Source of the DNA: Acidobacteriota bacterium
GTDB lineage: Bacteria > Acidobacteriota > Vicinamibacteria > Vicinamibacterales > UBA2999
Length of the DNA stretch: 64,000 nt
NCBI GenBank assembly: GCA_016789705.1
Contig: JAEUQR010000022.1
Coordinates: 62,001 to 126,000, forward strand
Direction: 5' to 3'
In this document: positions 1 to 64,000 of the stretch, piece after piece
How the letters are laid out: each line of letters begins with the position of its first letter
Position numbering within the stretch: the stretch's first letter is position 1
The notes under the pieces: model-generated
Seen by the model: the letters and a program-made list of their open reading frames with translations, nothing else
What the model was told of the DNA's origin: nothing
The model's database searches: none
Position numbers and translations under genes: made by a program

Positions 1-1
1 C

Positions 2-1003
2 GCCAGCATCTCGGCGCTCGTCATCTCGCTCGTGCTCGGTCCGTGGCTCATCCGTCGCCTGCGCGACTTCCAGATCGGGCAGGTGATCCGCCAGGAGGGG
101 CCGCAGTCGCACCGCGCCAAGGCCGGCACGCCCACGATGGGCGGCCTGCTGATCCTCACGGCCTCGCTCGTGCCGACGCTGCTCTGGGCGGATCTCACGA
201 ACGTGTTCATCTGGATCGCCGTGCTGTCGACGGCCGCCTTCGGCGCCATCGGCTTCCTCGACGACTACCTGAAGATCACGCGGCGGTCATCGGGCGGCCT
301 CGCCGCTCGTTACAAGATGGGACTGCAGCTGCTCGTGGCCGGCCTCGTCGGCCTGACACTGCTGTACCTGGCGTCGCAGAACCAGTACACGACGCGGCTC
401 ATCTTCCCGTTCTTCAAGCAGCTCATCCCCGACCTCGGCTGGGGCTACGTGCCGTTCGCGATGCTGCTGCTGACCGGCGCCTCGAACGCCGTCAACCTCA
501 CGGACGGCCTCGACGGGCTCGCCATCAGCACGTTCGCGGTGGCGGCGGCGTGTTTCACGGCGCTCGCCTACGTGACCGGCCATGCCGTGTTCGCCGAGTA
601 CCTGCTGCTCGTGCGCATTCCGGCGACCGCCGAACTGACGGTGTTCTGCGGCGCGCTCGTCGGCGCGGCGCTCGGGTTCCTCTGGTACAACTGCTATCCC
701 GCCGAGATCTTCATGGGGGATGTCGGTTCGCTCGCCCTCGGCGGCGCGCTCGGCACGGTCGCCATCCTCATCAAGCAGGAGATCCTGCTCGGCATCGTCG
801 GCGGCGTCTTCGTCATGGAAGCGGTGTCCGTGATCCTGCAGGTGGGCTCCTTCAAGCTCACCGGCAAGCGCATCTTCCGGATGGCGCCGCTGCACCATCA
901 CTTCGAGCTGCTCGGCTGGAGCGAGCCGAAGGTCATCACCCGTTTCCTCATCATGGCGATCCTCTTCGCCCTGCTGAGCCTCACCACGCTGAAGCTCCGA
1001 TGA
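2..1003 (+). CDS. mraY: MraY, phospho-MurNAc-pentapeptide transferase (5' truncated)
   Basis: This integral membrane enzyme moves phospho-MurNAc-pentapeptide from UDP onto undecaprenyl phosphate to make lipid I. The frame is open from base 2 with no start codon, so the N-terminus lies outside the window. The 333 residues seen are most of the usual ~360. Family motifs are present: a DDYLK aspartate pair, [21 protein letters not shown] and APLHHHFE near the C-terminus, separated by many hydrophobic segments. The stop codon overlaps the murD start in an ATGA junction, so translation is probably coupled. The window-internal GTG at 32 is not the true start, because the residues before it ([10 protein letters not shown]) continue the first transmembrane helix. 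Identification is secure. Confidence 0.97.
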
Positions 1004-2379
1004 TGGCTGCCACCACGCCTCTCGGGCCCCGCGGACGGGCATTCACAGTCCGCGGACTACGCGTGCTGGTCGTCGGCGCGGCGCGCAGCGGCCTGGCCGC
1101 CGCGGAGCTGCTGGTCGCGCGCGGCGCCGCGGTCACCCTGACCGATCGCGCGGCGACGATCCCCGGCGAAGACCGCCTGCGCGCCATCGGCGTGACGCTC
1201 GATCTCGGCGGTCACGATGCCGCGCTCTTCACGGGCGCCGAGCTCATCGTGACGAGTCCCGGCGTGCCGCCGGAACTGGCGCCGCTCGCGGCAGCGCGGA
1301 CGGCCGGCGTGCCGGTCATCGGCGAACTCGAACTGGCCTCACGGTGGCTCGCCGGCAAGGTCATCGCCATCACCGGCACGAAGGGCAAGTCCACCACGAC
1401 GACGCTCGTCGGCCGGATGCTCGACGCCTCTGGCCTGCGCGCGCTCGTCGGCGGCAACATCGGCGTGCCGCTCAGCGCGCAGGTCGAGGCCTCGACGCCC
1501 GAGACGTGGCACGTCGTCGAAGCGAGCAGCTTCCAGCTCGAGACCACCGACACCTTCCACCCGGCCATCGCCGCCCTGCTCAACCTGTCGGCCGACCACC
1601 TCGATCGCCATCCCGACGAGGCGTCGTATGCGGCGGCCAAGGCGCGGATCTTCGCCAACCAGACGGCGGCCGACTGGAAGGTGCTGAACGCCGATCAGCC
1701 CGAGACGCTGGCCCTGGCCGAGGGCACGGCGGCCCGCGAGGTGCGGTACTCGTCCACGCGCACGCTCGACGCCGGCGTCTCGGTGCGCGACGGCGTCGTC
1801 CGGTATCGGGGGGCGAACGGCGAGGTGCCGCTCGCGCCGCTCGCCGCGGTGCGCCTGCCGGGCCGGCATATGACGTCGAACGTGGTCGCCGCCTGCGCCA
1901 TCAGCCATCTGGCGGGTGCGACGCCGTCCGGCATGACGGCCGCGCTCGAGTCGTTCACCGGCCTCGAGCACGTGCTGGAGTTCGTGCGCGAGCTCGACGG
2001 CGTGCGCTACGTGAACGACTCGAAGGCGACCAACATCGATGCCGCCGGTCGCGCCATCGAGAGCTTCGACGACGTCGTCGTCATCGTCGGCGGCAAGTAC
2101 AAGGGCGGACGCTTCGAGGATCTGGCGGGGCCGCTCACCGGCCGCGGACGCGGTGTCGTCGCGATCGGCGAGGCGCGGCCGCTCGTGCGGGCGGCGCTCG
2201 GTGACGCCGTGCCGTTCGTGGAGGCTGCGTCGATGGACGACGCCGTGGCGCGGGCGCGCGAACTCGCCAGACCCGGCAGCGTGGTGCTGCTCGCGCCGGC
2301 GTGTTCCAGCTTCGACATGTTCTCCGACTACGCGGCGCGCGGGCGCGCGTTCAAGGCAGCGGTGGGGGCGCTGGGGTGA
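1000..2379 (+). CDS. murD: MurD, UDP-MurNAc-L-alanine:D-glutamate ligase
   Basis: This cytoplasmic ligase adds D-glutamate to UDP-MurNAc-L-Ala using ATP. At 459 residues it has the normal length. It begins with a Rossmann-like nucleotide domain ([17 protein letters not shown]), followed by the Mur ligase ATP loop GTKGKST near residues 126-132, the ASSFQLE segment and the [10 protein letters not shown] motif. The C-terminal domain contains YVNDSKATN and GGKYKGG. Two adjacent ATG codons occur at 1000 and 1003; the first overlaps the mraY stop (ATGA) and is preferred. About 270 bases then separate it from ftsW, the only loose joint in the cluster, and that gap holds an inverted-repeat element and a palindrome. 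Confidence 0.96.
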
Positions 2380-2398
2380 GGCGATTCAGAGGGTGAAC

Positions 2399-2527
2399 CG
2401 CGAGAGGTGAGCAGTCATCAGCCGGGTGGTGGCGATTGGGAGCTGGCCGCTGGGAGCGCAGGCCGTCTTGGTCTGCGAGGCTGGTGTCCCAGTCCCCCAT
2501 CTGGCTGATGACTGCTGACCGCTCGCG
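2399..2527. repeat. 129-bp intergenic element with 25-bp imperfect terminal inverted repeats
   Basis: The left arm 2399-2423 and right arm 2503-2527 are reverse complements over 25 bases with two mismatches (core GCAGTCATCAGCC / GGCTGATGACTGC). The 79 bases between are G-rich and carry short CTGGGAGC-type repeats but no open frame. It lies between murD and ftsW. The structure resembles a REP/MITE-like palindromic unit; whether it occurs elsewhere in the genome cannot be told from this window. Confidence 0.6.
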
Positions 2528-2619
2528 ATCCATACGGGTCGCCGAGCGGCCGGGCGCAGGGTTCGCGTCCGGACAGATGTTTCGGTACGTGTCCTCCGGG
2601 ACTTTAGGGGTAGATGCAA

Positions 2620-2637
2620 TGAGGGCAAATGCCCTCA
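2620..2637. promoter_or_regulatory. 18-bp perfect palindrome upstream of ftsW
   Basis: TGAGGGCA and TGCCCTCA are exact 8-base inverted repeats around a 2-base centre. The palindrome ends about 12 bases before the ftsW start codon and directly precedes its GGGAG ribosome-binding site (2642-2646). Its symmetry fits a dimeric repressor site; as RNA it would fold into a tight hairpin next to the ribosome site. The function is inference. Confidence 0.35.
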
Positions 2638-2649
2638 GGGCGGGAGAGT

Positions 2650-3777
2650 ATGGCTCGGAAGCTTCAGTCTGACAAGTGGCTGTTCCTGGCGACCCTGGCG
2701 CTCGTGTGCGTCAGCGTCGTGATGGTCTACAGCGCGTCGGCGGTCATCGCTCCCGATCGGTACAAGGTGCAGCCGTATCACTTCGTCACCCGCCAGGCGC
2801 TCTGGGCACTGCTCGGCCTGGCGGTCCTGACGATCGTGATGAAGATCGACTACCGCACCTACCGCAACGACCAGGTGATCTGGAGCTTCGTCGGCGTGGT
2901 GGCGCTCCTGCTGGTGGCGGTCCTCTTCTCGCCGCAGGTCAATGGCTCGCGCCGCTGGTTCGGGTTCGGCGGCTTCGGTATCCAGCCGTCGGAACTGGCA
3001 AAAGTGGCGGCTATCTTCTTCACGGCGCTCACGCTCGAACGGCGCATGCACCGCATCGACGACCTGAAATACGCGCTGCTGCCGATCGCGGTGGTCGTCG
3101 GGTGCCTCGGACTCCTCATCTTCGTAGAGCCCGACCTCGGCACGGCGGTCGCCATGCTGCTCGTGGTGGCCGTGATGGTGCTGGCCGCCGGCCTGCACTA
3201 CGGCTACGTCGCGGTGGCGGGCCTGCTGGCCGCGGTGCTCGGCGCCATCGCCGTCGTGGCCGAGCCGTACCGCTGGCGCCGGATCACGGCCTTCCTCGAC
3301 CCGTGGGCCGATCCCAACGGCAGCGGTTACCAGATCATCCAGTCGCTCATCGCCGTGGGCAGCGGCGGCTGGCTCGGCCGCGGCCTGATGGGCGGCATGC
3401 AGAAGCTCTTCTTCCTGCCCGAGCCGCACACCGACTTCATCTTCGCGGTGATTTCCGAGGAGCTGGGCTTCATTGGCGCCACCCTGGTCGTGGCGTGCTT
3501 CGGCGTGATCGCCTGGCGCGGCATGCGGGCCGCCGTGGCGGCGCCCGATCGCTTCGGCGCGTTCCTGGCGCTCGGCATCACCGCGATGGTCGTGGCCCAG
3601 GCGATGATCAACCTGAGCGTCGTGCTCGGTCTCGTGCCCACCAAGGGCATCTCGCTGCCGCTCGTCAGCAGCGGCGGCTCGTCGCTGCTGGTGAATCTGG
3701 CCGCCATCGGCGTGCTGCTGAACATCTCGCAGCATGCCGTGCACGAGGGCGCCGCCGTGGAGCAGGGAGCCGCGTGA
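2650..3777 (+). CDS. ftsW: FtsW/SEDS-family septal peptidoglycan glycosyltransferase
   Basis: This multi-pass SEDS protein polymerises lipid II at the septum with a partner class B PBP. Its 375 residues include about ten hydrophobic segments. SEDS motifs seen are QPSELAKVA, EPDLGTAV, PEPHTDFIFAVISEELGF and the C-terminal KGISLPLVSSGGSS. The ATG at 2650 follows a GGGAG ribosome-binding site; an in-frame ATG at 2629 is less likely because it would place the palindrome partly inside the gene. The position between murD and murG supports FtsW rather than RodA. The murG start lies 3 bases after its stop. Confidence 0.95.
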   Translation: MARKLQSDKWLFLATLALVCVSVVMVYSASAVIAPDRYKVQPYHFVTRQALWALLGLAVLTIVMKIDYRTYRNDQVIWSFVGVVALLLVAVLFSPQVNGSRRWFGFGGFGIQPSELAKVAAIFFTALTLERRMHRIDDLKYALLPIAVVVGCLGLLIFVEPDLGTAVAMLLVVAVMVLAAGLHYGYVAVAGLLAAVLGAIAVVAEPYRWRRITAFLDPWADPNGSGYQIIQSLIAVGSGGWLGRGLMGGMQKLFFLPEPHTDFIFAVISEELGFIGATLVVACFGVIAWRGMRAAVAAPDRFGAFLALGITAMVVAQAMINLSVVLGLVPTKGISLPLVSSGGSSLLVNLAAIGVLLNISQHAVHEGAAVEQGAA

Positions 3778-3780
3778 TCC

Positions 3781-4863
3781 GTGCGTATCCTCTTCGCGGG
3801 CGGCGGCACCGGGGGCCATCTGTACCCCGGCATCGCGGTAGCCGACGAACTGCGTCGCCGCGACCCGGCGACGGTTGTCTCCTTCGTGGGCACGGCCCGC
3901 GGGCTGGAGAGCCGTGTCGTGCCGGCGCTCGGCCTGCCGCTGGACCTCATCCGCAGTGCCGGCCTGAAAGGGAAGTCGGTCGCGGCGCTGCTGCGCGGGC
4001 TGGCGCTGTTGCCACTCTCCGCGCTGGATGCGTGGCGGGTGCTCTCGGCGCGCCGTCCGGACGTCGTCGTGGGCGTGGGCGGCTACAGCTCGGGCCCGGT
4101 GCTGCTGCTGGCGGCGCTGCGCGGCCTGCCGACGCTGCTCATGGAACAGAACACGGCGCCCGGGTTCACCAACCGGCGGCTCGCCCCCTGGGTGCGCGCC
4201 GCGGCACTCAGCTACGAGGAAACACTGCAGTACTTCCCCGGCAAGGGCGTGGTCACCGGGAATCCCGTGCGCCACGAGTTCCTGCAGGCGCTGGAGGCCG
4301 GCGATGACGCGGCCAGGAACGACGGCGAGGTGCGCGTGCTGATCGTCGGCGGATCGCAGGGCGCGCGCGCCATCAACGACGCGATGATCGCGGCCGCGCC
4401 GCTGCTCGCGGGCACCCGGCTCGTCGTCACGCACCAGACCGGCGAACGCGACCTGACGCGCGTGCGCGACGGATATGCCGCGGCCGGCGTGGCCGCCACC
4501 GTCGAGCCGTTCTTCCACGACATGAATGCGCGCATGCGGGCGGCCGATGTGCTCGTCGCGCGGGCCGGCGCCTCGACGCTCGCCGAACTCACCGTGCTGG
4601 GCCGGGCCTCGGTGCTCGTGCCGCTGCCGACGGCGGCCGACGACCACCAGCGCAAGAACGCCCGCGTGCTGGCCGAGGCCGGCGCCGCCGAGGTGATCGA
4701 GGAGAAGGATCTGTCGGGCGCCGCGCTCGCCCAGATCCTCATCAGTCTGGCCGGCGATCCGCTGCGTCGCCGCGCCATGGCCGACCACGCGCGCAGTCTG
4801 GGCCGCCCCGACGCGGCCGCTCGGGTCGCCGATCGCATCTCGGCACTCGCGGGGGGGCACTGA
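3781..4863 (+). CDS. murG: MurG, UDP-GlcNAc:lipid I N-acetylglucosaminyltransferase
   Basis: This peripheral inner-membrane GT-B enzyme adds GlcNAc to lipid I to form lipid II. At 360 residues from a GTG start it matches the family length. Motifs are the glycine loop GGGTGGHLYPGIAVADEL at the N-terminus, the GVGGYSSGP segment, EQNTAPG, and in the C-terminal UDP-GlcNAc domain GGSQGARAIND, VARAGASTLAEL and PLPTAADDHQRKNA. The gene begins 3 bases after ftsW and ends one base before the murC start, consistent with a single transcript. Confidence 0.97.
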   Translation: MRILFAGGGTGGHLYPGIAVADELRRRDPATVVSFVGTARGLESRVVPALGLPLDLIRSAGLKGKSVAALLRGLALLPLSALDAWRVLSARRPDVVVGVGGYSSGPVLLLAALRGLPTLLMEQNTAPGFTNRRLAPWVRAAALSYEETLQYFPGKGVVTGNPVRHEFLQALEAGDDAARNDGEVRVLIVGGSQGARAINDAMIAAAPLLAGTRLVVTHQTGERDLTRVRDGYAAAGVAATVEPFFHDMNARMRAADVLVARAGASTLAELTVLGRASVLVPLPTAADDHQRKNARVLAEAGAAEVIEEKDLSGAALAQILISLAGDPLRRRAMADHARSLGRPDAAARVADRISALAGGH

Positions 4864-4864
4864 C

Positions 4865-6289
4865 ATGGTGCTCGGACGCACCCGCCGCATCCACTTCGTC
4901 GGCATCGGCGGCATTGGCATGAGTGGTATCGCCGAACTGCTCGTCAATCTCGGTTACGACGTCTCGGGATCGGACCAGTCATCGTCGTCCACGCTCGAGC
5001 GTCTGGCGTCGATGGGCGTGACGACCGCGGTCGGCCACGCCGCCGCCAACGTCGGCCCGGCCGATGTCGTGGTCTTCTCGTCGGCCATCAGGACCGACAA
5101 CCCCGAAATCGTCGACGCCCGCGCCCGCGCGATTCCGGTCGTCTCGCGTGCCGAGATGCTGGCCGAGCTGATGCGGCTGCGGATTGGCATCGCCGTGGCC
5201 GGCGCGCACGGGAAGACGTCAACCACCTCGATGATCGCGCTCGTGCTCGAACGCGCCGGGCTCGACCCCACCGCCGTCATCGGCGGCCGCCTGCGCGCTT
5301 TCGGCAGCAATGCCCGGCTCGGCCACGGCCAGCACATGGTGGTCGAGGCCGATGAGAGCGATCGCTCGTTCCTGAAGCTCTCCCCGACGCTCGCGGTCAT
5401 CACCAACATCGACCGTGAGCACATGGAGGCCTACGGCGGCTTCGACGACCTGCAGCAGGCGTTCGTGGACTTCGCCAACAAGGTGCCGTTCTACGGCGCC
5501 GTGGTGGCCTGCGCCGACGATCCCGAGCTGGCGCGCCTCCTGCCGCGTATGGCCCGCCGGGCCACCACCTACGGCATCGACGCGCCCGAGGTGATCGTGG
5601 GCGCGACCGACGTCGCCCTCGAAGGCTTTGGCAGCACCTGCACCGTCGTGCACCGCGACCCGCACGAACGGCACGCGCCTGCCGCGCCGCTCGGCCGCCT
5701 GCGCCTCCAGGTGCCGGGTCGCCATTCCGTACTGAACGCGCTCGCCGCGGTGGCCGTCGGCCTCGAGCTCGGCGTGCCCTACGACGTCATCGCCAGTGCG
5801 CTCGAGGAATTCACGGGCGCCGAGCGCCGCTTCGAGTTCCGTGGCACGGTCGGCGGCGTCACCGTGGTGGACGACTACGGGCATCACCCGACCGAGATCG
5901 CTGCGGTGCTCGCCGCCGCGCGCGCCGCGGCGCCGAGCCGCGTGGTCGTCGCCTTCCAGCCGCATCGCTATTCGCGCACCGCGCAGCTGCTGCCCGACTT
6001 CGCCGCCGCGCTCGCGCCCGCCGACGAGATCGTGCTGACGGACATCTACGCCGCGAGCGAAGCGCCGATTCCCGGCGTGACCGTGGAAGCGCTGGCCGAG
6101 GCCGTGAACCGCCGCCGCACCCGCCCGGTCACGGTGGTGAAGGCGATCGACCAGGTGGCCGGTGCCGTGGCCGACCTGGCGCGGCCCGGCGACCTCGTCA
6201 TCACGCTCGGCGCCGGCTCGATCGGCACCGTGCCGGCCGCGCTCACCCGTGAACTCGAACGCCGGCAGGCGACGGAGGCACGGTCGTGA
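4865..6289 (+). CDS. murC: MurC, UDP-MurNAc:L-alanine ligase
   Basis: This ligase adds L-alanine to UDP-MurNAc, the first peptide step of cell wall precursor synthesis. It is 474 residues long. It opens with a Rossmann-type GIGGIGMSGIAELL loop, and the Mur ligase ATP loop GAHGKTSTT sits near residues 114-122. DESDRSFL, the NIDREHME segment and DDYGHHPTE follow as expected. The start ATG lies one base after the murG stop. In many bacteria murB and ddl follow murC; here ftsQ overlaps the murC stop directly (GTGA), so both are absent from this cluster. Confidence 0.97.
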   Translation: MVLGRTRRIHFVGIGGIGMSGIAELLVNLGYDVSGSDQSSSSTLERLASMGVTTAVGHAAANVGPADVVVFSSAIRTDNPEIVDARARAIPVVSRAEMLAELMRLRIGIAVAGAHGKTSTTSMIALVLERAGLDPTAVIGGRLRAFGSNARLGHGQHMVVEADESDRSFLKLSPTLAVITNIDREHMEAYGGFDDLQQAFVDFANKVPFYGAVVACADDPELARLLPRMARRATTYGIDAPEVIVGATDVALEGFGSTCTVVHRDPHERHAPAAPLGRLRLQVPGRHSVLNALAAVAVGLELGVPYDVIASALEEFTGAERRFEFRGTVGGVTVVDDYGHHPTEIAAVLAAARAAAPSRVVVAFQPHRYSRTAQLLPDFAAALAPADEIVLTDIYAASEAPIPGVTVEALAEAVNRRRTRPVTVVKAIDQVAGAVADLARPGDLVITLGAGSIGTVPAALTRELERRQATEARS

Positions 6290-7164
6290 CGCCTGGATTG
6301 CCCGCCCCGGCCGACAAGCGCTTCCGCCGCGCCCAGGTGCGCCCGACCGGCCGCCGCGGCCTGGCCTGGCGCCGTGCCCAGCTGGCGGCCCGGTCGCTGG
6401 CGATGGTGCTCGTGGCCGGGCTCGCGGTGTGGCGCGTCGTCACGCTCGTGACCGAGTCGCCCACCTTCGACGTGGCGCACATCGCCCTGCACGGCACCGA
6501 CCGGCTGTCGCGCGGCGAGGCGATGGCGCTCATCGGCGAGCTGCGCGGCAGGAACATCCTCTCGATTCGTCTCGCCGACTGGCGCGAGCGGCTCATGACC
6601 TCGCCGTGGGTGGAAGACGCCGTCGTGCGGCGGGTGCTGCCGAACACGCTCGACGTCGTCGTGCGCGAGCGCACGCCGATGGGCATCGCGCGCATCGGCC
6701 GCGACCTCTACCTCATCGACCAGCACGGCACGGTCATCGACGAGTTCGGGCCGAGCTACGCCGACCTCGACCTGCCGGTCATCGACGGGCTCGCACAGCC
6801 GCCACGCGAGGGTGCGCCGGTGGTCGATCAGGGCCGTACCGCGCTCGCCGCGCGCCTGCTCGACGACGTCGCGCGTCATGAACAGATTGCCGCCCGCGTG
6901 TCGCAGATCGACGTGCGCGACGTGCGCGATGCCGTCGTGCTGCTCGACGGCGACACGGTGATGCTGCGGCTCGGCGATCGCGATTTCGCCGCGCGCCTCC
7001 AGGATTATCTGGACGTCGCGACGGCGCTCAAGGACCGCATGTCGGCCATCGACACGGTGGACCTGCGTTTCGGTGAACGGATGTACGTGCGCCCCGGCCG
7101 TGACGACCACGCCGGCGCGGTTCCCGCATCACGTGATGCGGGTGGACGGGCGGGAGGACAGTAG
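6286..7164 (+). CDS. ftsQ: FtsQ/DivIB cell division protein with POTRA domain
   Basis: This bitopic inner-membrane divisome protein links FtsB/FtsL to the division machinery. The 292 residues show an Arg-rich cytoplasmic N-terminus (1-38), one hydrophobic helix (about 40-58, SLAMVLVAGLAVWRVVTLV), then a POTRA domain (about 62-130) containing the typical pattern NILSI...PWVEDAVVRRVLPNTLDVVVRERTP, split here by a short linker. The rest is the periplasmic beta domain. The GTG start overlaps the murC stop by four bases, and the stop overlaps the ftsA GTG by one base. Sequence is weakly conserved in this family, so position and topology carry much of the call. Confidence 0.92.
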   Translation: MTPGLPAPADKRFRRAQVRPTGRRGLAWRRAQLAARSLAMVLVAGLAVWRVVTLVTESPTFDVAHIALHGTDRLSRGEAMALIGELRGRNILSIRLADWRERLMTSPWVEDAVVRRVLPNTLDVVVRERTPMGIARIGRDLYLIDQHGTVIDEFGPSYADLDLPVIDGLAQPPREGAPVVDQGRTALAARLLDDVARHEQIAARVSQIDVRDVRDAVVLLDGDTVMLRLGDRDFAARLQDYLDVATALKDRMSAIDTVDLRFGERMYVRPGRDDHAGAVPASRDAGGRAGGQ

Positions 7165-8395
7165 TGGCACGAAGCGAGCGGTACATCGTCGGTCTCGACA
7201 TCGGCACCTCGAAGGTGTGCACCGTGGTGGGCGAGGTGTCCGACGACGGCAGCCTGGATGTCATCGGCATCGGCGTCGCCGAGTCGAAGGGCCTCAAGCG
7301 CGGTGTCGTCGTCAACCTCGAAGCCGCCGTGGACTCGATCAAGAAGTCGGTCGAGGAAGCGGAGCTCATGGCCGGCGTCGAGATCGACGCCGCGCACCTG
7401 GCAGTGAGCGGTCCGCACATCAAGGGGTTCAACAGCCGCGGTGTGGTGGCCGTGGCCGGCAAGAACCGCGAGATCACCCGCGAGGACGTGCGCCGCGCCC
7501 TCGACGCCGCCCGCGCGGTGTCGCTGCCGGCCGGCCGCGAGGTGCTGCACGTGCTGCCGCAGGACTTCGTCGTGGACGACCAGGACGGCATCGGCGCGCC
7601 CGTCGGCATGACCGGCGCCCGGCTCGAGGTCAACGTCCACATCGTGACCGGCGCCACGACCTCCACCCAGAACCTGGTGTCGTGCGTGAACCGCGCCGGC
7701 ATCGAGGTGAAGGACATGGTGATCGGCCAGCTCGCCGCGGCCGAAGCCGTGCTCACGCCCGACGAACGCGAACTGGGCGTGGCGCTGCTCGACATCGGCG
7801 GCGGCACGGCCGACCTTGCCATCTTCGAGCGCGGCGCGCTCTGGCACACGGCCGTCATCGGCGTCGGCGGCGACCACTTCACGAACGACATCGCCGTCGG
7901 GCTGCGCACGCCGATTCCGGAAGCCGAGAAGGTGAAGCGCCGCTCCGGCTGCGCGCTCTCGGGCATGGTCGACGAAGACGAGACGATCGAGGTGGCGAGC
8001 GTCGGCGGACGGCGTCCGCGCGTGATGGCCCGCCGCATCCTCTCGGACATCCTGCAGCCGCGCGCCGAGGAGCTCTTCCACCTGGCGTGGGACGAAATCA
8101 GCAAGGCCGGCTACGAGAAGTCGCTCAATTCCGGCCTCGTGCTCACCGGCGGCGGCGCCGTGCTCGATGGCCTGTCGGAGATCGCCGAGCAGATCTTCGA
8201 CCTGCCGATGCGGCGCGGCGTGCCGGCCGGGGTCGGCGGTCTCGCCGACCACCTCAGTAACCCCGCTTGTGCGTCGGCGCTGGGCCTCGTGTTGTACGCC
8301 CATCGCCACCGCCAGCACGAACCCGCTGGCGTCGGTGGCGGCGCCATCACCCGCATGGTCAGCCGGCTGCGAACCGTATTCAAGGAGTTCTTCTG

Positions 8396-8396
<1 letters not shown>
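7164..8396 (+). CDS. ftsA: FtsA, actin-like membrane anchor of the Z ring
   Basis: FtsA is an actin-fold ATPase that tethers FtsZ to the membrane and recruits later division proteins. The 410-residue product begins [19 protein letters not shown] (phosphate 1 motif) and contains the phosphate 2 motif [14 protein letters not shown] and the adenosine motif [11 protein letters not shown]. The C-terminus ends in a short basic amphipathic stretch ([12 protein letters not shown]) fitting a membrane-targeting helix. The GTG start has a strong GGGAGGA ribosome-binding site at 7152-7158. The stop overlaps the ftsZ ATG by one base. Confidence 0.96.
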
Positions 8397-9682
<1,286 letters not shown>

Positions 9683-9770
9683 GCGCTTCCCGCCCCGGGG
9701 GCGGCGTCTGCAGACGAAGGGCAGCCGGCGGGCACGCGGCCGCGCCAACGGCCGAGCTGGAGGCGGGTAG

Positions 9771-9803
9771 TACACTAGAGGCGGGGGCAAGACGTCCCCG
9801 CCC
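9771..9803 (+). promoter_or_regulatory. Candidate -10 box and hairpin abutting the radical SAM gene start
   Basis: A TACACT hexamer at 9771-9776 could be a -10 element. Immediately before the ATG at 9804 lies an exact 7-base inverted repeat, GGCGGGG (9780-9786) and CCCCGCC (9796-9802), with a 9-base loop. An mRNA starting near 9783 would begin close to this hairpin, and the hairpin would occupy the place of the ribosome-binding site. No clear -35 is visible. Function is inference. Confidence 0.3.
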
Positions 9804-11549
9804 ATGCCCCCAACCGACCAGCGCACCGCCGCCCGCCTGACCCTGTCGAAGGAAGTCGGCTACGTGCAGAAGCCGCACGTGGACAAGATGCGGGTCGGGC
9901 TGGCCTTCCCGAACACCTATTTCGTCGGGATGTCGAATCTCGGCTTCCAGACCGTCTACCGGCTCTTCAACGACCACCCTGACACCGTCTGCGAACGGGT
10001 GTTCCTGCCGCCGAAGCAGGAACTGGCCGCGCTCGTTCAGCAGAACGCGCGGCTTGTCACGCTCGAGTCGCAGACCCCGCTGAACGATCTCGACGTGCTG
10101 GCCTTCTCGGTGTCGTTCGAGTGGGACTACACGAACGTGCTGACGATGCTGCGGCTGGCCGGGCTGCCGCTGCGCGCCGCCGATCGCAATCACCGCCATC
10201 CACTCGTCGTGATCGGCGGGGCGGTGACGTTCGTGAACCCCGAGCCGCTGGCGCTCTTCGCCGATGTGATTGCCGCCGGCGAAGGGGAAGTGCTGGTGCC
10301 GTCGCTGCTCGAGGCCGTGTCTGAAGCGACCTCGCGCGCCGACTTGCTGAAGAAGCTCGCCACCCGGCGCGGCTTCTACATCCCGTCGTTCTACGACGTG
10401 CACTACAAGGACGACGGCACGATCGCCGCCTACGTGCCGAAAGAGGGCACCGGCGCGCCGGCGGTCGTGAAGAAGGCGGCCCTCAAGACCACCGACGCGG
10501 TGGATCCGCCGTGCACGTCGATCTTCACGCCCGATACCGAGTTCGGCTCGCGCTTCCTCATCGAGGTGGTGCGCGGCTGCGCGAACCTGTGTCGGTTCTG
10601 CTGGGCGGGCTACAACTACCTGCCCGTGCGGGCGTTTCCGGCCGACCGCATCCTGGAGCTCGCCCAGGCGGCGCGTGCGCACTCGAACCGCGTCGGGCTC
10701 GTGTCGATTGCGCTCTGTGACCATCCGGAGATCGAGCGGATTCTCACGAGCCTCGCGGCGATGGGCTATTCGATCAGCCCGGCGTCGCTCCGGCTCGACG
10801 ACCTCACGCCCGAGATCGTCGGCCTACTGCAGCAGAGCGGCGAGCGCACACTGACGATCGCGCCGGAAACCGGTTCAGACCGCCTCCGCCGCGTGATCAA
10901 CAAGACCGTCACGAACGACGAAATCCTGGAGAAGGCCGAGCTCATCTTCTCGAGTGGCATCGAGAACCTGAAGCTCTACTACATGATCGGCCTGCCCACC
11001 GAGACCGACGAGGATCTCGAGGCGATGCGCGATCAGACGGTGCAGCTGCGCGACATCATGCTGAAGCACGCCCGCGGCCGCGGCCACGCGGGCCGGATCA
11101 TCGGCAGCGTGAACCCGCTCGTGCCGAAGCCCGGCACGAGCTACCAGTGGCTGCCGATGACCGATACCCGCGAGATCGAGCGCAAGATGAAGCGCCTGCA
11201 CGCGCTCGTGGACAACATCGAGCACGTGTACTTCAACATCAAGAGCGAACGGCACTCCTACTATCAGGCGCTCATGTCGCTCGGCGATCGGCGGGTGGCC
11301 CCGGCCATCGAAGCCGCCGAGCGCAACGGCGGCCAGTGGCGCGCGGCCGTGCAGGAGTCGGGCGTGGACGCCGACTTCTATATCTACCGCGATCGCTCGA
11401 ACGACACGATGCTGCCGTGGGACATCATCGACGGCGGCATGAAGGACGCGTTCTTCCGCAACGAACTCGCCAAGGGCCAGCGTGCCGAGTGGACCCTGCC
11501 GCCGAAGCGTCAGCAGGAGAACGCGCGGCTGCTGCCGATGCTGTCGTAA
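9804..11549 (+). CDS. Radical SAM protein with cobalamin-binding-type N-terminal domain
   Basis: The 581-residue protein has a cobalamin-binding-like N-terminal region (from about residue 28, MRVGLAFPNTYFVGMSNLGF). It is followed by a radical SAM core whose 4Fe-4S motif CANLCRFC uses Cys259, Cys263 and Cys266. The architecture resembles the TIGR03960-type family that is often encoded near ribosome or division genes, but I cannot assign a substrate. The ATG at 9804 is the only reasonable start, and it has a hairpin instead of a ribosome-binding site in front. The gene follows ftsZ on the same strand but may have its own promoter. The C-terminal third (from about 430) lacks recognised motifs. 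Confidence 0.85.
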   Translation: MPPTDQRTAARLTLSKEVGYVQKPHVDKMRVGLAFPNTYFVGMSNLGFQTVYRLFNDHPDTVCERVFLPPKQELAALVQQNARLVTLESQTPLNDLDVLAFSVSFEWDYTNVLTMLRLAGLPLRAADRNHRHPLVVIGGAVTFVNPEPLALFADVIAAGEGEVLVPSLLEAVSEATSRADLLKKLATRRGFYIPSFYDVHYKDDGTIAAYVPKEGTGAPAVVKKAALKTTDAVDPPCTSIFTPDTEFGSRFLIEVVRGCANLCRFCWAGYNYLPVRAFPADRILELAQAARAHSNRVGLVSIALCDHPEIERILTSLAAMGYSISPASLRLDDLTPEIVGLLQQSGERTLTIAPETGSDRLRRVINKTVTNDEILEKAELIFSSGIENLKLYYMIGLPTETDEDLEAMRDQTVQLRDIMLKHARGRGHAGRIIGSVNPLVPKPGTSYQWLPMTDTREIERKMKRLHALVDNIEHVYFNIKSERHSYYQALMSLGDRRVAPAIEAAERNGGQWRAAVQESGVDADFYIYRDRSNDTMLPWDIIDGGMKDAFFRNELAKGQRAEWTLPPKRQQENARLLPMLS

Positions 11550-11554
11550 CGGCG

Positions 11555-11896
11555 CTACCAGGGCGGCGGCGCCGACTCGTCGGCGGCGTCGGACGCCTGG
11601 TCGTCCACCGCCTCGGCTTCGAATTTCGCGTAAGCGCTCAGCACCAGATCGCGGATGTGATCCTGCGCCTTCACCTCCGTCATCGGTCTGAGCAGCGCGT
11701 AGCTGCGGCGCTCGCCGTTCACCGAATACTGCCGCGACGGAAACGTGACGTTGCGCCCCGAACCGTTGCGGCGCTCCCAGACGGCGAAACCGAGGAGTTT
11801 CAGGCCGGCGAGCGGCCCCTCGGTGAACTGGAGTTCGGCGTCGGCGAGTTTGCCGACGGGGCTGCCCTTGTCGTTTGGCGTGATCTTGACCAGCAT
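11555..11896 (-). CDS. Small conserved protein, SpoVG-like pattern
   Basis: The 113-residue product is convergent with the radical SAM gene, leaving 5 bases between stops. A GGGAG ribosome-binding site lies about 9 bases before its ATG. The pattern VTFPSR, then a basic RRSYALLRP and a C-terminal helix IRDLVLSAYAKFE, resembles the layout of SpoVG-type nucleic acid-binding proteins (FVAMPSR ... RDIAHPI ... LVLKAY), but identity is low by eye. The last 20 residues are acidic and look disordered. I treat it as a real gene of unproven function; a profile search with SpoVG would settle the resemblance. Confidence 0.65.
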   Translation of the reverse strand: MLVKITPNDKGSPVGKLADAELQFTEGPLAGLKLLGFAVWERRNGSGRNVTFPSRQYSVNGERRSYALLRPMTEVKAQDHIRDLVLSAYAKFEAEAVDDQASDAADESAPPPW

Positions 11897-12072
11897 GCGT
11901 GTGCTCCCGCCGCCCGCGAGATGAGTGGAGCGGCTGTGCCTGTCGCTGGTTCAACCGCCGTGCCGCGTGCCAACGCTGCGGTTTTCCACGATAATTCACG
12001 ACACCCGCGCGCCACGCGCCGGCGCCCGCCGGCGCCGGTGTCAACCGCGGTTGCCGTCCGGCGCTCGCCCGC

Positions 12073-12867
12073 ATGACACTACCGATGCCGCTCCCCACGC
12101 CGCCGCCCGATTTCCGCTGGACCGAGGAGCCCTGGGGGCCGATGTTGCGCTGCCGGGCCCTCGACGCCGTCGTGCAACACGGGTTCACATCCAGGCAACT
12201 GCAGTTGCGGCCCGGCGAGCGGGCGGGTGACGCGTGGGCCAGCGCCGCCGCCTCCGTGGGTTGCGCGGTGCCGCGCATCGGCCGCGTGCGTCAGGTGCAC
12301 GGCGCCGTCGTGCGCGTGGTGCGTGCCGGGGAGCTCGACCAGCCGATCCCTGATGCCGACGCCGCCGTGACGTGCGACCCCGGCACCGCCGTGGCCGTCG
12401 TTGCGGCCGACTGCGTGCCGATCCTGCTCGCCGACCCCGTCACCGGCGCCGTGGCCGCTGCGCATGCGGGCTGGCGTGGAACGGCCGCCGGTCTCGCCGG
12501 CCTCACCGTGGCCACGCTCACGCGCGAGTGGGGCGTCGCGCCGGCGTCGCTCATCGCCGCCATCGGCCCGAGCATCGGCGCCTGCTGCTACGAAGTGGGC
12601 GAGGAGCTGCTGCGCGCGTTCGAGGAGGCGGGGCATTCGTCGATCGACCGGGCCGAGTGGTTCTCACGCGATGCCGCCGGGCGGCTGCGCCTCGATCTGT
12701 GGCGCGCAAACGCCGACCAGCTCGTGCATGCCGGACTTCTACCCCCGAACATCCACGTCGCGAGCCTCTGCACGCAGACCCATCGCGACGTGTTCGAGTC
12801 GTTCCGCGCGGAGGGCGCCCAGGCCGGGCGGATGGCCGCTATCGTGGTGGCGCCGCCGCGCCGGTGA
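12073..12867 (+). CDS. pgeF: PgeF-type peptidoglycan editing factor (YfiH/laccase-domain family)
   Basis: Members of this family (formerly called multicopper polyphenol oxidases) remove misincorporated L-Ser from peptidoglycan precursors; some also act as purine nucleoside phosphorylases. The 264-residue protein has the family signature set: RQVHG, ADCVPILLAD, AAAHAGWRGT, GPSIGACCYEVG and the terminal SLCTQTH, supplying the His/Cys zinc site. There is a GATAAT hexamer at 11990-11995 that could serve as a -10 box about 78 bases upstream. It is convergent with the zinc-ribbon gene, with 4 bases between stops. No classical copper-oxidase motif is present, so the old laccase label should not be used. 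Confidence 0.9.
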   Translation: MTLPMPLPTPPPDFRWTEEPWGPMLRCRALDAVVQHGFTSRQLQLRPGERAGDAWASAAASVGCAVPRIGRVRQVHGAVVRVVRAGELDQPIPDADAAVTCDPGTAVAVVAADCVPILLADPVTGAVAAAHAGWRGTAAGLAGLTVATLTREWGVAPASLIAAIGPSIGACCYEVGEELLRAFEEAGHSSIDRAEWFSRDAAGRLRLDLWRANADQLVHAGLLPPNIHVASLCTQTHRDVFESFRAEGAQAGRMAAIVVAPPRR

Positions 12868-12871
12868 GCGG

Positions 12872-13621
12872 CTACGAGGCCGGTGTCGGCTCGGCCGGGG
12901 CGTCGTCGGTCTTCGGCGGCGCGATCCAGTAGAGGATGCGCACGCAGCTCTCGCACTGAATCACCTGGTCGCCGGCCCGCACCTGGTTGTAGAGGTGCGG
13001 CCGCAGCCGCACGCGGCAGGCCTCGCAGAGCCCGTCGACGACGCGCGCGATGCCGGTGCCCTTGCGCTGCTTCGCCACGGTCTCGTAGGTGGAGAGCAGC
13101 CGGGCGTCGATGGTCTTCGCCACCTCGCCCCGCCCGGCGAGCAGCGTGGCCAGCTCCGCTGATGCCGTGGCGGCGTCGGCCTCGAGGGCGCGCTTCTCGG
13201 CCGCGACGCGCGTCTTCTCGGCCGCCAGCGTCGCTTCGGCCGCCTTCACGACCGCCGCGCGTTCGTCGATCTCGAGCATGCGGCCGATTTCGAGTTCCTC
13301 GACGCGCTGCTGCTCGGCGGAGAAGGTCGCAATCTCGTGCTGGAGGGCGTGGAACTGCTTGTTGTCCTTCGCCTGCATCAACTGGTCTTTGTACTTCGAG
13401 ACCTTCTGCTCGGCGGCGGACGCTTCGCGTTCGAGTTCGCGGCGCGCGGCCTGTGATTCGGCGAGCGCAGCCTTCGCCTTGTCGAGTGCCTGTGTGGCGC
13501 CGGCGAGCGTCGCATCGAGCGCGGCCACCTTCACGGGCGCGTCGGCGAGCCGGCGGCGCGCCGCCTCAGCCCGCGTGTCCAGATCCTGCAGGGCGATGAG
13601 GGCGTCGAGGGCGGGAAGCAT
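12872..13621 (-). CDS. Coiled-coil protein with C-terminal C4 zinc ribbon
   Basis: The 249-residue product has a long Ala/Glu/Lys-rich coiled coil (about residues 5-185) and a C-terminal zinc ribbon, CEACRVRLRP followed some 20 residues later by CESC. This is the architecture of the widespread C4-type zinc ribbon family (DUF164), thought to act as nucleic-acid or protein adaptors; the exact role is unknown. The start ATG at 13621 is preferred over a frame extension to 13663 because homologous sequence begins at LPALDALIALQDLD. A TATGCT hexamer lies 8 bases before that ATG, compatible with a leaderless message. Confidence 0.85.
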   Translation of the reverse strand: MLPALDALIALQDLDTRAEAARRRLADAPVKVAALDATLAGATQALDKAKAALAESQAARRELEREASAAEQKVSKYKDQLMQAKDNKQFHALQHEIATFSAEQQRVEELEIGRMLEIDERAAVVKAAEATLAAEKTRVAAEKRALEADAATASAELATLLAGRGEVAKTIDARLLSTYETVAKQRKGTGIARVVDGLCEACRVRLRPHLYNQVRAGDQVIQCESCVRILYWIAPPKTDDAPAEPTPAS

Positions 13622-13665
13622 CGGCGACAAGCATATCCCACTGCCCGAGACCCGCGCCTTCACGG

Positions 13666-13671
13666 TAGAAT
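13666..13671 (+). promoter_or_regulatory. Candidate -10 box for the hutHGUF operon
   Basis: TAGAAT sits 63 bases before the hutH GTG in the 113-base divergent gap. No convincing -35 is visible at 16-18 bases upstream, so an activator or an alternative sigma factor could be required. I see no inverted repeat typical of a HutC operator here. Confidence 0.35.
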
Positions 13672-13734
13672 TCGGCGCGCGGGCGGCCCGTGGGCCCGCC
13701 CCACTCGCCTTCCCCTCGTTCGAGAGGCTGTTTC

Positions 13735-15294
13735 GTGCGCATCGAGACTCTGTCGGCCGGCTCCACGCCCCTGGCCACCTGGCGAGCCATCTATTTCGGA
13801 GCTGGCGCGACGCTCGATATTGCGGCGCGGCCGCGGGTCGAGGCCGGGGCCCGCGTGATCGACGCCGTCGTGGCGGCCGGCGCCCCTGTCTACGGCGTGA
13901 ACACGGGATTCGGCAAGCTGGCCTCGGTCCGGATCGACGCCCACGACCTCACCGCGTTGCAGCGCAACATCGTGCTGTCGCACTGCGTGGGCGTCGGCGA
14001 CGCGCTGCCGGTCGCGGTCACGCGCCTGATGATGGCGCTCAAGCTCGCGAGTCTCGCGCAGGGCGCGAGCGGCATCCGGTGGTCCACGCTCGAAGCGCTC
14101 GGCGCGTGCCTCGCGAACGGCCTCGTGCCGGTGGTGCCGGCGCAGGGGTCGGTCGGGGCCTCCGGCGATCTCGCGCCGCTCGCGCACATGGCCGCGGCGC
14201 TCCTCGGCGTGGGCGCATTCGACGTGCGCGGCACGCGGGTGCCGGCGGCCGCGGCGCTCGCGGCGGCTGGTCTTGCGCCCGTCGTGCTCGGGCCGAAGGA
14301 GGGGCTGGCGCTCCTGAACGGCACGCAGGCCTCGACGGCGCTCGCGCTCGCCGGCCTCTTCGAGACCGAGCGCGTGTTCCAGGCGGCGCTCGTGACCGGC
14401 GCCCTCACGACCGACGCCGCCAAGGGGTCGGATGGCCCCTTCGACCCGCGCATCCAGGCGCTGCGCGGCCAGCCGGGCCAGATCGATGCCGCCCGGGCGC
14501 TCGCCGCCCTCATGCAGGGCAGCGCGATCCGGCAGTCGCACCTCGTGGGCGACTCGCGCGTGCAGGATCCGTACTGCGTGCGCTGCCAGCCGCAGGTGAT
14601 GGGCGCGTGCCTCGATCTGCTGCGCCAGGCCGCACGCACACTCGCCATCGAAGCGAACGGCGTCTCCGATAATCCGCTCGTCTTCACCGACACCGGCGAG
14701 GTCATCTCCGGCGGCAACTTCCACGCCGAGCCGGTCGCGTTCGCCGCCGACATGATCGCGCTCGCGCTCTGCGAGATCGGGTCGATCGCCGAACGGCGCA
14801 TCGCGATGATCGTCGACCCGGCGCTGTCAGGCCTTCCGGCGTTCCTCACGCCGTCGCCGGGGCTCAATTCCGGCCTGATGATGGCGCAGGTGACGGCCGC
14901 CGCCCTCGTGAGTGAGAACAAGCAGCGCGCCTATCCTGCCAGCGTGGATTCGATTCCCACCTCGGCCAACCAGGAAGATCACGTGTCGATGGCGACACAC
15001 GGCGCGCGCCGCCTGCTCGGCATGGCCGCCAACGCCGCCGCCGTCATCGGCATCGAACTCATCGCCGCGGCGCAGGGCTGCCACTTCCACGCGCCGCTCG
15101 CCTCGAGCGATCGGCTTGAACGCGCCATCGCGCTCTTGCGCACGGGGGTCGCGCCGCTCGGCCACGATCGGTACCTCGCGGACGATCTACGGTTCGCCGC
15201 CGCGCTCGTGACCTCCGGGCGGCTCGCCGAGGCGGTCGGCGCCGCGGATCTCCCGACCGTCGACGCCGACGGCCCGGCCGGAGCGCGCGGATGA
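13735..15294 (+). CDS. hutH: HutH, histidine ammonia-lyase
   Basis: HutH removes ammonia from L-histidine to give urocanate, the first step of histidine breakdown. The 519-residue protein carries the autocatalytic MIO triad Ala142-Ser143-Gly144 in [22 protein letters not shown] lies near the N-terminus, [14 protein letters not shown] and SDNPLVF in the middle, and [10 protein letters not shown]-type residues ([11 protein letters not shown]) near 410. The GTG at 13735 is preceded by a GAGAGG ribosome-binding site at 13722-13727. An earlier in-frame start at 13690 would add a Pro/Ser-rich tail not typical of the family. The stop overlaps hutG (ATGA). Confidence 0.96.
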
Positions 15295-16145
15295 CCACGC
15301 ACGACTGGCTCACCGTCCGCCAAGGTGCGGCGCCCCTCCTCGTGAGCCTGCCGCACACGGGCACCGTGCTGCCGCCCGACGTGGAAGCCCGTGTCGTGTC
15401 ACCGTGGCTGGCGCGCAAGGACGTGGACTGGTGGATCGATCGCCTGTACGCCTTCGCGGCGGATCTCGACGCCACTATCGTCCACACCGCCATCTCGCGC
15501 ACGGCCATCGACGTGAACCGCGATCCGAGTGGGGTCTCGCTCTATCCGGGGCAGGCCACGACGGGTCTGTGTCCCACCGAGACCTTCGACGGCGAGCCGC
15601 TTTACCCTTCGGGTGACGCGCCCACCGTGCGCGACATGGCCGAGCGGCGCCGCCGCTACTTCGCGCCGTACCACGCAGCGCTCGAGGCGCAGATCGCGCG
15701 GCTCATGGCCCGGCATCCGCGCATCGTGCTCTACGACTGCCACTCGATCCGCTCGGTGGTGCCGCGGCTCTTCGACGGCGAACTGCCGCAGTTCAACATC
15801 GGCACGAACGACGGCGCGAGCTGCGACTGGACGCTCACGCGCGCCGTCGAACGGGACTGCGACCGTGCCGGGCTGACGCGGGTGACGAACGGCCGCTTCA
15901 AGGGCGGTTACATCACGCGCCACTACGGACGTCCCGAGGCCGGCGTGCATGCGATCCAGATGGAACTCGCCTGCCGTGGCTACATGGACGAACCGGCGGA
16001 CGTCCACGAAGGGAACTGGCCTACGCCGTATGCCGAGGCCCGGGCCGCGCGCCTCCGCTCCACGCTCGCTGGCGTGCTCGAAGGTGTCGTGTCGTGGGCG
16101 GTCGAAGGCCCGGACGAAGCGGCGCCAGACACAGGGGTCTTATGA
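15291..16145 (+). CDS. hutG: HutG, N-formylglutamate deformylase
   Basis: HutG hydrolyses N-formyl-L-glutamate to glutamate and formate, the last step of the five-step (HutF) histidine route. The 284-residue product contains [14 protein letters not shown] near the N-terminus, [28 protein letters not shown] and the region [13 protein letters not shown], all typical of N-formylglutamate amidohydrolases. It starts in an ATGA overlap with hutH and ends in an ATGA overlap with hutU, indicating translational coupling. Together with hutF downstream it shows that the formylglutamate branch is used rather than direct formiminoglutamase cleavage. Confidence 0.94.
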
Positions 16146-17791
16146 GTCGAGTGATCCGCGCCCGGAGGGGCACCACGCGCACCGCGAAGAGCTGGCTGAC
16201 CGAAGCGCCGCTGCGGATGCTCATGAACAACCTCGATCCCGACGTCGCCGAGCGGCCCGAGGACCTCGTGGTCTACGGCGGCATCGGCAAGGCCGCCCGC
16301 AACTGGGCCGCTTTCGATCGCATCGTCGAGACGCTCACGGCGCTCGGCGACGACGAGACGCTGCTCGTGCAGTCGGGCAAGCCGGTGGGCGTCTTCCGCA
16401 CGCACCGCGACGCGCCGCGTGTGCTCATCGCCAACTCGAACCTGGTGCCGCACTGGGCCACGTGGGAGCACTTCCACGCGCTCGATCGCCTCGGGCTGAT
16501 GATGTACGGCCAGATGACGGCCGGCTCGTGGATCTACATCGGCAGTCAGGGCATCGTGCAGGGCACCTACGAGACGTTCGTCGAGATGGGGCGCCAGCAC
16601 TACGGCGGTGAGCTCGCCGGCCGCTGGATTCTCACCGCCGGTCTCGGCGGCATGGGCGGCGCGCAGCCGCTGGCCGCGACGATGGCCGGGGCGTCGTGCC
16701 TCGCGGTCGAGTGTCAGCAGAGCCGCATCGACATGCGCCTGCGCACCGGCTACGTGGACCAGCAGGCCGCCACGCTCGACGAGGCGCTCGCGATGATCGA
16801 CGAGAGCTGCCGGGCGCGGCGTCCGCGCTCGATTGCGCTCCTCGGCAATGCCGCCGACGTCTTTCCCGCCATCTTCAGGCGTGGCGTGCGGCCGGACGCG
16901 GTGACCGACCAGACCTCCGCGCACGATCCGGTCAACGGCTACCTGCCGCAGGGCTGGACGGTGGAGCAGTGGGTCGAACGTCGCGTGAGCGATCCTGCCG
17001 GCACGGCGCAGGCGGCGAAACGATCAATGGCCGTGCACGTGGAGGCCATGCTCGCCTTCAGCGATGCCGGCGTGCCGACCTTCGACTACGGCAACAACAT
17101 CCGTCAGATGGCGAAGGAGGAGGGTGTGGCCCGTGCCTTTGCCTTCCCGGGCTTCGTGCCGGCCTACATCCGGCCGCTTTTCTGCCGCGGCGTGGGGCCG
17201 TTCCGCTGGGTGGCGCTTTCTGGTGATCCCGACGACATCCGCGTGACCGACGACTGTGTGAAGCGGCTGATGCCCGACGACCGGCACCTGCACCGCTGGC
17301 TCGACATGGCGCGCGAACGGATCCACTTCCAGGGCCTGCCGGCGCGCATCTGCTGGGTGGGCCTCGGCGACCGGCATCGCCTGGGCCTCGCCTTCAACGA
17401 ACTCGTGCGCAGCGGCGCCGTGAAGGCGCCGATCGTCATCGGGCGCGACCATCTGGACTCGGGCTCCGTGGCCTCTCCGAACCGCGAGACGGAAGCCATG
17501 AAGGACGGCTCCGACGCCGTCTCCGACTGGCCGCTCCTGAACGCGCTGCTCAATACCGCGTCCGGCGCCACGTGGGTGTCGCTGCATCACGGCGGCGGCG
17601 TGGGCATGGGCTTCTCGCAGCATTCGGGCGTCGTCATCGTCTGCGACGGCACCGCCGAAGCCGACGCGCGCATCGGCCGCGTGCTCTGGAACGATCCGGC
17701 CACCGGCGTGATGCGCCACGCCGATGCCGGTTACGACGAGGCCATCACCTGCGCGAAGACACACGGCCTCCACCTGCCGATGATCGACTGA
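16142..17791 (+). CDS. hutU: HutU, urocanate hydratase
   Basis: Urocanase uses tightly bound NAD+ as an electrophile to convert urocanate to imidazolone propionate. The 549-residue length is normal. Typical segments are [21 protein letters not shown] near residue 25, [13 protein letters not shown], the NAD-binding [25 protein letters not shown], and GNNIRQMA. The ATG at 16142 overlaps the hutG stop by four bases; a start further upstream at 16094 would run within hutG and has no support. hutF begins one base after the stop. Confidence 0.97.
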
Positions 17792-17792
17792 C

Positions 17793-19187
17793 ATGGCGGC
17801 CGGAGCCCTGCACGCCAGTGACGCACTCCTGCCCACGGGCTGGGCACGCGACGTCGTCATCGAGTGGGACGCCGCCGGCCGCATAACCTGGGTCAGACCC
17901 CATTCTGGGTGGAGCCAGACTTCCGGGGTGGCACGTGCCGCCGGGCCCGTGCTGCCGGGGATGCCGAATCTGCATTCGCACGCGTTTCAGCGCGCGTTTG
18001 CCGGGCTCGCGGAGTTCCGTGGCTCGTCGGACGACAGCTTCTGGAGCTGGCGCGACCGCATGTACCGCGTGGCGAACGCGGTCACGCCCGAGGACCTCGA
18101 CACGATTGCGACACATCTCTTCGTCGAGATGCTCGAGGCCGGCTATACGTCGGTGTGTGAGTTCCATTACCTGCATCACGACGTCGACGGCCGGCCCTAC
18201 GCCGACCGGGCCACGCTCGCGCGCGCGATCGTGCGCGCGGCCGACCGTGCCGGCATCGGCCTCACGATGCTGCCGGTGTTGTACCAGCAGAGCGGCTTCG
18301 GCGGCGCGCCGCCCACCGACGGACAGCGCCGGTTCATCAACCGCACCGACGCGCTGCTCGATCTCGTGCGGGCGCTGCGCGTCGCGCATGGCGACATGGT
18401 GCGGGTCGGCCTGGCGCTGCACTCGCTGCGTGCAGTGACGCCAGAGGCCATGCGCGACGCGCTTGCCGGGCTCGCCACCATCGACCCGTTCGCGCCCATC
18501 CACGTGCATGTCGCCGAGCAGATGCGGGAAGTGGAAGACTGCGTGGCGTGGAGCGGGCAGCGTCCCGTGGCGTGGCTGCTCGACCACGCACCGGTGGACG
18601 CCCGCTGGTGCCTCGTGCATGCGACACACATGCTCGACGACGAAGCGGCCCGCGCCGCCGCGACCGGCGCCGTGGCCGGCCTGTGCCCGACGACCGAAGC
18701 GAATCTCGGCGACGGCATCTTCGGGTTCCCGCGCTGGGGCGAGGGACGCTGGGGCGTGGGCTCCGACAGCCACATCACCGTGAACGCGGCCGATGAACTG
18801 CGGATGCTCGAGTACTCGCAGCGTCTGGCGACCCATCGCCGCAACGTCGCGGCCACGCCACGCGAGCCTCACGTCGCCACGGCGCTCACCCTCGCCGCCG
18901 CGGCCGGTGGCGCGGCGGCCTCCGGCCGCCCGATTGGCGCCCTTGCGCCCGGTGCGCGCGCGGACTTCGTCGTGCTCGACGCGCGGCATCCGGCCATTGC
19001 CGACCTGCCGGCGCCGGCGGCGCTCGACGCGCACGTTTTCGCCAGCGGCCGCGGTCGCGCCATCGCCACGGTGGTCGTCGGTGGCCGCACGGTGGTTGCC
19101 GGTGGCCGGCATCCCCTGCGCGACGACGCGGCCAGCGCGTTCGTGAGGGTGCGCGCGCTCCTCGCGGCACGGACCCCGGCCCCGTGA
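17793..19187 (+). CDS. hutF: HutF, formimidoylglutamate deiminase
   Basis: HutF is an amidohydrolase-superfamily metalloenzyme that deiminates N-formimino-L-glutamate to N-formylglutamate, which HutG then cleaves. The 464-residue protein shows the metal motif NLHSHAFQRA near residue 61, WSWRDRMYR, FHYLHHD, HVHVAEQ, and the later VGSDSHITVN. One oddity is a near-palindromic stretch GGGTCAGACCC at 17890-17900 within codons for ITWVRPHSGWSQTSG. This region, between the first beta strands and the PGMPNLHSH metal loop, looks longer than usual and may be an in-frame insertion of an interspersed repeat. The frame is intact, so the enzyme is probably functional. Confidence 0.93.
   Translation: MAAGALHASDALLPTGWARDVVIEWDAAGRITWVRPHSGWSQTSGVARAAGPVLPGMPNLHSHAFQRAFAGLAEFRGSSDDSFWSWRDRMYRVANAVTPEDLDTIATHLFVEMLEAGYTSVCEFHYLHHDVDGRPYADRATLARAIVRAADRAGIGLTMLPVLYQQSGFGGAPPTDGQRRFINRTDALLDLVRALRVAHGDMVRVGLALHSLRAVTPEAMRDALAGLATIDPFAPIHVHVAEQMREVEDCVAWSGQRPVAWLLDHAPVDARWCLVHATHMLDDEAARAAATGAVAGLCPTTEANLGDGIFGFPRWGEGRWGVGSDSHITVNAADELRMLEYSQRLATHRRNVAATPREPHVATALTLAAAAGGAAASGRPIGALAPGARADFVVLDARHPAIADLPAPAALDAHVFASGRGRAIATVVVGGRTVVAGGRHPLRDDAASAFVRVRALLAARTPAP
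17888..17911. repeat. Palindromic GGGTCAGACCC motif inside hutF
   Basis: GGGTCAGACCC (17890-17900) is an exact 5+1+5 palindrome, flanked by a second CTGGG. It resembles the GGGGTCTG/CAGACCCC core of the intergenic element at 44.4 kb. It is translated in frame within hutF. Relation to that element is inference from the short shared core. Confidence 0.4.
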
Positions 19188-20002
19188 CGGCGCCGGCGCG
19201 TCGTTCGCGTCGGGTCGTGGGGGTCGTGCTGGCGGTGCTGGCGTGGTGCGGCAGCGCACGTCCCGCGCGGGCGCAGCAGCCCTTCCTCGTGGACGATGCC
19301 GAGGTCACGCCGGCCCGCGTCTGGCACGTCGAACTGAGCAGCCAGCTGGACGTGCTGCGGCCGGCGGCGTTGCCGGCCCGCTGGCAGAACGTGTTCGAGT
19401 GGGAAGTGAACTACGGCGCCGGGGCGCGCCTCGAACTGGCGGCGCTGCTACCGTTCGTGAGCCTCGTCTCCGATGCCGCCGGCCGGCGCGCGGCCGCCCA
19501 CGGCATCGGCGACTCCACGCTCGCGGCCAAATGGCGGCTTACGCGCGATCCCGGCGCGCGCCACGCGCTCTCCCTGGCCGCCATGCTGGAGCTTCCGAGT
19601 GGCAGCCGCGCCCGCGGACTCGGCACCGGACTCGTGGACTACGGACTCAACCTCGTCTCGCAGCACCGTGTGCACGAGCGCGCCGTGGTGCGCGTCAACG
19701 GCGGGGCGGTGCTCGCCGGCAACACCCAGTCCGGTGCCGTGGGCATTCGCGAACGGGGCTCGGTGCTCACGGCTGGCGCCTCCATCGTGACGCCGCTCAC
19801 CGCGCGCGCGCAGGTGGGGGGAGAACTCACCCTGGCCTGGTCGCAGAAGGCCTCGCTCGGCGGGTCGGCCATCGGGTGGCAATTCGGCACGAACATCACG
19901 GTGCGCAACGGGGTGACGCTGGATGCCGGCGTGCTCGGCGGCTGGTTCGATGCCAGCCCACGCTTCGGCGTTCAGGTCGGCATGAGTGCGGACCTTCGCT
20001 GA
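19184..20002 (+). CDS. Exported outer-membrane beta-barrel protein (phenol-degradation MetA-like fold)
   Basis: The 272-residue product starts with a Tat-free Sec-type signal (basic RRSRR, hydrophobic VVGVVLAVLAWCG, then ARPARAQQ cleavage region near residue 31). Alternating polar and hydrophobic strands with many Tyr/Trp/Gly residues follow, ending at a terminal [20 protein letters not shown] and NVFEWEVNYGAGARLELAA fit the transporter-like barrel family often annotated as MetA-pathway of phenol degradation. It overlaps the hutF stop (GTGA), so it is co-transcribed with the hut genes, yet it precedes the phospholipase D-like gene. Uptake of a hut substrate or an envelope role are both possible. 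Confidence 0.7.
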   Translation: MTAPARRSRRVVGVVLAVLAWCGSARPARAQQPFLVDDAEVTPARVWHVELSSQLDVLRPAALPARWQNVFEWEVNYGAGARLELAALLPFVSLVSDAAGRRAAAHGIGDSTLAAKWRLTRDPGARHALSLAAMLELPSGSRARGLGTGLVDYGLNLVSQHRVHERAVVRVNGGAVLAGNTQSGAVGIRERGSVLTAGASIVTPLTARAQVGGELTLAWSQKASLGGSAIGWQFGTNITVRNGVTLDAGVLGGWFDASPRFGVQVGMSADLR

Positions 20003-20132
20003 ACCCGAGGCGGATTTCCGAGGCCGGCGCGCGGGAGTTCCCGTGGTGACGGGCCGCGGAAGTCGGCCGGCGGACCGTTCGGCGCGTGTCTCTCGCAGAG
20101 CGGTTGGCACGCCTTTGGAAGCTCGTCTGGCA

Positions 20133-20168
20133 GGCAGGTGCCACGCCCGGCAGGCGGAGCCACCTGCC
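20133..20168. other. Stem-loop upstream of the phospholipase D-like gene
   Basis: GGCAGGTG (20133-20140) and CACCTGCC (20161-20168) are exact 8-base inverted repeats with a 20-base loop. They end 17 bases before the GTG start at 20186. The 183-base gap holds no other feature I can support and no clear promoter. The hairpin could be a transcription attenuator or mRNA stabiliser. Confidence 0.3.
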
Positions 20169-20185
20169 GACAGCGCAGGTGCCCC

Positions 20186-23100
20186 GTGAGTGTCTCCCGC
20201 CGCGGACTTGTCTGGCGCAACGTCGCTGCCGGCGCCCTGTTGGTCCTGGCGGCCGCTGGCGTGGCCGTCGCCGCTCCGCAGCCGCCAGAGCCGGCGGCCG
20301 GCGTGTCACCCGCCGCGTGGGCGGAGCTGGCGCTGGCCCGCTGCCGCGCCGAAACCGAGCAATGGCGCGCTGACGACGCGGCGCTCGCCACCGAGCTGGC
20401 CGCCGGCACGCCGTCGCGGGAGCAGGCGTCGTTCCTCGCGCGGGAAGACGCGGCGCGAGCCCTGGCCAGGCGCAACGCACTCCGTGGTGGTCTCGCGCGT
20501 CTTGGCACGCTGATGTTCGGCATCGACCCGAAGGTGTCGGTTGACGGTGCCCCGTCGGAGCCGCTGCGGAAGGTGCTCGAAGGCCTGCTCTCCGGGCTCG
20601 ACATCTGCGAACTCGAAGCCGTTGAAGCCACGATCGTGCTCGGTTTGTTCGGCATGACGTTCGAGGCGGAACTGGCGGCACGGCTCACGTCCGAGCGGCA
20701 GTTCGAGGCCGTGGACGCGCGGATTCGCGCACGCCTCGCCGCGGGTGACTCACCGGAGCAGGTCTACGTGGCGTTGCGGCCGGCGTCGGAGGCGGCGTTC
20801 CTCGCGCACCTCGACGCGGTGGTGGCCACCGCGCTCACGCGGCACGCCGCGGAGGGGCGGCCGCGGGTGCCTCAGGCGGCGGCGCGGCGGCGGGCGTTCC
20901 TCGAGTACCTGCCGTACGCGGCCGAGCCGATCCGCATCCAGTTCTATCTGCACGGCAAAGTCGACGCGCTCGAAGGCGCGCTCGGCGTGGCACTCCCCGA
21001 CGGCGTCGACCAGATGCTCTTCGCCATGGTGCGCGGACGATTCCACGACTCGCTGCCGCGCCTGCGCCGCCTTCGCACGCAGGCGCCAGACGACGTGGCG
21101 CGCGCCCTGGCGCCGACGCTCGATGAGTGGTTCCGGCGCGTGGCGATGCCGAGCCTGGGCCGCGCGCTCGGGCGCGACCCGCACGCCGCGTACTGGTTCT
21201 ACGTGCAGTCGGGCGGCGTCGTGCGGGCTGGCACGGCTTCGACCAAGTCCAGCGTGGTGGTGCCGGCGCCGGCTCTCGTGCTGCGGGACCTGCGCGGCCT
21301 CGGCCTTGACGCCGCCGTCGCGCGCCTTGGCGCGGCCCGACTGCCGATGGCCTTCCAGGCCGCCCACGCCCGTGTCGAAGCGGCGTTCACCAGCCTCACG
21401 CTCTCGCGCGCGGAGCTGGCGGCGCGGCTCGACCGGCGTCGCATGCCGCCGGCGGTTGCGGCGCGACTGCGCGCCCTCATGGCGCACGAGCGCAAACAGG
21501 CGCTGTCATCCCTCGATCTCTTCACGCTGCTCATCAGGGACGCGCACCTCGTGCGCGGCCGTCTGGACGGTGAGGTCGTGCGCACCGGCATCGAGGTCTT
21601 CTTCGAGGCCAAGTCCGAGCGCGTGAATGCAGAAGTGCAGCGGGTACTGCAGGAGGCGCCGGCGGCTGACCCGCGGCTGGCCGCCTACCTTCGCACCACG
21701 GCGGCGATGATGCTCGAGATCGAGCGGCGGCAGGCCACCCACGACGCGTTCCGCGAGGGCACGGGTGGCGGCGCCGTGGGCTGGCTGCGCGCACGCACGG
21801 TGGGCAGTTCCGTGCCCGTGAGCCTGGCCGCGCCGGGCGGCGTCACCGGGCCGGCGTTTGCCGACCTCGTCGACGTGCTGTCGCCGAAGAACCGCGAGTC
21901 GGGCGACGACTACCGCGGCCGCGCCGTCAGCGGCCTGGACCTCGTGCACGACGGCCGCGAGTATCACGCGGCGCTACTCGAGGTGATCGACACCTCGCGG
22001 CAGTTCCTCAACATCTCGTCGTTCGACTGGAAGACCGATGCCGGCGGCCGCGACATCGCCTACCGGTTGATGGCGAAGAAGCTCGGCATCGAGGGCGCCG
22101 CATACGCGCGCTTCTTCGCGACGTTCTCCGGCGGCCTGCCGCTCGAACCCGCGGCACCCGCGGTCGTGGCCTTCTACGACATTCCCGCCACGCGGATGAA
22201 ACATCTGCTCGTCTGGCACGCGTTCATGACGAGCACCCATCCTGACGTGGTGGCGGCGCGCGAGGCCGCGCTCGCGGCCGGCGCGTCACTCGCCTGCACG
22301 ACGGTGGCCACGTGTGGTGATCTCTCGACGCTTGGCGCCCTCGCCGAACCGCGTGATGAGGCCGGCGCGGCGTCGGCCGGGCGGCAGGCGTACCAGCGCA
22401 TCGCCGCGCTCTTCGCCGAGGGGCCGGGGAGCGAGGGCGAGATCGCGCGCCGCGTGTCACTGGCCGGGTTCTCGGAGAGTGCGGCCGCGGTGCGGCGCTT
22501 CGTGCGGCGTGTCGGCCTGCGCCGTGCCGATCGGCCCGACGAGCCGTTCCCGATCAGCATCGTGGCCGACGGCAAGCAGCCCTTCTTCAACATGCACTGG
22601 GGGCAGCGCAGCGAGCAGTTCCCCTACGTGCTCACCGAACCGGTGCGCGACGTCTACTTCCTGCTGCTCGAGTTCGACGTGCACGTCGTCATGTGGAAAG
22701 GACCGGTCGAGTTCCCCTGGCACATCGGCGCCGTCCCCTGGCCCGGCCGCAAGGTCCTCGGCCGCGTGCCGTTCCCGTTCGTTCCATGGCCATGGCTTTC
22801 GGCCGTGCCCGGCTTCGGCTGGGCGAACGCCGCCACGAGCCTCGGGCTGCAGTGGGTGCTCGCCTCCGATCTGCGCATCTGGTGGGCCTCGGTCAACCAC
22901 ACGAAGAGCTGGTCGAGCGAATCGCTGGCGCTCGAGAGCGGCATGGGGATGGGCTCGAAGTATTTCAACGAGTTCGACACGCACAAGACCTGGCACGACA
23001 TGGGCGTGCTGGCGCGCGGCGACATCGTCGACGACGTCAACGATCACTTCGTGGACGTCTTCAACGAAGCGCGCGTGAACAACACCGGGCTGCCGGCCTC

Positions 23101-23842
23101 GCGCGGCGTCCGCGTGCCGAAGCTGCGGTATGCGGACTACGAGCCGGGCCCGCACACCGACGTCAACGGCGATGCCTCGCGCGCGTGGCTGCTCACGACG
23201 CACCCGGAGCGCGGCGACGCCAACTACCGCGGCGTCTACCTGGCGGCCCTCGCGGCGGCGCGACACAACGTCTACATCGAGAACTCGTTCTTCTCGGACC
23301 CGCTCATCGCGCGCATGCTGATGCGGAAGGCGCGCGAGTTCCGCGCCCGCGTCTCCTGCGAGGGGCTTGACGACCACGCCTGCGCGCGGCGGCGCCGCGA
23401 GGCGGTGCAGATCCACATCGTACTCCCCGACCTCACCGACAAGCCGATCGTGGATGCCGTCGGGGCCTCCGACTTCCACGAGATGCTGCACCTCGGCATC
23501 AAGGTGCACCGCTGGAATCCGCGGCGGGGCTGGTCGGCGGCGCGGATGCTGCACTCGAAGGTCTGGCTCATCGACTACGAGCCCGGCCGCGGTGGTCTCG
23601 CCTACGTGGGGGCCGCCAACGCCACGCAGCGCAGCCATCTGGCCGACAACGAGGCCGGCATCCTCTCGAACGATCCGGCGTTCGCGGCGCAGGTGCACGA
23701 TCGCATCTTCGCGGCCGACACCACCGTGGCCTCGCGGCTCGAGACGGTGGAGAATCTCTACGTCGTGCGCAACTCCAACGCGGCCGTGCGGGCCAGCCGA
23801 TGGCTGCGCCGGCTCCTCGTCGAACTCCTGTGGATGGTCTGA
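20186..23842 (+). CDS. Very large exported phospholipase D-like protein
   Basis: The 1218-residue product starts at a GTG with a Sec signal (RRGLVWRNVAAGALLVLAAAG, split as basic head plus hydrophobic core, cleavage near AVAA). Residues about 35-585 are Ala/Arg-rich and mostly helical with no family I recognise. Two phospholipase D half-domains follow. The first (about 590-960) carries HTKSWSSE (His905, Lys907, Glu912), an HKD motif with Glu for Asp, then GMGMGSKYFNEF. The second has a canonical HSKVWLID (His1123, Lys1125, Asp1130). A Trp/Pro-rich stretch lies at about 835-875. Cardiolipin-synthase or phosphatidyltransferase-like chemistry on envelope lipids is plausible. The LpxR-like gene starts one base after its stop. 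Confidence 0.8.
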   Translation: MSVSRRGLVWRNVAAGALLVLAAAGVAVAAPQPPEPAAGVSPAAWAELALARCRAETEQWRADDAALATELAAGTPSREQASFLAREDAARALARRNALRGGLARLGTLMFGIDPKVSVDGAPSEPLRKVLEGLLSGLDICELEAVEATIVLGLFGMTFEAELAARLTSERQFEAVDARIRARLAAGDSPEQVYVALRPASEAAFLAHLDAVVATALTRHAAEGRPRVPQAAARRRAFLEYLPYAAEPIRIQFYLHGKVDALEGALGVALPDGVDQMLFAMVRGRFHDSLPRLRRLRTQAPDDVARALAPTLDEWFRRVAMPSLGRALGRDPHAAYWFYVQSGGVVRAGTASTKSSVVVPAPALVLRDLRGLGLDAAVARLGAARLPMAFQAAHARVEAAFTSLTLSRAELAARLDRRRMPPAVAARLRALMAHERKQALSSLDLFTLLIRDAHLVRGRLDGEVVRTGIEVFFEAKSERVNAEVQRVLQEAPAADPRLAAYLRTTAAMMLEIERRQATHDAFREGTGGGAVGWLRARTVGSSVPVSLAAPGGVTGPAFADLVDVLSPKNRESGDDYRGRAVSGLDLVHDGREYHAALLEVIDTSRQFLNISSFDWKTDAGGRDIAYRLMAKKLGIEGAAYARFFATFSGGLPLEPAAPAVVAFYDIPATRMKHLLVWHAFMTSTHPDVVAAREAALAAGASLACTTVATCGDLSTLGALAEPRDEAGAASAGRQAYQRIAALFAEGPGSEGEIARRVSLAGFSESAAAVRRFVRRVGLRRADRPDEPFPISIVADGKQPFFNMHWGQRSEQFPYVLTEPVRDVYFLLLEFDVHVVMWKGPVEFPWHIGAVPWPGRKVLGRVPFPFVPWPWLSAVPGFGWANAATSLGLQWVLASDLRIWWASVNHTKSWSSESLALESGMGMGSKYFNEFDTHKTWHDMGVLARGDIVDDVNDHFVDVFNEARVNNTGLPASRGVRVPKLRYADYEPGPHTDVNGDASRAWLLTTHPERGDANYRGVYLAALAAARHNVYIENSFFSDPLIARMLMRKAREFRARVSCEGLDDHACARRRREAVQIHIVLPDLTDKPIVDAVGASDFHEMLHLGIKVHRWNPRRGWSAARMLHSKVWLIDYEPGRGGLAYVGAANATQRSHLADNEAGILSNDPAFAAQVHDRIFAADTTVASRLETVENLYVVRNSNAAVRASRWLRRLLVELLWMV

Positions 23843-23843
23843 C

Positions 23844-24995
23844 ATGCGTCGCGCCTGCCGCCTCGGCCTGATCGCGGGTCTCGGTGCGGCCATCCTGGCC
23901 GCGCTGCCCGGCGTTGCCGCCGCGCAGCCCATGCCGTCAGCGGCAGACGCCCCTTCCGCCGTGTTCGAGGAAGCGCTCGTCTCCGGCATCTCCCTGCTCC
24001 ATGACAACGACGGCTGGCCCCATCCCGGGAACTCGTTCAAGGACGACAACTACTCGGCGGGCCTCGAGATCCGCGTCAATGGCCGCGTCATCCCGCGCGC
24101 CGGCCTGACGCGTCCGCTCGACGGGCTCGACTGGCTGACGCGGGTGAACCGGATGCATGCCCGTGCCACGCGGCGGTTCCACTCGGCGCAGGTCTTCGGG
24201 CTCGCCTACACGCCCGATGTGCTCGACACCGACGTGCCGCAGCGCGACGACCGCCCGTTCGCGTCGCTCGTCGGCCTGGCCGTGCGGCGCACCTCGGTGC
24301 TCGGCGAGGCGGGCGACCGCGCCTGGTCGAGTGAGTTCGCCATCGGCGTGCTCGGGCTCGACGCGGCGCGTCATGTCCAGACGCTGCTGCACCGCACGCG
24401 GCGCTGGATGACGGGGAATCCCACGCCGGTCGATCCGCTCGGCTGGACCAACCAGATCTCCGATGGCGGCGAGCCGACCGCGCTCTACCGCGTGGGGTAC
24501 GAGCGGCTGCTGGCGGGAGACGGCGCGGAAACGGCTCGCAAGCACTGGCAGGTCACCGGCACTCTCGATGGCAGCGTGGGGTATCAGACGAACGCGTCGG
24601 CGGCGATCACGGCTCGCGCCGGTGTGTTCACGTCGGAGTTCTGGGAGTTCGTGAGCGGCATCCGCAGCGCCGGCGCAGGCCGGCAGCAGCCGGCGCCGGG
24701 CGGTGTGCCGCGCTGGGACCTGTTCGCCTTCGGCCTCGTGCGTCCGCGGCTGGTCGCGTGGAACGCGCTGCTGCAGGGGCAGTTCCGCGCGAGCGAACAC
24801 ACGGTGCGCGTGAAGAGGCTCATTGGCGAGTGGGAGGGCGGCGCGGGCGCCTCCGTGCCGATGGGGTCGTGGCATCTGCAGGGGGTCGTTCAGGTCGCGC
24901 AGGGCCGCACGACGGAGTTCGTCGCCCCCAAGGCACGGCTCTACACGTGGGGTACGATCATGCTGCTCGTGAGCCGGGAGGCGCGCGGCCGCTGA
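23844..24995 (+). CDS. LpxR-family outer-membrane lipid A deacylase-like protein
   Basis: LpxR proteins are outer-membrane barrels that remove the 3'-acyloxyacyl group of lipid A. The 383-residue product has a signal peptide ending AAAQ near residue 28. It then shows the DUF2219 pattern: LLHDNDGW, KDDNYSAGLEIRVNG (calcium/active-site Asn-Asp region), YTPDVLDTDVPQRDDRPFAS (equivalent to the DRPYAG segment), and terminal beta strands ending MLLVSRE. It starts one base after the phospholipase D-like gene, so both are made from one message. Deacylase activity is inferred from family membership. Confidence 0.8.
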   Translation: MRRACRLGLIAGLGAAILAALPGVAAAQPMPSAADAPSAVFEEALVSGISLLHDNDGWPHPGNSFKDDNYSAGLEIRVNGRVIPRAGLTRPLDGLDWLTRVNRMHARATRRFHSAQVFGLAYTPDVLDTDVPQRDDRPFASLVGLAVRRTSVLGEAGDRAWSSEFAIGVLGLDAARHVQTLLHRTRRWMTGNPTPVDPLGWTNQISDGGEPTALYRVGYERLLAGDGAETARKHWQVTGTLDGSVGYQTNASAAITARAGVFTSEFWEFVSGIRSAGAGRQQPAPGGVPRWDLFAFGLVRPRLVAWNALLQGQFRASEHTVRVKRLIGEWEGGAGASVPMGSWHLQGVVQVAQGRTTEFVAPKARLYTWGTIMLLVSREARGR

Positions 24996-25007
24996 GCGGC
25001 GCGGCGC

Positions 25008-25832
25008 TCAGTGCGTCAGCGTGTAGAGCACGGCGTTGATGCCCACGGCGTAACCTTCCGGCGAGAACTGCAGGAAGAACTCGTGGTCCTCGCCCTCGCG
25101 TTCCCAGGCATCGCCGATGTCGGTGTTGTGCGTCATGAGCACCATGATGCGGCCGTGGCTGTCGGCGATCATGCGGAAGTTCGCCACCGGGCTGTCGGGG
25201 CCGCGCTCGGACGTGTTGCCGCCGCTGCGCCGCCAGAAGTTGATGCTCGTCACCTGCGGCAGTGTCTTCACCGTGAACATCGACGTGCGGATCGGATGGT
25301 CCGCCGGCACGTCCACGATTTGGTGTTCGGGCAGCACCTTGCGCATCTCGCCGGCCCACTGATCCCAGGCGCGCGTGCCCCAGAAATCGTCGACCCACAG
25401 GAAGCCGCCCTTGAGCAGGTAGGCGCGCAGGTTCGCCGCCTCGGCCTCGTCGAAGGCTGCCGTGCCGACGTCGGTCGCCATCGTGAACGGGCAGTCGAAG
25501 ATCTCGGGATCGCTTGCGCGCACGACCCAGTAGTTGGGCTCACCTTCGGGGCCCATGCTGACGCGCGTCTTCGTGAGTTCTTTCACGCGCGTGAGCAGGT
25601 TGATGGCGGCATACGGATAGTCGGTGGCCCAGCCCATGCCGTTGGCCTCGCGGCGTACGCTGCGGTACATCATCTTGCAGTGCGTGAAGGCGCCATCCTG
25701 TGGCGCCGTCGTCCTGAAGCGTGGTGGCACCCACGGGCCCTCCGGCAGCCGGCCCCACTGCGCGGCAGCGGTCGCCGACAGCGCGGCGATGGCGAGCGCG
25801 AGAGCCAGCCCGGACCAGCGGCGGCGGGTCAT
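25008..25832 (-). CDS. Exported DUF4159 domain protein
   Basis: The 274-residue product has a signal peptide (RRRWSGLALALAIAALSATAAAQ). A DUF4159 domain follows, with DYPYAAINLLTRVKEL, the GGFLWVDDFWG segment and a terminal region where a glutamine amidotransferase-like fold ends (EFFLQFSPEGYAVGINAVLYTLTH, given here in pieces). In other bacteria DUF4159 domains appear in membrane complexes with MoxR ATPases, but no such genes are nearby. A TATGAT hexamer ends 6 bases before the ATG, with no room for a ribosome-binding site, suggesting a leaderless mRNA. It converges on the LpxR-like gene with 12 bases between. Confidence 0.85.
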   Translation of the reverse strand: MTRRRWSGLALALAIAALSATAAAQWGRLPEGPWVPPRFRTTAPQDGAFTHCKMMYRSVRREANGMGWATDYPYAAINLLTRVKELTKTRVSMGPEGEPNYWVVRASDPEIFDCPFTMATDVGTAAFDEAEAANLRAYLLKGGFLWVDDFWGTRAWDQWAGEMRKVLPEHQIVDVPADHPIRTSMFTVKTLPQVTSINFWRRSGGNTSERGPDSPVANFRMIADSHGRIMVLMTHNTDIGDAWEREGEDHEFFLQFSPEGYAVGINAVLYTLTH

Positions 25833-25838
25833 GCGCGC

Positions 25839-25844
25839 ATCATA
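25839..25844 (-). promoter_or_regulatory. -10 box of a probable leaderless promoter for the DUF4159 gene
   Basis: TATGAT (read on the minus strand 25844 to 25839) is followed by GCGCGC and the ATG at 25832. The usual distance from -10 to the transcription start puts the first base of the mRNA at the start codon. Confidence 0.55.
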
Positions 25845-25847
25845 CCC

Positions 25848-25885
25848 GCCTTCGCTCGCGGCCAGGCCTTGCTGCGAGCGAAGGC
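25848..25885 (-). terminator. 12-bp perfect inverted repeat directly after the tRNA gene
   Basis: GCCTTCGCTCGC (25848-25859) pairs exactly with GCGAGCGAAGGC (25874-25885) around a 14-base loop. It begins at the base after the encoded CCA end of the tRNA. There is no T tract, so it may be an RNA processing or weak termination hairpin; it could also be a dispersed palindrome. Confidence 0.45.
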
Positions 25886-25961
25886 TGGTGGGCCCACCTG
25901 GATTTGAACCAGGGACCGACCGGTTATGAGCCGGCTGCTCTAACCGCTGAGCTATGGGCCC
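25886..25961 (-). tRNA. tRNA with CAU anticodon, most likely tRNA-Ile2 (lysidine-modified)
   Basis: Read on the minus strand, the 76 bases fold into a full cloverleaf with an encoded CCA. The acceptor arms are GGGCCCA and TGGGCCC, the D arm contains AGCTCAGCGGTTAGAGC, the anticodon loop is CTCATAA on a CCGG stem, and the T arm has GGTTCAAATCC. The anticodon CAU could be Met or Ile2. C4-G69 and C5-G68 pairs in the acceptor stem and the GGCTCATAACC anticodon arm are features of the tRNA that TilS converts to read AUA, so Ile2 is favoured. It is not an initiator, since the anticodon stem lacks three G-C pairs of the initiator type. Confidence 0.9.
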
Positions 25962-25969
25962 TCACCGGC

Positions 25970-25975
25970 ATTCTA
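25970..25975 (-). promoter_or_regulatory. -10 box for the CAU tRNA
   Basis: TAGAAT on the minus strand ends 8 bases before the mature tRNA 5' end and lies just after the corA stop codon. It would let the tRNA be transcribed independently of thrA-corA. Any -35 would lie inside the end of corA. Confidence 0.45.
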
Positions 25976-25980
25976 CGCCG

Positions 25981-26952
25981 TCACATCCACCGGGCCTTGC
26001 GGAACCGGACGACGAGATACAGGTCGATGGCCACCATCGACGCGAGGGCGGCCGGGTAGCCCCACGCCCAGTCGAGTTCCGGCATCTGGCGGAAGTTCAT
26101 GCCGTAGATGCCGGCGATCATCGTGGGCACCGCGACCAGTGCGGCGTAGGCCGCCAGCCGCTTCGTGACCTCGCTCTCGGAAATGGTGATGAGCGACAGG
26201 TTCATCGAGGCGGCCGTCGTCACCATATCGCGCAGGTTGTCGATCGACTGCTTGAGGCGCAGCAGGTGGTCGTAGACGTCGCGGAAGTAGTCGTGCAGCC
26301 CGGCGCAGATCGGCGGCACCCGCCCGCCGTGCAGCTTGCCGGCCACTTCGAGCAGCGGCCCGGTGGCGTGGTCGAGCACGAGCAGCTTGCGCTTGAGCGT
26401 GTAGAGCGCTTCGATCTGCGCGCGCGAGGTGTCGCCGGAGAAGATGCGCTCCTCGATTTCCTCGATGGCCTCGGTGATGCGGTCGAGCACGGGGAAGTAC
26501 CGATCGACCACGGTGTCCATGAGGGCGTAGAGCACGTAGGCGGGACCGTGCCGCAGGAGCTCAGGTTCCTGTTCGCAGCGCCGCCGCACTTCGGTGAAGC
26601 CGTGCTGCGCCTCACGGCGCACGGAGATGACGTACTGCGGGCCGACGAACACCGAGACGTCACCCGTCTGCAGCTCATCGCCGGTGCCCGCCCACTCGAC
26701 CATCCGCAGCACGACGAAGAGCGACGCGCCGTACTCCTCGAGCTTCGGGCGCTGATGCCCGTGCTGGGTGTCTTCGATGGCCAGCTCGTGCAGGCCGAAC
26801 TGCTCCTGCAGAGCTTCGAGCTCGCCGGGCTCCGGGTCTTTCAGCGCAATCCAGACGAAGCAGCTGCGCCGCTGCAGATGGGCGGAAATCGCCGACACCG
26901 GAATGTCCGCGATTCGTTCGCCCTGATCGTAGACGACGCAGTTGACGAGCAT
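25981..26952 (-). CDS. corA: CorA family magnesium/divalent cation channel
   Basis: CorA forms a pentameric Mg2+ (or Co2+/Ni2+) channel. The 323-residue product has a large cytoplasmic N-terminal domain. Two C-terminal transmembrane helices follow, with the signature YGMNF at the end of the first (AYAALVAVPTMIAGIYGMNF). A short linker (RQMPELDW) leads to the second helix and a basic tail (RFRKARWM), as in the family. It lies 7 bases after the thrA stop on the same strand and is likely co-transcribed. ZntB, a related Zn transporter, is an alternative subfamily. Confidence 0.93.
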   Translation of the reverse strand: MLVNCVVYDQGERIADIPVSAISAHLQRRSCFVWIALKDPEPGELEALQEQFGLHELAIEDTQHGHQRPKLEEYGASLFVVLRMVEWAGTGDELQTGDVSVFVGPQYVISVRREAQHGFTEVRRRCEQEPELLRHGPAYVLYALMDTVVDRYFPVLDRITEAIEEIEERIFSGDTSRAQIEALYTLKRKLLVLDHATGPLLEVAGKLHGGRVPPICAGLHDYFRDVYDHLLRLKQSIDNLRDMVTTAASMNLSLITISESEVTKRLAAYAALVAVPTMIAGIYGMNFRQMPELDWAWGYPAALASMVAIDLYLVVRFRKARWM

Positions 26953-26959
26953 CGGGGGG

Positions 26960-29539
26960 CTACTGCTCCCACGCGTCGGCGGCCGAAGGCGCGCCGAGGG
27001 CGATGATGTCGTTGAGGATGCCGGCCGCCGTCACGGCCGGACCGGCGCCGGGACCGCTGACGACGAGCGGTTCGTCGTGATAGCGGGCGGAGGTGAACGT
27101 GATGAGGTTCCTGGCGCCGCCGGCCGAGCCGAGCGGACTCGTCGCTTCGACCGACACCAGCCGCGCGAAGGCGCGGGTGCGGGTGGCACTGACCACGTAG
27201 CGCAGCACGTGGCCGCGTGCCGCGGCCCGCGCCACCCGCCGCGTCCATTCGGCGTCGAGTTCCGGCAGCCGCGCCATGAAGGTGGCGAGCGGCAGCTTCT
27301 GGTAGGCCGGGGGCACGAGGTTCTCCGGCACCGGCGCCGCACCGCGATAGCCGAGCAGGCGCGCCAGGATGAGGCCCTTGCGGGCGGCGTCCTGGCCGGA
27401 GAGGTCGTCGCGGGGATCCGGCTCGGCATAGCCGCGCTCCACCGCGTCCTTCACGGCCTCGGAGAACGGCCGCCCCCCGCAGACTTCCGAGAGCACGAAC
27501 ATCAGCGTGCCGCTCACGCAGCCGTCGACGCGCATCACCTGGTCGCCTGTCTCGGCCAGCTTCTTGTGCGTGTCGATGACCGGCAGTCCGGCACCGACCG
27601 TGGCTTCGAAGCGGATGGTGCGGCCGGCGCCGGCGGCCGCGCCGAGCAGGCGCGTGTACGACTCCCACGACCCGGCGAGCGGGCGCTTGTTGGCGAGCAC
27701 GACGTCGAAGCCGCGTTCGAGCGCCGCATGGAGGATCGGACTTGTCTCGTCGCTCGTGACATCGACCAGCACCGGACGTGACACCGCGTGGCTCGACATG
27801 AAGCCGAGCGCTTCGAGGGCGCCGGCCGGCTTGCCGCCGATCGAGGTCAGCAGCGCGCCGCCGTCCTTCTGTTCGGCGAGCGAGCGCAGGCGCTTCTCAG
27901 GCAGGCCGCGCGCATCGAAGACGTAGCCCGAGCGGTCGAGCAGGCCGACGATGCGCACGCGATGTTTCACCGGCGAGGTCGCGATGAGCGTGGCCAGCGC
28001 CCGGCCGACGCGTCCGAAGCCGAGCAGCACGACATCGGTCGAGGGGCGCACCGGCGGACGTCCGCCGCCGATCTTCGAGAGCTGGAAGGCGCTGTGCACC
28101 TTGCGCGCCGCTGTCGCGGCATCGGCGCCCGAGACGACGAACGAGATGTTGCGCTCGGACGACCCCTGCGCGATGGCCACGATGTTGATGGCGCTCGTCT
28201 CGAGCGCCGTGAAGACGCGGGCCGCGATGCCCGGCGTGCCGGCCATGCCGTCGCCGACCACCGCGATGACCGACATGTCGGGCCGCGCCGTGACGCCGTC
28301 GATGAGGCCGCCGGCGATCTCGTCGCGGAAGGCGCGGCGCAGGCTGGCCACCGCGCGTTCGGCTTCCGCCTCCGGGAGCGTGAAGCCGATGGAGCTTTCC
28401 GACGAGCCCTGGAAAATCGTGGAGACCGACAGGCGCTCGGCGTCCACCGCGGCGAAGGTGCGGGCGGCAATGCCGTGCACGCCGACCATGCCCTTGCCGG
28501 CTACGGTCACCACGGCCTGCTTCGGCAGCACGGCCACGGCCTTCACGGGATACGACGTGGAGACGTGGCGTCCGGCCACGATCGTGCCGGGACGCGCCGG
28601 CTCGAGGAACGAGCGCACCTCGAGCACCACCTTCGTCCCCGAGATCGGGATGAGCGCGCGCGGATGCAGCACCTTGGCGCCGTAGTGCGCGACCTCCGCG
28701 GCTTCCTGGTGATGGAGCTGCGGGATGAGGCGCGTGTCGGGCACGAGCTTCGGGTCGGACGTGAGGATGCCGGGGACGTCCTTCCACAGCGTGACCATCG
28801 GGGCGTTGAAGGCGCGGCCGAGCAGCGTCGCGGTCAGGTCGGAGCCGCCGCGGCCGAGGGTGGCGACACCGCCTTCGGGCGCCCGGCCGATGAAGCCGGG
28901 CACGACCGGCACCGTGCGCGCCCTGAGCAGGGGCTGCAGCACCTTGCGGGCCCGCGCCACCGATTCAGGGATGAGCGGGCTGGCGCCGCCGAATTGGCCG
29001 TCGGTCGCGACGACGACCACGGCGTCCACGTACTGGGCGCGGCGTCCGGCGTCGGCGATGGCCGCGGCGAGCAGCATCGCGGAGAGGCGTTCACCGCGGG
29101 CCACCAGCAGATCGCGGGTGCGGGGCGAGAGGTGGCCGAGGATGCCCACGGCCGTGCAGATGTCCGCGTACTCGCCAATCGACGCTTCGATCTCGGCGAG
29201 CGCGGCGCGGCGGGCGGTGCCGCGGGGCAGCAGCGCCTCGGCGGCGCGCTGATGTTTCTGCCAGAGCGTCACCGCCGTGGCCGCCGACTCACGCGGCCGC
29301 CCGTGCACGGCGTGGTCGGCGCCGAGGAGCAGCAGGTCGGTGACGCCGGCGAGCGCCGAGGCGACGACGACGAGCGGGCCCTCATGCGCGGCGATCCGCG
29401 CGGCGGCGGCCGCGACCGCGGTGGCATCGGCGAGCGAGGCGCCGCCGAACTTCCAGACATGAGGGGCGCCGGCGGGAGCCGCGGCGCGGCGGGGCGCGCG
29501 GGCGCCGGAACGGGCAGATGAGGATCGGGTCTTGGCCAT
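26960..29539 (-). CDS. thrA: Bifunctional aspartokinase / homoserine dehydrogenase
   Basis: This enzyme catalyses the first and third steps from aspartate to threonine and methionine. The 859-residue protein has an Arg/Ala-rich extension (residues 1-26) and an aspartokinase domain beginning HVWKFGGASLAD (Lys30). Further kinase motifs are RGGSDLTATLLGRA and TLWKDVPGILTSDP. Paired ACT regulatory domains (about 310-470) contain VVGDGMAGTPGIAARVF and SSERNISFVV. The homoserine dehydrogenase follows (about 490-850) with GFGRVGRALATLI, EATVGAGLPVIDTHK, CVSGTLMFVLSE and EPDPRDDLSGQDAARK. The ATG at 29539 is chosen over a GTG at 29560 because a TAGGAT hexamer (29566-29561) would overlap the latter. 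A threonine attenuator was not seen. Confidence 0.95.
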   Translation of the reverse strand: MAKTRSSSARSGARAPRRAAAPAGAPHVWKFGGASLADATAVAAAAARIAAHEGPLVVVASALAGVTDLLLLGADHAVHGRPRESAATAVTLWQKHQRAAEALLPRGTARRAALAEIEASIGEYADICTAVGILGHLSPRTRDLLVARGERLSAMLLAAAIADAGRRAQYVDAVVVVATDGQFGGASPLIPESVARARKVLQPLLRARTVPVVPGFIGRAPEGGVATLGRGGSDLTATLLGRAFNAPMVTLWKDVPGILTSDPKLVPDTRLIPQLHHQEAAEVAHYGAKVLHPRALIPISGTKVVLEVRSFLEPARPGTIVAGRHVSTSYPVKAVAVLPKQAVVTVAGKGMVGVHGIAARTFAAVDAERLSVSTIFQGSSESSIGFTLPEAEAERAVASLRRAFRDEIAGGLIDGVTARPDMSVIAVVGDGMAGTPGIAARVFTALETSAINIVAIAQGSSERNISFVVSGADAATAARKVHSAFQLSKIGGGRPPVRPSTDVVLLGFGRVGRALATLIATSPVKHRVRIVGLLDRSGYVFDARGLPEKRLRSLAEQKDGGALLTSIGGKPAGALEALGFMSSHAVSRPVLVDVTSDETSPILHAALERGFDVVLANKRPLAGSWESYTRLLGAAAGAGRTIRFEATVGAGLPVIDTHKKLAETGDQVMRVDGCVSGTLMFVLSEVCGGRPFSEAVKDAVERGYAEPDPRDDLSGQDAARKGLILARLLGYRGAAPVPENLVPPAYQKLPLATFMARLPELDAEWTRRVARAAARGHVLRYVVSATRTRAFARLVSVEATSPLGSAGGARNLITFTSARYHDEPLVVSGPGAGPAVTAAGILNDIIALGAPSAADAWEQ

Positions 29540-29627
29540 GGCGTGGAAACGGTCCCTCACATCCTACCGCGTGGACTCCATGGTTCCGGTTGCATCAACC
29601 ATGCGGAGGCCGTATCGTCCCAATCAG

Positions 29628-31415
29628 ATGTCGTTGCGAATCGTGCGTGCGTGGGGTGTGGTGTCGGGTGTGGCGCTGACGCTCCTCGTGGTGTGGGTGT
29701 TCGCGCCCGTGGCCGGCCAGTCTCCTGGCGTACTCACGCGCGACACCGCCGTGCCCATGCGTGACGGCGTGGTGCTGCGCGCCGATGTCTGGCGTCCCGC
29801 GGCGGATGGCCGCTTTCCGACCCTCGTCTACCGCACGCCGTACGGCAAGACCGGCACGACCGACAGTGCGATCGTGACAAAGGCCGTGGCCCGAGGGTAT
29901 GCCGTGGTGGTACAGGACGTCCGCGGGCGCTACGCCTCGGACGGCCGCTTCGTGGCCTACCAGCAGGAAGGCGCCGATGGCTACGACACGGTCGAATGGG
30001 CGGCCGCGCAGCCGTGGTCGAACGGCAAGGTCGGCACGTTCGGCCTGTCGTATCCGGGCGCGGTGCAGTGGCTGGCCGCGGTCCAGTCGCCGCCGCACCT
30101 CGTCGCGATGGTGCCGGCGATGACCTTCGCCTCACCCACGCACTTCTGGTACGCGGGCGGGGTGTGGGACGGCTCGTGGCTCTACTGGACGTGGCGCAAC
30201 ATCGCGCCCGACCTGCGCCGCCGGGCCGGCCTGGCGGGGGAGACCACGGTGCGCGAGGCCGCGGCGAGCTGGCCCACGGCCGGTGTGGCCGCGCAGACGT
30301 TCCTGCCCCGCCTGGACCTTCCCGCCTTCAAGGGTGTCGCCGACTGGTACTACGAGTGGATGCGTCACGGCCCGTACGACCCGTGGTGGGAATGGGCCGA
30401 ACTGGCCGGCAAGTACGGCCGCGTCTCGGCCGCCGTGCTCAACATCAGCGGCTGGCACGACGAGATGTACGGGCCGATTGGCGCCGTCACGAACTTCACC
30501 GAACTCGTGCGTTCGCGCGGCGGTGACGTGCGCCGCGCCCGCACGCAGGTGGTCGTGGGGCCGTGGACGCACGGCTCCGACTGGGCCGACCCCAGGGTGG
30601 GTGCGCGCGACATGGGCGCCGCCTCGGTCGTCGACTACGACGAACTGGTGCTGCGGTGGATGGACCGCTGGATGAAGGACGCGGCCAACGGCGTGGACGG
30701 CGAGCCGCCGGTCCGGACCTTCGTGATGGGCGCGAACGAGTGGCGCACCGGCGCCGCGTGGCCGCCCGAGGCGGAGCGCCGGCCGCTGTACCTGTCGGGC
30801 CGCGCCATTGCCGGCCGCGTCGCGGGTGCGCTGGCGTGGGAGCCGCCGGCTGCGGCGTCCGTGTCGACGTTCGTGTCGGACGGCGCGCGCCCGGTCAGAG
30901 ATCCGCACGACGGTGACTTCGGCGGTCTCGACTTCCGCGCGCTCTCGACAGTCGACGGCGCGGTCACGTTCGAGACGCCACCACTCACCGAGGACCTCGA
31001 TGTCGTGGGGCCGATCGAGGCGTCCATCCACGTGTCGGTGGAGGCGAAGGACACCGATCTGTGGCTGAAGGTGCTCGACGTCGCACCGGACGGCACGGCG
31101 TGGAACGTGATGAGCGCCGGACTGGACGTGGTGCGGGCCAGTTACCGCAACCGCCGGGCGGCGCGTGAACTGCTGCAGCCGGGCGAAATCTACCGGATCG
31201 ACTTCCCGACGCTCATGACCGGCAACCGGTTCGCGAAAGGCCACCGGGTGCGCATCGCGCTCATGGCGTCGTTCGCGCCGAACATGTCGTGGAACCTCCA
31301 CACCGGCGGGCTCGAGTTCGACTCGAAGGCCACGGCGCGGGCGCGGGTGACGGTGCATGGCGGCGGGGCCGGCCCGTCGCGGCTCGTGCTTCCGGTGGTG
31401 CGCAGGCCGAACTAG
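29628..31415 (+). CDS. Exported CocE/NonD (X-Pro dipeptidyl-peptidase-type) hydrolase
   Basis: The 595-residue product has a signal peptide (IVRAWGVVSGVALTLLVVWV, then FAPVAGQ). It is followed by an alpha/beta hydrolase domain of the PepX/CocE type with nucleophile motif GLSYPGAVQW. The VVQDVRGRYASDG oxyanion region precedes it, and GPWTHGSDWAD supplies the probable catalytic His. A C-terminal jelly-roll domain (from about 380) ends in the family pattern HRVRIALMASFAP. It may cleave peptides after proline or hydrolyse acyl esters; substrate is unknown. The start at 29628 is favoured because it opens directly on the signal peptide and a TATCGT hexamer lies 9 bases upstream. It is divergent from thrA. 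Confidence 0.85.
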   Translation: MSLRIVRAWGVVSGVALTLLVVWVFAPVAGQSPGVLTRDTAVPMRDGVVLRADVWRPAADGRFPTLVYRTPYGKTGTTDSAIVTKAVARGYAVVVQDVRGRYASDGRFVAYQQEGADGYDTVEWAAAQPWSNGKVGTFGLSYPGAVQWLAAVQSPPHLVAMVPAMTFASPTHFWYAGGVWDGSWLYWTWRNIAPDLRRRAGLAGETTVREAAASWPTAGVAAQTFLPRLDLPAFKGVADWYYEWMRHGPYDPWWEWAELAGKYGRVSAAVLNISGWHDEMYGPIGAVTNFTELVRSRGGDVRRARTQVVVGPWTHGSDWADPRVGARDMGAASVVDYDELVLRWMDRWMKDAANGVDGEPPVRTFVMGANEWRTGAAWPPEAERRPLYLSGRAIAGRVAGALAWEPPAAASVSTFVSDGARPVRDPHDGDFGGLDFRALSTVDGAVTFETPPLTEDLDVVGPIEASIHVSVEAKDTDLWLKVLDVAPDGTAWNVMSAGLDVVRASYRNRRAARELLQPGEIYRIDFPTLMTGNRFAKGHRVRIALMASFAPNMSWNLHTGGLEFDSKATARARVTVHGGGAGPSRLVLPVVRRPN

Positions 31416-31495
31416 GTGAGCAGGAACATCAGGATCACGGCGCCCAGGATGAAGAGGAGGCCGGCGGGAATCCAGAGCAGCGTCAGATCTTCCAT
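31412..31495 (-). CDS. Candidate 27-residue single-pass membrane micro-protein
   Basis: On the minus strand an ATG at 31495 opens a 28-codon frame encoding MEDLTLLWIPAG followed by LLFILGAVILMFLLT and a TAG stop. Two acidic residues precede an almost perfect single transmembrane helix. It lies downstream of the rpoD terminator, and a TACAAT hexamer (31510-31505) is 9 bases before the ATG, so a nearly leaderless message is possible. Its stop overlaps the end of the hydrolase gene, tail to tail. The codon composition is ordinary for the genome. No family is recognised; conservation among relatives would be the deciding evidence. Confidence 0.4.
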   Translation of the reverse strand: MEDLTLLWIPAGLLFILGAVILMFLLT

Positions 31496-31513
31496 GGTGG
31501 AGAAATTGTAGCG

Positions 31514-31551
31514 CAAAGAGAAAGGGCCGGAGCGCGTAAGCGCCCCGGCCC
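31514..31551 (-). terminator. Rho-independent terminator of dnaG-rpoD
   Basis: On the minus strand a 12-base stem GGGCCGGGGCGC / GCGCTCCGGCCC (one G-T pair) closes a TTAC loop (31524-31551). It is followed by TTTCTCTTT. It lies 37 bases after the rpoD stop. Confidence 0.85.
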
Positions 31552-31556
31552 CATCA

Positions 31557-31587
31557 AGCCCCAGCCCCTAGACCCCAGCCCCCAGGA

Positions 31588-31590
<3 letters not shown>
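31557..31590 (-). repeat. CCCCAGCCCCTAG-type intergenic repeat after rpoD
   Basis: Short units CCCCAGCCCC and CCTAG recur here (read on the minus strand as CTAGTCCTGGGGG and CTAGGGGCTGGGG). The rpoD stop codon TAG is the first part of the repeat. Similar units occur at 41338-41362 and 41455-41477. They have no coding role. Confidence 0.5.
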
Positions 31591-33309
<1,719 letters not shown>

Positions 33310-33403
33310 GGGCGTTACCTCCGACGAATAGTGCGCGCGGCCCTTATGAGCGGATGGGAGCGATCGTGTGCGGGACAATTCTTCATTGTATCGCGGCGGG
33401 CGG

Positions 33404-35164
33404 TTATGTTTCGCCAAGATGACGCCTCATCGCAATCTTTTTCATGACCAGTTCCGTGAGCCGCGCCGACCCCGGGTCCTTCGCGGCCAGGGTGAGAATC
33501 TCGCGATCGATCTCGGCCAGTTCGCGCTTCATCCGATCGCGGCGGAGCGCCTCGGCGCAGGCTTTCAAATCCGTCACCGGGGCCTGTCGTTCGGTGCCGG
33601 CCTGCGCGAGCATCCGCGCCTCTCTCTCGGTTAGACGCTCCATAAGCGCATTTGGCAGCACGGCCGGGTCACCCCAGGCGAGTTCGCACGCTTTCCGCAG
33701 CACCTGTTCGGAGGCAAGCCCTTCCAAATCAGCCTCTTGCAGGTCCTGAAGGACCCTGGCGACCTCCTCGGGGGTATGCAGAATTGCCCACAACAGCCCA
33801 CGTTCGGTTTCGGTGAGGTGGGTGGCGGCCGGGGTGGTGCGCACCGGCAGGGTCGTCTTGCGGGCGGCGGCCGCCTTGCGGATCTCGACGCGCACGACCT
33901 CTTCAGTCACCCGCGCCTTGTGGGCCAGCCGGTCGGCGAACTGGTCGCGCGTGGCGGGGTCGGGAACGCGCGCGGCCACCGCCAGCATCTGCTGGAGGAA
34001 CTCGCGGCGGCCTTCGTCTCGCGTGAGGTTGTGTGCAGCGGCGGCCCGGTCGAGCAGGAACTCCAGGTAGGGCTGCGAGCGGCGCAGTTCGCCCAGGTAG
34101 GCCTCGCGCCCCTGCTTCTGCATGAAGGTGTCGGGGTCGTCGCCGCCCGGCAGCCGCACCACGTTCACGTCGAAGCCCGCTTCGACGAGCAGTTCGCTCG
34201 ATCGCTCGGCGGCGTTCTGGCCGGCGTTGTCGGGGTCGAAGTTGATGATGACCTTCGGCGCGAAGCGGCGCAGCATCTGCGCCTGCTGGGTCGTGAGCGC
34301 GGTGCCGCAGGTGGCCACGACCGGCAGGCCGCCGGCCTGATAGAGCTGCGCGAAATCGAAGTAACCCTCGACCACGATGGCAAAGCCGGCCTTGCGCAGG
34401 TCGGCTTTCGACAGGTTGAGGCCGTAGAGGGTGCGGCTCTTCGTGTAGATGGGCGTCTCGGGCGAGTTCAAGTACTTCGGCACCTGGTCGGGCTCGAGCG
34501 CACGGCCGCCGAAGGCCACGATCGAGCCGCTGTCACGCGCGATCGGCACCATCAGGCGGTTGCGGAAGCGGTCCTGCACGGTGCCATCGTCGCGCACGCT
34601 CACGAGGCCGCTCTGGCGGATGAGCGCTTCGGCGAAGCCCTGCGCCTTGAGCCGCTTGTAGAGCCCGTCGCGCACCGGCGGCGCCCAGCCGAGTTTCAGC
34701 GCGGCAACGGTGGCCGGCGTGAGGCCGCGGTCGCGCTGCAGGTACTCGCGGTAACGCGCGCCGGCAGGGGAGGCGAGCTGCTCGGCGAAGTACGCCGCCG
34801 CGAGGTCGTGCATCTTGAGCAGCGCCTCCCGTTCGGCGGCGCTCTCGGTCTGGCCCTCGCCGGCTTCCATCTCGGGAATCGGGATGCCGAACTTCCCGGC
34901 CACGTGTTTCACCGTGTCCTGGAAGCCGAGTTTTTCCTGCAGCTCGACGAACTTGAAGACGTCGCCGCCGACGTTGCAGCCGAAGCAGTGGAAGAACCCC
35001 TTGTCGCGGTTGACGGTGAATGACGGCGACTTCTCGGAATGGAACGGACAGAGGCCTTTGTAGCTCGCCCCGGCCTTGCGCAGCGAGACGTAGTCCTGGA
35101 TCACCGCGACGATGTCGGCGGCGGCGCGCACTTCGTCGATGAAGGACTGCGGGAACTTGGGCAT
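33404..35164 (-). CDS. dnaG: DnaG, DNA primase
   Basis: Primase lays down RNA primers for replication. The 586-residue protein begins with the CHC2 zinc finger ([11 protein letters not shown], then FHCFGC). The RNA polymerase core follows with [18 protein letters not shown], the TOPRIM motif [13 protein letters not shown] and [14 protein letters not shown] helicase-binding C-terminal region ends [13 protein letters not shown]. The start ATG at 35164 directly opens [26 protein letters not shown] hexamer at 35195-35190 is a reasonable -10 box, giving a short 5' leader of about 20 bases. rpoD follows. Confidence 0.96.
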
Positions 35165-35238
35165 GCACCGGGGCGGACGAGACCCGTCTACTTTACTGCG
35201 CCACGTGCGCGAGCCGACGACCGGCCTGCCGCCGGAGC

Positions 35239-36270
35239 TCAGCGCCGCTCGAACCCCTGCAGCACGCCCACGGCGTTGATGCCGATGTCGTCCACCGCGT
35301 AGCCGCCTTCCATCACGAAGAGCGTCGGGCGGCCCAGCGTGGCGATGGCCGCGCCGAGGCGCGGGAAATCGTCGCGCGTCAGGCGGAAGCCCGAGATGGG
35401 ATCGTGCTCGTAGGTGTCGACACCGAGCGAGATGACGACGGCGTCGGGACGGAAGGCGGTGATGACGGCGCAGGCGTCGGCGAGGGCCGCGCCATAGGTG
35501 GCCCACGTCGCGCCCTGAGGCAGCGGATAGTTGCACGTGGCGCCGAGGCCGGCGCCCGTGCCGCGCTCGTCGGCGTGGCCGAGGAAGTACGGATACTCGT
35601 CGAGCGGGTCGGCGTGGATCGACACGAAACACACGTCGGGCCGGGCCTCGAAGATCTGCTGCGTGCCGTTGCCGTGATGGTAGTCGACGTCGAGCACGGC
35701 GACGCGCGCGCAGCCGTGGTCGCGCAGGTACTGCGCGGCAGTCGCCGCGTTGTTCAGGTAACAGTAGCCGCCCATCGCGGCCGCCGCGGCGTGGTGTCCC
35801 GGTGGCCGGCAGAGCGCGAAGGCGCTGGCGGCGCCCGCCAGCACGGCCTGCGCGCCCGTGAGCGCCACATCCGCACTCGCCTGCACGGCCTCCCACGTGC
35901 CGGCCGTGATCGGCGCGCCGGCATCCGACGAGTAATAGCCGAGCCGGCCGTCGATGTGGTCGGGCACGCGGTCGTGGCGCACGCTCGGCACGGGCCAGAC
36001 GAGCGGCAGCGCGTCGTTGGTGCGGCCGAGGGCCGTCCAGTCGGCCCACGCGTGTTCGAGAAAGGCGACGAAGCCGGCGTCGTGCACGCGGCGTACCGGG
36101 TCGAGGCCGAAGGCGCGCGGCGCGATGACGTCGCCGAGGCCGACGTCGCGAACGCGCGCCAGGATCATCTCCGCCCGGCGCGGCATCTCGAAGCACGGCT
36201 TCAGCGTGCCGTCGATGAGCTCGGCGGTGCCGTGATGGCGGTGATGGCGGTGGGAGTAGATGGTCAGCAT
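35239..36270 (-). CDS. Acetylpolyamine amidohydrolase / histone deacetylase-family enzyme
   Basis: These zinc enzymes remove acetyl groups from polyamines, acetoin-pathway substrates or protein lysines. The 343-residue product has the catalytic His pair in RPPGHHAAAAAMGG, the metal ligands in DVDYHHGNGTQQIF, the LGVDTYEHDPISGF segment (second Asp ligand) and the C-terminal MEGGYAVDDIG with the reactive-site Tyr. The N-terminus MLTIYSHRHHRHHGTAE and ELIDGTLKPCFEMPRRAE resembles acetylpolyamine amidohydrolases more than AcuC. The ATG at 36270 lies 14 bases after the SDR gene stop on the same strand. Polyamine deacetylation is inferred. Confidence 0.87.
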   Translation of the reverse strand: MLTIYSHRHHRHHGTAELIDGTLKPCFEMPRRAEMILARVRDVGLGDVIAPRAFGLDPVRRVHDAGFVAFLEHAWADWTALGRTNDALPLVWPVPSVRHDRVPDHIDGRLGYYSSDAGAPITAGTWEAVQASADVALTGAQAVLAGAASAFALCRPPGHHAAAAAMGGYCYLNNAATAAQYLRDHGCARVAVLDVDYHHGNGTQQIFEARPDVCFVSIHADPLDEYPYFLGHADERGTGAGLGATCNYPLPQGATWATYGAALADACAVITAFRPDAVVISLGVDTYEHDPISGFRLTRDDFPRLGAAIATLGRPTLFVMEGGYAVDDIGINAVGVLQGFERR

Positions 36271-36284
36271 GCGTGTCGCTCCGC

Positions 36285-37835
36285 CTACCAGTCGGTGGGC
36301 CGGTAGTCCTTGAGGAACTGGCCCCACACATGGGTGCCGGTGTTGATGCTGTCGATGATCGGATCGGCGATGCGGGCGGCGCCGTCCACGATGTCGAGCG
36401 GCGGGTGGAAGCCCTGTTCCGCGGTCTTGCGCGCCGCGATCTGCGCCGGGTCCTCGTCGGTCACCCAGCCGGTGTCCACGCTGTTCATATGAATGCCGTC
36501 GGCGTGGTAGTCGGCGGCGGCCGTGCGCGTCATCATGTTGAGCGCGGCCTTGGCCATGTTGGTGTGCGGGTGCCGGGTGGTCTTGAACTTCCGGTAGAAC
36601 TGGCCTTCCACCGCCGAGACGTTCACGATGTGTTTCTCGCGCCCGGGCGTGCGCAGCATGAGCGGCTTCAGGCGCGCGTTCAGCAGGAAGGGGGCGACGG
36701 CGTTCACGAGATGCACTTCGAGCAGCTCCACGGCTGCCACTTCGTCGAGCCGCAGGCGCCAGGAGTTGGTCTCACGCAGATCCACCTGCTGCAGGTCCTG
36801 GTCGAGCAGCCCCTCCGGAAAGAGATCGCCGGCGCCGGCGTCGTCCGGCAGCAGGGCCACCTGCGACAGCGCCGCCGCGTGTGTCACGCCGGACAGGGCC
36901 AGGGCGCGCGGCGCGGTGAGGGCGGCGCCGGCCTCGGGCAGCACGTGCGCGGCGCGCAGCCCTTCGTAGGCGCCGACAAGGGCGCGCGCCGGGGCCGGCA
37001 GCGCGGCGAGCGCCGCCCGTTCACCCGCCATCATGTGCTCGTAGAACGCCGGGGGCCGGCGCACCGTCTGGCAGGCGTTGTTGATGATGAAGTCGAGCCG
37101 CTCGCGTGTGGCGAGCAGGTGCCGGCAGAAGCCCTCGACGCTTGGCGTGTGGCGCAGATCGAGGCCGAAGACCTCGAGGCGATGGCCCCAGTCGGCGAAG
37201 TCGGGCTCGGCGGCGTACCTCGCCGCGGAATCGCGCGGGAACCGCGTGGTGACGATGAGGCGCGCGCCCGCCCGCAGCAGCTTGATGGCCGCCTGGTAGC
37301 CGATCTTCACGCGCCCGCCCGTGACGAGCGCCACGCGGCCGGTCAGGTCCGCCGTTTCGGTGCGCTTCTTCAGGTTGAACTCGGCGCAGGCCGGGCAGAG
37401 TTGATCGTAGAAGTGATGGATCGTCGCGTAGTCCTGCTTGCAGATGTAGCAGTTCCGCGGCTCGACCACCTCGCGGAACGTCGGCTCGCCCTCCACCTCG
37501 TGCTGCGTGAACCCGGCCGGCGGCAGCACGTTCGGCGTCGTGAACACCGGCTTCTGCCGCAGTTGGCGGATGCCCGTGCCGGCGAGCACGGCGTCGTCGC
37601 GTTCGGCGCTGGCGGCCTGGCGCTTGCGCACCATGGCCTTCGCCAGCTTGCGGCGGGCGCTTACGTCGGGGCAGAACACGTCGCCGGCGGCGGTGATGAA
37701 GCGCTGGCGCTCGTCGTCGGGCAGCGCGGCGAGCAGCGCGCGGTCGGCCGCCACCGCTTCGAGCAGCGCCGCCGCGGCACGCAGGCGTGCGGGGAGGTCT
37801 GGCGAGTCGGCGTCATCGCCGCGCGGTGGGGCCAT
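36285..37835 (-). CDS. Atypical SDR-fold protein with Cys4 insert and no catalytic Tyr
   Basis: The 516-residue product is far longer than classical 250-residue SDRs. A helical N-terminal region (1-125) is followed by a probable zinc site CYIC...CPAC (Cys129, 132, 147, 150). A Rossmann domain with TGGRVKIG (172-179) and an NNACQ segment comes next. At the catalytic position the family YxxxK reads TNMAK, so the active-site Tyr is replaced by Thr, while NVSAVEG supplies a Ser. The C-terminus keeps MNSVDTGWVTDE. The reaction is therefore unknown. A CATAAT hexamer lies 7 bases before the ATG. The J-domain gene starts divergently 10 bases away. An in-frame GTG at 37865 is an alternative start. Confidence 0.8.
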   Translation of the reverse strand: MAPPRGDDADSPDLPARLRAAAALLEAVAADRALLAALPDDERQRFITAAGDVFCPDVSARRKLAKAMVRKRQAASAERDDAVLAGTGIRQLRQKPVFTTPNVLPPAGFTQHEVEGEPTFREVVEPRNCYICKQDYATIHHFYDQLCPACAEFNLKKRTETADLTGRVALVTGGRVKIGYQAAIKLLRAGARLIVTTRFPRDSAARYAAEPDFADWGHRLEVFGLDLRHTPSVEGFCRHLLATRERLDFIINNACQTVRRPPAFYEHMMAGERAALAALPAPARALVGAYEGLRAAHVLPEAGAALTAPRALALSGVTHAAALSQVALLPDDAGAGDLFPEGLLDQDLQQVDLRETNSWRLRLDEVAAVELLEVHLVNAVAPFLLNARLKPLMLRTPGREKHIVNVSAVEGQFYRKFKTTRHPHTNMAKAALNMMTRTAAADYHADGIHMNSVDTGWVTDEDPAQIAARKTAEQGFHPPLDIVDGAARIADPIIDSINTGTHVWGQFLKDYRPTDW

Positions 37836-37845
37836 CCCCGCGATT

Positions 37846-38376
37846 ATGGCAGGGCCGTCTGCCACGGCGGGTCAAGCTTTGCCTGCCACGGCGGGTCAAG
37901 CTTCGCCTGCCGCGGCCGATTCAGCGCACGTGCGGGCCGAGTCCTTCGCCGACGTGCTCGAGGCGGCACTCGGCCGTGTGCCGGCCGACCCGGCGGGCCT
38001 GTCCGTGCCGTCGCGTCGGGCCTGGGCCGCGGGCGGCGCGCCCCAGGCGCCAGCGGCCTTCCTGTTCGCACGCCCGCTGACCACCGCCGTGCCGCGATGG
38101 CCGCCCGTCGCCGTGGCCGTCCCTCCCCGCCCCGACCACGCGTTCTCGGCCGACGAGCGCCGTGCCTTCAACCGGCTGCTCGATCTTGGCGCCCGTCTCG
38201 AGGCGAACTTCAGCGCCGACGACCTGCGCCGCGAGTATCGCCGCCTCGCGCAGCGGTATCATCCCGACCGGCACCGCGGTGGCAGTGAGGTCGAGCAGGG
38301 GCACTTCGCCCGCACGTTCGCCGACCTCGCCGAACGTCATCGTTGCCTCCGGTCGCTCGTCGAACCGCGTCACTGA
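37846..38376 (+). CDS. J-domain (DnaJ-like) protein
   Basis: The 176-residue product ends in a J domain: LDLGARLEANFSADDLRREY, then RRLAQRYHPDRHRGGSEVE with the HPD tripeptide that stimulates Hsp70 ATPase. No Gly/Phe region or zinc finger is present, so it is a class III J protein. A tandem 24-base duplication (37860-37907) encodes two copies of ATAGQAxP right after the ATG. A GTG at 37930, beyond the duplication, is an alternative start and may be the true one, since the divergent SDR promoter region overlaps the ATG. The Hsp70 partner is not in the window. Confidence 0.7.
   Translation: MAGPSATAGQALPATAGQASPAAADSAHVRAESFADVLEAALGRVPADPAGLSVPSRRAWAAGGAPQAPAAFLFARPLTTAVPRWPPVAVAVPPRPDHAFSADERRAFNRLLDLGARLEANFSADDLRREYRRLAQRYHPDRHRGGSEVEQGHFARTFADLAERHRCLRSLVEPRH
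37860..37907. repeat. Two tandem copies of a 24-base unit
   Basis: TGCCACGGCGGGTCAAGCTT plus TGCC (37860-37883) is repeated at 37884-37907 with one base changed. The unit length is a multiple of three, so the J-domain frame stays open through it. Confidence 0.85.
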
Positions 38377-38419
38377 TCCGCAAGCCCGCCGCGCGCAGGG
38401 GTGTATCGTAGCCACGACG

Positions 38420-38860
38420 ATGGCGGCCTTCTCCGTGGGCGATGCCGTGCAGACGCCACACGGCAAGGGCGTCGTGCACGAGGTGCGCAACGGCGGCCGG
38501 CTGCTGGTGCGGATTCAGGCGCGGATGGTGGTCGTGGCGGCGGCGGAGTGCGCGACGGCCACGGCGCCGCGGCGTGCGCCCGTGGCGGCGCGTCCGGAGA
38601 CGGGCCAGGCGCCACGCCCGGCCGGCCGCGCGGAGGCCGCGGTGGACCTGCACGGACTGCGTGTGGACGAAGCGCTCCACCGCATCGACGACGCGCTCGA
38701 TGCGGCGCTCAGGGCGGGGCTCGCCGAACTGCGCTTCATCCATGGCCGCTCGGGCGGCCGGCTGCGCGGCGCGCTGCACGAGCGCCTGCGCGGGATCTCC
38801 GCCGTGCGCGGCGTGCGGCTCGATCCCCGCAACGCCGGCGTGACGATCGTGTCGCTCTGA
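38420..38860 (+). CDS. Stand-alone Smr-domain protein
   Basis: Smr domains are small nucleases or nucleic-acid binders related to the C-terminal part of MutS2. The 146-residue product has an N-terminal beta-rich segment (SVGDAVQTPHGKGVVHEV, a KOW/SH3-like motif) and a Pro/Ala linker. The Smr core VDLHGLRVDEALHRIDDAL follows, then the loop FIHGRSGGRLRGALHERL and terminal LDPRNAGVTIVSL. It faces mutS2 tail to tail with 14 bases between. MutS2 has the same KOW-then-Smr order at its C-terminus, so a shared origin is possible. TATCGT lies 10 bases before the ATG. Confidence 0.8.
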   Translation: MAAFSVGDAVQTPHGKGVVHEVRNGGRLLVRIQARMVVVAAAECATATAPRRAPVAARPETGQAPRPAGRAEAAVDLHGLRVDEALHRIDDALDAALRAGLAELRFIHGRSGGRLRGALHERLRGISAVRGVRLDPRNAGVTIVSL

Positions 38861-38874
38861 GGGCGCCGGCTCCG

Positions 38875-41325
38875 TCAGTCCTTGAGCTCGACGATTGTGG
38901 CGCCCCCGCCCCCCTGGTTCGGCGGCGCCGGCGTGAACTTCATCACGAGCGGGTGGCCCTTCAGGAACGACTCGAGGCCGCGGCGCAGGCTGCCGGTGCC
39001 GTGGCCGTGCACGATGCGGATCTCGCGGACGTCGGTCACGAGCGCGTCGTCGAGGAACTTCGAGACGCGGTCCACCGCCTGATCGACCGTGCAGCCGATG
39101 ACGTTCAGCTCGCTCAGCAGGCCGTCGCGCGGCTGCAGGTCCACGTTCACACGCACCGAGGCCACCGGCTTCGAGGCGGCGCCCGGCGCCGCGGCCGTGA
39201 CGCGCAGGTCGGCCACCTTCGCGCGCATGCGCTTGCCGCGCACGTCCACCTCGGCGTTCCGGCCGTCTACCGACACGACTATGCCCTCGAGTCCCAGGCC
39301 GCCCACGGCGACCCTGGCGCCGACGGTGACCGGACGTAGCGGCTCGTTCGGCGCCGCGGGACCGGCGCCCGGCTGGCGCAGCCCTTCGACGATGCGGTTC
39401 ACGGCCGCGGACGCTTCAGCCCGCGCCGCGCCGGCCTCGCCGGTCGAGACCGCGGCCCGCGCCGCCCGCGCCGAGGCCTGCTCGATGAGCGTCTCCGACT
39501 TCTCCCTGAGCTGCGCGATGACGTCGTCGATGTCCTTGCGCGCCTGGCGCAGGCGGTCGTCGAGTTTCTCGTTCACCCGCTTGGCGAGCCGGCTTTCGCG
39601 TTCGGCGACGGCGCTCTCGCGCAGGCGCAGCGCGGCGTTCTGGTCGGCCAACGCGGCCCGCTCGCGTTCGAGCTTGCGGCGTTCGCTGTCGAGGGCGCGG
39701 GCCTGCGCGTCCACGCGTTCGAGGTGCGCATCGAGACGCTTCCGGTCGTCCGACAGGTGGTTGCGCGCGGCGGCGATGACGGCGGCCGGCAGGCCCAGGC
39801 GCCGCGAGATCTCGATCGCCAGGCTGCGGCCGGGCGCGCCGTAGATCAGGCGGTAACTCGGTGCGAAGGTGTGCGGGTCGAAGGCGAAGGCCGCCGTCGT
39901 GACGCCGTCGGTGGCCGTGCCCCAGGTCTTCAGCGCGTCGTAGTGTGTGGTCGCGAAGACCAGGGCGCCGCGTTCCTTGAAGTGGGCGATGATCGCGGTG
40001 GCGAGCGCGCCGCCTTCCGCCGGATCCGTGCCGGTGCCCACTTCGTCGAGCAGCACGAGTGCCGGGAGCTGCATCGCGCGGTCCATCGCCGCGATGTTCG
40101 TGATGTGCGCGGAGAACGTGCTGAGGCTCGCCGAGATCGACTGCTCGTCGCCGATGTCGGCAAAGAGCGTGCGGAAGACCGGGAGTGTCGAGCCTGCGGC
40201 GGCCGGGATGTGCAGCCCGGCCTGCGCCATGAGCGCCAGCAGGCCCGTGGTCTTGAGCGCCACGGTCTTGCCGCCGGTGTTCGGGCCGGTGATGAGCAGC
40301 ACGCGGGCGGGCGGCGTGAGCCGCACGTCCACCGGCACGGGTGTCGTGGCGCGCCGCTCGGCGGCGTCGTCGAGCCGGGCGACGACCGCGGCCTGCAGCA
40401 GCGGATGGCGCGCTTCGCGCAACTCGAGGTGGCCGTTCGTCGAGAGCACCGGCTCCACCGCGTTCATGAGGTGGGCGAGCCGGGCGCGCGCCTGCAGCAG
40501 GTCGAGCTCCTCGGCCACCCCGATGCTCACGCGAAAGTCGCCAGGGCGATGCCGGAAGCGGTCCGTGAGCTCCAGCAGGATGCGGAAGATCTCCTCGGCT
40601 TCCTCCTCCTCCGCCGCCACGATGTCGTTGTTGATCTCGACGCCGGCCATCGGCTCGAGGAACAGCGTGGCGCCGCTGGCCGAGGCGCCGTGGACGATAC
40701 CCGGCACGCTGCCGCGGTGTTCGGCGCGCACCATCAGCACGGCGCGGCCGTTGCGCTGCGTGACGACGGTCTCCTGGAGGTACTTCGCGGTGTCGCGGCC
40801 TTTCACGAACTGCTCGAGCGTGGTGCGGAGCTTCGTCCGCTGGCGACGCAGGCGCTCGCGAATGGAGGCCAGCCGCGGGCTGGCATCGTCGAGCACCTCG
40901 CCGTTCACGTCGATGGCGCGGCGCACGGCCGCCACCTCCTCGCTGAACGGGGCGAGCCGCGAGACAAGCGTCTGCAGGATCGGAAAGGCGCCAGGCGTAC
41001 GGGCCACCGCCGCCTGCGCGTCGCCGATCGAGGCGACGAAGTCCGCGAGAATCCGCAACTGGAGCGCGTCGAGCGGACGCCCCTCCACCGCGAGCCCCTG
41101 CAGCGCCTGTTCGAGGCCGGCGCCGGCGCGCAGCGGGAACACGCCGTACTGCTCGACGTAGCGCACCGTCTCGGACGTGGCCGCCAGGGCCTGGGCCACC
41201 GCGGCGCGATCGGTCTGCGGCGTCTCGGCGCGCATGCACGTCCGCCCCACGGGCGTGAGCGCGAAGCTCGCGAGCGCGTCGATGATGCGGTCGAACTCGA
41301 GGGCGCGAAGGAGGGCGGGGTTCAT
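38875..41325 (-). CDS. mutS2: MutS2, MutS-family ATPase with C-terminal Smr domain
   Basis: MutS2 acts on branched DNA or, in some bacteria, on collided ribosomes, not in mismatch repair. The 816-residue product lacks the MutS mismatch-recognition domain. It has the Walker A GPNTGGKT near residue 340, Walker B LVLLDEVGTGTDP and FATTHYDAL. Long coiled coil (about 510-650), a KOW region (GARVAVGGLGLEGIVVSVDG) and an Smr domain follow, whose loop reads IVHGHGTGSLRRGLESFL. The Smr DLHG tetrad reads NVIG here, which may weaken nuclease activity, while the stand-alone Smr protein next door keeps DLHG. The ATG at 41325 opens NPALLRALEFDRII. It follows larB on the same strand. Confidence 0.95.
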   Translation of the reverse strand: MNPALLRALEFDRIIDALASFALTPVGRTCMRAETPQTDRAAVAQALAATSETVRYVEQYGVFPLRAGAGLEQALQGLAVEGRPLDALQLRILADFVASIGDAQAAVARTPGAFPILQTLVSRLAPFSEEVAAVRRAIDVNGEVLDDASPRLASIRERLRRQRTKLRTTLEQFVKGRDTAKYLQETVVTQRNGRAVLMVRAEHRGSVPGIVHGASASGATLFLEPMAGVEINNDIVAAEEEEAEEIFRILLELTDRFRHRPGDFRVSIGVAEELDLLQARARLAHLMNAVEPVLSTNGHLELREARHPLLQAAVVARLDDAAERRATTPVPVDVRLTPPARVLLITGPNTGGKTVALKTTGLLALMAQAGLHIPAAAGSTLPVFRTLFADIGDEQSISASLSTFSAHITNIAAMDRAMQLPALVLLDEVGTGTDPAEGGALATAIIAHFKERGALVFATTHYDALKTWGTATDGVTTAAFAFDPHTFAPSYRLIYGAPGRSLAIEISRRLGLPAAVIAAARNHLSDDRKRLDAHLERVDAQARALDSERRKLERERAALADQNAALRLRESAVAERESRLAKRVNEKLDDRLRQARKDIDDVIAQLREKSETLIEQASARAARAAVSTGEAGAARAEASAAVNRIVEGLRQPGAGPAAPNEPLRPVTVGARVAVGGLGLEGIVVSVDGRNAEVDVRGKRMRAKVADLRVTAAAPGAASKPVASVRVNVDLQPRDGLLSELNVIGCTVDQAVDRVSKFLDDALVTDVREIRIVHGHGTGSLRRGLESFLKGHPLVMKFTPAPPNQGGGGATIVELKD

Positions 41326-41337
41326 GACTGGGTGCTG

Positions 41338-41477
41338 CGGGCTGGGGGCTGGGGGCTGGGGCGTACCAAGTGTCACGCTAGCAGAAGACCCGTCTTTCCC
41401 GATGAGGACGTGGCGCAGGGCCGTGCTCTCGTGACGCCGGAGTGCAGCAGCCCGCGCCCCAGCCCCTAGCTCCTCGC
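41338..41477. repeat. Inverted GGGGCTGGGGC repeats in the larB-mutS2 gap
   Basis: GGGCT and GGGGGCT units run at 41338-41362, and the inverse GCCCCAGCCCCTAG lies at 41455-41468, giving arms of about 11 bases around 92 bases. The larB stop codon TAG is part of the right copy. The enclosed bases have no open frame. The same units follow rpoD. The 140-base region thus looks like a small palindromic element; no promoter for mutS2 is apparent. Confidence 0.5.
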
Positions 41478-42230
41478 TCCGTGATTGATCAACGACGCCA
41501 TGCAGCCGGCGCCGAAGCCGTTGTCGATGTTCACGACGGCCACGCCGTTGGCGCAGGTGTTGAGCATGCCGAGGAGGGCGGCGACGCCGCCGAAGCTCGC
41601 GCCGTATCCGACACTCGTCGGCACGGCGATGACCGGCACGCTCACGAGCCCGGCGACCACGCTCGGCAGCGCCCCTTCCATCCCGGCCACGACGATGATG
41701 ACGCGGGCGGCGGCGAGGCGTTCGCGCTCGGCCAGCACCCGATGGATCCCGGCCACACCGACGTCGTAAATCCGCACGACATCGTTGCCCATGATCTCGG
41801 CCGTGACGGCCGCCTCTTCCGCGACGGGGAGGTCTGAGGTGCCGGCCGAGGCGATGGCGACGGTGCCGGCGGCCCGCGGCAGGGGCTTGCGCACCGTGAT
41901 CGCCCGCGCCAGCGCGTGGTACTCCGCTTCCGGCACCCGCGCCCGGACGGCCTCCCAGGCCTCGGCGCTGGCCCGGGTCACGAGCAGGGGAGCGTCACGG
42001 GTGGCGATTCGGGCCGAGATCTCCGCGATCTGCGCCGGCGTCTTTCCTATTCCCAGCACGACTTCCGGGAAGCCCTGACGCACGGCCCGGTGGTGATCCA
42101 CCCGGGCAAAGCCCAGATCTTCGTAGGGTTGCCGCCGGAGTTCCTCCAGGAGCCGACCTTCCGCCTCAGCGGTGGCGATGGTGCCGGCACGCACGCCGTC
42201 GAGGAGCTGCCGGATGTCACCTGGTGTCAT
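41466..42230 (-). CDS. larB: LarB-type nickel-pincer cofactor carboxylase (PurE-like)
   Basis: LarB carboxylates and hydrolyses nicotinic acid adenine dinucleotide to start the nickel-pincer nucleotide cofactor used by lactate racemase and relatives. The 254-residue product has an N-terminal helical part, [22 protein letters not shown] (in parts), the PurE-like phosphate loop [30 protein letters not shown] and the terminal [19 protein letters not shown]. The ATG at 42230 starts [13 protein letters not shown]. larC and larE are not in the window, so the pathway cannot be confirmed here. It shares a symmetric divergent promoter with the glycosyltransferase gene. Confidence 0.9.
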
Positions 42231-42253
42231 GTCTGTAATCGCCTGTCGTTCGT

Positions 42254-42281
42254 TGACTTGGCCCGACTCTCCAATATAATC
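42254..42281. promoter_or_regulatory. Symmetric bidirectional promoter between larB and the GT2 gene
   Basis: On the plus strand TTGACT (42254-42259), a 16-base spacer and TATAAT (42276-42281) form a good sigma-70 promoter, with a start expected near 42288, about 32 bases before the GT2 ATG. On the minus strand TATATT (42279 to 42274) overlaps it through the shared TATA and would drive larB with a leader of about 37 bases. Confidence 0.7.
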
Positions 42282-42319
42282 GGAATTTGTTTCTCGCTTC
42301 GCTCCGACGGCCATAGACC

Positions 42320-43831
42320 ATGACGCTCGCCGAGTCTCTCATTCTCGCGTCCTACTTCTTCGTGCTCGTGATCCTGGCCGTGTACGGGTGGCACCGCTAT
42401 TACATGGTGTACCTCTACATGAAGCACAAGCACGAGGTGCCGGTGCCGAAGGCACACTTCGACGAGCTGCCGGTCGTCACGATCCAGCTCCCGCTCTTCA
42501 ATGAAATGTATGTCGTGGACCGGCTGGTGGATGCCGTCTGTGCCATCGACTACCCGCGCGAGAAGCTCGAAATCCAGGTGCTCGACGACTCGACCGACGA
42601 GACCTGCGCGATTGCCGAGAACGCCGTGCGCCGCCACGCCGCCACCGGCATCGACATCAAATACATCCACCGCACCGACCGCTCGGGCTACAAGGCCGGC
42701 GCCCTCGAAGCCGCCATGCACGTGGCGCGCGGCAACTTCATCGCCATCTTCGACGCCGACTTCATCCCCGAGCCCGACTTCCTGATGGCCACGGTGCACC
42801 ACTTCACCGACCCGAAGGTCGCGATGGTGCAGACGCGCTGGGGCCACCTGAACGAAGACTACTCGCTGCTCACGAAGATCCAGGCGATCCTGCTCGATGC
42901 CCATTTCGTGCTGGAGCACGGCAGCCGTAACCGCGGCGGCTGCTTCTTCAACTTCAACGGCACGGCCGGCATCTGGCGCCGCGAGGCGATCATCGACGGC
43001 GGCGGGTGGCAGCACGACACGCTGACCGAAGACCTTGATCTCAGCTACCGCACGCAGCTGCGCGGCTGGCAGTTCGTGTTCCTGCCGGGCCACGTGGCGC
43101 CAGCCGAGCTGCCCGTCGAGATGAACGCGTTCAAGAGCCAGCAGCACCGCTGGGCCAAGGGCTCCATTCAGACCTTCCTGAAGCTGATGCCGCGCATCCT
43201 GCAGTCGGACCAGCCCTTCAAGGTGAAGGCCGAGGCGTTCTTCCACCTGTCGGCCAACTTCAACTACCCGCTCATGTGCGTGCTGTCGGTGCTGATGGCG
43301 CCGTCGATGGTCATCCGCTACAACATGGGTTGGTACGAGATGCTCCTCATCGACATCCCGCTCTTCTTCGCGGCGACGGCGTCTGTGGCCAACTTCTACA
43401 TGGTCTGCCAGCGGGAACTGCATCCGCGGAGCTGGACCGACCGCCTGCGCTACCTGCCGATCCTGATGTCGATCGGCATCGGCCTCGCGGTGAACAACAC
43501 GAAGGCCGTGATGGAAGCGATCTTCCACAAGCCGAGCGAGTTCAAGCGCACGCCGAAGTACCGCATCGAAGGCACCGGCAACGGCAACGGCGGCGGCGAG
43601 TGGATGGGCAAGAAGTACCGCCAGGCCGTGGCCATCCAGCCGCTCATCGAACTGGGCCTCGGGCTCTACTTCACCGGCACGCTCTTCTACGCGCTGGCCA
43701 ATGGCATCTACGGCACCGTGCCGTTCCTCATGCTGTTCCAGGGGGGCTTCCTCTACACGGGCCTGCTCTCCATCGTGCAGCAGTTCGGCGGCGACCTCGA
43801 CTTCAAGCCGGTCGCGAGCAAGCAGGTCTAG
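42320..43831 (+). CDS. Membrane processive GT2 glycosyltransferase (cellulose/glucomannan synthase-like)
   Basis: The 503-residue protein has one N-terminal hydrophobic helix (about 5-25, [19 protein letters not shown]) and a cytoplasmic GT2 domain. Its motifs are [12 protein letters not shown] (Asp145, Asp147), TED (236-238) and QQHRW (274-278), followed by at least four transmembrane helices. This D, DxD, TED, QxxRW set marks processive inverting synthases that couple polymerisation to export. The sequence resembles CslA-type mannan or glucan synthases; the polymer is unknown. No BcsB, PilZ or c-di-GMP motif follows the domain, so regulation by c-di-GMP is not indicated. It has its own strong promoter at 42254-42281. 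Confidence 0.9.
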
Positions 43832-43858
43832 CCGCCGCGGGCCGCATCGAGGCCGGAC

Positions 43859-44404
43859 GTGCGGACCGCGACCGATACCCTCGACAGCGCACGCCTGACC
43901 GTGCGCCGCTTCACGTCCGACGACCTCGATCTCGTCGCGCGACTGCTCGCCGATCCGGTCGTCACGCAGCATCTGGGTGGTCCGAAGGACCGCGCGGGCG
44001 CCGAGCAGACCCTGCGGACGCGCGCCCTCGACTACTACGACCGGCATCCCGGCCTCGGGATGTGGGCCACCATCGAACGCGCCAGCGGGCGCGTCGTGGG
44101 GTTCCACGTGCTGAACCACATCCACGGTGAACCCGACATCCAGGTGGGCTACGCGCTCTTCCAGGACGCGTGGGGCCTGGGCTACGCCACGGAGATGTCC
44201 GTGCGGCTGCTGCGCTATGGCTTCGAGGAGCTGGGCCTGCCCGTCATCTGCGCCATCACGAACCTCGACAACGCGGCCTCCCAGCGCGTGTTGCTCAAGG
44301 CCGGCCTGACGCGGAAGGGCGAGCGGACCTTCGTGCACCCGGCGCTCGCCGGCGAGGGTTCGATGGCGTGGTTCGAGGCACACCGCACCACCTGGCATTT
44401 GTAA
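43859..44404 (+). CDS. GNAT-family N-acetyltransferase (RimJ/RimL type)
   Basis: The 181-residue product begins at a GTG and shows the RimJ/RimL layout: SARLTVRRFTSDDLDLVARL, GMWATIERASGRVVGF, VGYALFQDAWGLGYATE (acetyl-CoA loop region) and TNLDNAASQRVLLKAGL. It likely transfers acetyl from acetyl-CoA to an amine such as a protein N-terminus or small molecule. The stop codon TAA at 44402-44404 lies inside the first copy of the TTGTAA repeat at 44.4 kb, so the last two or three codons may derive from repeat insertion. It follows the GT2 gene by 27 bases on the same strand. Confidence 0.88.
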   Translation: MRTATDTLDSARLTVRRFTSDDLDLVARLLADPVVTQHLGGPKDRAGAEQTLRTRALDYYDRHPGLGMWATIERASGRVVGFHVLNHIHGEPDIQVGYALFQDAWGLGYATEMSVRLLRYGFEELGLPVICAITNLDNAASQRVLLKAGLTRKGERTFVHPALAGEGSMAWFEAHRTTWHL

Positions 44405-44503
44405 TCGGGTCTGTCACGGACATCATTTGTAACGGGGTCTGTCACCGTCACGATGCGTCACGGGACCGATGACACCCCGTGACCGTGACAGACCCCGTTA
44501 CAA
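44399..44503. repeat. Palindromic element with three TTGTAAcGGGTCTGTCAC copies
   Basis: Copy 1 (44399-44417, TTGTAATCGGGTCTGTCAC) and copy 2 (44427-44445) are direct repeats. Copy 3 (44485-44503) is the exact inverse of copy 2, and the inverted arms extend to 26 bases with one mismatch (44427-44452 and 44478-44503). The transcript would form a strong hairpin. The element sits between the acetyltransferase, whose stop codon it supplies, and the D-aminoacylase gene. It has no open frame of its own and resembles REP-type elements moved by RAYT transposases. Confidence 0.75.
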
Positions 44504-44528
44504 GTGCCTGGGCTGGGCTGTCAGGGTG

Positions 44529-44534
44529 TATCGT
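44529..44534 (+). promoter_or_regulatory. -10 box of a possible leaderless promoter for the D-aminoacylase gene
   Basis: TATCGT lies 6 bases before the GTG at 44541. This supports that GTG over the earlier in-frame ATG at 44469, which lies inside the repeat element. Confidence 0.4.
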
Positions 44535-44540
44535 GCCCCC

Positions 44541-46148
44541 GTGCTGATTCGCTTTCTCGCGCTCCTCGTTGCAGTTGCCGCCGCGGCTGATGGTGGAGAC
44601 CAGGCGCTCCAGGCCCGCCAGGCGCCAGCGCCGGCGTTCGACGTGCTCATCACCGGCGGACGTGTCGTGGATGGCACGGGCGCCACGTGGTTCCGCGCCG
44701 ATGTCGGCGTGCGTGGCGACCGCATCGCGGTCATCGGCGACCTTCGCGCCGCCACCGCCTCGACGCGCATCGACGCCCGCGGTCTCGTCGTCGCGCCCGG
44801 CTTCATCGACCCGCACGTCCACGCGCGCGAGCGGATCTTCGCCATCCCCACCGCCGAGGGGTATCTGCTGCAGGGCCTCACCACGGTGGTCGACGGCAAC
44901 GACGGCAGCTCGCCGCTGCCGCTCGCGCCGTGGTTCGAGAAGGTGCGGGTCTCCACCGTATCGCCCAACGTCGCGCTCTTCGTGGGCCAGGGCACCGTAC
45001 GCGAGTCGGTCATCGGCGCCGCCAACCGCAAGGCCACAGCGGCCGAAATCGCGAAGATGCAGGAGATCGTCGCCACGGCGATGCGCGACGGCGCGCTGGG
45101 CCTGTCGACCGGCCTCGCCTACGTGCCCGGCACCTTCACGCCCACCGACGAGATCGTGGCGCTGGCCCGCACGGCCCGTGAACACGGCGGCATCTATATC
45201 TCACACATGCGCGACGAAGGCGGCGGTGTGCTCGACTCGGTGAAGGAGACGATCGCGATTGGCGAGGCGGCCGCCATCCCGGTGCAGATCAGCCACCACA
45301 AGGTGGGCGGACGGAAGCAGTTCGGGCAGAGCGTGCAGTCGCTCGCCCTCATCGCCGCGGCGCGCGCCCGCGGCGTGGACGTCACGTTCGACCAGTACCC
45401 GTACACGGCCTCGCATACCGGTCTGTCGCTCATCTTCCCGCGGTGGGCGATGGCCGACGACAAATTGAACGAGCGCCTGGCGAGCGCCGGGCAGCGCCGC
45501 GAGATCAAGACCGGCATGCTGGCGTTCATCGACGAGCGCTTCGGCGACGATCCGGCGCGCATCCAGCTGGCGCGTTGCGGACACGACCCCGCGCTCGCCG
45601 GCAAGACCATCAAGGACCTGCTCGTGGTCGCGAAGCAGCCGCTCACGCAGGGCGCCACGGCCGACATGGTGATCGAGCTGCAGCTCAAGGGCGGCTGCAG
45701 CGCCATCTTCCACGCCTACGACGAATCCGATGTCGAGCGCTTCCTGCAGTCGCCGTTCGGCATGATCGGCTCCGACGGCAGCCTCACCGCGCCAGGCGAC
45801 GGCTCGCCGCATCCGCGCGCGTTCGGCACCTACCCGCGCGTGCTCGGCCACTACGTGCGCGAGCGCAAGGTGCTGGCGCTCGAAGAGGCCGTCCGCAAGA
45901 TGACGTCGTTTCCGGCGGCGCGCCTCGGCCTCACCGACCGCGGCCTGCTCAAGACGGGCCTCATCGCCGACATCACCGTGTTCGACCCGGCCACCATCAT
46001 CGACAAGGCGACCTTCGCCGATCCGCACCACTATTCCGTGGGCGTGCGCCACGTGCTCGTGAACGGCCGCCTGACGATTGCCGACGGCGCACACACCGGT
46101 GTGCGTGCCGGTCGCGTGCTGCTCGGGCCCGACGCGGCGAACCGCTGA
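44541..46148 (+). CDS. Exported N-acyl-D-amino-acid deacylase (D-aminoacylase family)
   Basis: This amidohydrolase-superfamily enzyme frees D-amino acids from N-acyl forms; relatives act on D-Glu or D-Asp derivatives and on dihydropyrimidines. The 535-residue product starts with a signal-like segment (LIRFLALLVAVAAAADGG). It has the metal loop FIDPHVHARE, GLSTGLAYVPG, YISHMRDEGGG, VQISHHKVGGRKQFG, and the late GSDGSLTAPGDGSPHPR and YVRERKVLALEEAVRKM. The GTG at 44541 is preferred; a longer start at 44469 would translate repeat sequence. D-amino acid release could feed peptidoglycan recycling, which is inference. Confidence 0.85.
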   Translation: MLIRFLALLVAVAAAADGGDQALQARQAPAPAFDVLITGGRVVDGTGATWFRADVGVRGDRIAVIGDLRAATASTRIDARGLVVAPGFIDPHVHARERIFAIPTAEGYLLQGLTTVVDGNDGSSPLPLAPWFEKVRVSTVSPNVALFVGQGTVRESVIGAANRKATAAEIAKMQEIVATAMRDGALGLSTGLAYVPGTFTPTDEIVALARTAREHGGIYISHMRDEGGGVLDSVKETIAIGEAAAIPVQISHHKVGGRKQFGQSVQSLALIAAARARGVDVTFDQYPYTASHTGLSLIFPRWAMADDKLNERLASAGQRREIKTGMLAFIDERFGDDPARIQLARCGHDPALAGKTIKDLLVVAKQPLTQGATADMVIELQLKGGCSAIFHAYDESDVERFLQSPFGMIGSDGSLTAPGDGSPHPRAFGTYPRVLGHYVRERKVLALEEAVRKMTSFPAARLGLTDRGLLKTGLIADITVFDPATIIDKATFADPHHYSVGVRHVLVNGRLTIADGAHTGVRAGRVLLGPDAANR

Positions 46149-46157
46149 CGCCCCTGC

Positions 46158-46200
46158 CGGGGACATGCCCCTTACGAAACATGAAAAGGACCCGTCCCCG
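46158..46200. repeat. Palindromic GGGGACATGCCCC / GGACCCGTCCCC intergenic unit
   Basis: CGGGGAC (46158-46164) and GTCCCCG (46194-46200) are exact inverted repeats. Two smaller palindromes, GGGGACATGCCCC (46159-46171) and GGACCCGTCC (46188-46197), compete with that pairing. It fills the 66-base gap between convergent genes and could serve as a bidirectional terminator, though no T tract follows. Confidence 0.45.
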
Positions 46201-46214
46201 ACGAGCGGCGGGTG

Positions 46215-47378
46215 CTATTTCTGCAGCGGCTGGCCCGGCGCGACGGTCTGGCTGGGCGGCGGCACCTCGCCAGCTTCCACCCAGCGCACCAGCCGGTCGA
46301 AGGCGTCCTGCACGGTGGGGATGTAGGACGGGCCCTCGGCCATCGCTTTCGCCACGTCGGCGTCGAGGCCCATGCGCGTGGCGATGTACATGAACGACTG
46401 CGTGCCGTCGTCATCGCCCGACATGTGCCACACGCGGTCGACGAGATACAGCCGATGCCGCTCGGCCGGTGACACGCGGGCGCGGTAGGCCTTCAGTTCG
46501 GTGATGACGAAGTCGTCCCACGTGCCGGCGACCTCAATCGTCGGCACATGCACGACGCCCGTCGAGTTGCCGACCGCCCCGGGCGCCGGCGGCGCCGGAT
46601 TGGCCGCGGCCCGGACCGCGCCAGACGCCGTGTAGGGCCACAGCCGCCGCGCCGCCACCGGCGTGCCGATGGCCTCGGCGAACGCGACCACCTTCGGGTC
46701 CGTGTCGGGGAGCCCCGTATGCACTTTCGGATCGATCGCCGGCCAGAGCGCGGCGAGCTTCGCCTGCCGCGCCGTGCGGGTGGGCAGATCGCCGTTGGCG
46801 CCGGCCACGATCACGATCCCGGCGTAGGGAGCATCGCGCAGCTCGGCGGCGGCGCGCGCGATGCCGCCGCCCATCGACAGGCCCAGCAGGTAGCGCCGTG
46901 CCGGGGTGCGGCCGAGGCGGCGCGCGATCTCGAACGACGCGAGAGTGCCGAACTGCGTCGTGAGCGCGAGGCCGTCGGTGGCGCTCATGGCGCCGTCGCG
47001 GTCCACGCTCGCGTAGGCGAAGCCGCGCCCGACGGCATGGCGCCCGATGACGTCGTCGAGCGCCGTCTCATCGGTGCCGATGACCTTGCCGGTCGGGTCG
47101 AAGTTGTTGCCGCCGGATCCACCGTGCGCGCCGATGACGAGCGCGCCGTTCCACCCCGTGGCCGGATAGCGGATCACGAACCGCTTGGCCACGGGGGCAC
47201 CGGCCACGGCCAGCGGCACCATGCCCTTCAGCTGGACGACGCCGGCCTCGCGCGTTTCCGCGGCGGCGGCGAACGGCCCCGCGGGGGCCTGCGCGTCGAG
47301 GGGCGCTGCCAGCCACGCGGCCAGGGCGAACACGAGCGGAAGACAGAACGACGGACGGATGTGCGGCAGGGTTGGCAT
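46215..47378 (-). CDS. Exported alpha/beta hydrolase
   Basis: The 387-residue product has a signal peptide (LPLVFALAAWLAAPLDAQ). An alpha/beta hydrolase fold follows: IGAHGGSGGNN oxyanion-like loop, nucleophile motif GLSMGGGIARAA, and a late VWHMSGDDDGTQSF that could give the acid and His. It resembles tannase- or hydroxybutyrate oligomer hydrolase-type esterases, but I cannot name a substrate. The C-terminus is rich in Pro and Gln. It is divergent from the citrate synthase gene; TATCCT at 47400-47395 could be its -10 box. Confidence 0.7.
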   Translation of the reverse strand: MPTLPHIRPSFCLPLVFALAAWLAAPLDAQAPAGPFAAAAETREAGVVQLKGMVPLAVAGAPVAKRFVIRYPATGWNGALVIGAHGGSGGNNFDPTGKVIGTDETALDDVIGRHAVGRGFAYASVDRDGAMSATDGLALTTQFGTLASFEIARRLGRTPARRYLLGLSMGGGIARAAAELRDAPYAGIVIVAGANGDLPTRTARQAKLAALWPAIDPKVHTGLPDTDPKVVAFAEAIGTPVAARRLWPYTASGAVRAAANPAPPAPGAVGNSTGVVHVPTIEVAGTWDDFVITELKAYRARVSPAERHRLYLVDRVWHMSGDDDGTQSFMYIATRMGLDADVAKAMAEGPSYIPTVQDAFDRLVRWVEAGEVPPPSQTVAPGQPLQK

Positions 47379-47434
47379 GTGGGAGTCGGCGGCGAGGATA
47401 ACACCGGTGCGCGGCCGTGGCGCCGGGCCGCGAG

Positions 47435-47440
47435 TAAGAT
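47435..47440 (+). promoter_or_regulatory. -10 box of a probable leaderless promoter for citrate synthase
   Basis: TAAGAT is followed by exactly 6 bases (GCTCGT) and the ATG at 47447. There is no space for a ribosome-binding site after a normal transcription start. Confidence 0.5.
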
Positions 47441-47446
47441 GCTCGT

Positions 47447-48579
<1,133 letters not shown>

Positions 48580-48583
<4 letters not shown>

Positions 48584-49332
48584 CCCGCGCGGTCGTGCTC
48601 GCGGCGGTGGCCCTGGCGGCCGTCGGGCCGGCCGAACGGCGCGTGGCGGCGCAGCCCCCTGCCGAGTCGCGTGAGGTGCGCCAGCTCGTGACGTTCCGGT
48701 TCCTGCCGGGGCAGACGCGCGCCGCGCTCGACGTCTACCGCACGGGCATCCTGCCGATCTACCGCGGCGTCGAGTCGATGCGCACCGTGCGTCTGCTCGG
48801 CGAAGTGGAAAGCCCGGAGCCACTCGACCTGATGGTCGTGACGCACTACGCCGACATGGCCGGGATGGACCGCGCCAATCAGGCGCTGCGGGCGCTGCCG
48901 CCCGACGGCCCGACGATCGGCCAGCTCTATCAGCAGGTCTCCGATCTGAGCCTCGGCCATCACGACCAGTTCGTGGAGGTGCTGTCGCCGCCCGTCTCCG
49001 CCGGCACGCCGGACGGGCTGCTCGAGGTCCTCGAGTTCCTGCGCGTGGCGCCCGGGTCGCAGAGCGCCTTCGAGCGTCAGATGCTGCAGATCGTCCATCC
49101 CTGGGAAGAGGATCAGGCCACCCGCCAGCTCGTGCCGCGCACCGAGACCGGGCGATTCCTCCTGGCCGACGGCTGGGACTACCTGCGCACCTATGGCGTG
49201 CGCGACCTGGCGGCGTGGCAGGCCTACAGCACGGCGCGGGCCAGGCATCCGGCGGTGTGGGCCGCAAGCCGGCTGGTGGAGCAGCGCAAGACGATGATCC
49301 TGAGAGAACTGCCAGACATGCGGGTCCGCTGA
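48580..49332 (+). CDS. Exported protein with two dimeric alpha/beta-barrel-like repeats
   Basis: The 250-residue product has a signal peptide (TRAVVLAAVALAAVG, cleavage near AAQ). Two similar halves follow: REVRQLVTFRFLPGQTRAALDVYRTGILPIYRGVES and DGLLEVLEFLRVAPGSQSAFERQMLQIVHPWEEDQ, given here in abbreviated form. The pattern resembles NIPSNAP/EthD-type domains. No catalytic set is visible. It overlaps the citrate synthase stop by four bases and precedes a small membrane protein gene by two bases, so the three are probably co-transcribed. The link with citrate synthase is unexplained. Confidence 0.65.
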
Positions 49333-49334
49333 CA

Positions 49335-49571
49335 ATGCACGAACTGTTCGCCAACATTCCGAACGACATGCTCGCGCTGATGGTCGTGATTCCGCTCATC
49401 ATGGCCGCCGCTGCCATCACCCTGGGCTGGAAGGCCCGGCAGGCGGCGCTCCGGCGGCGGGCTGGCGGTGGTCCGCGCGAGATGGGGGAGGATGCCCTGG
49501 CGGCCGGCATCACGGTGGCGATCGTGCCGATCGGGTTCGCCCTGCTGATGCTCTGGGGCCGGTTCGGCTGA
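49335..49571 (+). CDS. Small two-helix membrane protein
   Basis: The 78-residue product has two hydrophobic helices (about 12-30, LALMVVIPLIMAAAAITLG, and 57-75, GITVAIVPIGFALLMLWG). A basic loop rich in Arg (KARQAALRRRAGG) separates them and would stay in the cytoplasm. I do not recognise the family. It begins 2 bases after the preceding stop and ends 74 bases before lepA, in which a CATAAT hexamer (49623-49628) may belong to a lepA promoter. Confidence 0.6.
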   Translation: MHELFANIPNDMLALMVVIPLIMAAAAITLGWKARQAALRRRAGGGPREMGEDALAAGITVAIVPIGFALLMLWGRFG

Positions 49572-49645
49572 CGGAAACGCCAGCGTTTCCGGGCCGCCGT
49601 GGCGGAGCTGGCGTCCCTGAGCCATAATGAGTGGTTCACCCAACC

Positions 49646-51451
49646 GTGTCGAAGCAGAGCCGCGTCCGTAATTTCGCCATCGTCGCCCACATCGATCACG
49701 GCAAGTCCACGCTGGCCGATCGATTCCTCGAGTACACGGGCGCCCTTCAGGCCCGTGAGATGGAAGCCCAGGTCCTCGACAGCATGGACCTCGAGCGCGA
49801 GCGGGGCATCACGATCAAGGCCCATCCCGTCCGCCTGAACTACACGGCGAAGGACGGCCAGAACTACATCCTCAACCTCATCGACACGCCCGGGCACGTC
49901 GACTTCGGCTACGAAGTCACGCGTTCGCTTGCCGCCTGCGAAGGCGCGCTGCTGCTCGTGGATGCCTCGCAGGGTGTCGAAGCGCAGACGCTCGCCAACG
50001 CCTATCTCGCGGTGGACGGCGGCCTCGAGGTCATCCCCGTCATCAACAAGATCGACCTGCCGAGCGCCGAACCGGAAGAAGCGCGCCGCCAGATCGAAGA
50101 AATCATCGGCCTCGACGGCGCCAGCGCCATCCTGGCGAGCGCCAAGGAGGGCCGCGGAGTCGGCGACATCCTCGAGGCGGTCGTGAGCCGCGTGCCGGCG
50201 CCGACCGGCGACCCCGAGGCGCCCCTCAAGGCCCTCATCTTCGACTCGTGGTACGACGCCTACCGTGGTGTCATCGTCGTGCTGCGCGTGCTCGACGGCA
50301 CGCTGCGCCCCGGCATGAAGGTCCGCTTCATGGCCACCGCCCAGGACTACGAAGTCGAGCAGCTCGGCGTCTTCACGCCGAAGCCGCTCGAGATGGCGGA
50401 AATCGGCGTTGGCGAAGTGGGCTTCATCAACTGCGGCATCAAGCGCATCGCCGATGCCCAGATCGGCGACACTGTCACCGAAAGCGCCCGTCCGGCCGTG
50501 GAGGCCTTCCCCGGCTTCAAGCCGCTCAAGCCGATGGTGTTCGCCGGGCTCTATCCGGTCGAGAGCCACGCCTACGGCGAACTGCGCGAAGCCCTCGAGA
50601 AGCTGCGGCTGAACGACTCGGCGTTCTTCTTCGAGCCCGAGACGTCGGCGGCGCTCGGCTTCGGCTTCCGCTGCGGCTTCCTCGGCCTGCTCCACATGGA
50701 GATCGTGCAGGAACGTCTCGAACGCGAGTTCGACATGGACCTCATCACGACGGCGCCGGGCGTGCTCTACCGCGTGACCACCACCGACGGCGTGGTGCGT
50801 GAGATCGACAGCCCGGCGAAGCTGCCCGAGGCCGGCACGATCCAGCTGCTCGAGGAGCCGGTCATCACGGCGATGATTCTGACGCCTGGCGAACACGTGG
50901 GCGGCATCCTGCAGCTCTGCCAGGACAAGCGCGGCGTGCAGAAGGCCCTCGAGTACAAGGCCGCCAACCGCGTGCTCATCACCTATGAAATGCCGTTCAA
51001 CGAAGTCGTGCTCGACTTCTACGACCGGCTGAAGACAATCTCGCGCGGCTACGCCTCGCTCGACTATCACGTCACCGGCTACTGGGCCTCACCGCTCGTG
51101 AAGCTCGACATCCTGGTCAACGGCGAGTCGGTGGACGCGCTCTCGATGATCGTGCACCGCGACCGCGCCTACGAACGCGGCAAGGCGCTCGTCGCCAAGA
51201 TGCGCGAGCTCATCCCGCGACAGATGTTCGAAGTGGCGATCCAGGCGGCCATCGGCGCCCGCATCATCGCCCGCGAGTCGGTCAAGGCGATCCGCAAGAA
51301 CGTGCTCGCCAAGTGTTACGGCGGCGACATCACGCGTAAGCGCAAGCTGCTCGAGAAGCAGAAGGAAGGCAAGAAGCGCATGAAGCGGGTCGGCACCGTC
51401 GAAATTCCGCAGGAAGCGTTCCTCGCCGTGCTCAAGCTGGGCGGAGACTAG
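49646..51451 (+). CDS. lepA: LepA / elongation factor 4
   Basis: LepA is a ribosome-associated GTPase that affects assembly and back-translocation. From GTG 49646 it is 601 residues: [20 protein letters not shown] (G1 loop), then DTPGHVDF (G3), [13 protein letters not shown] (G4) and SAKEGRGV (G5). Domain 2, domain III with [20 protein letters not shown] and the LepA-specific C-terminal domain ending [17 protein letters not shown] follow. An in-frame GTG at 49631 would add five residues but lies too close to the CATAAT box to be transcribed from it. The signal peptidase gene begins 3 bases after the stop, the usual lepA-lepB order. Confidence 0.97.
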
Positions 51452-51453
51452 CC

Positions 51454-52110
51454 GTGACCACCGTGGCGTTCGAGAAGTCGACCGTGCGTGAGTACTTCGA
51501 GTCGATCGTCGTTGCGGTCGTGTTGGCGCTCTTCATCCGCACCTTCGTCGTGCAGGCCTTCAAGATTCCGACCGGCTCGATGGAGCCGAACCTGCTCGTC
51601 GGCGATCACCTGCTCGTGAACAAGTTCGTCTTCGCGCCGAACGCCAGCGCCCTCGAACGCGCGCTGCTGCCGATGCGGCCGATCGCCCGCGGCGATGTCG
51701 TGGTCTTCAAGTTTCCCGAAGACCCCGAGCGCGACTTCATCAAGCGCATCATCGGCCTGCCCGGTGAGACGATCGAAGTGAAGGGCACGCAGGTGCTCGT
51801 GAACGGCACCGCCATCGCCCAGCCGTTCGCCCACTTCCTGCTGCCGCACGACCCGAACGCGCCGCTCATCCCCGGCGATCCGCGCGAGCATTTCGGGCCC
51901 TACACGGTGCCGGCCAACCACTACTTCGCGATGGGCGACAACCGCGACAACTCCCAGGACAGCCGCTACTGGGGGGCGCTGCCGGCCCATTACGTGAAAG
52001 GCCGTGCACTCATGATCTACTGGTCGTTCGACGACGCCCCGGCCGGCGGCGGCGCCGGGCAGATCCTGAGCGGCACCCGCTGGTCCCGCCTGCTGCACCA
52101 GATCCACTGA
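51454..52110 (+). CDS. lepB: LepB, signal peptidase I
   Basis: Type I signal peptidase removes signal peptides from exported proteins at the outer face of the inner membrane. The 218-residue product has one N-terminal helix (about 14-34), the catalytic Ser42 in IPTGSMEPNLLVGD, and the general-base Lys97 in DFIKRIIGLPGE. The C-terminal MGDNRDNSQDSRYWG box is also present. Start is a GTG three bases after lepA. It probably processes the many signal peptides encoded in this window. Confidence 0.97.
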   Translation: MTTVAFEKSTVREYFESIVVAVVLALFIRTFVVQAFKIPTGSMEPNLLVGDHLLVNKFVFAPNASALERALLPMRPIARGDVVVFKFPEDPERDFIKRIIGLPGETIEVKGTQVLVNGTAIAQPFAHFLLPHDPNAPLIPGDPREHFGPYTVPANHYFAMGDNRDNSQDSRYWGALPAHYVKGRALMIYWSFDDAPAGGGAGQILSGTRWSRLLHQIH

Positions 52111-52205
52111 TCCCGCGGCGCCGCCCGGCGCCGGTCCGCTACAGTCGGCCGTCGCCGGCGCCGATACGCCCCAGTGAGACCCCCACGAAGGCAGGCCAGG
52201 CTGAC

Positions 52206-52544
52206 ATGTCCACAATCATCAAGCTGCTCATCACCGCGCTCGTGCTGAACGCGTGCTTCCAGGGTGGACGTTCGGCGTGGGCCTTCTACCAGTTCCAGGA
52301 CGAAGTGCAGCAGGCCGTGCTCTTCAGCACCACGCAGTCTGCCGAACAGCTCAAGGCGCGCATCGCCAATGCCGCGGCCGAGATGCAGAAGGAACTGGAT
52401 CCGGAGACGTTCTCGGTGGCCTATCTTGGCACGCAGGCGAAGATCAAGGCCGCCTACACCGACGACGTGGCGCTCCTGCCCGGCGGCCCGAAGTACAGGT
52501 GGCTGCACGAGCTCGACGTCGACATGCGGCGCATGCCGTACTGA
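52206..52544 (+). CDS. Small membrane-anchored protein of unknown function
   Basis: The 112-residue product has an N-terminal helix (STIIKLLITALVLNACFQGG) and a soluble remainder with AWAFYQFQDEVQQAVLFST and an amphipathic helix SAEQLKARIANAAAEMQKEL. Its place after lepB recalls the DUF4845 genes found between lepB and rnc in proteobacteria, and the overall layout is similar, but sequence likeness is weak. rnc is not present. A TACAGT hexamer at 52140-52145 might be a promoter. The gene is convergent with the cyclodeaminase gene. Confidence 0.6.
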   Translation: MSTIIKLLITALVLNACFQGGRSAWAFYQFQDEVQQAVLFSTTQSAEQLKARIANAAAEMQKELDPETFSVAYLGTQAKIKAAYTDDVALLPGGPKYRWLHELDVDMRRMPY

Positions 52545-52566
52545 CGCCGCCCGGCCACGGGCCGCG

Positions 52567-53190
52567 CTAGTCCTGCAGCGTCGCCATCGAGGCGTGCGCC
52601 GCGCGGGCGACCGCGTCGAGCGTGCGCGTGAGCTGCCGCGTCGTCTCCCGCACGAACGTCTCGTCGTCCAGCCCCTCGATGTTCGCGCGTACGTTCGAGG
52701 CGGCGCCGTCGGCGGCCGCCTTCAGGAGGCCGATGGCGACGAAGACATCGCTGACGGCCACGCGCGTGCCCATCGCCGCCACATCGCGTGAGCGATCGAG
52801 GGCGTCGGCGCAGAGCCGGGCGGTCTCGAGCGGCACCCGCGTGGCTTCGCGCGTCGCCTCGGCAAGCGCCTGGCGCCGCGCGTCGGCTTCGGCGGCCGTG
52901 GTGCGCGGCAGCCTGGTGGCCGACATCAGCGCCTGCACGGCGGCGGTGTCCTCGTCGGCCAGGCGGGCCAGCGCGACGCGATACGCGGCCAGTTCGCGGG
53001 CGGCGAGGTCGAGACGGGTGCGTTCGTCGGGCGTGCCGTGCCGCGTGTGCGGCAGCGACGCCACCATGGCACTTACCGACGCGCCGAGGGCGCCGGCGAT
53101 GGCGGCCGCGGTGCCGCCGGCCGGCGCCGGTGTGGGCGCGGCGATGCGATCGAGCAGGTCGGCCAGCGGCAGCGAGGTCAGCGGGTTCAT
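52567..53190 (-). CDS. Stand-alone formimino-THF cyclodeaminase (FTCD_C family)
   Basis: Cyclodeaminase converts 5-formimino-tetrahydrofolate to 5,10-methenyl-THF and ammonia. In animals the domain is fused to formiminotransferase; here it is a separate 207-residue protein with TPAPAGGTAAAIAGALGASVSAMV near the N-terminus. The segment DVAAMGTRVAVSDVFVAIGLLKAA follows in mid-protein, and a C-terminal helix ends SMATLQD. Its start overlaps the hutI stop in ATGA. No formiminotransferase is encoded in the window, so the formimino-THF source is not obvious. Confidence 0.88.
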   Translation of the reverse strand: MNPLTSLPLADLLDRIAAPTPAPAGGTAAAIAGALGASVSAMVASLPHTRHGTPDERTRLDLAARELAAYRVALARLADEDTAAVQALMSATRLPRTTAAEADARRQALAEATREATRVPLETARLCADALDRSRDVAAMGTRVAVSDVFVAIGLLKAAADGAASNVRANIEGLDDETFVRETTRQLTRTLDAVARAAHASMATLQD

Positions 53191-54458
53191 ACGCGGGAAC
53201 TCCCGAGGCGTCCGGCGACGAGCCGGCCGCGTTTGACCACGCCGGCGACGACCGGCGCGCCGATGCGGGCGAGATCGGCCAGTGTGCCGTCGATGAGCAC
53301 GCAGTCGAGCAGCTTGCCGTCTTCGAGGCTGCCGATGTCGTGCGACCGCCGCAGTGCCGCGGCGCCGTTCACCGTGGCGGCCACGAGCGCCTCCTCGAGC
53401 GTCATGCCCATGCCGAAGGCGGCGAGCGCGATCACGAAGGGCATCGAGGGCGAGAAGCCGCCGCCGGGATTCATGTCGGTCGCGAGCGCCACCGGGACGC
53501 CGCGCCCGATGAGCAGGCGCGCCGGCGCATAGCGCCCGAGCTTCAGGAAGAACGCCGCCGCCGGCAGCAGCGTGGCAACCACGCCGGCATCGGCGAGCGC
53601 GGTGGCGCCGGCCTCGTCCACGTGGATCAGGTGGTCGGCCGACACGGCGCCGACCGCCGCGGCCGTCATCGCGCCGCCGCTCAGGGCCAGTTCGTCGGCG
53701 TGGATGCGCGGGCGCAGGCCGAGCGGTTTGCCGGCGTCGAGAATGGCGCGCGATTCCGCGGGCGTGAAGACTCCCGACTCGCAGAAGACGTCGTTCCACT
53801 CGGCCAGACCTTCACGGGCGACGGCCGGCAGCATCTCGTCGATGACGAGCCGGACGTAGGCGGCGCGCCGGTCGCGGTATTCGACCGGGATTTCGTGCGC
53901 CCCCATGAACGTGGGTGAGAGGTCCACGGGCTGGCGAGCCGCCAGCGTCCGGATCGCGCGCAACATCTTGAGTTCGGTCGCCGTGTCGAGGCCGTAGCCG
54001 CTTTTCACCTCGCACGTCGTCGTGCCCTGGGCGAGCGCGTCGGCGAGCCGCGGCAGCGCCGCCTCGACGAGGGCGGCCTCGGACGCCTCGCGCGTCGCCG
54101 TCACCGTGCGCACGATGCCGCCGCCGGCGGCGGCGATCTCGGCATAGGTCGCGCCGGCCAGCCGCCTGGTGAGTTCTTCGCGCCGATCGCCGGCAAACAC
54201 GACGTGCGTGTGGGCATCGACGAAGCCGGGCACGACGGTCGTGCCGCGGGCGTCGACGACGACGGCGTCTGGTTCGAGCGTGACCGACCGCGCTACCTCG
54301 TCGGCCGGACCGACGGCGACGATCCGGCCGCGCCAGGCGGCCACCGACGCGCCCGGGATCGCGGCGATGTCGCCCTGCGCGCGTCCGGCCCGCGGCGCCG
54401 GCCCGCGGCACGTGGCGACGCTGTCGGCGTGGTCGATGAGGATGTCGGCTCGGGTCAT
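53187..54458 (-). CDS. hutI: HutI, imidazolonepropionase
   Basis: HutI opens the imidazolone ring to give N-formimino-L-glutamate, the step between HutU and HutF. The 423-residue product has the metal motif PGFVDAHTHVVFAGDR, VKSGYGLDTATELKML, FMGAHEIPVEYRDRR, PRIHADELALSGG and ATDMNPGGGFSPSMP, all signature segments of the family. It is about 34 kb from hutHGUF and completes the pathway. Its start overlaps the DUF167 stop (ATGA) and its stop overlaps the cyclodeaminase start, so it is embedded in a cell-division/one-carbon operon. Confidence 0.96.
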   Translation of the reverse strand: MTRADILIDHADSVATCRGPAPRAGRAQGDIAAIPGASVAAWRGRIVAVGPADEVARSVTLEPDAVVVDARGTTVVPGFVDAHTHVVFAGDRREELTRRLAGATYAEIAAAGGGIVRTVTATREASEAALVEAALPRLADALAQGTTTCEVKSGYGLDTATELKMLRAIRTLAARQPVDLSPTFMGAHEIPVEYRDRRAAYVRLVIDEMLPAVAREGLAEWNDVFCESGVFTPAESRAILDAGKPLGLRPRIHADELALSGGAMTAAAVGAVSADHLIHVDEAGATALADAGVVATLLPAAAFFLKLGRYAPARLLIGRGVPVALATDMNPGGGFSPSMPFVIALAAFGMGMTLEEALVAATVNGAAALRRSHDIGSLEDGKLLDCVLIDGTLADLARIGAPVVAGVVKRGRLVAGRLGSSRV

Positions 54459-54742
54459 GCGGAGGTCACGAGGCGGCGCCGCACGTCGTCGGGCCGCAGG
54501 CCCTCGACGAGCACTCGCTTCTGCCTGGAGGTGTCGCCGTGCACGAGCGAGACCCGCCGCTTCGGCAGGTCGAGCGCGTCGGCGAGGAAATGGACGAGGG
54601 CGGCATTGGCACGGCCATCGACGGGCGGTGCCGCCAGGCGCACCACGAGAGCGCCGTCGCGCTCGCCGGCAAGGGCGGAGCGGGCGGCGCGCGGGATCAC
54701 GCGGACCTCCACGTAGGTGCCGCCTGGACCCTCGCGCACCAT
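54455..54742 (-). CDS. DUF167 (YggU-family) small protein
   Basis: The 95-residue product has the family core VEVRVIPRAARSALAG, LVVRLAAPPVDGRANAALVHFLADAL and VSLVHGDTSRQKRVLVEGL. The family function is unknown; it is often encoded beside yggS. That is also so here, with divIVA between them. It overlaps hutI by four bases and starts 5 bases after the divIVA stop. Confidence 0.9.
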   Translation of the reverse strand: MVREGPGGTYVEVRVIPRAARSALAGERDGALVVRLAAPPVDGRANAALVHFLADALDLPKRRVSLVHGDTSRQKRVLVEGLRPDDVRRRLVTSA

Positions 54743-54747
54743 GCACG

Positions 54748-55308
54748 CTAGCCGTTCTGTGTGCGGACGGACGGCAGGTCGGCCACGCCCGGCGCCGACG
54801 CGGCGGCGTCGGCCGGGCGCGGACGCATCAGGCGGATCTTGTCGTCGCGATCCTTCTGATCCTGCTCGCGCACGAAGTCGAGCGTGTTCTTGAGGGCGTT
54901 GATGATGGCTTCGACCGACGTCTCGGTCTCGCGGCGGCGGGCCCGCAGGCCATCGATCTCGCGCTGCAGGTCTTCGTGACGGCTCTGCGCCTTCTGCAGC
55001 AGCAGGTCGGCGCGTGCCTCGGCGTCGCGCATCACGCGCTGGGCGTCGCGTTCCGCCGTTTCCCGCATCTCGTCGGCCAGCCGCTGGGCGCTCACCAGCG
55101 TGTTCTTGAGGCTCTTCTCCTCCGAACGGTGCTCGGCGAGCAGCTCCTCGAGCCGCGCCACGTCCTGCCGGAGCCGGTCGGCCTCGCGAATCGCGCCTTC
55201 GTAGTCGTCGGCCACTTCGGTGAGCAGGGCATCGACTTCGCCGCGGTCGTAGCCGCGCATCGCGGTCTTGAACTTCTGCTGACGGAGGTCCAGGGGCGTG
55301 ACGTTCAT
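54748..55308 (-). CDS. divIVA: DivIVA-family coiled-coil protein
   Basis: DivIVA-type proteins bind curved membrane at poles and division sites and organise growth or septum placement. The 186-residue product starts NVTPLDLRQQKFKTAMRGYD, with RGYDRGEVDALLTEVADDYE typical of the membrane-binding head. A long coiled coil (about 30-150) and an Ala/Pro tail follow. The gene is in the yggS-divIVA context known from Gram-positive ylm operons and some diderm phyla. DUF167 follows after 5 bases. A link to the dcw cluster 45 kb away is functional only. Confidence 0.9.
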   Translation of the reverse strand: MNVTPLDLRQQKFKTAMRGYDRGEVDALLTEVADDYEGAIREADRLRQDVARLEELLAEHRSEEKSLKNTLVSAQRLADEMRETAERDAQRVMRDAEARADLLLQKAQSRHEDLQREIDGLRARRRETETSVEAIINALKNTLDFVREQDQKDRDDKIRLMRPRPADAAASAPGVADLPSVRTQNG

Positions 55309-55342
55309 GATTCCAGCTCCTCGCGCGCCGGCGCGCCCGCGG

Positions 55343-56047
55343 TCAGCGCCGTTCGCCGAATATCGCGCTGCCGACCCTGACGATCGTCGCGCCTTCCTCG
55401 ATAGCCACCTCGAAGTCGTGGCTCATGCCCATCGACAGCTCAGCCAGCCGTCCGGCCGGCACCCCGGCCACCGCCAGCTGGTCGCGCAGCGCCACCAGCT
55501 TCCGGAACCACGGCCGGGCGTCGTTCGGGTCGTCGACGGCCGGCGGGAGCAGCATCAGCCCCACCAGGTCCACCGCCTGCAGCCCGGCCGCCGCTGCGAA
55601 GATATCGGGCAATTCTTCCGGGGAGGCGCCGAACTTCGTCGCCTCGCCCGCCAGGTCCACCTGCACGAGCGCTCTGGGCTGCCGCCCCGCCGCGGCCGCC
55701 CCTTCGTCGATCCTGGTGAGCAGATTCACGCTGTCGACGGCGTGGATCCAATCGAAGGCCTCGGCCGCCTTCTTCGCCTTGTTCGACTGCAGGTGGCCGA
55801 TGACGTGCCACCGAATCGTAGTGTCGGCCGTCTCGGCGATCTTCTGCAGGCCTTCCTGCACTTTGTTTTCGCCGAAATCCCGCTGGCCGGCCGCGATGGC
55901 CGCCCGCACGTGGTCGGCGGAATAGGTCTTCGACACCGCCACCAGCCGGACCGCGGCGGCCTCGCGCCCGGCCCGGGCAGCGGCGGCCGCCATGCGGCCG
56001 CGGACGTCGGCCAGCCGGGCGGCGATGGTGGCGGCGAGGTCGCTCAC
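55343..56047 (-). CDS. YggS/PLPBP, PLP homeostasis protein
   Basis: YggS binds pyridoxal phosphate without known catalysis and keeps PLP and amino acid pools in balance. The 234-residue product has the alanine racemase-like barrel with VRLVAVSKTYSADHVRAAI (PLP Lys), FGENKVQEG, WHVIGHLQSNKAKKA, LVQVDLAGEATKFG, GLMLLPP and ELSMGMSHDFEVAIEEGATIVRVGSAIFG given in part. The GTG start overlaps the TPR gene stop (GTGA). Confidence 0.93.
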   Translation of the reverse strand: MSDLAATIAARLADVRGRMAAAAARAGREAAAVRLVAVSKTYSADHVRAAIAAGQRDFGENKVQEGLQKIAETADTTIRWHVIGHLQSNKAKKAAEAFDWIHAVDSVNLLTRIDEGAAAAGRQPRALVQVDLAGEATKFGASPEELPDIFAAAAGLQAVDLVGLMLLPPAVDDPNDARPWFRKLVALRDQLAVAGVPAGRLAELSMGMSHDFEVAIEEGATIVRVGSAIFGERR

Positions 56048-56976
56048 CGGACGGGCGGCTTCAGCTGCGAGAGCATCGCCTTGGCCTGGGCGGCGAACTG
56101 CCCGGTGGGCGCCATCTTCATGTACTCCTCGAAGCTGGCGACGGCCTCGGGGATCTTGCCTTCGTTGAGGAGCGCCATGCCGAGCTGGAAGCGCGAGTCG
56201 GCATGGTTCGGGTCGGCCTTGACGGCTTCTTCGAACTTCACCTTCGCCTCGGCGATCTTGCCGCCGTTCCACAGAATGATGCCCTGGTTGTAGATGGCGT
56301 CGGCGTTGCCGCCGGGCGCCGAGGCGGCGGCCCGCGCGCCGATGGCGGCCGCTTCGTCGAAGCGCTTCTGCGTGTTGTAGAGCGTGGCGAGCGCGTTCAG
56401 CGTCTCGGCGTGATCGGCCTTCTGCTCGAGGCCCTTCTTCCAGTTCTCCTCGGCCTGCTTCTCGTCCTTCTTCTGCAGGTAGGCGAAGCCGATGTTGTAG
56501 TAGCACTCGTGGCAGGTGGGCTGCGCGGCGAGCGCCGCCTGGAATTTCGCGATGGCGGTGTCGTAGTCCTGGGCGCGGCTGGCCGCCACACCTTCGTCGA
56601 AGGCCACCTTGAGCGCGGCCATCTTCGGATCGGCGCCGGGCGGCACGGGCGAGAGCGTGATTGTGACCTCGGCGGTGTTGCCGACGCGGACGCGGACGTC
56701 GGCGAAGCCCGAGCCGAGCTTGTCGGCGGTGGCCGTGACGCGATAGCCGCCCGACTGCAGGCCGAGCTGCACGAACTCGCCGCGCTTGTCGGACTTGGTC
56801 GTGAGCTTGCGGCTCATGCCCTCGACGAACTCGATGGTGATGGCGGCATCGGCCACGGGCTTGCCGTCGGGACCGACGACCTTGCCCTTGACGAGTCCGG
56901 TCTGCGCGGCGGCGGGCGCCGCGAGGGCCAGCACGACGGCGGCGGCGAGGAACCGGGTGATGGTGCGGTGAATCAT
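56044..56976 (-). CDS. Exported TPR protein with carboxypeptidase regulatory-like domain
   Basis: The 310-residue product has a signal peptide (ITRFLAAAVVLALAAPAAAQ), then a beta-sandwich of the carboxypeptidase regulatory-like type (about 28-110, GKVVGPDGKPVADAAITIEF). At least five TPR repeats follow (about 125-300) with YDTAIAKFQAALAAQP, ECYYNIGFAYLQKKDE and DAIYNQGIILWNGG. A Cys-His-Glu-Cys sequence lies in the first repeat. It is probably a periplasmic scaffold. TACACT (57004-56999) and an AGGAG ribosome-binding site 10 bases before the ATG suggest its own promoter within the run. Confidence 0.85.
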   Translation of the reverse strand: MIHRTITRFLAAAVVLALAAPAAAQTGLVKGKVVGPDGKPVADAAITIEFVEGMSRKLTTKSDKRGEFVQLGLQSGGYRVTATADKLGSGFADVRVRVGNTAEVTITLSPVPPGADPKMAALKVAFDEGVAASRAQDYDTAIAKFQAALAAQPTCHECYYNIGFAYLQKKDEKQAEENWKKGLEQKADHAETLNALATLYNTQKRFDEAAAIGARAAASAPGGNADAIYNQGIILWNGGKIAEAKVKFEEAVKADPNHADSRFQLGMALLNEGKIPEAVASFEEYMKMAPTGQFAAQAKAMLSQLKPPVR

Positions 56977-56998
56977 GGTGCGAGAGACTCCTGACGCC

Positions 56999-57004
56999 CA
57001 GTGT
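56999..57004 (-). promoter_or_regulatory. Internal -10 box before the TPR gene
   Basis: TACACT on the minus strand would place a start near 56992, giving a leader that includes AGGAG (56991-56987). This is an SD-led contrast to the leaderless genes nearby. Confidence 0.35.
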
Positions 57005-57035
57005 AGCGCGAAGCGCTCCGGGGGCGGGGTGCCCG

Positions 57036-59054
57036 TCAGTCGCCGAAGAAGCGTCGCACCTGCTCCATGTCGTAGGTGACCGGGGCCGGCGGCAGCGAGG
57101 CCAGGAAGCGGCGCCCGTAGCCCATCGAGCGGATGCGCGGATCGAGCACCGCCAGCACGCCGCGGTCGTTCCGGTGGCGGATGAGCCGCCCGAGCCCCTG
57201 CTGCAGGGCCAGGATGGCGAGCGGCACCTGATAGGCCTCGAACGCGCTCGCGCCCTGGGCGGCCAGCGCATCGATGCGCGCCGCCACGATCGGATCGCCT
57301 GGGGATGCGAACGGCAGCTTGTCGATGATGACCGCGCTCAGCTGGTCGCCCTGCACGTCCACGCCCTGCCAGAACGATGAGGTCGCGAAGAGCACGGCGT
57401 TCGGCGTGCGGCGGAACTCGGCGAGCAGCGTCGAGCGCGGCGCCGTGCCCTGCACCAGCACCGGATACTCCAGCTCGGGTTCGAGGCGCTGGACCACGGC
57501 CCGCATCGACGCGTAACTCGTGAAGAGCACGAAGGCGCGTCCGCGGGAGCAGCGCAGCAGTTGCCCGGCCTCCCAGGCCACCGCTTCGGTGTAGCGCTCC
57601 TCGCGGGGCAGCGGCATGCGACGCGGCAGGTAGAGCAGCGTCTGGCGGCTGTAGTCGAACTCCGAGGGCACCGACAGCACCGCGGCGTCTTCGAGGCCGA
57701 GCCGTTCCTTGATGTAGTCGAAGCGGCCCTCCACGGTGAGCGTGGCCGACGTGATGACGGTGGCGCGGCGCTGGCCGGTGACCAGGTCGCGCACGATCCG
57801 CGAGACATCGATCGGCGCCGCCCGCAACTGCACGGCGCGGCCTCTGACCTCGAGGAAGTAGACGTAGGCCGGATCGGCGCAGGCCAGCAGGAAGCGCAGG
57901 TCGTCCGCGAGGTCGCCGGCCCGGCGGGCCACCGCGGTCAGGTCGTCCGTGAGGGTGCCGTCGTCGCCCGCCTCACGCGGACGTGCGGTGGCAGCCAGCG
58001 CGCACGCGGCCTGCAGCCCATCGAGCGCGCCGGCGAGGTTCAGGCCCGTCGGCAGGTGATCGGCGAACCACTCGCGGGCCACGCGAAGCCGCTCGTCGCC
58101 GCGGCTCATGCGGGCGATGGCGAGGCCGCTGAAGAACGCGCGGGCGTGGTCCACGAGGCGTACCACCTCGCGCGAGGCGTCGTGCTTCGCCGTCGCGCCA
58201 GGTGCGACCACCGCCGCGCGCAGCGCCGCCTCGGCATCGCGTCCCAGGTCGTCGATGCGCAGGTTGCTGACGCCACGCCCGAAATACTGCGTGGCCACGT
58301 CCTCGAGTTGATGCGCTTCGTCCACGACGAGCTGCGGACACGACGGGATCACTTCACCGTAGGCGCTCTCGCGCACGGCGGCGTCGGCACAGAGCAGATG
58401 GTGGTTCACGATGACCACGTCGCTCTCCGCCGCCCGCTGGCGCATGCGCGTGACGAAACACTCGCTGTGCCGCGGGCACTCGCTCCCGAGGCAGGTGTCG
58501 GCCGTCGCCGACACCTCATGCCAGAGCGCCAGGTCTTCCGGCAGCTCGGCCAGCTCCGCGCGGTCGCCGGTGTCGGTCTTCGGCGCCCAATGTTCGATGA
58601 CCGGCAGGAACACGGCGTCCTCGGAGTTGAGCGCGCGGCCGCGCACCGCCTGACGCGAGCGGTATTCCTCGAACCGGTGCAGGCACAGGTAGTTTGCCCG
58701 GCCCTTCATGCAGGTGGCCGTGAAAGGGATGCCGAGCGCGCCGCGCAGCGCCGGCACGTCCTTCTCGAAAATCTGCTCCTGCAGGTTCTTCGTGCCGGTC
58801 GAGACGAGGACGCGGCGGCCGCTCAGCACCGCCGGCACCAGGTAGGCCATCGTCTTGCCGGTGCCGGTGCCGGCTTCTGCCATGAGCACGCCGCCTTCGT
58901 CGATGGTCTGCGCCACGGCCAGGGCCATGCGCCGCTGGCCGTCGCGGGGCTCGAACTGCGGCAGTGCCCGCGCCAGCGGGCCATCGGCTGCGAACGCGCG
59001 CGTTACCGCGTCGATGAGGTCGACGGCTTCCGGTACAGCGGGAACGTCTGACAC
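57036..59054 (-). CDS. dinG: DinG-family ATP-dependent helicase
   Basis: DinG-type XPD-like helicases unwind DNA 5'-3' and resolve R-loops or stalled forks. The 672-residue product has Walker [11 protein letters not shown] (59-68), an iron-sulfur cluster set Cys124, Cys188, Cys193 and Cys199, and DEAH (245-248). The later motifs are [22 protein letters not shown] and [12 protein letters not shown]. The N-terminus lacks the exonuclease domain of the Gram-positive variant. The only start consistent with the length is a GTG at 59054, which overlaps the glyA 3' end by 52 bases. A Cys-rich XPD-type cluster suggests oxygen or redox sensitivity. Confidence 0.9.
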
Positions 59055-60292
59055 AGCGTCTCGACCTCGGCCTTCACCGTCGCGGCCACGGCGGCGTCGT
59101 CGGGTGCAGCGAGCACCCGCGCGATGAGATGTGCGATGACGCGCATCTCGGCCGCGCCCATGCCGCGTGTGGTCACGGCCGGCGTGCCGAGCCGCACGCC
59201 GCTTGCCACCATCGGCGGGTTGGTATCGAAGGGGATGGCGTTCTTGTTCACCGTGATGGCGGCGCGGCCCAGGGCCGCCTCGGCCACCTTGCCGGTGAGG
59301 CCCTTCGAGAACACGTCGAGCAGCACGAGGTGGTTGTCGGTGCCGCCGCTCACTATGCGGAAGCCGGCGCCGGCGAGTTCGGCGGCGAGCGTACGCGCGT
59401 TGTCGACGACACGCGCCTGGTAGGTGGTAAACCCCGGCTCGGCGGCCTGCCGGAAGCACACGGCCTTCGCGGCGATGATGTGCATCAGCGGACCGCCCTG
59501 CACGCCCGGAAAGAGCGCGCGGTCGATGTCCTTGGCGTGCGCCTGCCGGCACAGGATGAGTCCGGCGCGCGGGCCGCGCAGGGTCTTGTGCGTGGTGGTG
59601 GTCACGAAATCCGCGTGCGGCACCGGGCTCGGGTGCAGGCCGGCGGCGACGAGGCCGGCGATGTGGGCCATGTCGACCATGAAGAGCGCGCCGCAACTCT
59701 TCGCGATGGCGCTCATGCGCGCGAAGTCAATCGTACGCGGATAGGCGCTGGCGCCGGCGATGAGGAGCTTCGGCCGGTGAGTCTCGGCGAGGCGGGCGAC
59801 CTCGTCGTAGTCGATGCGCTCGTCGGCCTGACTGACGCCGTAGGGCACGATCGTGAAGTACTTGCCCGAGAAGTTGAGCGGGTGCCCGTGCGTGAGGTGG
59901 CCGCCGTGCGCCAGGTTCATGCCGAGGATGGTGTCGCCCGGCTTGAGCGTGGCGAGCAGCACCGCCATGTTGGCCTGCGCCCCCGAGTGCGGCTGCACGT
60001 TGGCGTGTTCGGCGCCGAAGAGCGCCTTCGCGCGTTCGATGGCCAGCGACTCGACCACGTCCACGTATTCACAGCCGCCGTAGTACCGCTTGCCCGGGTA
60101 CCCTTCGGCGTACTTGTTGGTCAGGACCGAGCCGGCCGCTTCGAGTACCGCCACGCTCACGAAGTTCTCGGAGGCGATGAGCTCGATCCCGGTTTCCTGG
60201 CGCTCTTCCTCGTGGGTGATGGCGGCGGCGACTTCGGGGTCGGCGCTGGCCAGGGCGCGGTGGAACAGGTCTCGTTCGGCGGAGTGGCTCAT
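59003..60292 (-). CDS. glyA: GlyA, serine hydroxymethyltransferase
   Basis: GlyA converts serine and THF to glycine and 5,10-methylene-THF, the main source of one-carbon units. The 429-residue protein has [34 protein letters not shown], the PLP motif [13 protein letters not shown] with catalytic Lys near residue 239, and [10 protein letters not shown]. It starts 26 bases after rpiB and overlaps dinG. No glycine riboswitch was seen upstream. The cyclodeaminase further down the same run feeds methenyl-THF into the same pool. Confidence 0.97.
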
Positions 60293-60318
60293 GGAATGGG
60301 CACGCGGAAAAGACGGCC

Positions 60319-60780
60319 CTACGAGGCCGTCGTCGGATCACTGCGATCGTCGATGACGCCGATCTTGTCGACACGCTGCTGGTGCCGGCCGCCGGCAAAC
60401 GGCGTGTCGAGGAACGCCGCGACGATGCGTTCGGCCTCGTCGATGCCGGTGCGCCGCGCGCCCAGGGTGAGGACGTTCAGGTCGTTGTGTTCGCGCGCCA
60501 GCACGGCGCCGTCGACATCGACGATGACGGCCGCGCGCACGCCGCGCACCTTGTTGGCGGCAATCGCCATCCCCACGCCGCTGCCGCACACGAGAATGCC
60601 GCGGTCGGCCCGTCCGCTCGCGACCGCGTCGGCCACCTGCACGGCGTAGTCGGGATAGTCGACCGATGACGTGGAGGCGGTGCCGACGTCGTGCCAGGCG
60701 ACGCCCCGCGCATCGAGCGCGCGCTTGAGGGCTTCCTTCAATTCGAAGCCGGCGTGGTCGGCGCCGAGCGCGACGAACAT
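60319..60780 (-). CDS. rpiB: RpiB, ribose-5-phosphate isomerase B
   Basis: RpiB interconverts ribose-5-phosphate and ribulose-5-phosphate. The 153-residue protein has [26 protein letters not shown], the active-site Cys in [20 protein letters not shown], and the C-terminal [15 protein letters not shown]. The ATG at 60780 is preferred over a GTG at 60795 because the GTG lies inside the TACAAT -10 box. It is the first gene of the nine-gene minus-strand run. The product of glyA and this gene serve nucleotide synthesis together. Confidence 0.95.
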
Positions 60781-60786
60781 GCCGAG

Positions 60787-60796
60787 ATTGTACACT
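60787..60796. promoter_or_regulatory. Symmetric leaderless bidirectional promoter between rpiB and rlmI
   Basis: Minus-strand TACAAT (60792 to 60787) and plus-strand TACACT (60791-60796) overlap by two bases. Each ends exactly 6 bases before its start codon (rpiB ATG 60780, methyltransferase ATG 60803). Both messages would start at or next to the first base of the start codon. Confidence 0.65.
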
Positions 60797-60802
60797 AGCG
60801 GG

Positions 60803-61963
60803 ATGGCCGCTGTTTCGATCTCACCGCGTGGGGAAGCCCGTCTGCGTCACGGCCATCCGTGGATCTACCGTTCGGACGTCGATGCCGCCGGCGCCACCGG
60901 CGGTGAGGTCGTGACCGTGCGTGGCGCGCGCGACCGCGTGCTCGGACAGGCGTTCTTCAGCGACCGTTCGCAGATCGCGCTGCGCATGGTGACCCGCGAC
61001 GATCGCCCGGTGGACGAGGCGTTCTGGCGCGCCCGTCTCGCGGCGGCAATCGGTTTCCGCGCCTCGCTCGGCATCGACGCCAGCGCGTATCGCCTCGTCC
61101 ACGGCGAAGCGGATCTGCTGCCGTCGATCATCGTGGATCGCTACGCCGATGTGCTGGTCGTGCAGACGCTGTCGCAGGGGGCCGACCGCCTGCTGCCGGT
61201 GCTGACGCCGCTGCTCGTGGAACTGACCGGCGCCATCGGCGTCATCGAGCGCAACGATCCGCGCGTGCGTCAGCTCGAGGGACTCGAATCACGGGTGTCC
61301 GTGCTGCACGGTGCGGTGCCGGCGCGGGTCGCCGTGCACGAGGGCGCGGTCGAGTACGACGTGGACGTGCACGGCGGCCAGAAGACCGGGCTGTTCCTCG
61401 ACCAGCGCGAGAACCACGCCGCCGCCGCCGGCTACGCGCGCGGCCGCCTGCTCGATGCCTTCAGCTACCACGGCGGCTTCGCGCTGGCGCTCGCCGCGTC
61501 ATGTTCGAGCGTCGAGGCGCTGGATGTCTCGGCTGACGCGGTGGCGACGATTGCCTCGAACGCCGTCAAGAACCGGCTGCCGCACGTACGGGCCCGCGAG
61601 GCCAACGCATTCGACGAACTGCGCCGCCTCGAGAAAGCCGGTGCGCGCTACGAGACGGTCGTGCTCGATCCGCCGGCGTTCGCAAAGAACAAGGCGTCGG
61701 TGGAGAAGGCGCTGTCGGGGTACAAGGACATCAACCTGCGCGCGCTGCGCCTGCTCGAACCCGGCGGCATCCTCATCACGTGTTCCTGTTCCCACCACGT
61801 GAGCGAGGAGACCTTCGCCGAGGTCGTGCACGCCGCGGCGTCCGACGCCGGCAGCCTCGTCTCGGTGGTCGAGCAGCGCACGCAGGGGCGTGACCACCCG
61901 GTGCTGCTCGGCGTGCCAGAGACGAAGTACCTGAAGTGCCTGATTCTGCGAAAACTGGCCTGA
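60803..61963 (+). CDS. rlmI: RlmI-type 23S rRNA m5C methyltransferase
   Basis: RlmI methylates C1962 of 23S rRNA using SAM. The 386-residue product has an N-terminal PUA-like domain (AAVSISPRGEARLRHGHPWIYRSD), a central EEHAD-like domain with VHGEADLLPSIIVDRYAD, and a Rossmann methyltransferase with KTGLFLDQRENHA, LLDAFSYHGGFAL, VLDPPAFAKNKA and the CSCSHH catalytic-Cys motif. The stop is followed by a 173-base gap. It is divergent from rpiB with only 22 bases between start codons. Confidence 0.92.
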   Translation: MAAVSISPRGEARLRHGHPWIYRSDVDAAGATGGEVVTVRGARDRVLGQAFFSDRSQIALRMVTRDDRPVDEAFWRARLAAAIGFRASLGIDASAYRLVHGEADLLPSIIVDRYADVLVVQTLSQGADRLLPVLTPLLVELTGAIGVIERNDPRVRQLEGLESRVSVLHGAVPARVAVHEGAVEYDVDVHGGQKTGLFLDQRENHAAAAGYARGRLLDAFSYHGGFALALAASCSSVEALDVSADAVATIASNAVKNRLPHVRAREANAFDELRRLEKAGARYETVVLDPPAFAKNKASVEKALSGYKDINLRALRLLEPGGILITCSCSHHVSEETFAEVVHAAASDAGSLVSVVEQRTQGRDHPVLLGVPETKYLKCLILRKLA

Positions 61964-62085
61964 TTTAGCGCTCGGCGCCGCCCGGGTTGCCGGATGAATC
62001 GATGCAGTCTGACCGCTCGTTCCATGCGGCCAGGTGATGTCATGTGGCGCGCTGATGGAAGTGGAAATTTTCGCCGATATGCGGG

Positions 62086-62128
62086 TAAGATTCCCCACCC
62101 AGTCTCTGGCGTCTCACGTTTTTGGAGG
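62086..62128 (+). promoter_or_regulatory. -10 box and ribosome-binding site of the heme-copper monooxygenase gene
   Basis: TAAGAT (62086-62091) has TGGAAA 18 bases upstream as a weak -35. GGAGG (62124-62128) lies 8 bases before the ATG at 62137. This gene is therefore of the SD-led type. The rest of the 173-base gap holds nothing else I can support. Confidence 0.45.
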
Positions 62129-62136
62129 ACCGAGCA

Positions 62137-63486
62137 ATGACCTACGGTCAGTACCGTCCGCTTGCGGGCGCGTTTGCGATGACAGCGTTGATGGCCGTGC
62201 CCTCGTTCGCGCAGACTGCCGCGAACGCTCCGACGTTCACGAAGGACGTCGCGCCGATCTTCCAGGCGAAGTGCGAGTCGTGTCACCGGCCCGACTCGAT
62301 CGCGCCGATGTCGCTCGTCACCTACGAGCAGTCGCGTCCCTGGGCACGGTCGATTCGTGACCGTGTGCAGACGCGCAACATGCCGCCCTGGCACATCGAC
62401 AAGTCGCTCGGCATCCAGCACTTCGAAAACGACCGCTCGCTCTCGGACGCCGAGATCGACACGATCGTGAAGTGGGTGGCGGCCGGCGCGCCGAAGGGCG
62501 ACATGAAGGACATGCCGAAGGCCATCGAATGGCCCGTGAACGACGGCTGGAACTTCGAGAAGCTCTACGGCAAGCCCGACCTCATCATCAAGTCGCCTGC
62601 CTACACCCAGAAGGGCAACGCGATGGACGCCTGGTACAAGCCGGTGCAGGCCACGGGCCTCACCGAGGAGCGCTGGGTGCGCGCCATCGAGATGCGGCCG
62701 TCCACCGTGCCGGGCCGCAAGATCACGCACCACGCGCTGGCGCGCCTGCAGCAGGACGACGGCGAGACGGGCAACTCGGCCGCCCCCGGCGGCGACGATC
62801 CGGGTCCGGGCCTCTTCATGGAATGGGCCGTCGGCAAGCAGGGCGAGATCATGCGCGAGGGTTCGGGCAAGCTCATGAAGCCCGGCTCGAAGATCGTGTG
62901 GGACATCCACTATCACGCCGTCGGTGAGGACATCACCGACTCGGTCGAACTTGGCATCTACTTCTACCCGAAGGGCCAGGAGCCGAAGTTCCGCCAGACG
63001 CTGGCGCTCTTCAGCGGCATCACCGGCGGCAACCGCGCCCTCGACATCGCCCCGAACTCCCTGAGCGTGACCCAGGGCTTCCACGTGATGAAGAAGGCCG
63101 GTCGCGTCGAGAACTTCCAGCCGCACATGCACCTGCGCGGCAAGGCCATGTCGATGGAAGCGATTCTGCCCACCGGCGGCACGCAGATGCTCAGCCAGGT
63201 GAGTGACTACAGCTTCAACTGGCACACCAACTACGTCTATGCCGACGACGCGGCGCCGCTCCTGCCCAAGGGCACGATCCTCCGCATCACCTCGTGGCAT
63301 GACAACACGGCCGCCAACAAGAACAACCCCGATCCGAATCAGTGGGTGGGCTGGGGCGACCGCACCGTCGACGAGATGGCGCACGCGTGGGTGAACATCA
63401 CCTACATGGACGACGCCGACTTCAAGGTCGAGGTCGAGAAGCGCAAGGCGAAGACGGCGACCACCTCGGATCGTCAGCAGCAGTAG
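62137..63486 (+). CDS. Exported cytochrome c / PHM-type copper monooxygenase fusion
   Basis: The 449-residue product has a signal peptide (RPLAGAFAMTALMAVPSFAQ). A short cytochrome c domain with heme motif CESCH (Cys46, Cys49, His50) and an axial Met/His candidate in NMPPWHID follows. The rest matches the two-copper ascorbate-dependent monooxygenase fold: His198-His199 (ITHHALARL), His258/His260 (WDIHYHAVG), His330 and His332 (QPHMHLRGK), and Met414 in TVDEMAHAW. The spacings are close to peptidylglycine monooxygenase (CuH: HH and a third His about 60 residues on; CuM: HxH and a late Met). The heme may replace ascorbate as electron donor. A terminator follows. Confidence 0.82.
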   Translation: MTYGQYRPLAGAFAMTALMAVPSFAQTAANAPTFTKDVAPIFQAKCESCHRPDSIAPMSLVTYEQSRPWARSIRDRVQTRNMPPWHIDKSLGIQHFENDRSLSDAEIDTIVKWVAAGAPKGDMKDMPKAIEWPVNDGWNFEKLYGKPDLIIKSPAYTQKGNAMDAWYKPVQATGLTEERWVRAIEMRPSTVPGRKITHHALARLQQDDGETGNSAAPGGDDPGPGLFMEWAVGKQGEIMREGSGKLMKPGSKIVWDIHYHAVGEDITDSVELGIYFYPKGQEPKFRQTLALFSGITGGNRALDIAPNSLSVTQGFHVMKKAGRVENFQPHMHLRGKAMSMEAILPTGGTQMLSQVSDYSFNWHTNYVYADDAAPLLPKGTILRITSWHDNTAANKNNPDPNQWVGWGDRTVDEMAHAWVNITYMDDADFKVEVEKRKAKTATTSDRQQQ

Positions 63487-63525
63487 GCCGCCTGGCGGCT
63501 TCGCTGCACGGAACTACGGATCACG

Positions 63526-63560
63526 CGGGGGTGCTGTCGAAGGGCGGCACCCCCGTTTTC
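63526..63560 (+). terminator. Rho-independent terminator after the monooxygenase gene
   Basis: CGGGGGTGC (63526-63534) and GCACCCCCG (63547-63555) form an exact 9-base stem with a 12-base loop, followed by TTTTC. It separates the monooxygenase from the next gene. Confidence 0.85.
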
Positions 63561-63580
63561 TTGTGATGGAGTGGACGGCA

Positions 63581-64000
63581 ATGACTCGTTTCTTCTCGCT
63601 TCGTGCCATCGCCTCCGCCGCCGTAATCGCGGCGGCCGTGGCGCTCTCCCTGGCAGCGCCGGAGGGCCGGCAACTGCCGCTCGACGCCCTCAAGGACAGC
63701 GGCCAGCATGTCTATCCGGCGTTCGAGGGGTGGTATCAGAACGCCGATGGCAGCTATAACCTGCTGCTCGGGTACTTCAACCGCAACCAGAAGCAGACCC
63801 TCGACATCCCGGTCGGGCCCAACAACCGCGTCGAGCCCGGTGGTCCGGACCTCGGCCAGCCCACCCACTTCACGCCACGCCGCGGCTGGGGGGTATTCGC
63901 CATCAGGGTGCCGAAGGACTTCGGCAAGGACAAGCGCTTCACGTGGACGATCGTGGCCAATGGCAAGCCGGCGTCGGTGCCGGTGGGCCTCATTCCCGAT
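63581..64000 (+). CDS. Exported protein, 3' truncated by window end
   Basis: The 140 codons seen start MTRFFSLRAIASAAVIAAAV (signal peptide, cleavage near LAAPEG) and continue with a Tyr/Asn-rich part, AFEGWYQNADGSYNLLLGYF, then NRNQKQTLDIPVGPNNRVEP and RRGWGVFAIRVPKDFGKD. No stop occurs before the window edge. A GGAG box precedes the ATG. I do not know the family. It may be an envelope protein functioning with the monooxygenase upstream, although a terminator lies between them. Confidence 0.75.
   Translation, partial: MTRFFSLRAIASAAVIAAAVALSLAAPEGRQLPLDALKDSGQHVYPAFEGWYQNADGSYNLLLGYFNRNQKQTLDIPVGPNNRVEPGGPDLGQPTHFTPRRGWGVFAIRVPKDFGKDKRFTWTIVANGKPASVPVGLIPD

Follow-up and report, generated by a model that had tools for sequence, protein, structure and literature searches.

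An acidobacterial gene pair encoding a putative exported phospholipase D-like protein and a probable LpxR-family lipid A deacylase

Three consecutive genes on one strand of an Acidobacteriota contig raise the question of whether their products act together on the lipids of the cell envelope. The window analyzed here, a 64,000-nucleotide stretch of contig JAEUQR010000022.1, belongs to a host genome of 5.0 Mb in 199 contigs that is 99% complete. In the first-pass annotation, an outer-membrane barrel, a large exported phospholipase D (PLD)-like protein, and an LpxR-like lipid A deacylase were grouped as a possible three-gene module for envelope-lipid remodelling. Our analysis retains the PLD and LpxR genes as the unit and leaves the barrel gene out of it. 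We give about even odds to the reading that this unit is a translationally coupled two-gene cassette of envelope-lipid-modifying enzymes.

Gene order and extent of the unit

The + strand of the locus carries, in order, hutG, hutU, hutF, the barrel gene, the PLD gene, and the LpxR gene, and these are followed 3' of LpxR on the - strand by genes for a DUF4159 protein, CorA, and an aspartokinase-homoserine dehydrogenase. All three ORFs of the proposed module lie on the + strand where they had been placed, and a single base separates the PLD stop codon from the LpxR start codon (TGA-C-ATG), as had been claimed. The features of the locus are collected in the table.

Table. Features of the barrel, PLD-like, and LpxR genes and of the PLD-like protein (nucleotide positions are those of the window; residues are those of the PLD-like protein)
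Feature	Position	Strand	Basis
Barrel-like protein, 272 aa, Phenol_MetA_deg family	19184..20002	+	Pfam E 3.6e-7
PLD-like protein, 1218 aa, exported-looking, GTG start at 20186	20186..23842	+	ORF, PLDc_2, profile-profile match, predicted fold
Putative signal peptide	residues 1-30 (approx.)		Hydrophobic N-terminal stretch
Helical N-terminal region without matches	residues 31-570 (approx.)		
Two-HKD PLD catalytic region	residues 571-1190 (approx.)		
Inserted helical stretch, roughly 170-200 residues	within first PLD half-domain		Predicted model
Motif 1, H905-T-K907-S-W-S-S-E912	22898..22921	+	Glu replaces Asp; position and alignment
Motif 2, H1123-S-K1125-V-W-L-I-D1130	23552..23575	+	GAAN and RS...NE follow, a canonical PLD arrangement
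Amphipathic segment	C terminus		
LpxR-family outer-membrane protein, 383 aa	23844..24995	+	Pfam LpxR E 2.3e-28, aligned residues

From gene order here and in relatives, we judged the barrel gene to be a separate gene outside the PLD-LpxR unit. Its start and the hutF stop share 4 bases, and it adjoins the genes for histidine degradation. The slot that hutF and the DUF4159 gene enclose varies among members of the genus: it holds the barrel gene alone in G002 (an orthologue, without PLD or LpxR), a gene for a Sortilin/BNR protein in G001, the barrel, PLD, and LpxR genes in the host, and the PLD and LpxR genes in G003 and G004. No barrel match was found anywhere in the G003 and G004 genomes; because a 100-N gap lies directly upstream of PLD in the G004 scaffold and the G003 contig starts at this point, absence of the barrel gene from the exact spot is uncertain. 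The module as first drawn therefore stands for PLD and LpxR and falls for its third member, which is unlinked to them in relatives.

The large protein: catalytic region, HKD motifs, and N-terminal region

Profile comparison and structure prediction place the large protein among genuine two-HKD members of the PLD superfamily, in agreement with its earlier description as PLD-like. Single-sequence searches of Pfam and NCBIfam detected the second HKD half well and missed the first. Pfam PLDc_2 matched the second half only (E 5.1e-10), and the NCBIfam bac_cardiolipin and ClsB models scored below their cut-offs (37.5 bits against 290 and 27.4 bits against 281, respectively). An hhalign comparison, in which the alignment of the four homologues was set against 15 acidobacterial two-HKD PLDs, matched the catalytic region to the cardiolipin-synthase-type PLDs of this phylum over 232 columns that include both motifs (probability 99.5, E 9.1e-23). 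Cardiolipin-synthase-type proteins, and not nucleases, were also the best sequence-profile matches of the protein.

Structure prediction of the PLD half-domains had been proposed as a check, and the model of residues 571-1218 took up a PLD fold (pTM 0.68, the insertion being modelled in part with low confidence). Foldseek matched this model to solved PLDs with a probability of 1.00, and Z scores of 25-31 over 310-376 residues were obtained for matches that include F13, PLD3/4, PssA, PLD1/2, and Streptomyces PLD. PLD homologues had been used to seed the alignment for structure prediction over residues 900-1218, and the fold evidence and the profile evidence are therefore not fully independent. 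Because the fold matches span phospholipases (Streptomyces, Moritella), the exonucleases PLD3/4, and synthases, they fit several types of activity alike, and the sequence is compatible with both hydrolysis and transfer of phosphatidyl groups.

In an alignment with 20 acidobacterial PLDs, motif 1 falls on HxKx4D column for column and is followed by a WHD segment. The motif is identical in the orthologues from G003 and G004 and in the homologue from G278. The presence of Glu912 in place of Asp, pointed out in the first-pass annotation, is correct, and this Glu, both His residues, and both Lys residues occur in all four homologues. A second departure in motif 1 is a Gly in place of the Asn of many PLDs (HxKx4D(x)6GSxN), an Asn that is missing from several of the compared acidobacterial PLDs too. 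Human PLD3 has HKE as its second motif and is active; the Glu lies 20 Å from the active site, which is formed by His, Lys, and Asn, and adds to stability (PMC10783504). Since PLD3 is active with HKE, Glu912 is no argument for lost activity, and by analogy we take it to be a tolerated variant and not a mark of inactivity.

The PLD-like protein appears to be exported, judging from two features of its sequence. Residues 8-33 are hydrophobic and follow an Arg-rich start, and the six cysteines fall into three pairs (53/141, 704/710, and 1058/1066), a pairing that suggests disulphides formed outside the cytoplasm. The four core cysteines (704/710 and 1058/1066) are kept in all four homologues, and 53/141 can be compared in fewer rows. 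The N terminus (MSVSRRGLVWRNVAAGALLVLAAAGVAVAAPQPP) contains no Cys and hence no lipobox, so that any attachment of the protein to the outer membrane is hypothetical.

As had been noted from the sequence, the N-terminal stretch resembles nothing known: its approximately 540 residues gave no convincing match in Pfam, NCBIfam, PHROGs, or PDB sequences. It is thus an uncharacterized region on a known catalytic fold, with relatives detected among the orthologues only. A structure prediction of residues 31-1218 from five rows of close relatives reached a mean pLDDT of 37.5, which is too low for any statement on the N-terminal fold. This region and the inserted helices probably provide a scaffold, dock the protein to the membrane, or bind partners. 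Among PDB sequences, a COMM-domain protein was matched weakly (E 8e-4), which we ascribe to the composition of Ala-rich helices, and the N-terminal profile found nothing. A match of the N-terminal region in G010 (E 0.0095) sits in an apparent ABC-transporter permease and was dismissed as chance.

The LpxR-family protein and conservation of the pair

The second gene probably encodes a lipid A 3'-O-deacylase of the LpxR family, as family assignment and aligned residues indicate. The protein scores 99.5 bits with Pfam LpxR over residues 33-374, well above the cut-off of 26. The key residues of LpxR are N9, D10, T34, and H122 (PMC6260217). His183 of the protein shares a column with the catalytic His122 of 3FID, neither Asp56 nor His183 varies among 21 acidobacterial family members and Asn55 is nearly invariant, and the Thr34 column holds Ser71. 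Because the 3FID alignment begins at residue 43, the assignments for N9, D10, and T34 are drawn from family columns only. The LpxR-like label given earlier is accordingly upheld for the family and for the retained His, with Asn and Asp apparently kept as well, and is qualified by an apparent replacement of Thr by Ser. Outside the genus, the closest relative found shares 29% identity. The host genome contains lpxC and therefore probably makes lipid A.

Of the 162 genomes of the order, four carry PLD homologues: the host (G000), G003 and G004 (87% and 82% identical to the protein here), and G278 (58%). This LpxR was found in the host, G003, and G004 as well, and a single marginal fragment turned up elsewhere. 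Both genes are present in G000, G003, and G004, and both are absent from the sister species G001 and G002. The PLD-LpxR junctions in the three species read TGA-C-ATG, TGA-C-ATG, and TGA-G-ATG. Values of dN/dS among the three genus members (0.19-0.22 for the N half of PLD, 0.09-0.18 for its C half, and 0.21-0.26 for LpxR) imply that these are real genes under purifying selection and not chance ORFs, and conservation of the PLD-like protein is highest in its catalytic half. The conserved pairing for which the first-pass annotation had called is thus borne out, with 1-base spacing, in three of three carrier species, but within a single genus and with G278 unpaired. The genus members are close kin, so that conservation of the pair may reflect one gain event; coupling of the two genes is supported by this comparison, and a general rule is not.

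Some copies of the PLD gene carry lesions. The G003 gene contains an in-frame TGA at codon 45, a sign of possible decay of the gene in places if the stop is no assembly error. The G278 homologue, the only distant one found, has a frameshift near its end, is followed by no LpxR gene, and is interrupted at about residue 249 by a repeat with nine occurrences in that genome; several copies of this repeat sit at contig ends, as expected of an insertion sequence. A Pfam scan of the short peptide encoded by the repeat returned no family, and its reading as a transposase is based on copy number and position.

The cassette of PLD and LpxR genes is rare. Of 396 genomes from the phylum, 21, host included, encode LpxR-family proteins, and the neighbourhoods of the other 20 loci contained no PLD motif or profile match. 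A peptide-pattern scan of genome contigs returned the same three relatives only; it used two short peptide patterns, a scope that leaves room for relatives in other phyla. The closest named relatives are the Acidobacteriota MAG contigs JALHON010000160 and CADEFD010000128, which appear to correspond to G003 and G004. No relatives appeared in plasmid and viral collections, and no report of a PLD-LpxR pairing was found in the literature.

Joint remodelling, alternative readings, and known systems

The gene order suggests that the two enzymes may jointly remodel outer-membrane lipids. The PLD-like enzyme would work on the periplasmic or outer-membrane side, where it would cleave or transfer phosphatidyl groups via a covalent phospho-histidine intermediate, and the LpxR-type barrel would take the 3'-acyloxyacyl chain off lipid A, so that co-production would alter the phospholipid and the lipid A of the same membrane. 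Because the pairing occurs in one genus, the G278 homologue is disrupted and unpaired, and 20 LpxR loci lack a PLD gene, joint remodelling is a step that we infer. A more specific version, in which an exported PLD-type transphosphatidylase of new architecture acts on phospholipids reaching the outer membrane and is coupled to the lipid A deacylase in a dedicated operon that balances both lipids, is tentative and on present evidence rather unlikely.

The PLD-like protein could instead be a scavenging enzyme, secreted or periplasmic, whose phospholipase or phosphodiesterase/nuclease activity draws phosphorus and carbon from external lipids or nucleic acids, and the position next to LpxR would be a matter of operon convenience. 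Hydrolases are common among exported members of the PLD superfamily, the breadth of the fold matches accommodates such an activity, and genes for histidine utilization adjoin the locus. However, the 1-base junction with LpxR is conserved in three species and the top sequence-profile matches are of the cardiolipin-synthase type, and we consider scavenging doubtful, though worth keeping in view. The three genes might also be unrelated cargo in a variable slot, adjacent without functional meaning, which would fit the differing content of the hutF-DUF4159 slot among the host, G001, G002, and G003/G004 and the unpaired G278 homologue; that PLD and LpxR occur together in every genus member having either, with the same spacing and similar purifying selection, makes this very improbable.

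A further reading concerns the PLD-like protein itself, which could be a non-catalytic, structural or lipid-binding envelope protein beside LpxR as the sole active enzyme. Its motif 1 departs twice from the consensus, with Glu replacing Asp and Gly replacing Asn, and the G278 and G003 copies carry the lesions described above. Against this, every homologue retains both His and both Lys residues, the catalytic half is the part under the strongest constraint, active PLD3 has its Glu far from the active site (PMC10783504), and the Asn of motif 1 is missing from several related acidobacterial PLDs as well, and we regard loss of catalysis as quite unlikely. Two other roles were dropped. Weak DrmC and ZorC matches had suggested anti-phage defence, for which PADLOC gave nothing, and a T6SS-type PLD effector was set aside in view of the N-terminal signal sequence and the absence of injection genes from the scanned parts of the window.

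Among known systems, the PLD-like protein shares with ClsA/ClsB/ClsC and ClsO two HKD-type motifs, the PLD fold, a W(H/R)D segment after motif 1, and a canonical motif 2. ClsO of Acinetobacter is a PLD-type cardiolipin synthase of the outer-membrane surface, described in 2026, by which phospholipid is made outside the inner membrane; it is our precedent for the PLD-type enzyme proposed here, and all high-confidence ClsO homologues carry a lipoprotein signal (PMC12846801). Action outside the cytoplasm would be a further likeness to ClsO, if the signal-peptide reading is right. Unlike the Cls proteins (approximately 400-500 aa), the PLD-like protein has its long N-terminal region, a helical insertion in the first half, Glu in motif 1, and coupling to lpxR. 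Its lack of a lipobox, its far greater length, and its scores far below the Cls family cut-offs imply that it is not a ClsO. If the proposed pairing of functions is true, the coupled production of a PLD-type enzyme and a lipid A deacylase would extend the ClsO idea to another phylum, the Acidobacteriota, and would offer a natural gene pair for testing the balance of lipid A and phospholipid.

The lysosomal 5' exonucleases PLD3 and PLD4 resemble the PLD-like protein in fold (Z 28-30), in having one motif with Glu, and in a non-cytoplasmic location, which is predicted here; the Glu of PLD3 is in its motif 2, whereas that of the PLD-like protein is in motif 1. No sequence-level match to PLD3/PLD4 was found, and among human PLDs the sequence profile matched PLD1, weakly (E 0.004). 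PssA, the PLD-type phosphatidylserine synthase of E. coli and Haemophilus, is a cytoplasmic, peripheral membrane enzyme that shares the fold (Z 27-29 over 361-364 residues) but has no exported N-terminal region. The LpxR-family protein resembles Salmonella LpxR (3FID) in its Pfam family, its catalytic His, and apparently its Asn-Asp pair, and differs from it by Ser at the Thr34 column and Met at the position of Glu128, a position that is unconserved in most of the acidobacterial LpxR family too.

Variable slot between hutF and the DUF4159 gene

The interval from the histidine-degradation gene hutF to the DUF4159 gene (window 19184-25832; relatives' stretches L053 3087-6317 and L052) is a variable slot in the genus.

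Content of the slot in each genus member
Genome	Content	Strand
Window's genome	barrel and PLD-LpxR	
G001	1076-aa Sortilin/BNR-repeat protein	opposite
G002	barrel only	
G003	PLD-LpxR	
G004	PLD-LpxR	

Interruptions in PLD homologues

In the PLD orthologue of genus member G003, codon 45 is an in-frame TGA (L027 position 200-202, contig G003:C160), where the window's genome encodes Trp. The stop could be an error in the assembly; otherwise it is an early change that inactivates the gene. The distant PLD homologue of genome G278 (L122 and L029, on contigs C69 and C7) is broken near residue 249 by a repeat and carries a frameshift near its 3' end. The repeat occurs at nine places in the G278 genome, several of which lie at contig ends, and is insertion-sequence-like; the start of its reading frame, judged by eye, resembles an IS3-type OrfA.

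LpxR outside the genus and a record title

The closest LpxR relative found outside the genus, in genome G262 of the same taxonomic class (L073 1087-2460), is 29% identical and appears to have additional residues ahead of the barrel. Separately, the metagenome-assembled genome record VFZL01000007 (L032) is publicly titled 'Acidimicrobiia bacterium', which is likely a naming error in the record; its contig comes from a genome that is classified in the same order as the window, among Acidobacteriota relatives.
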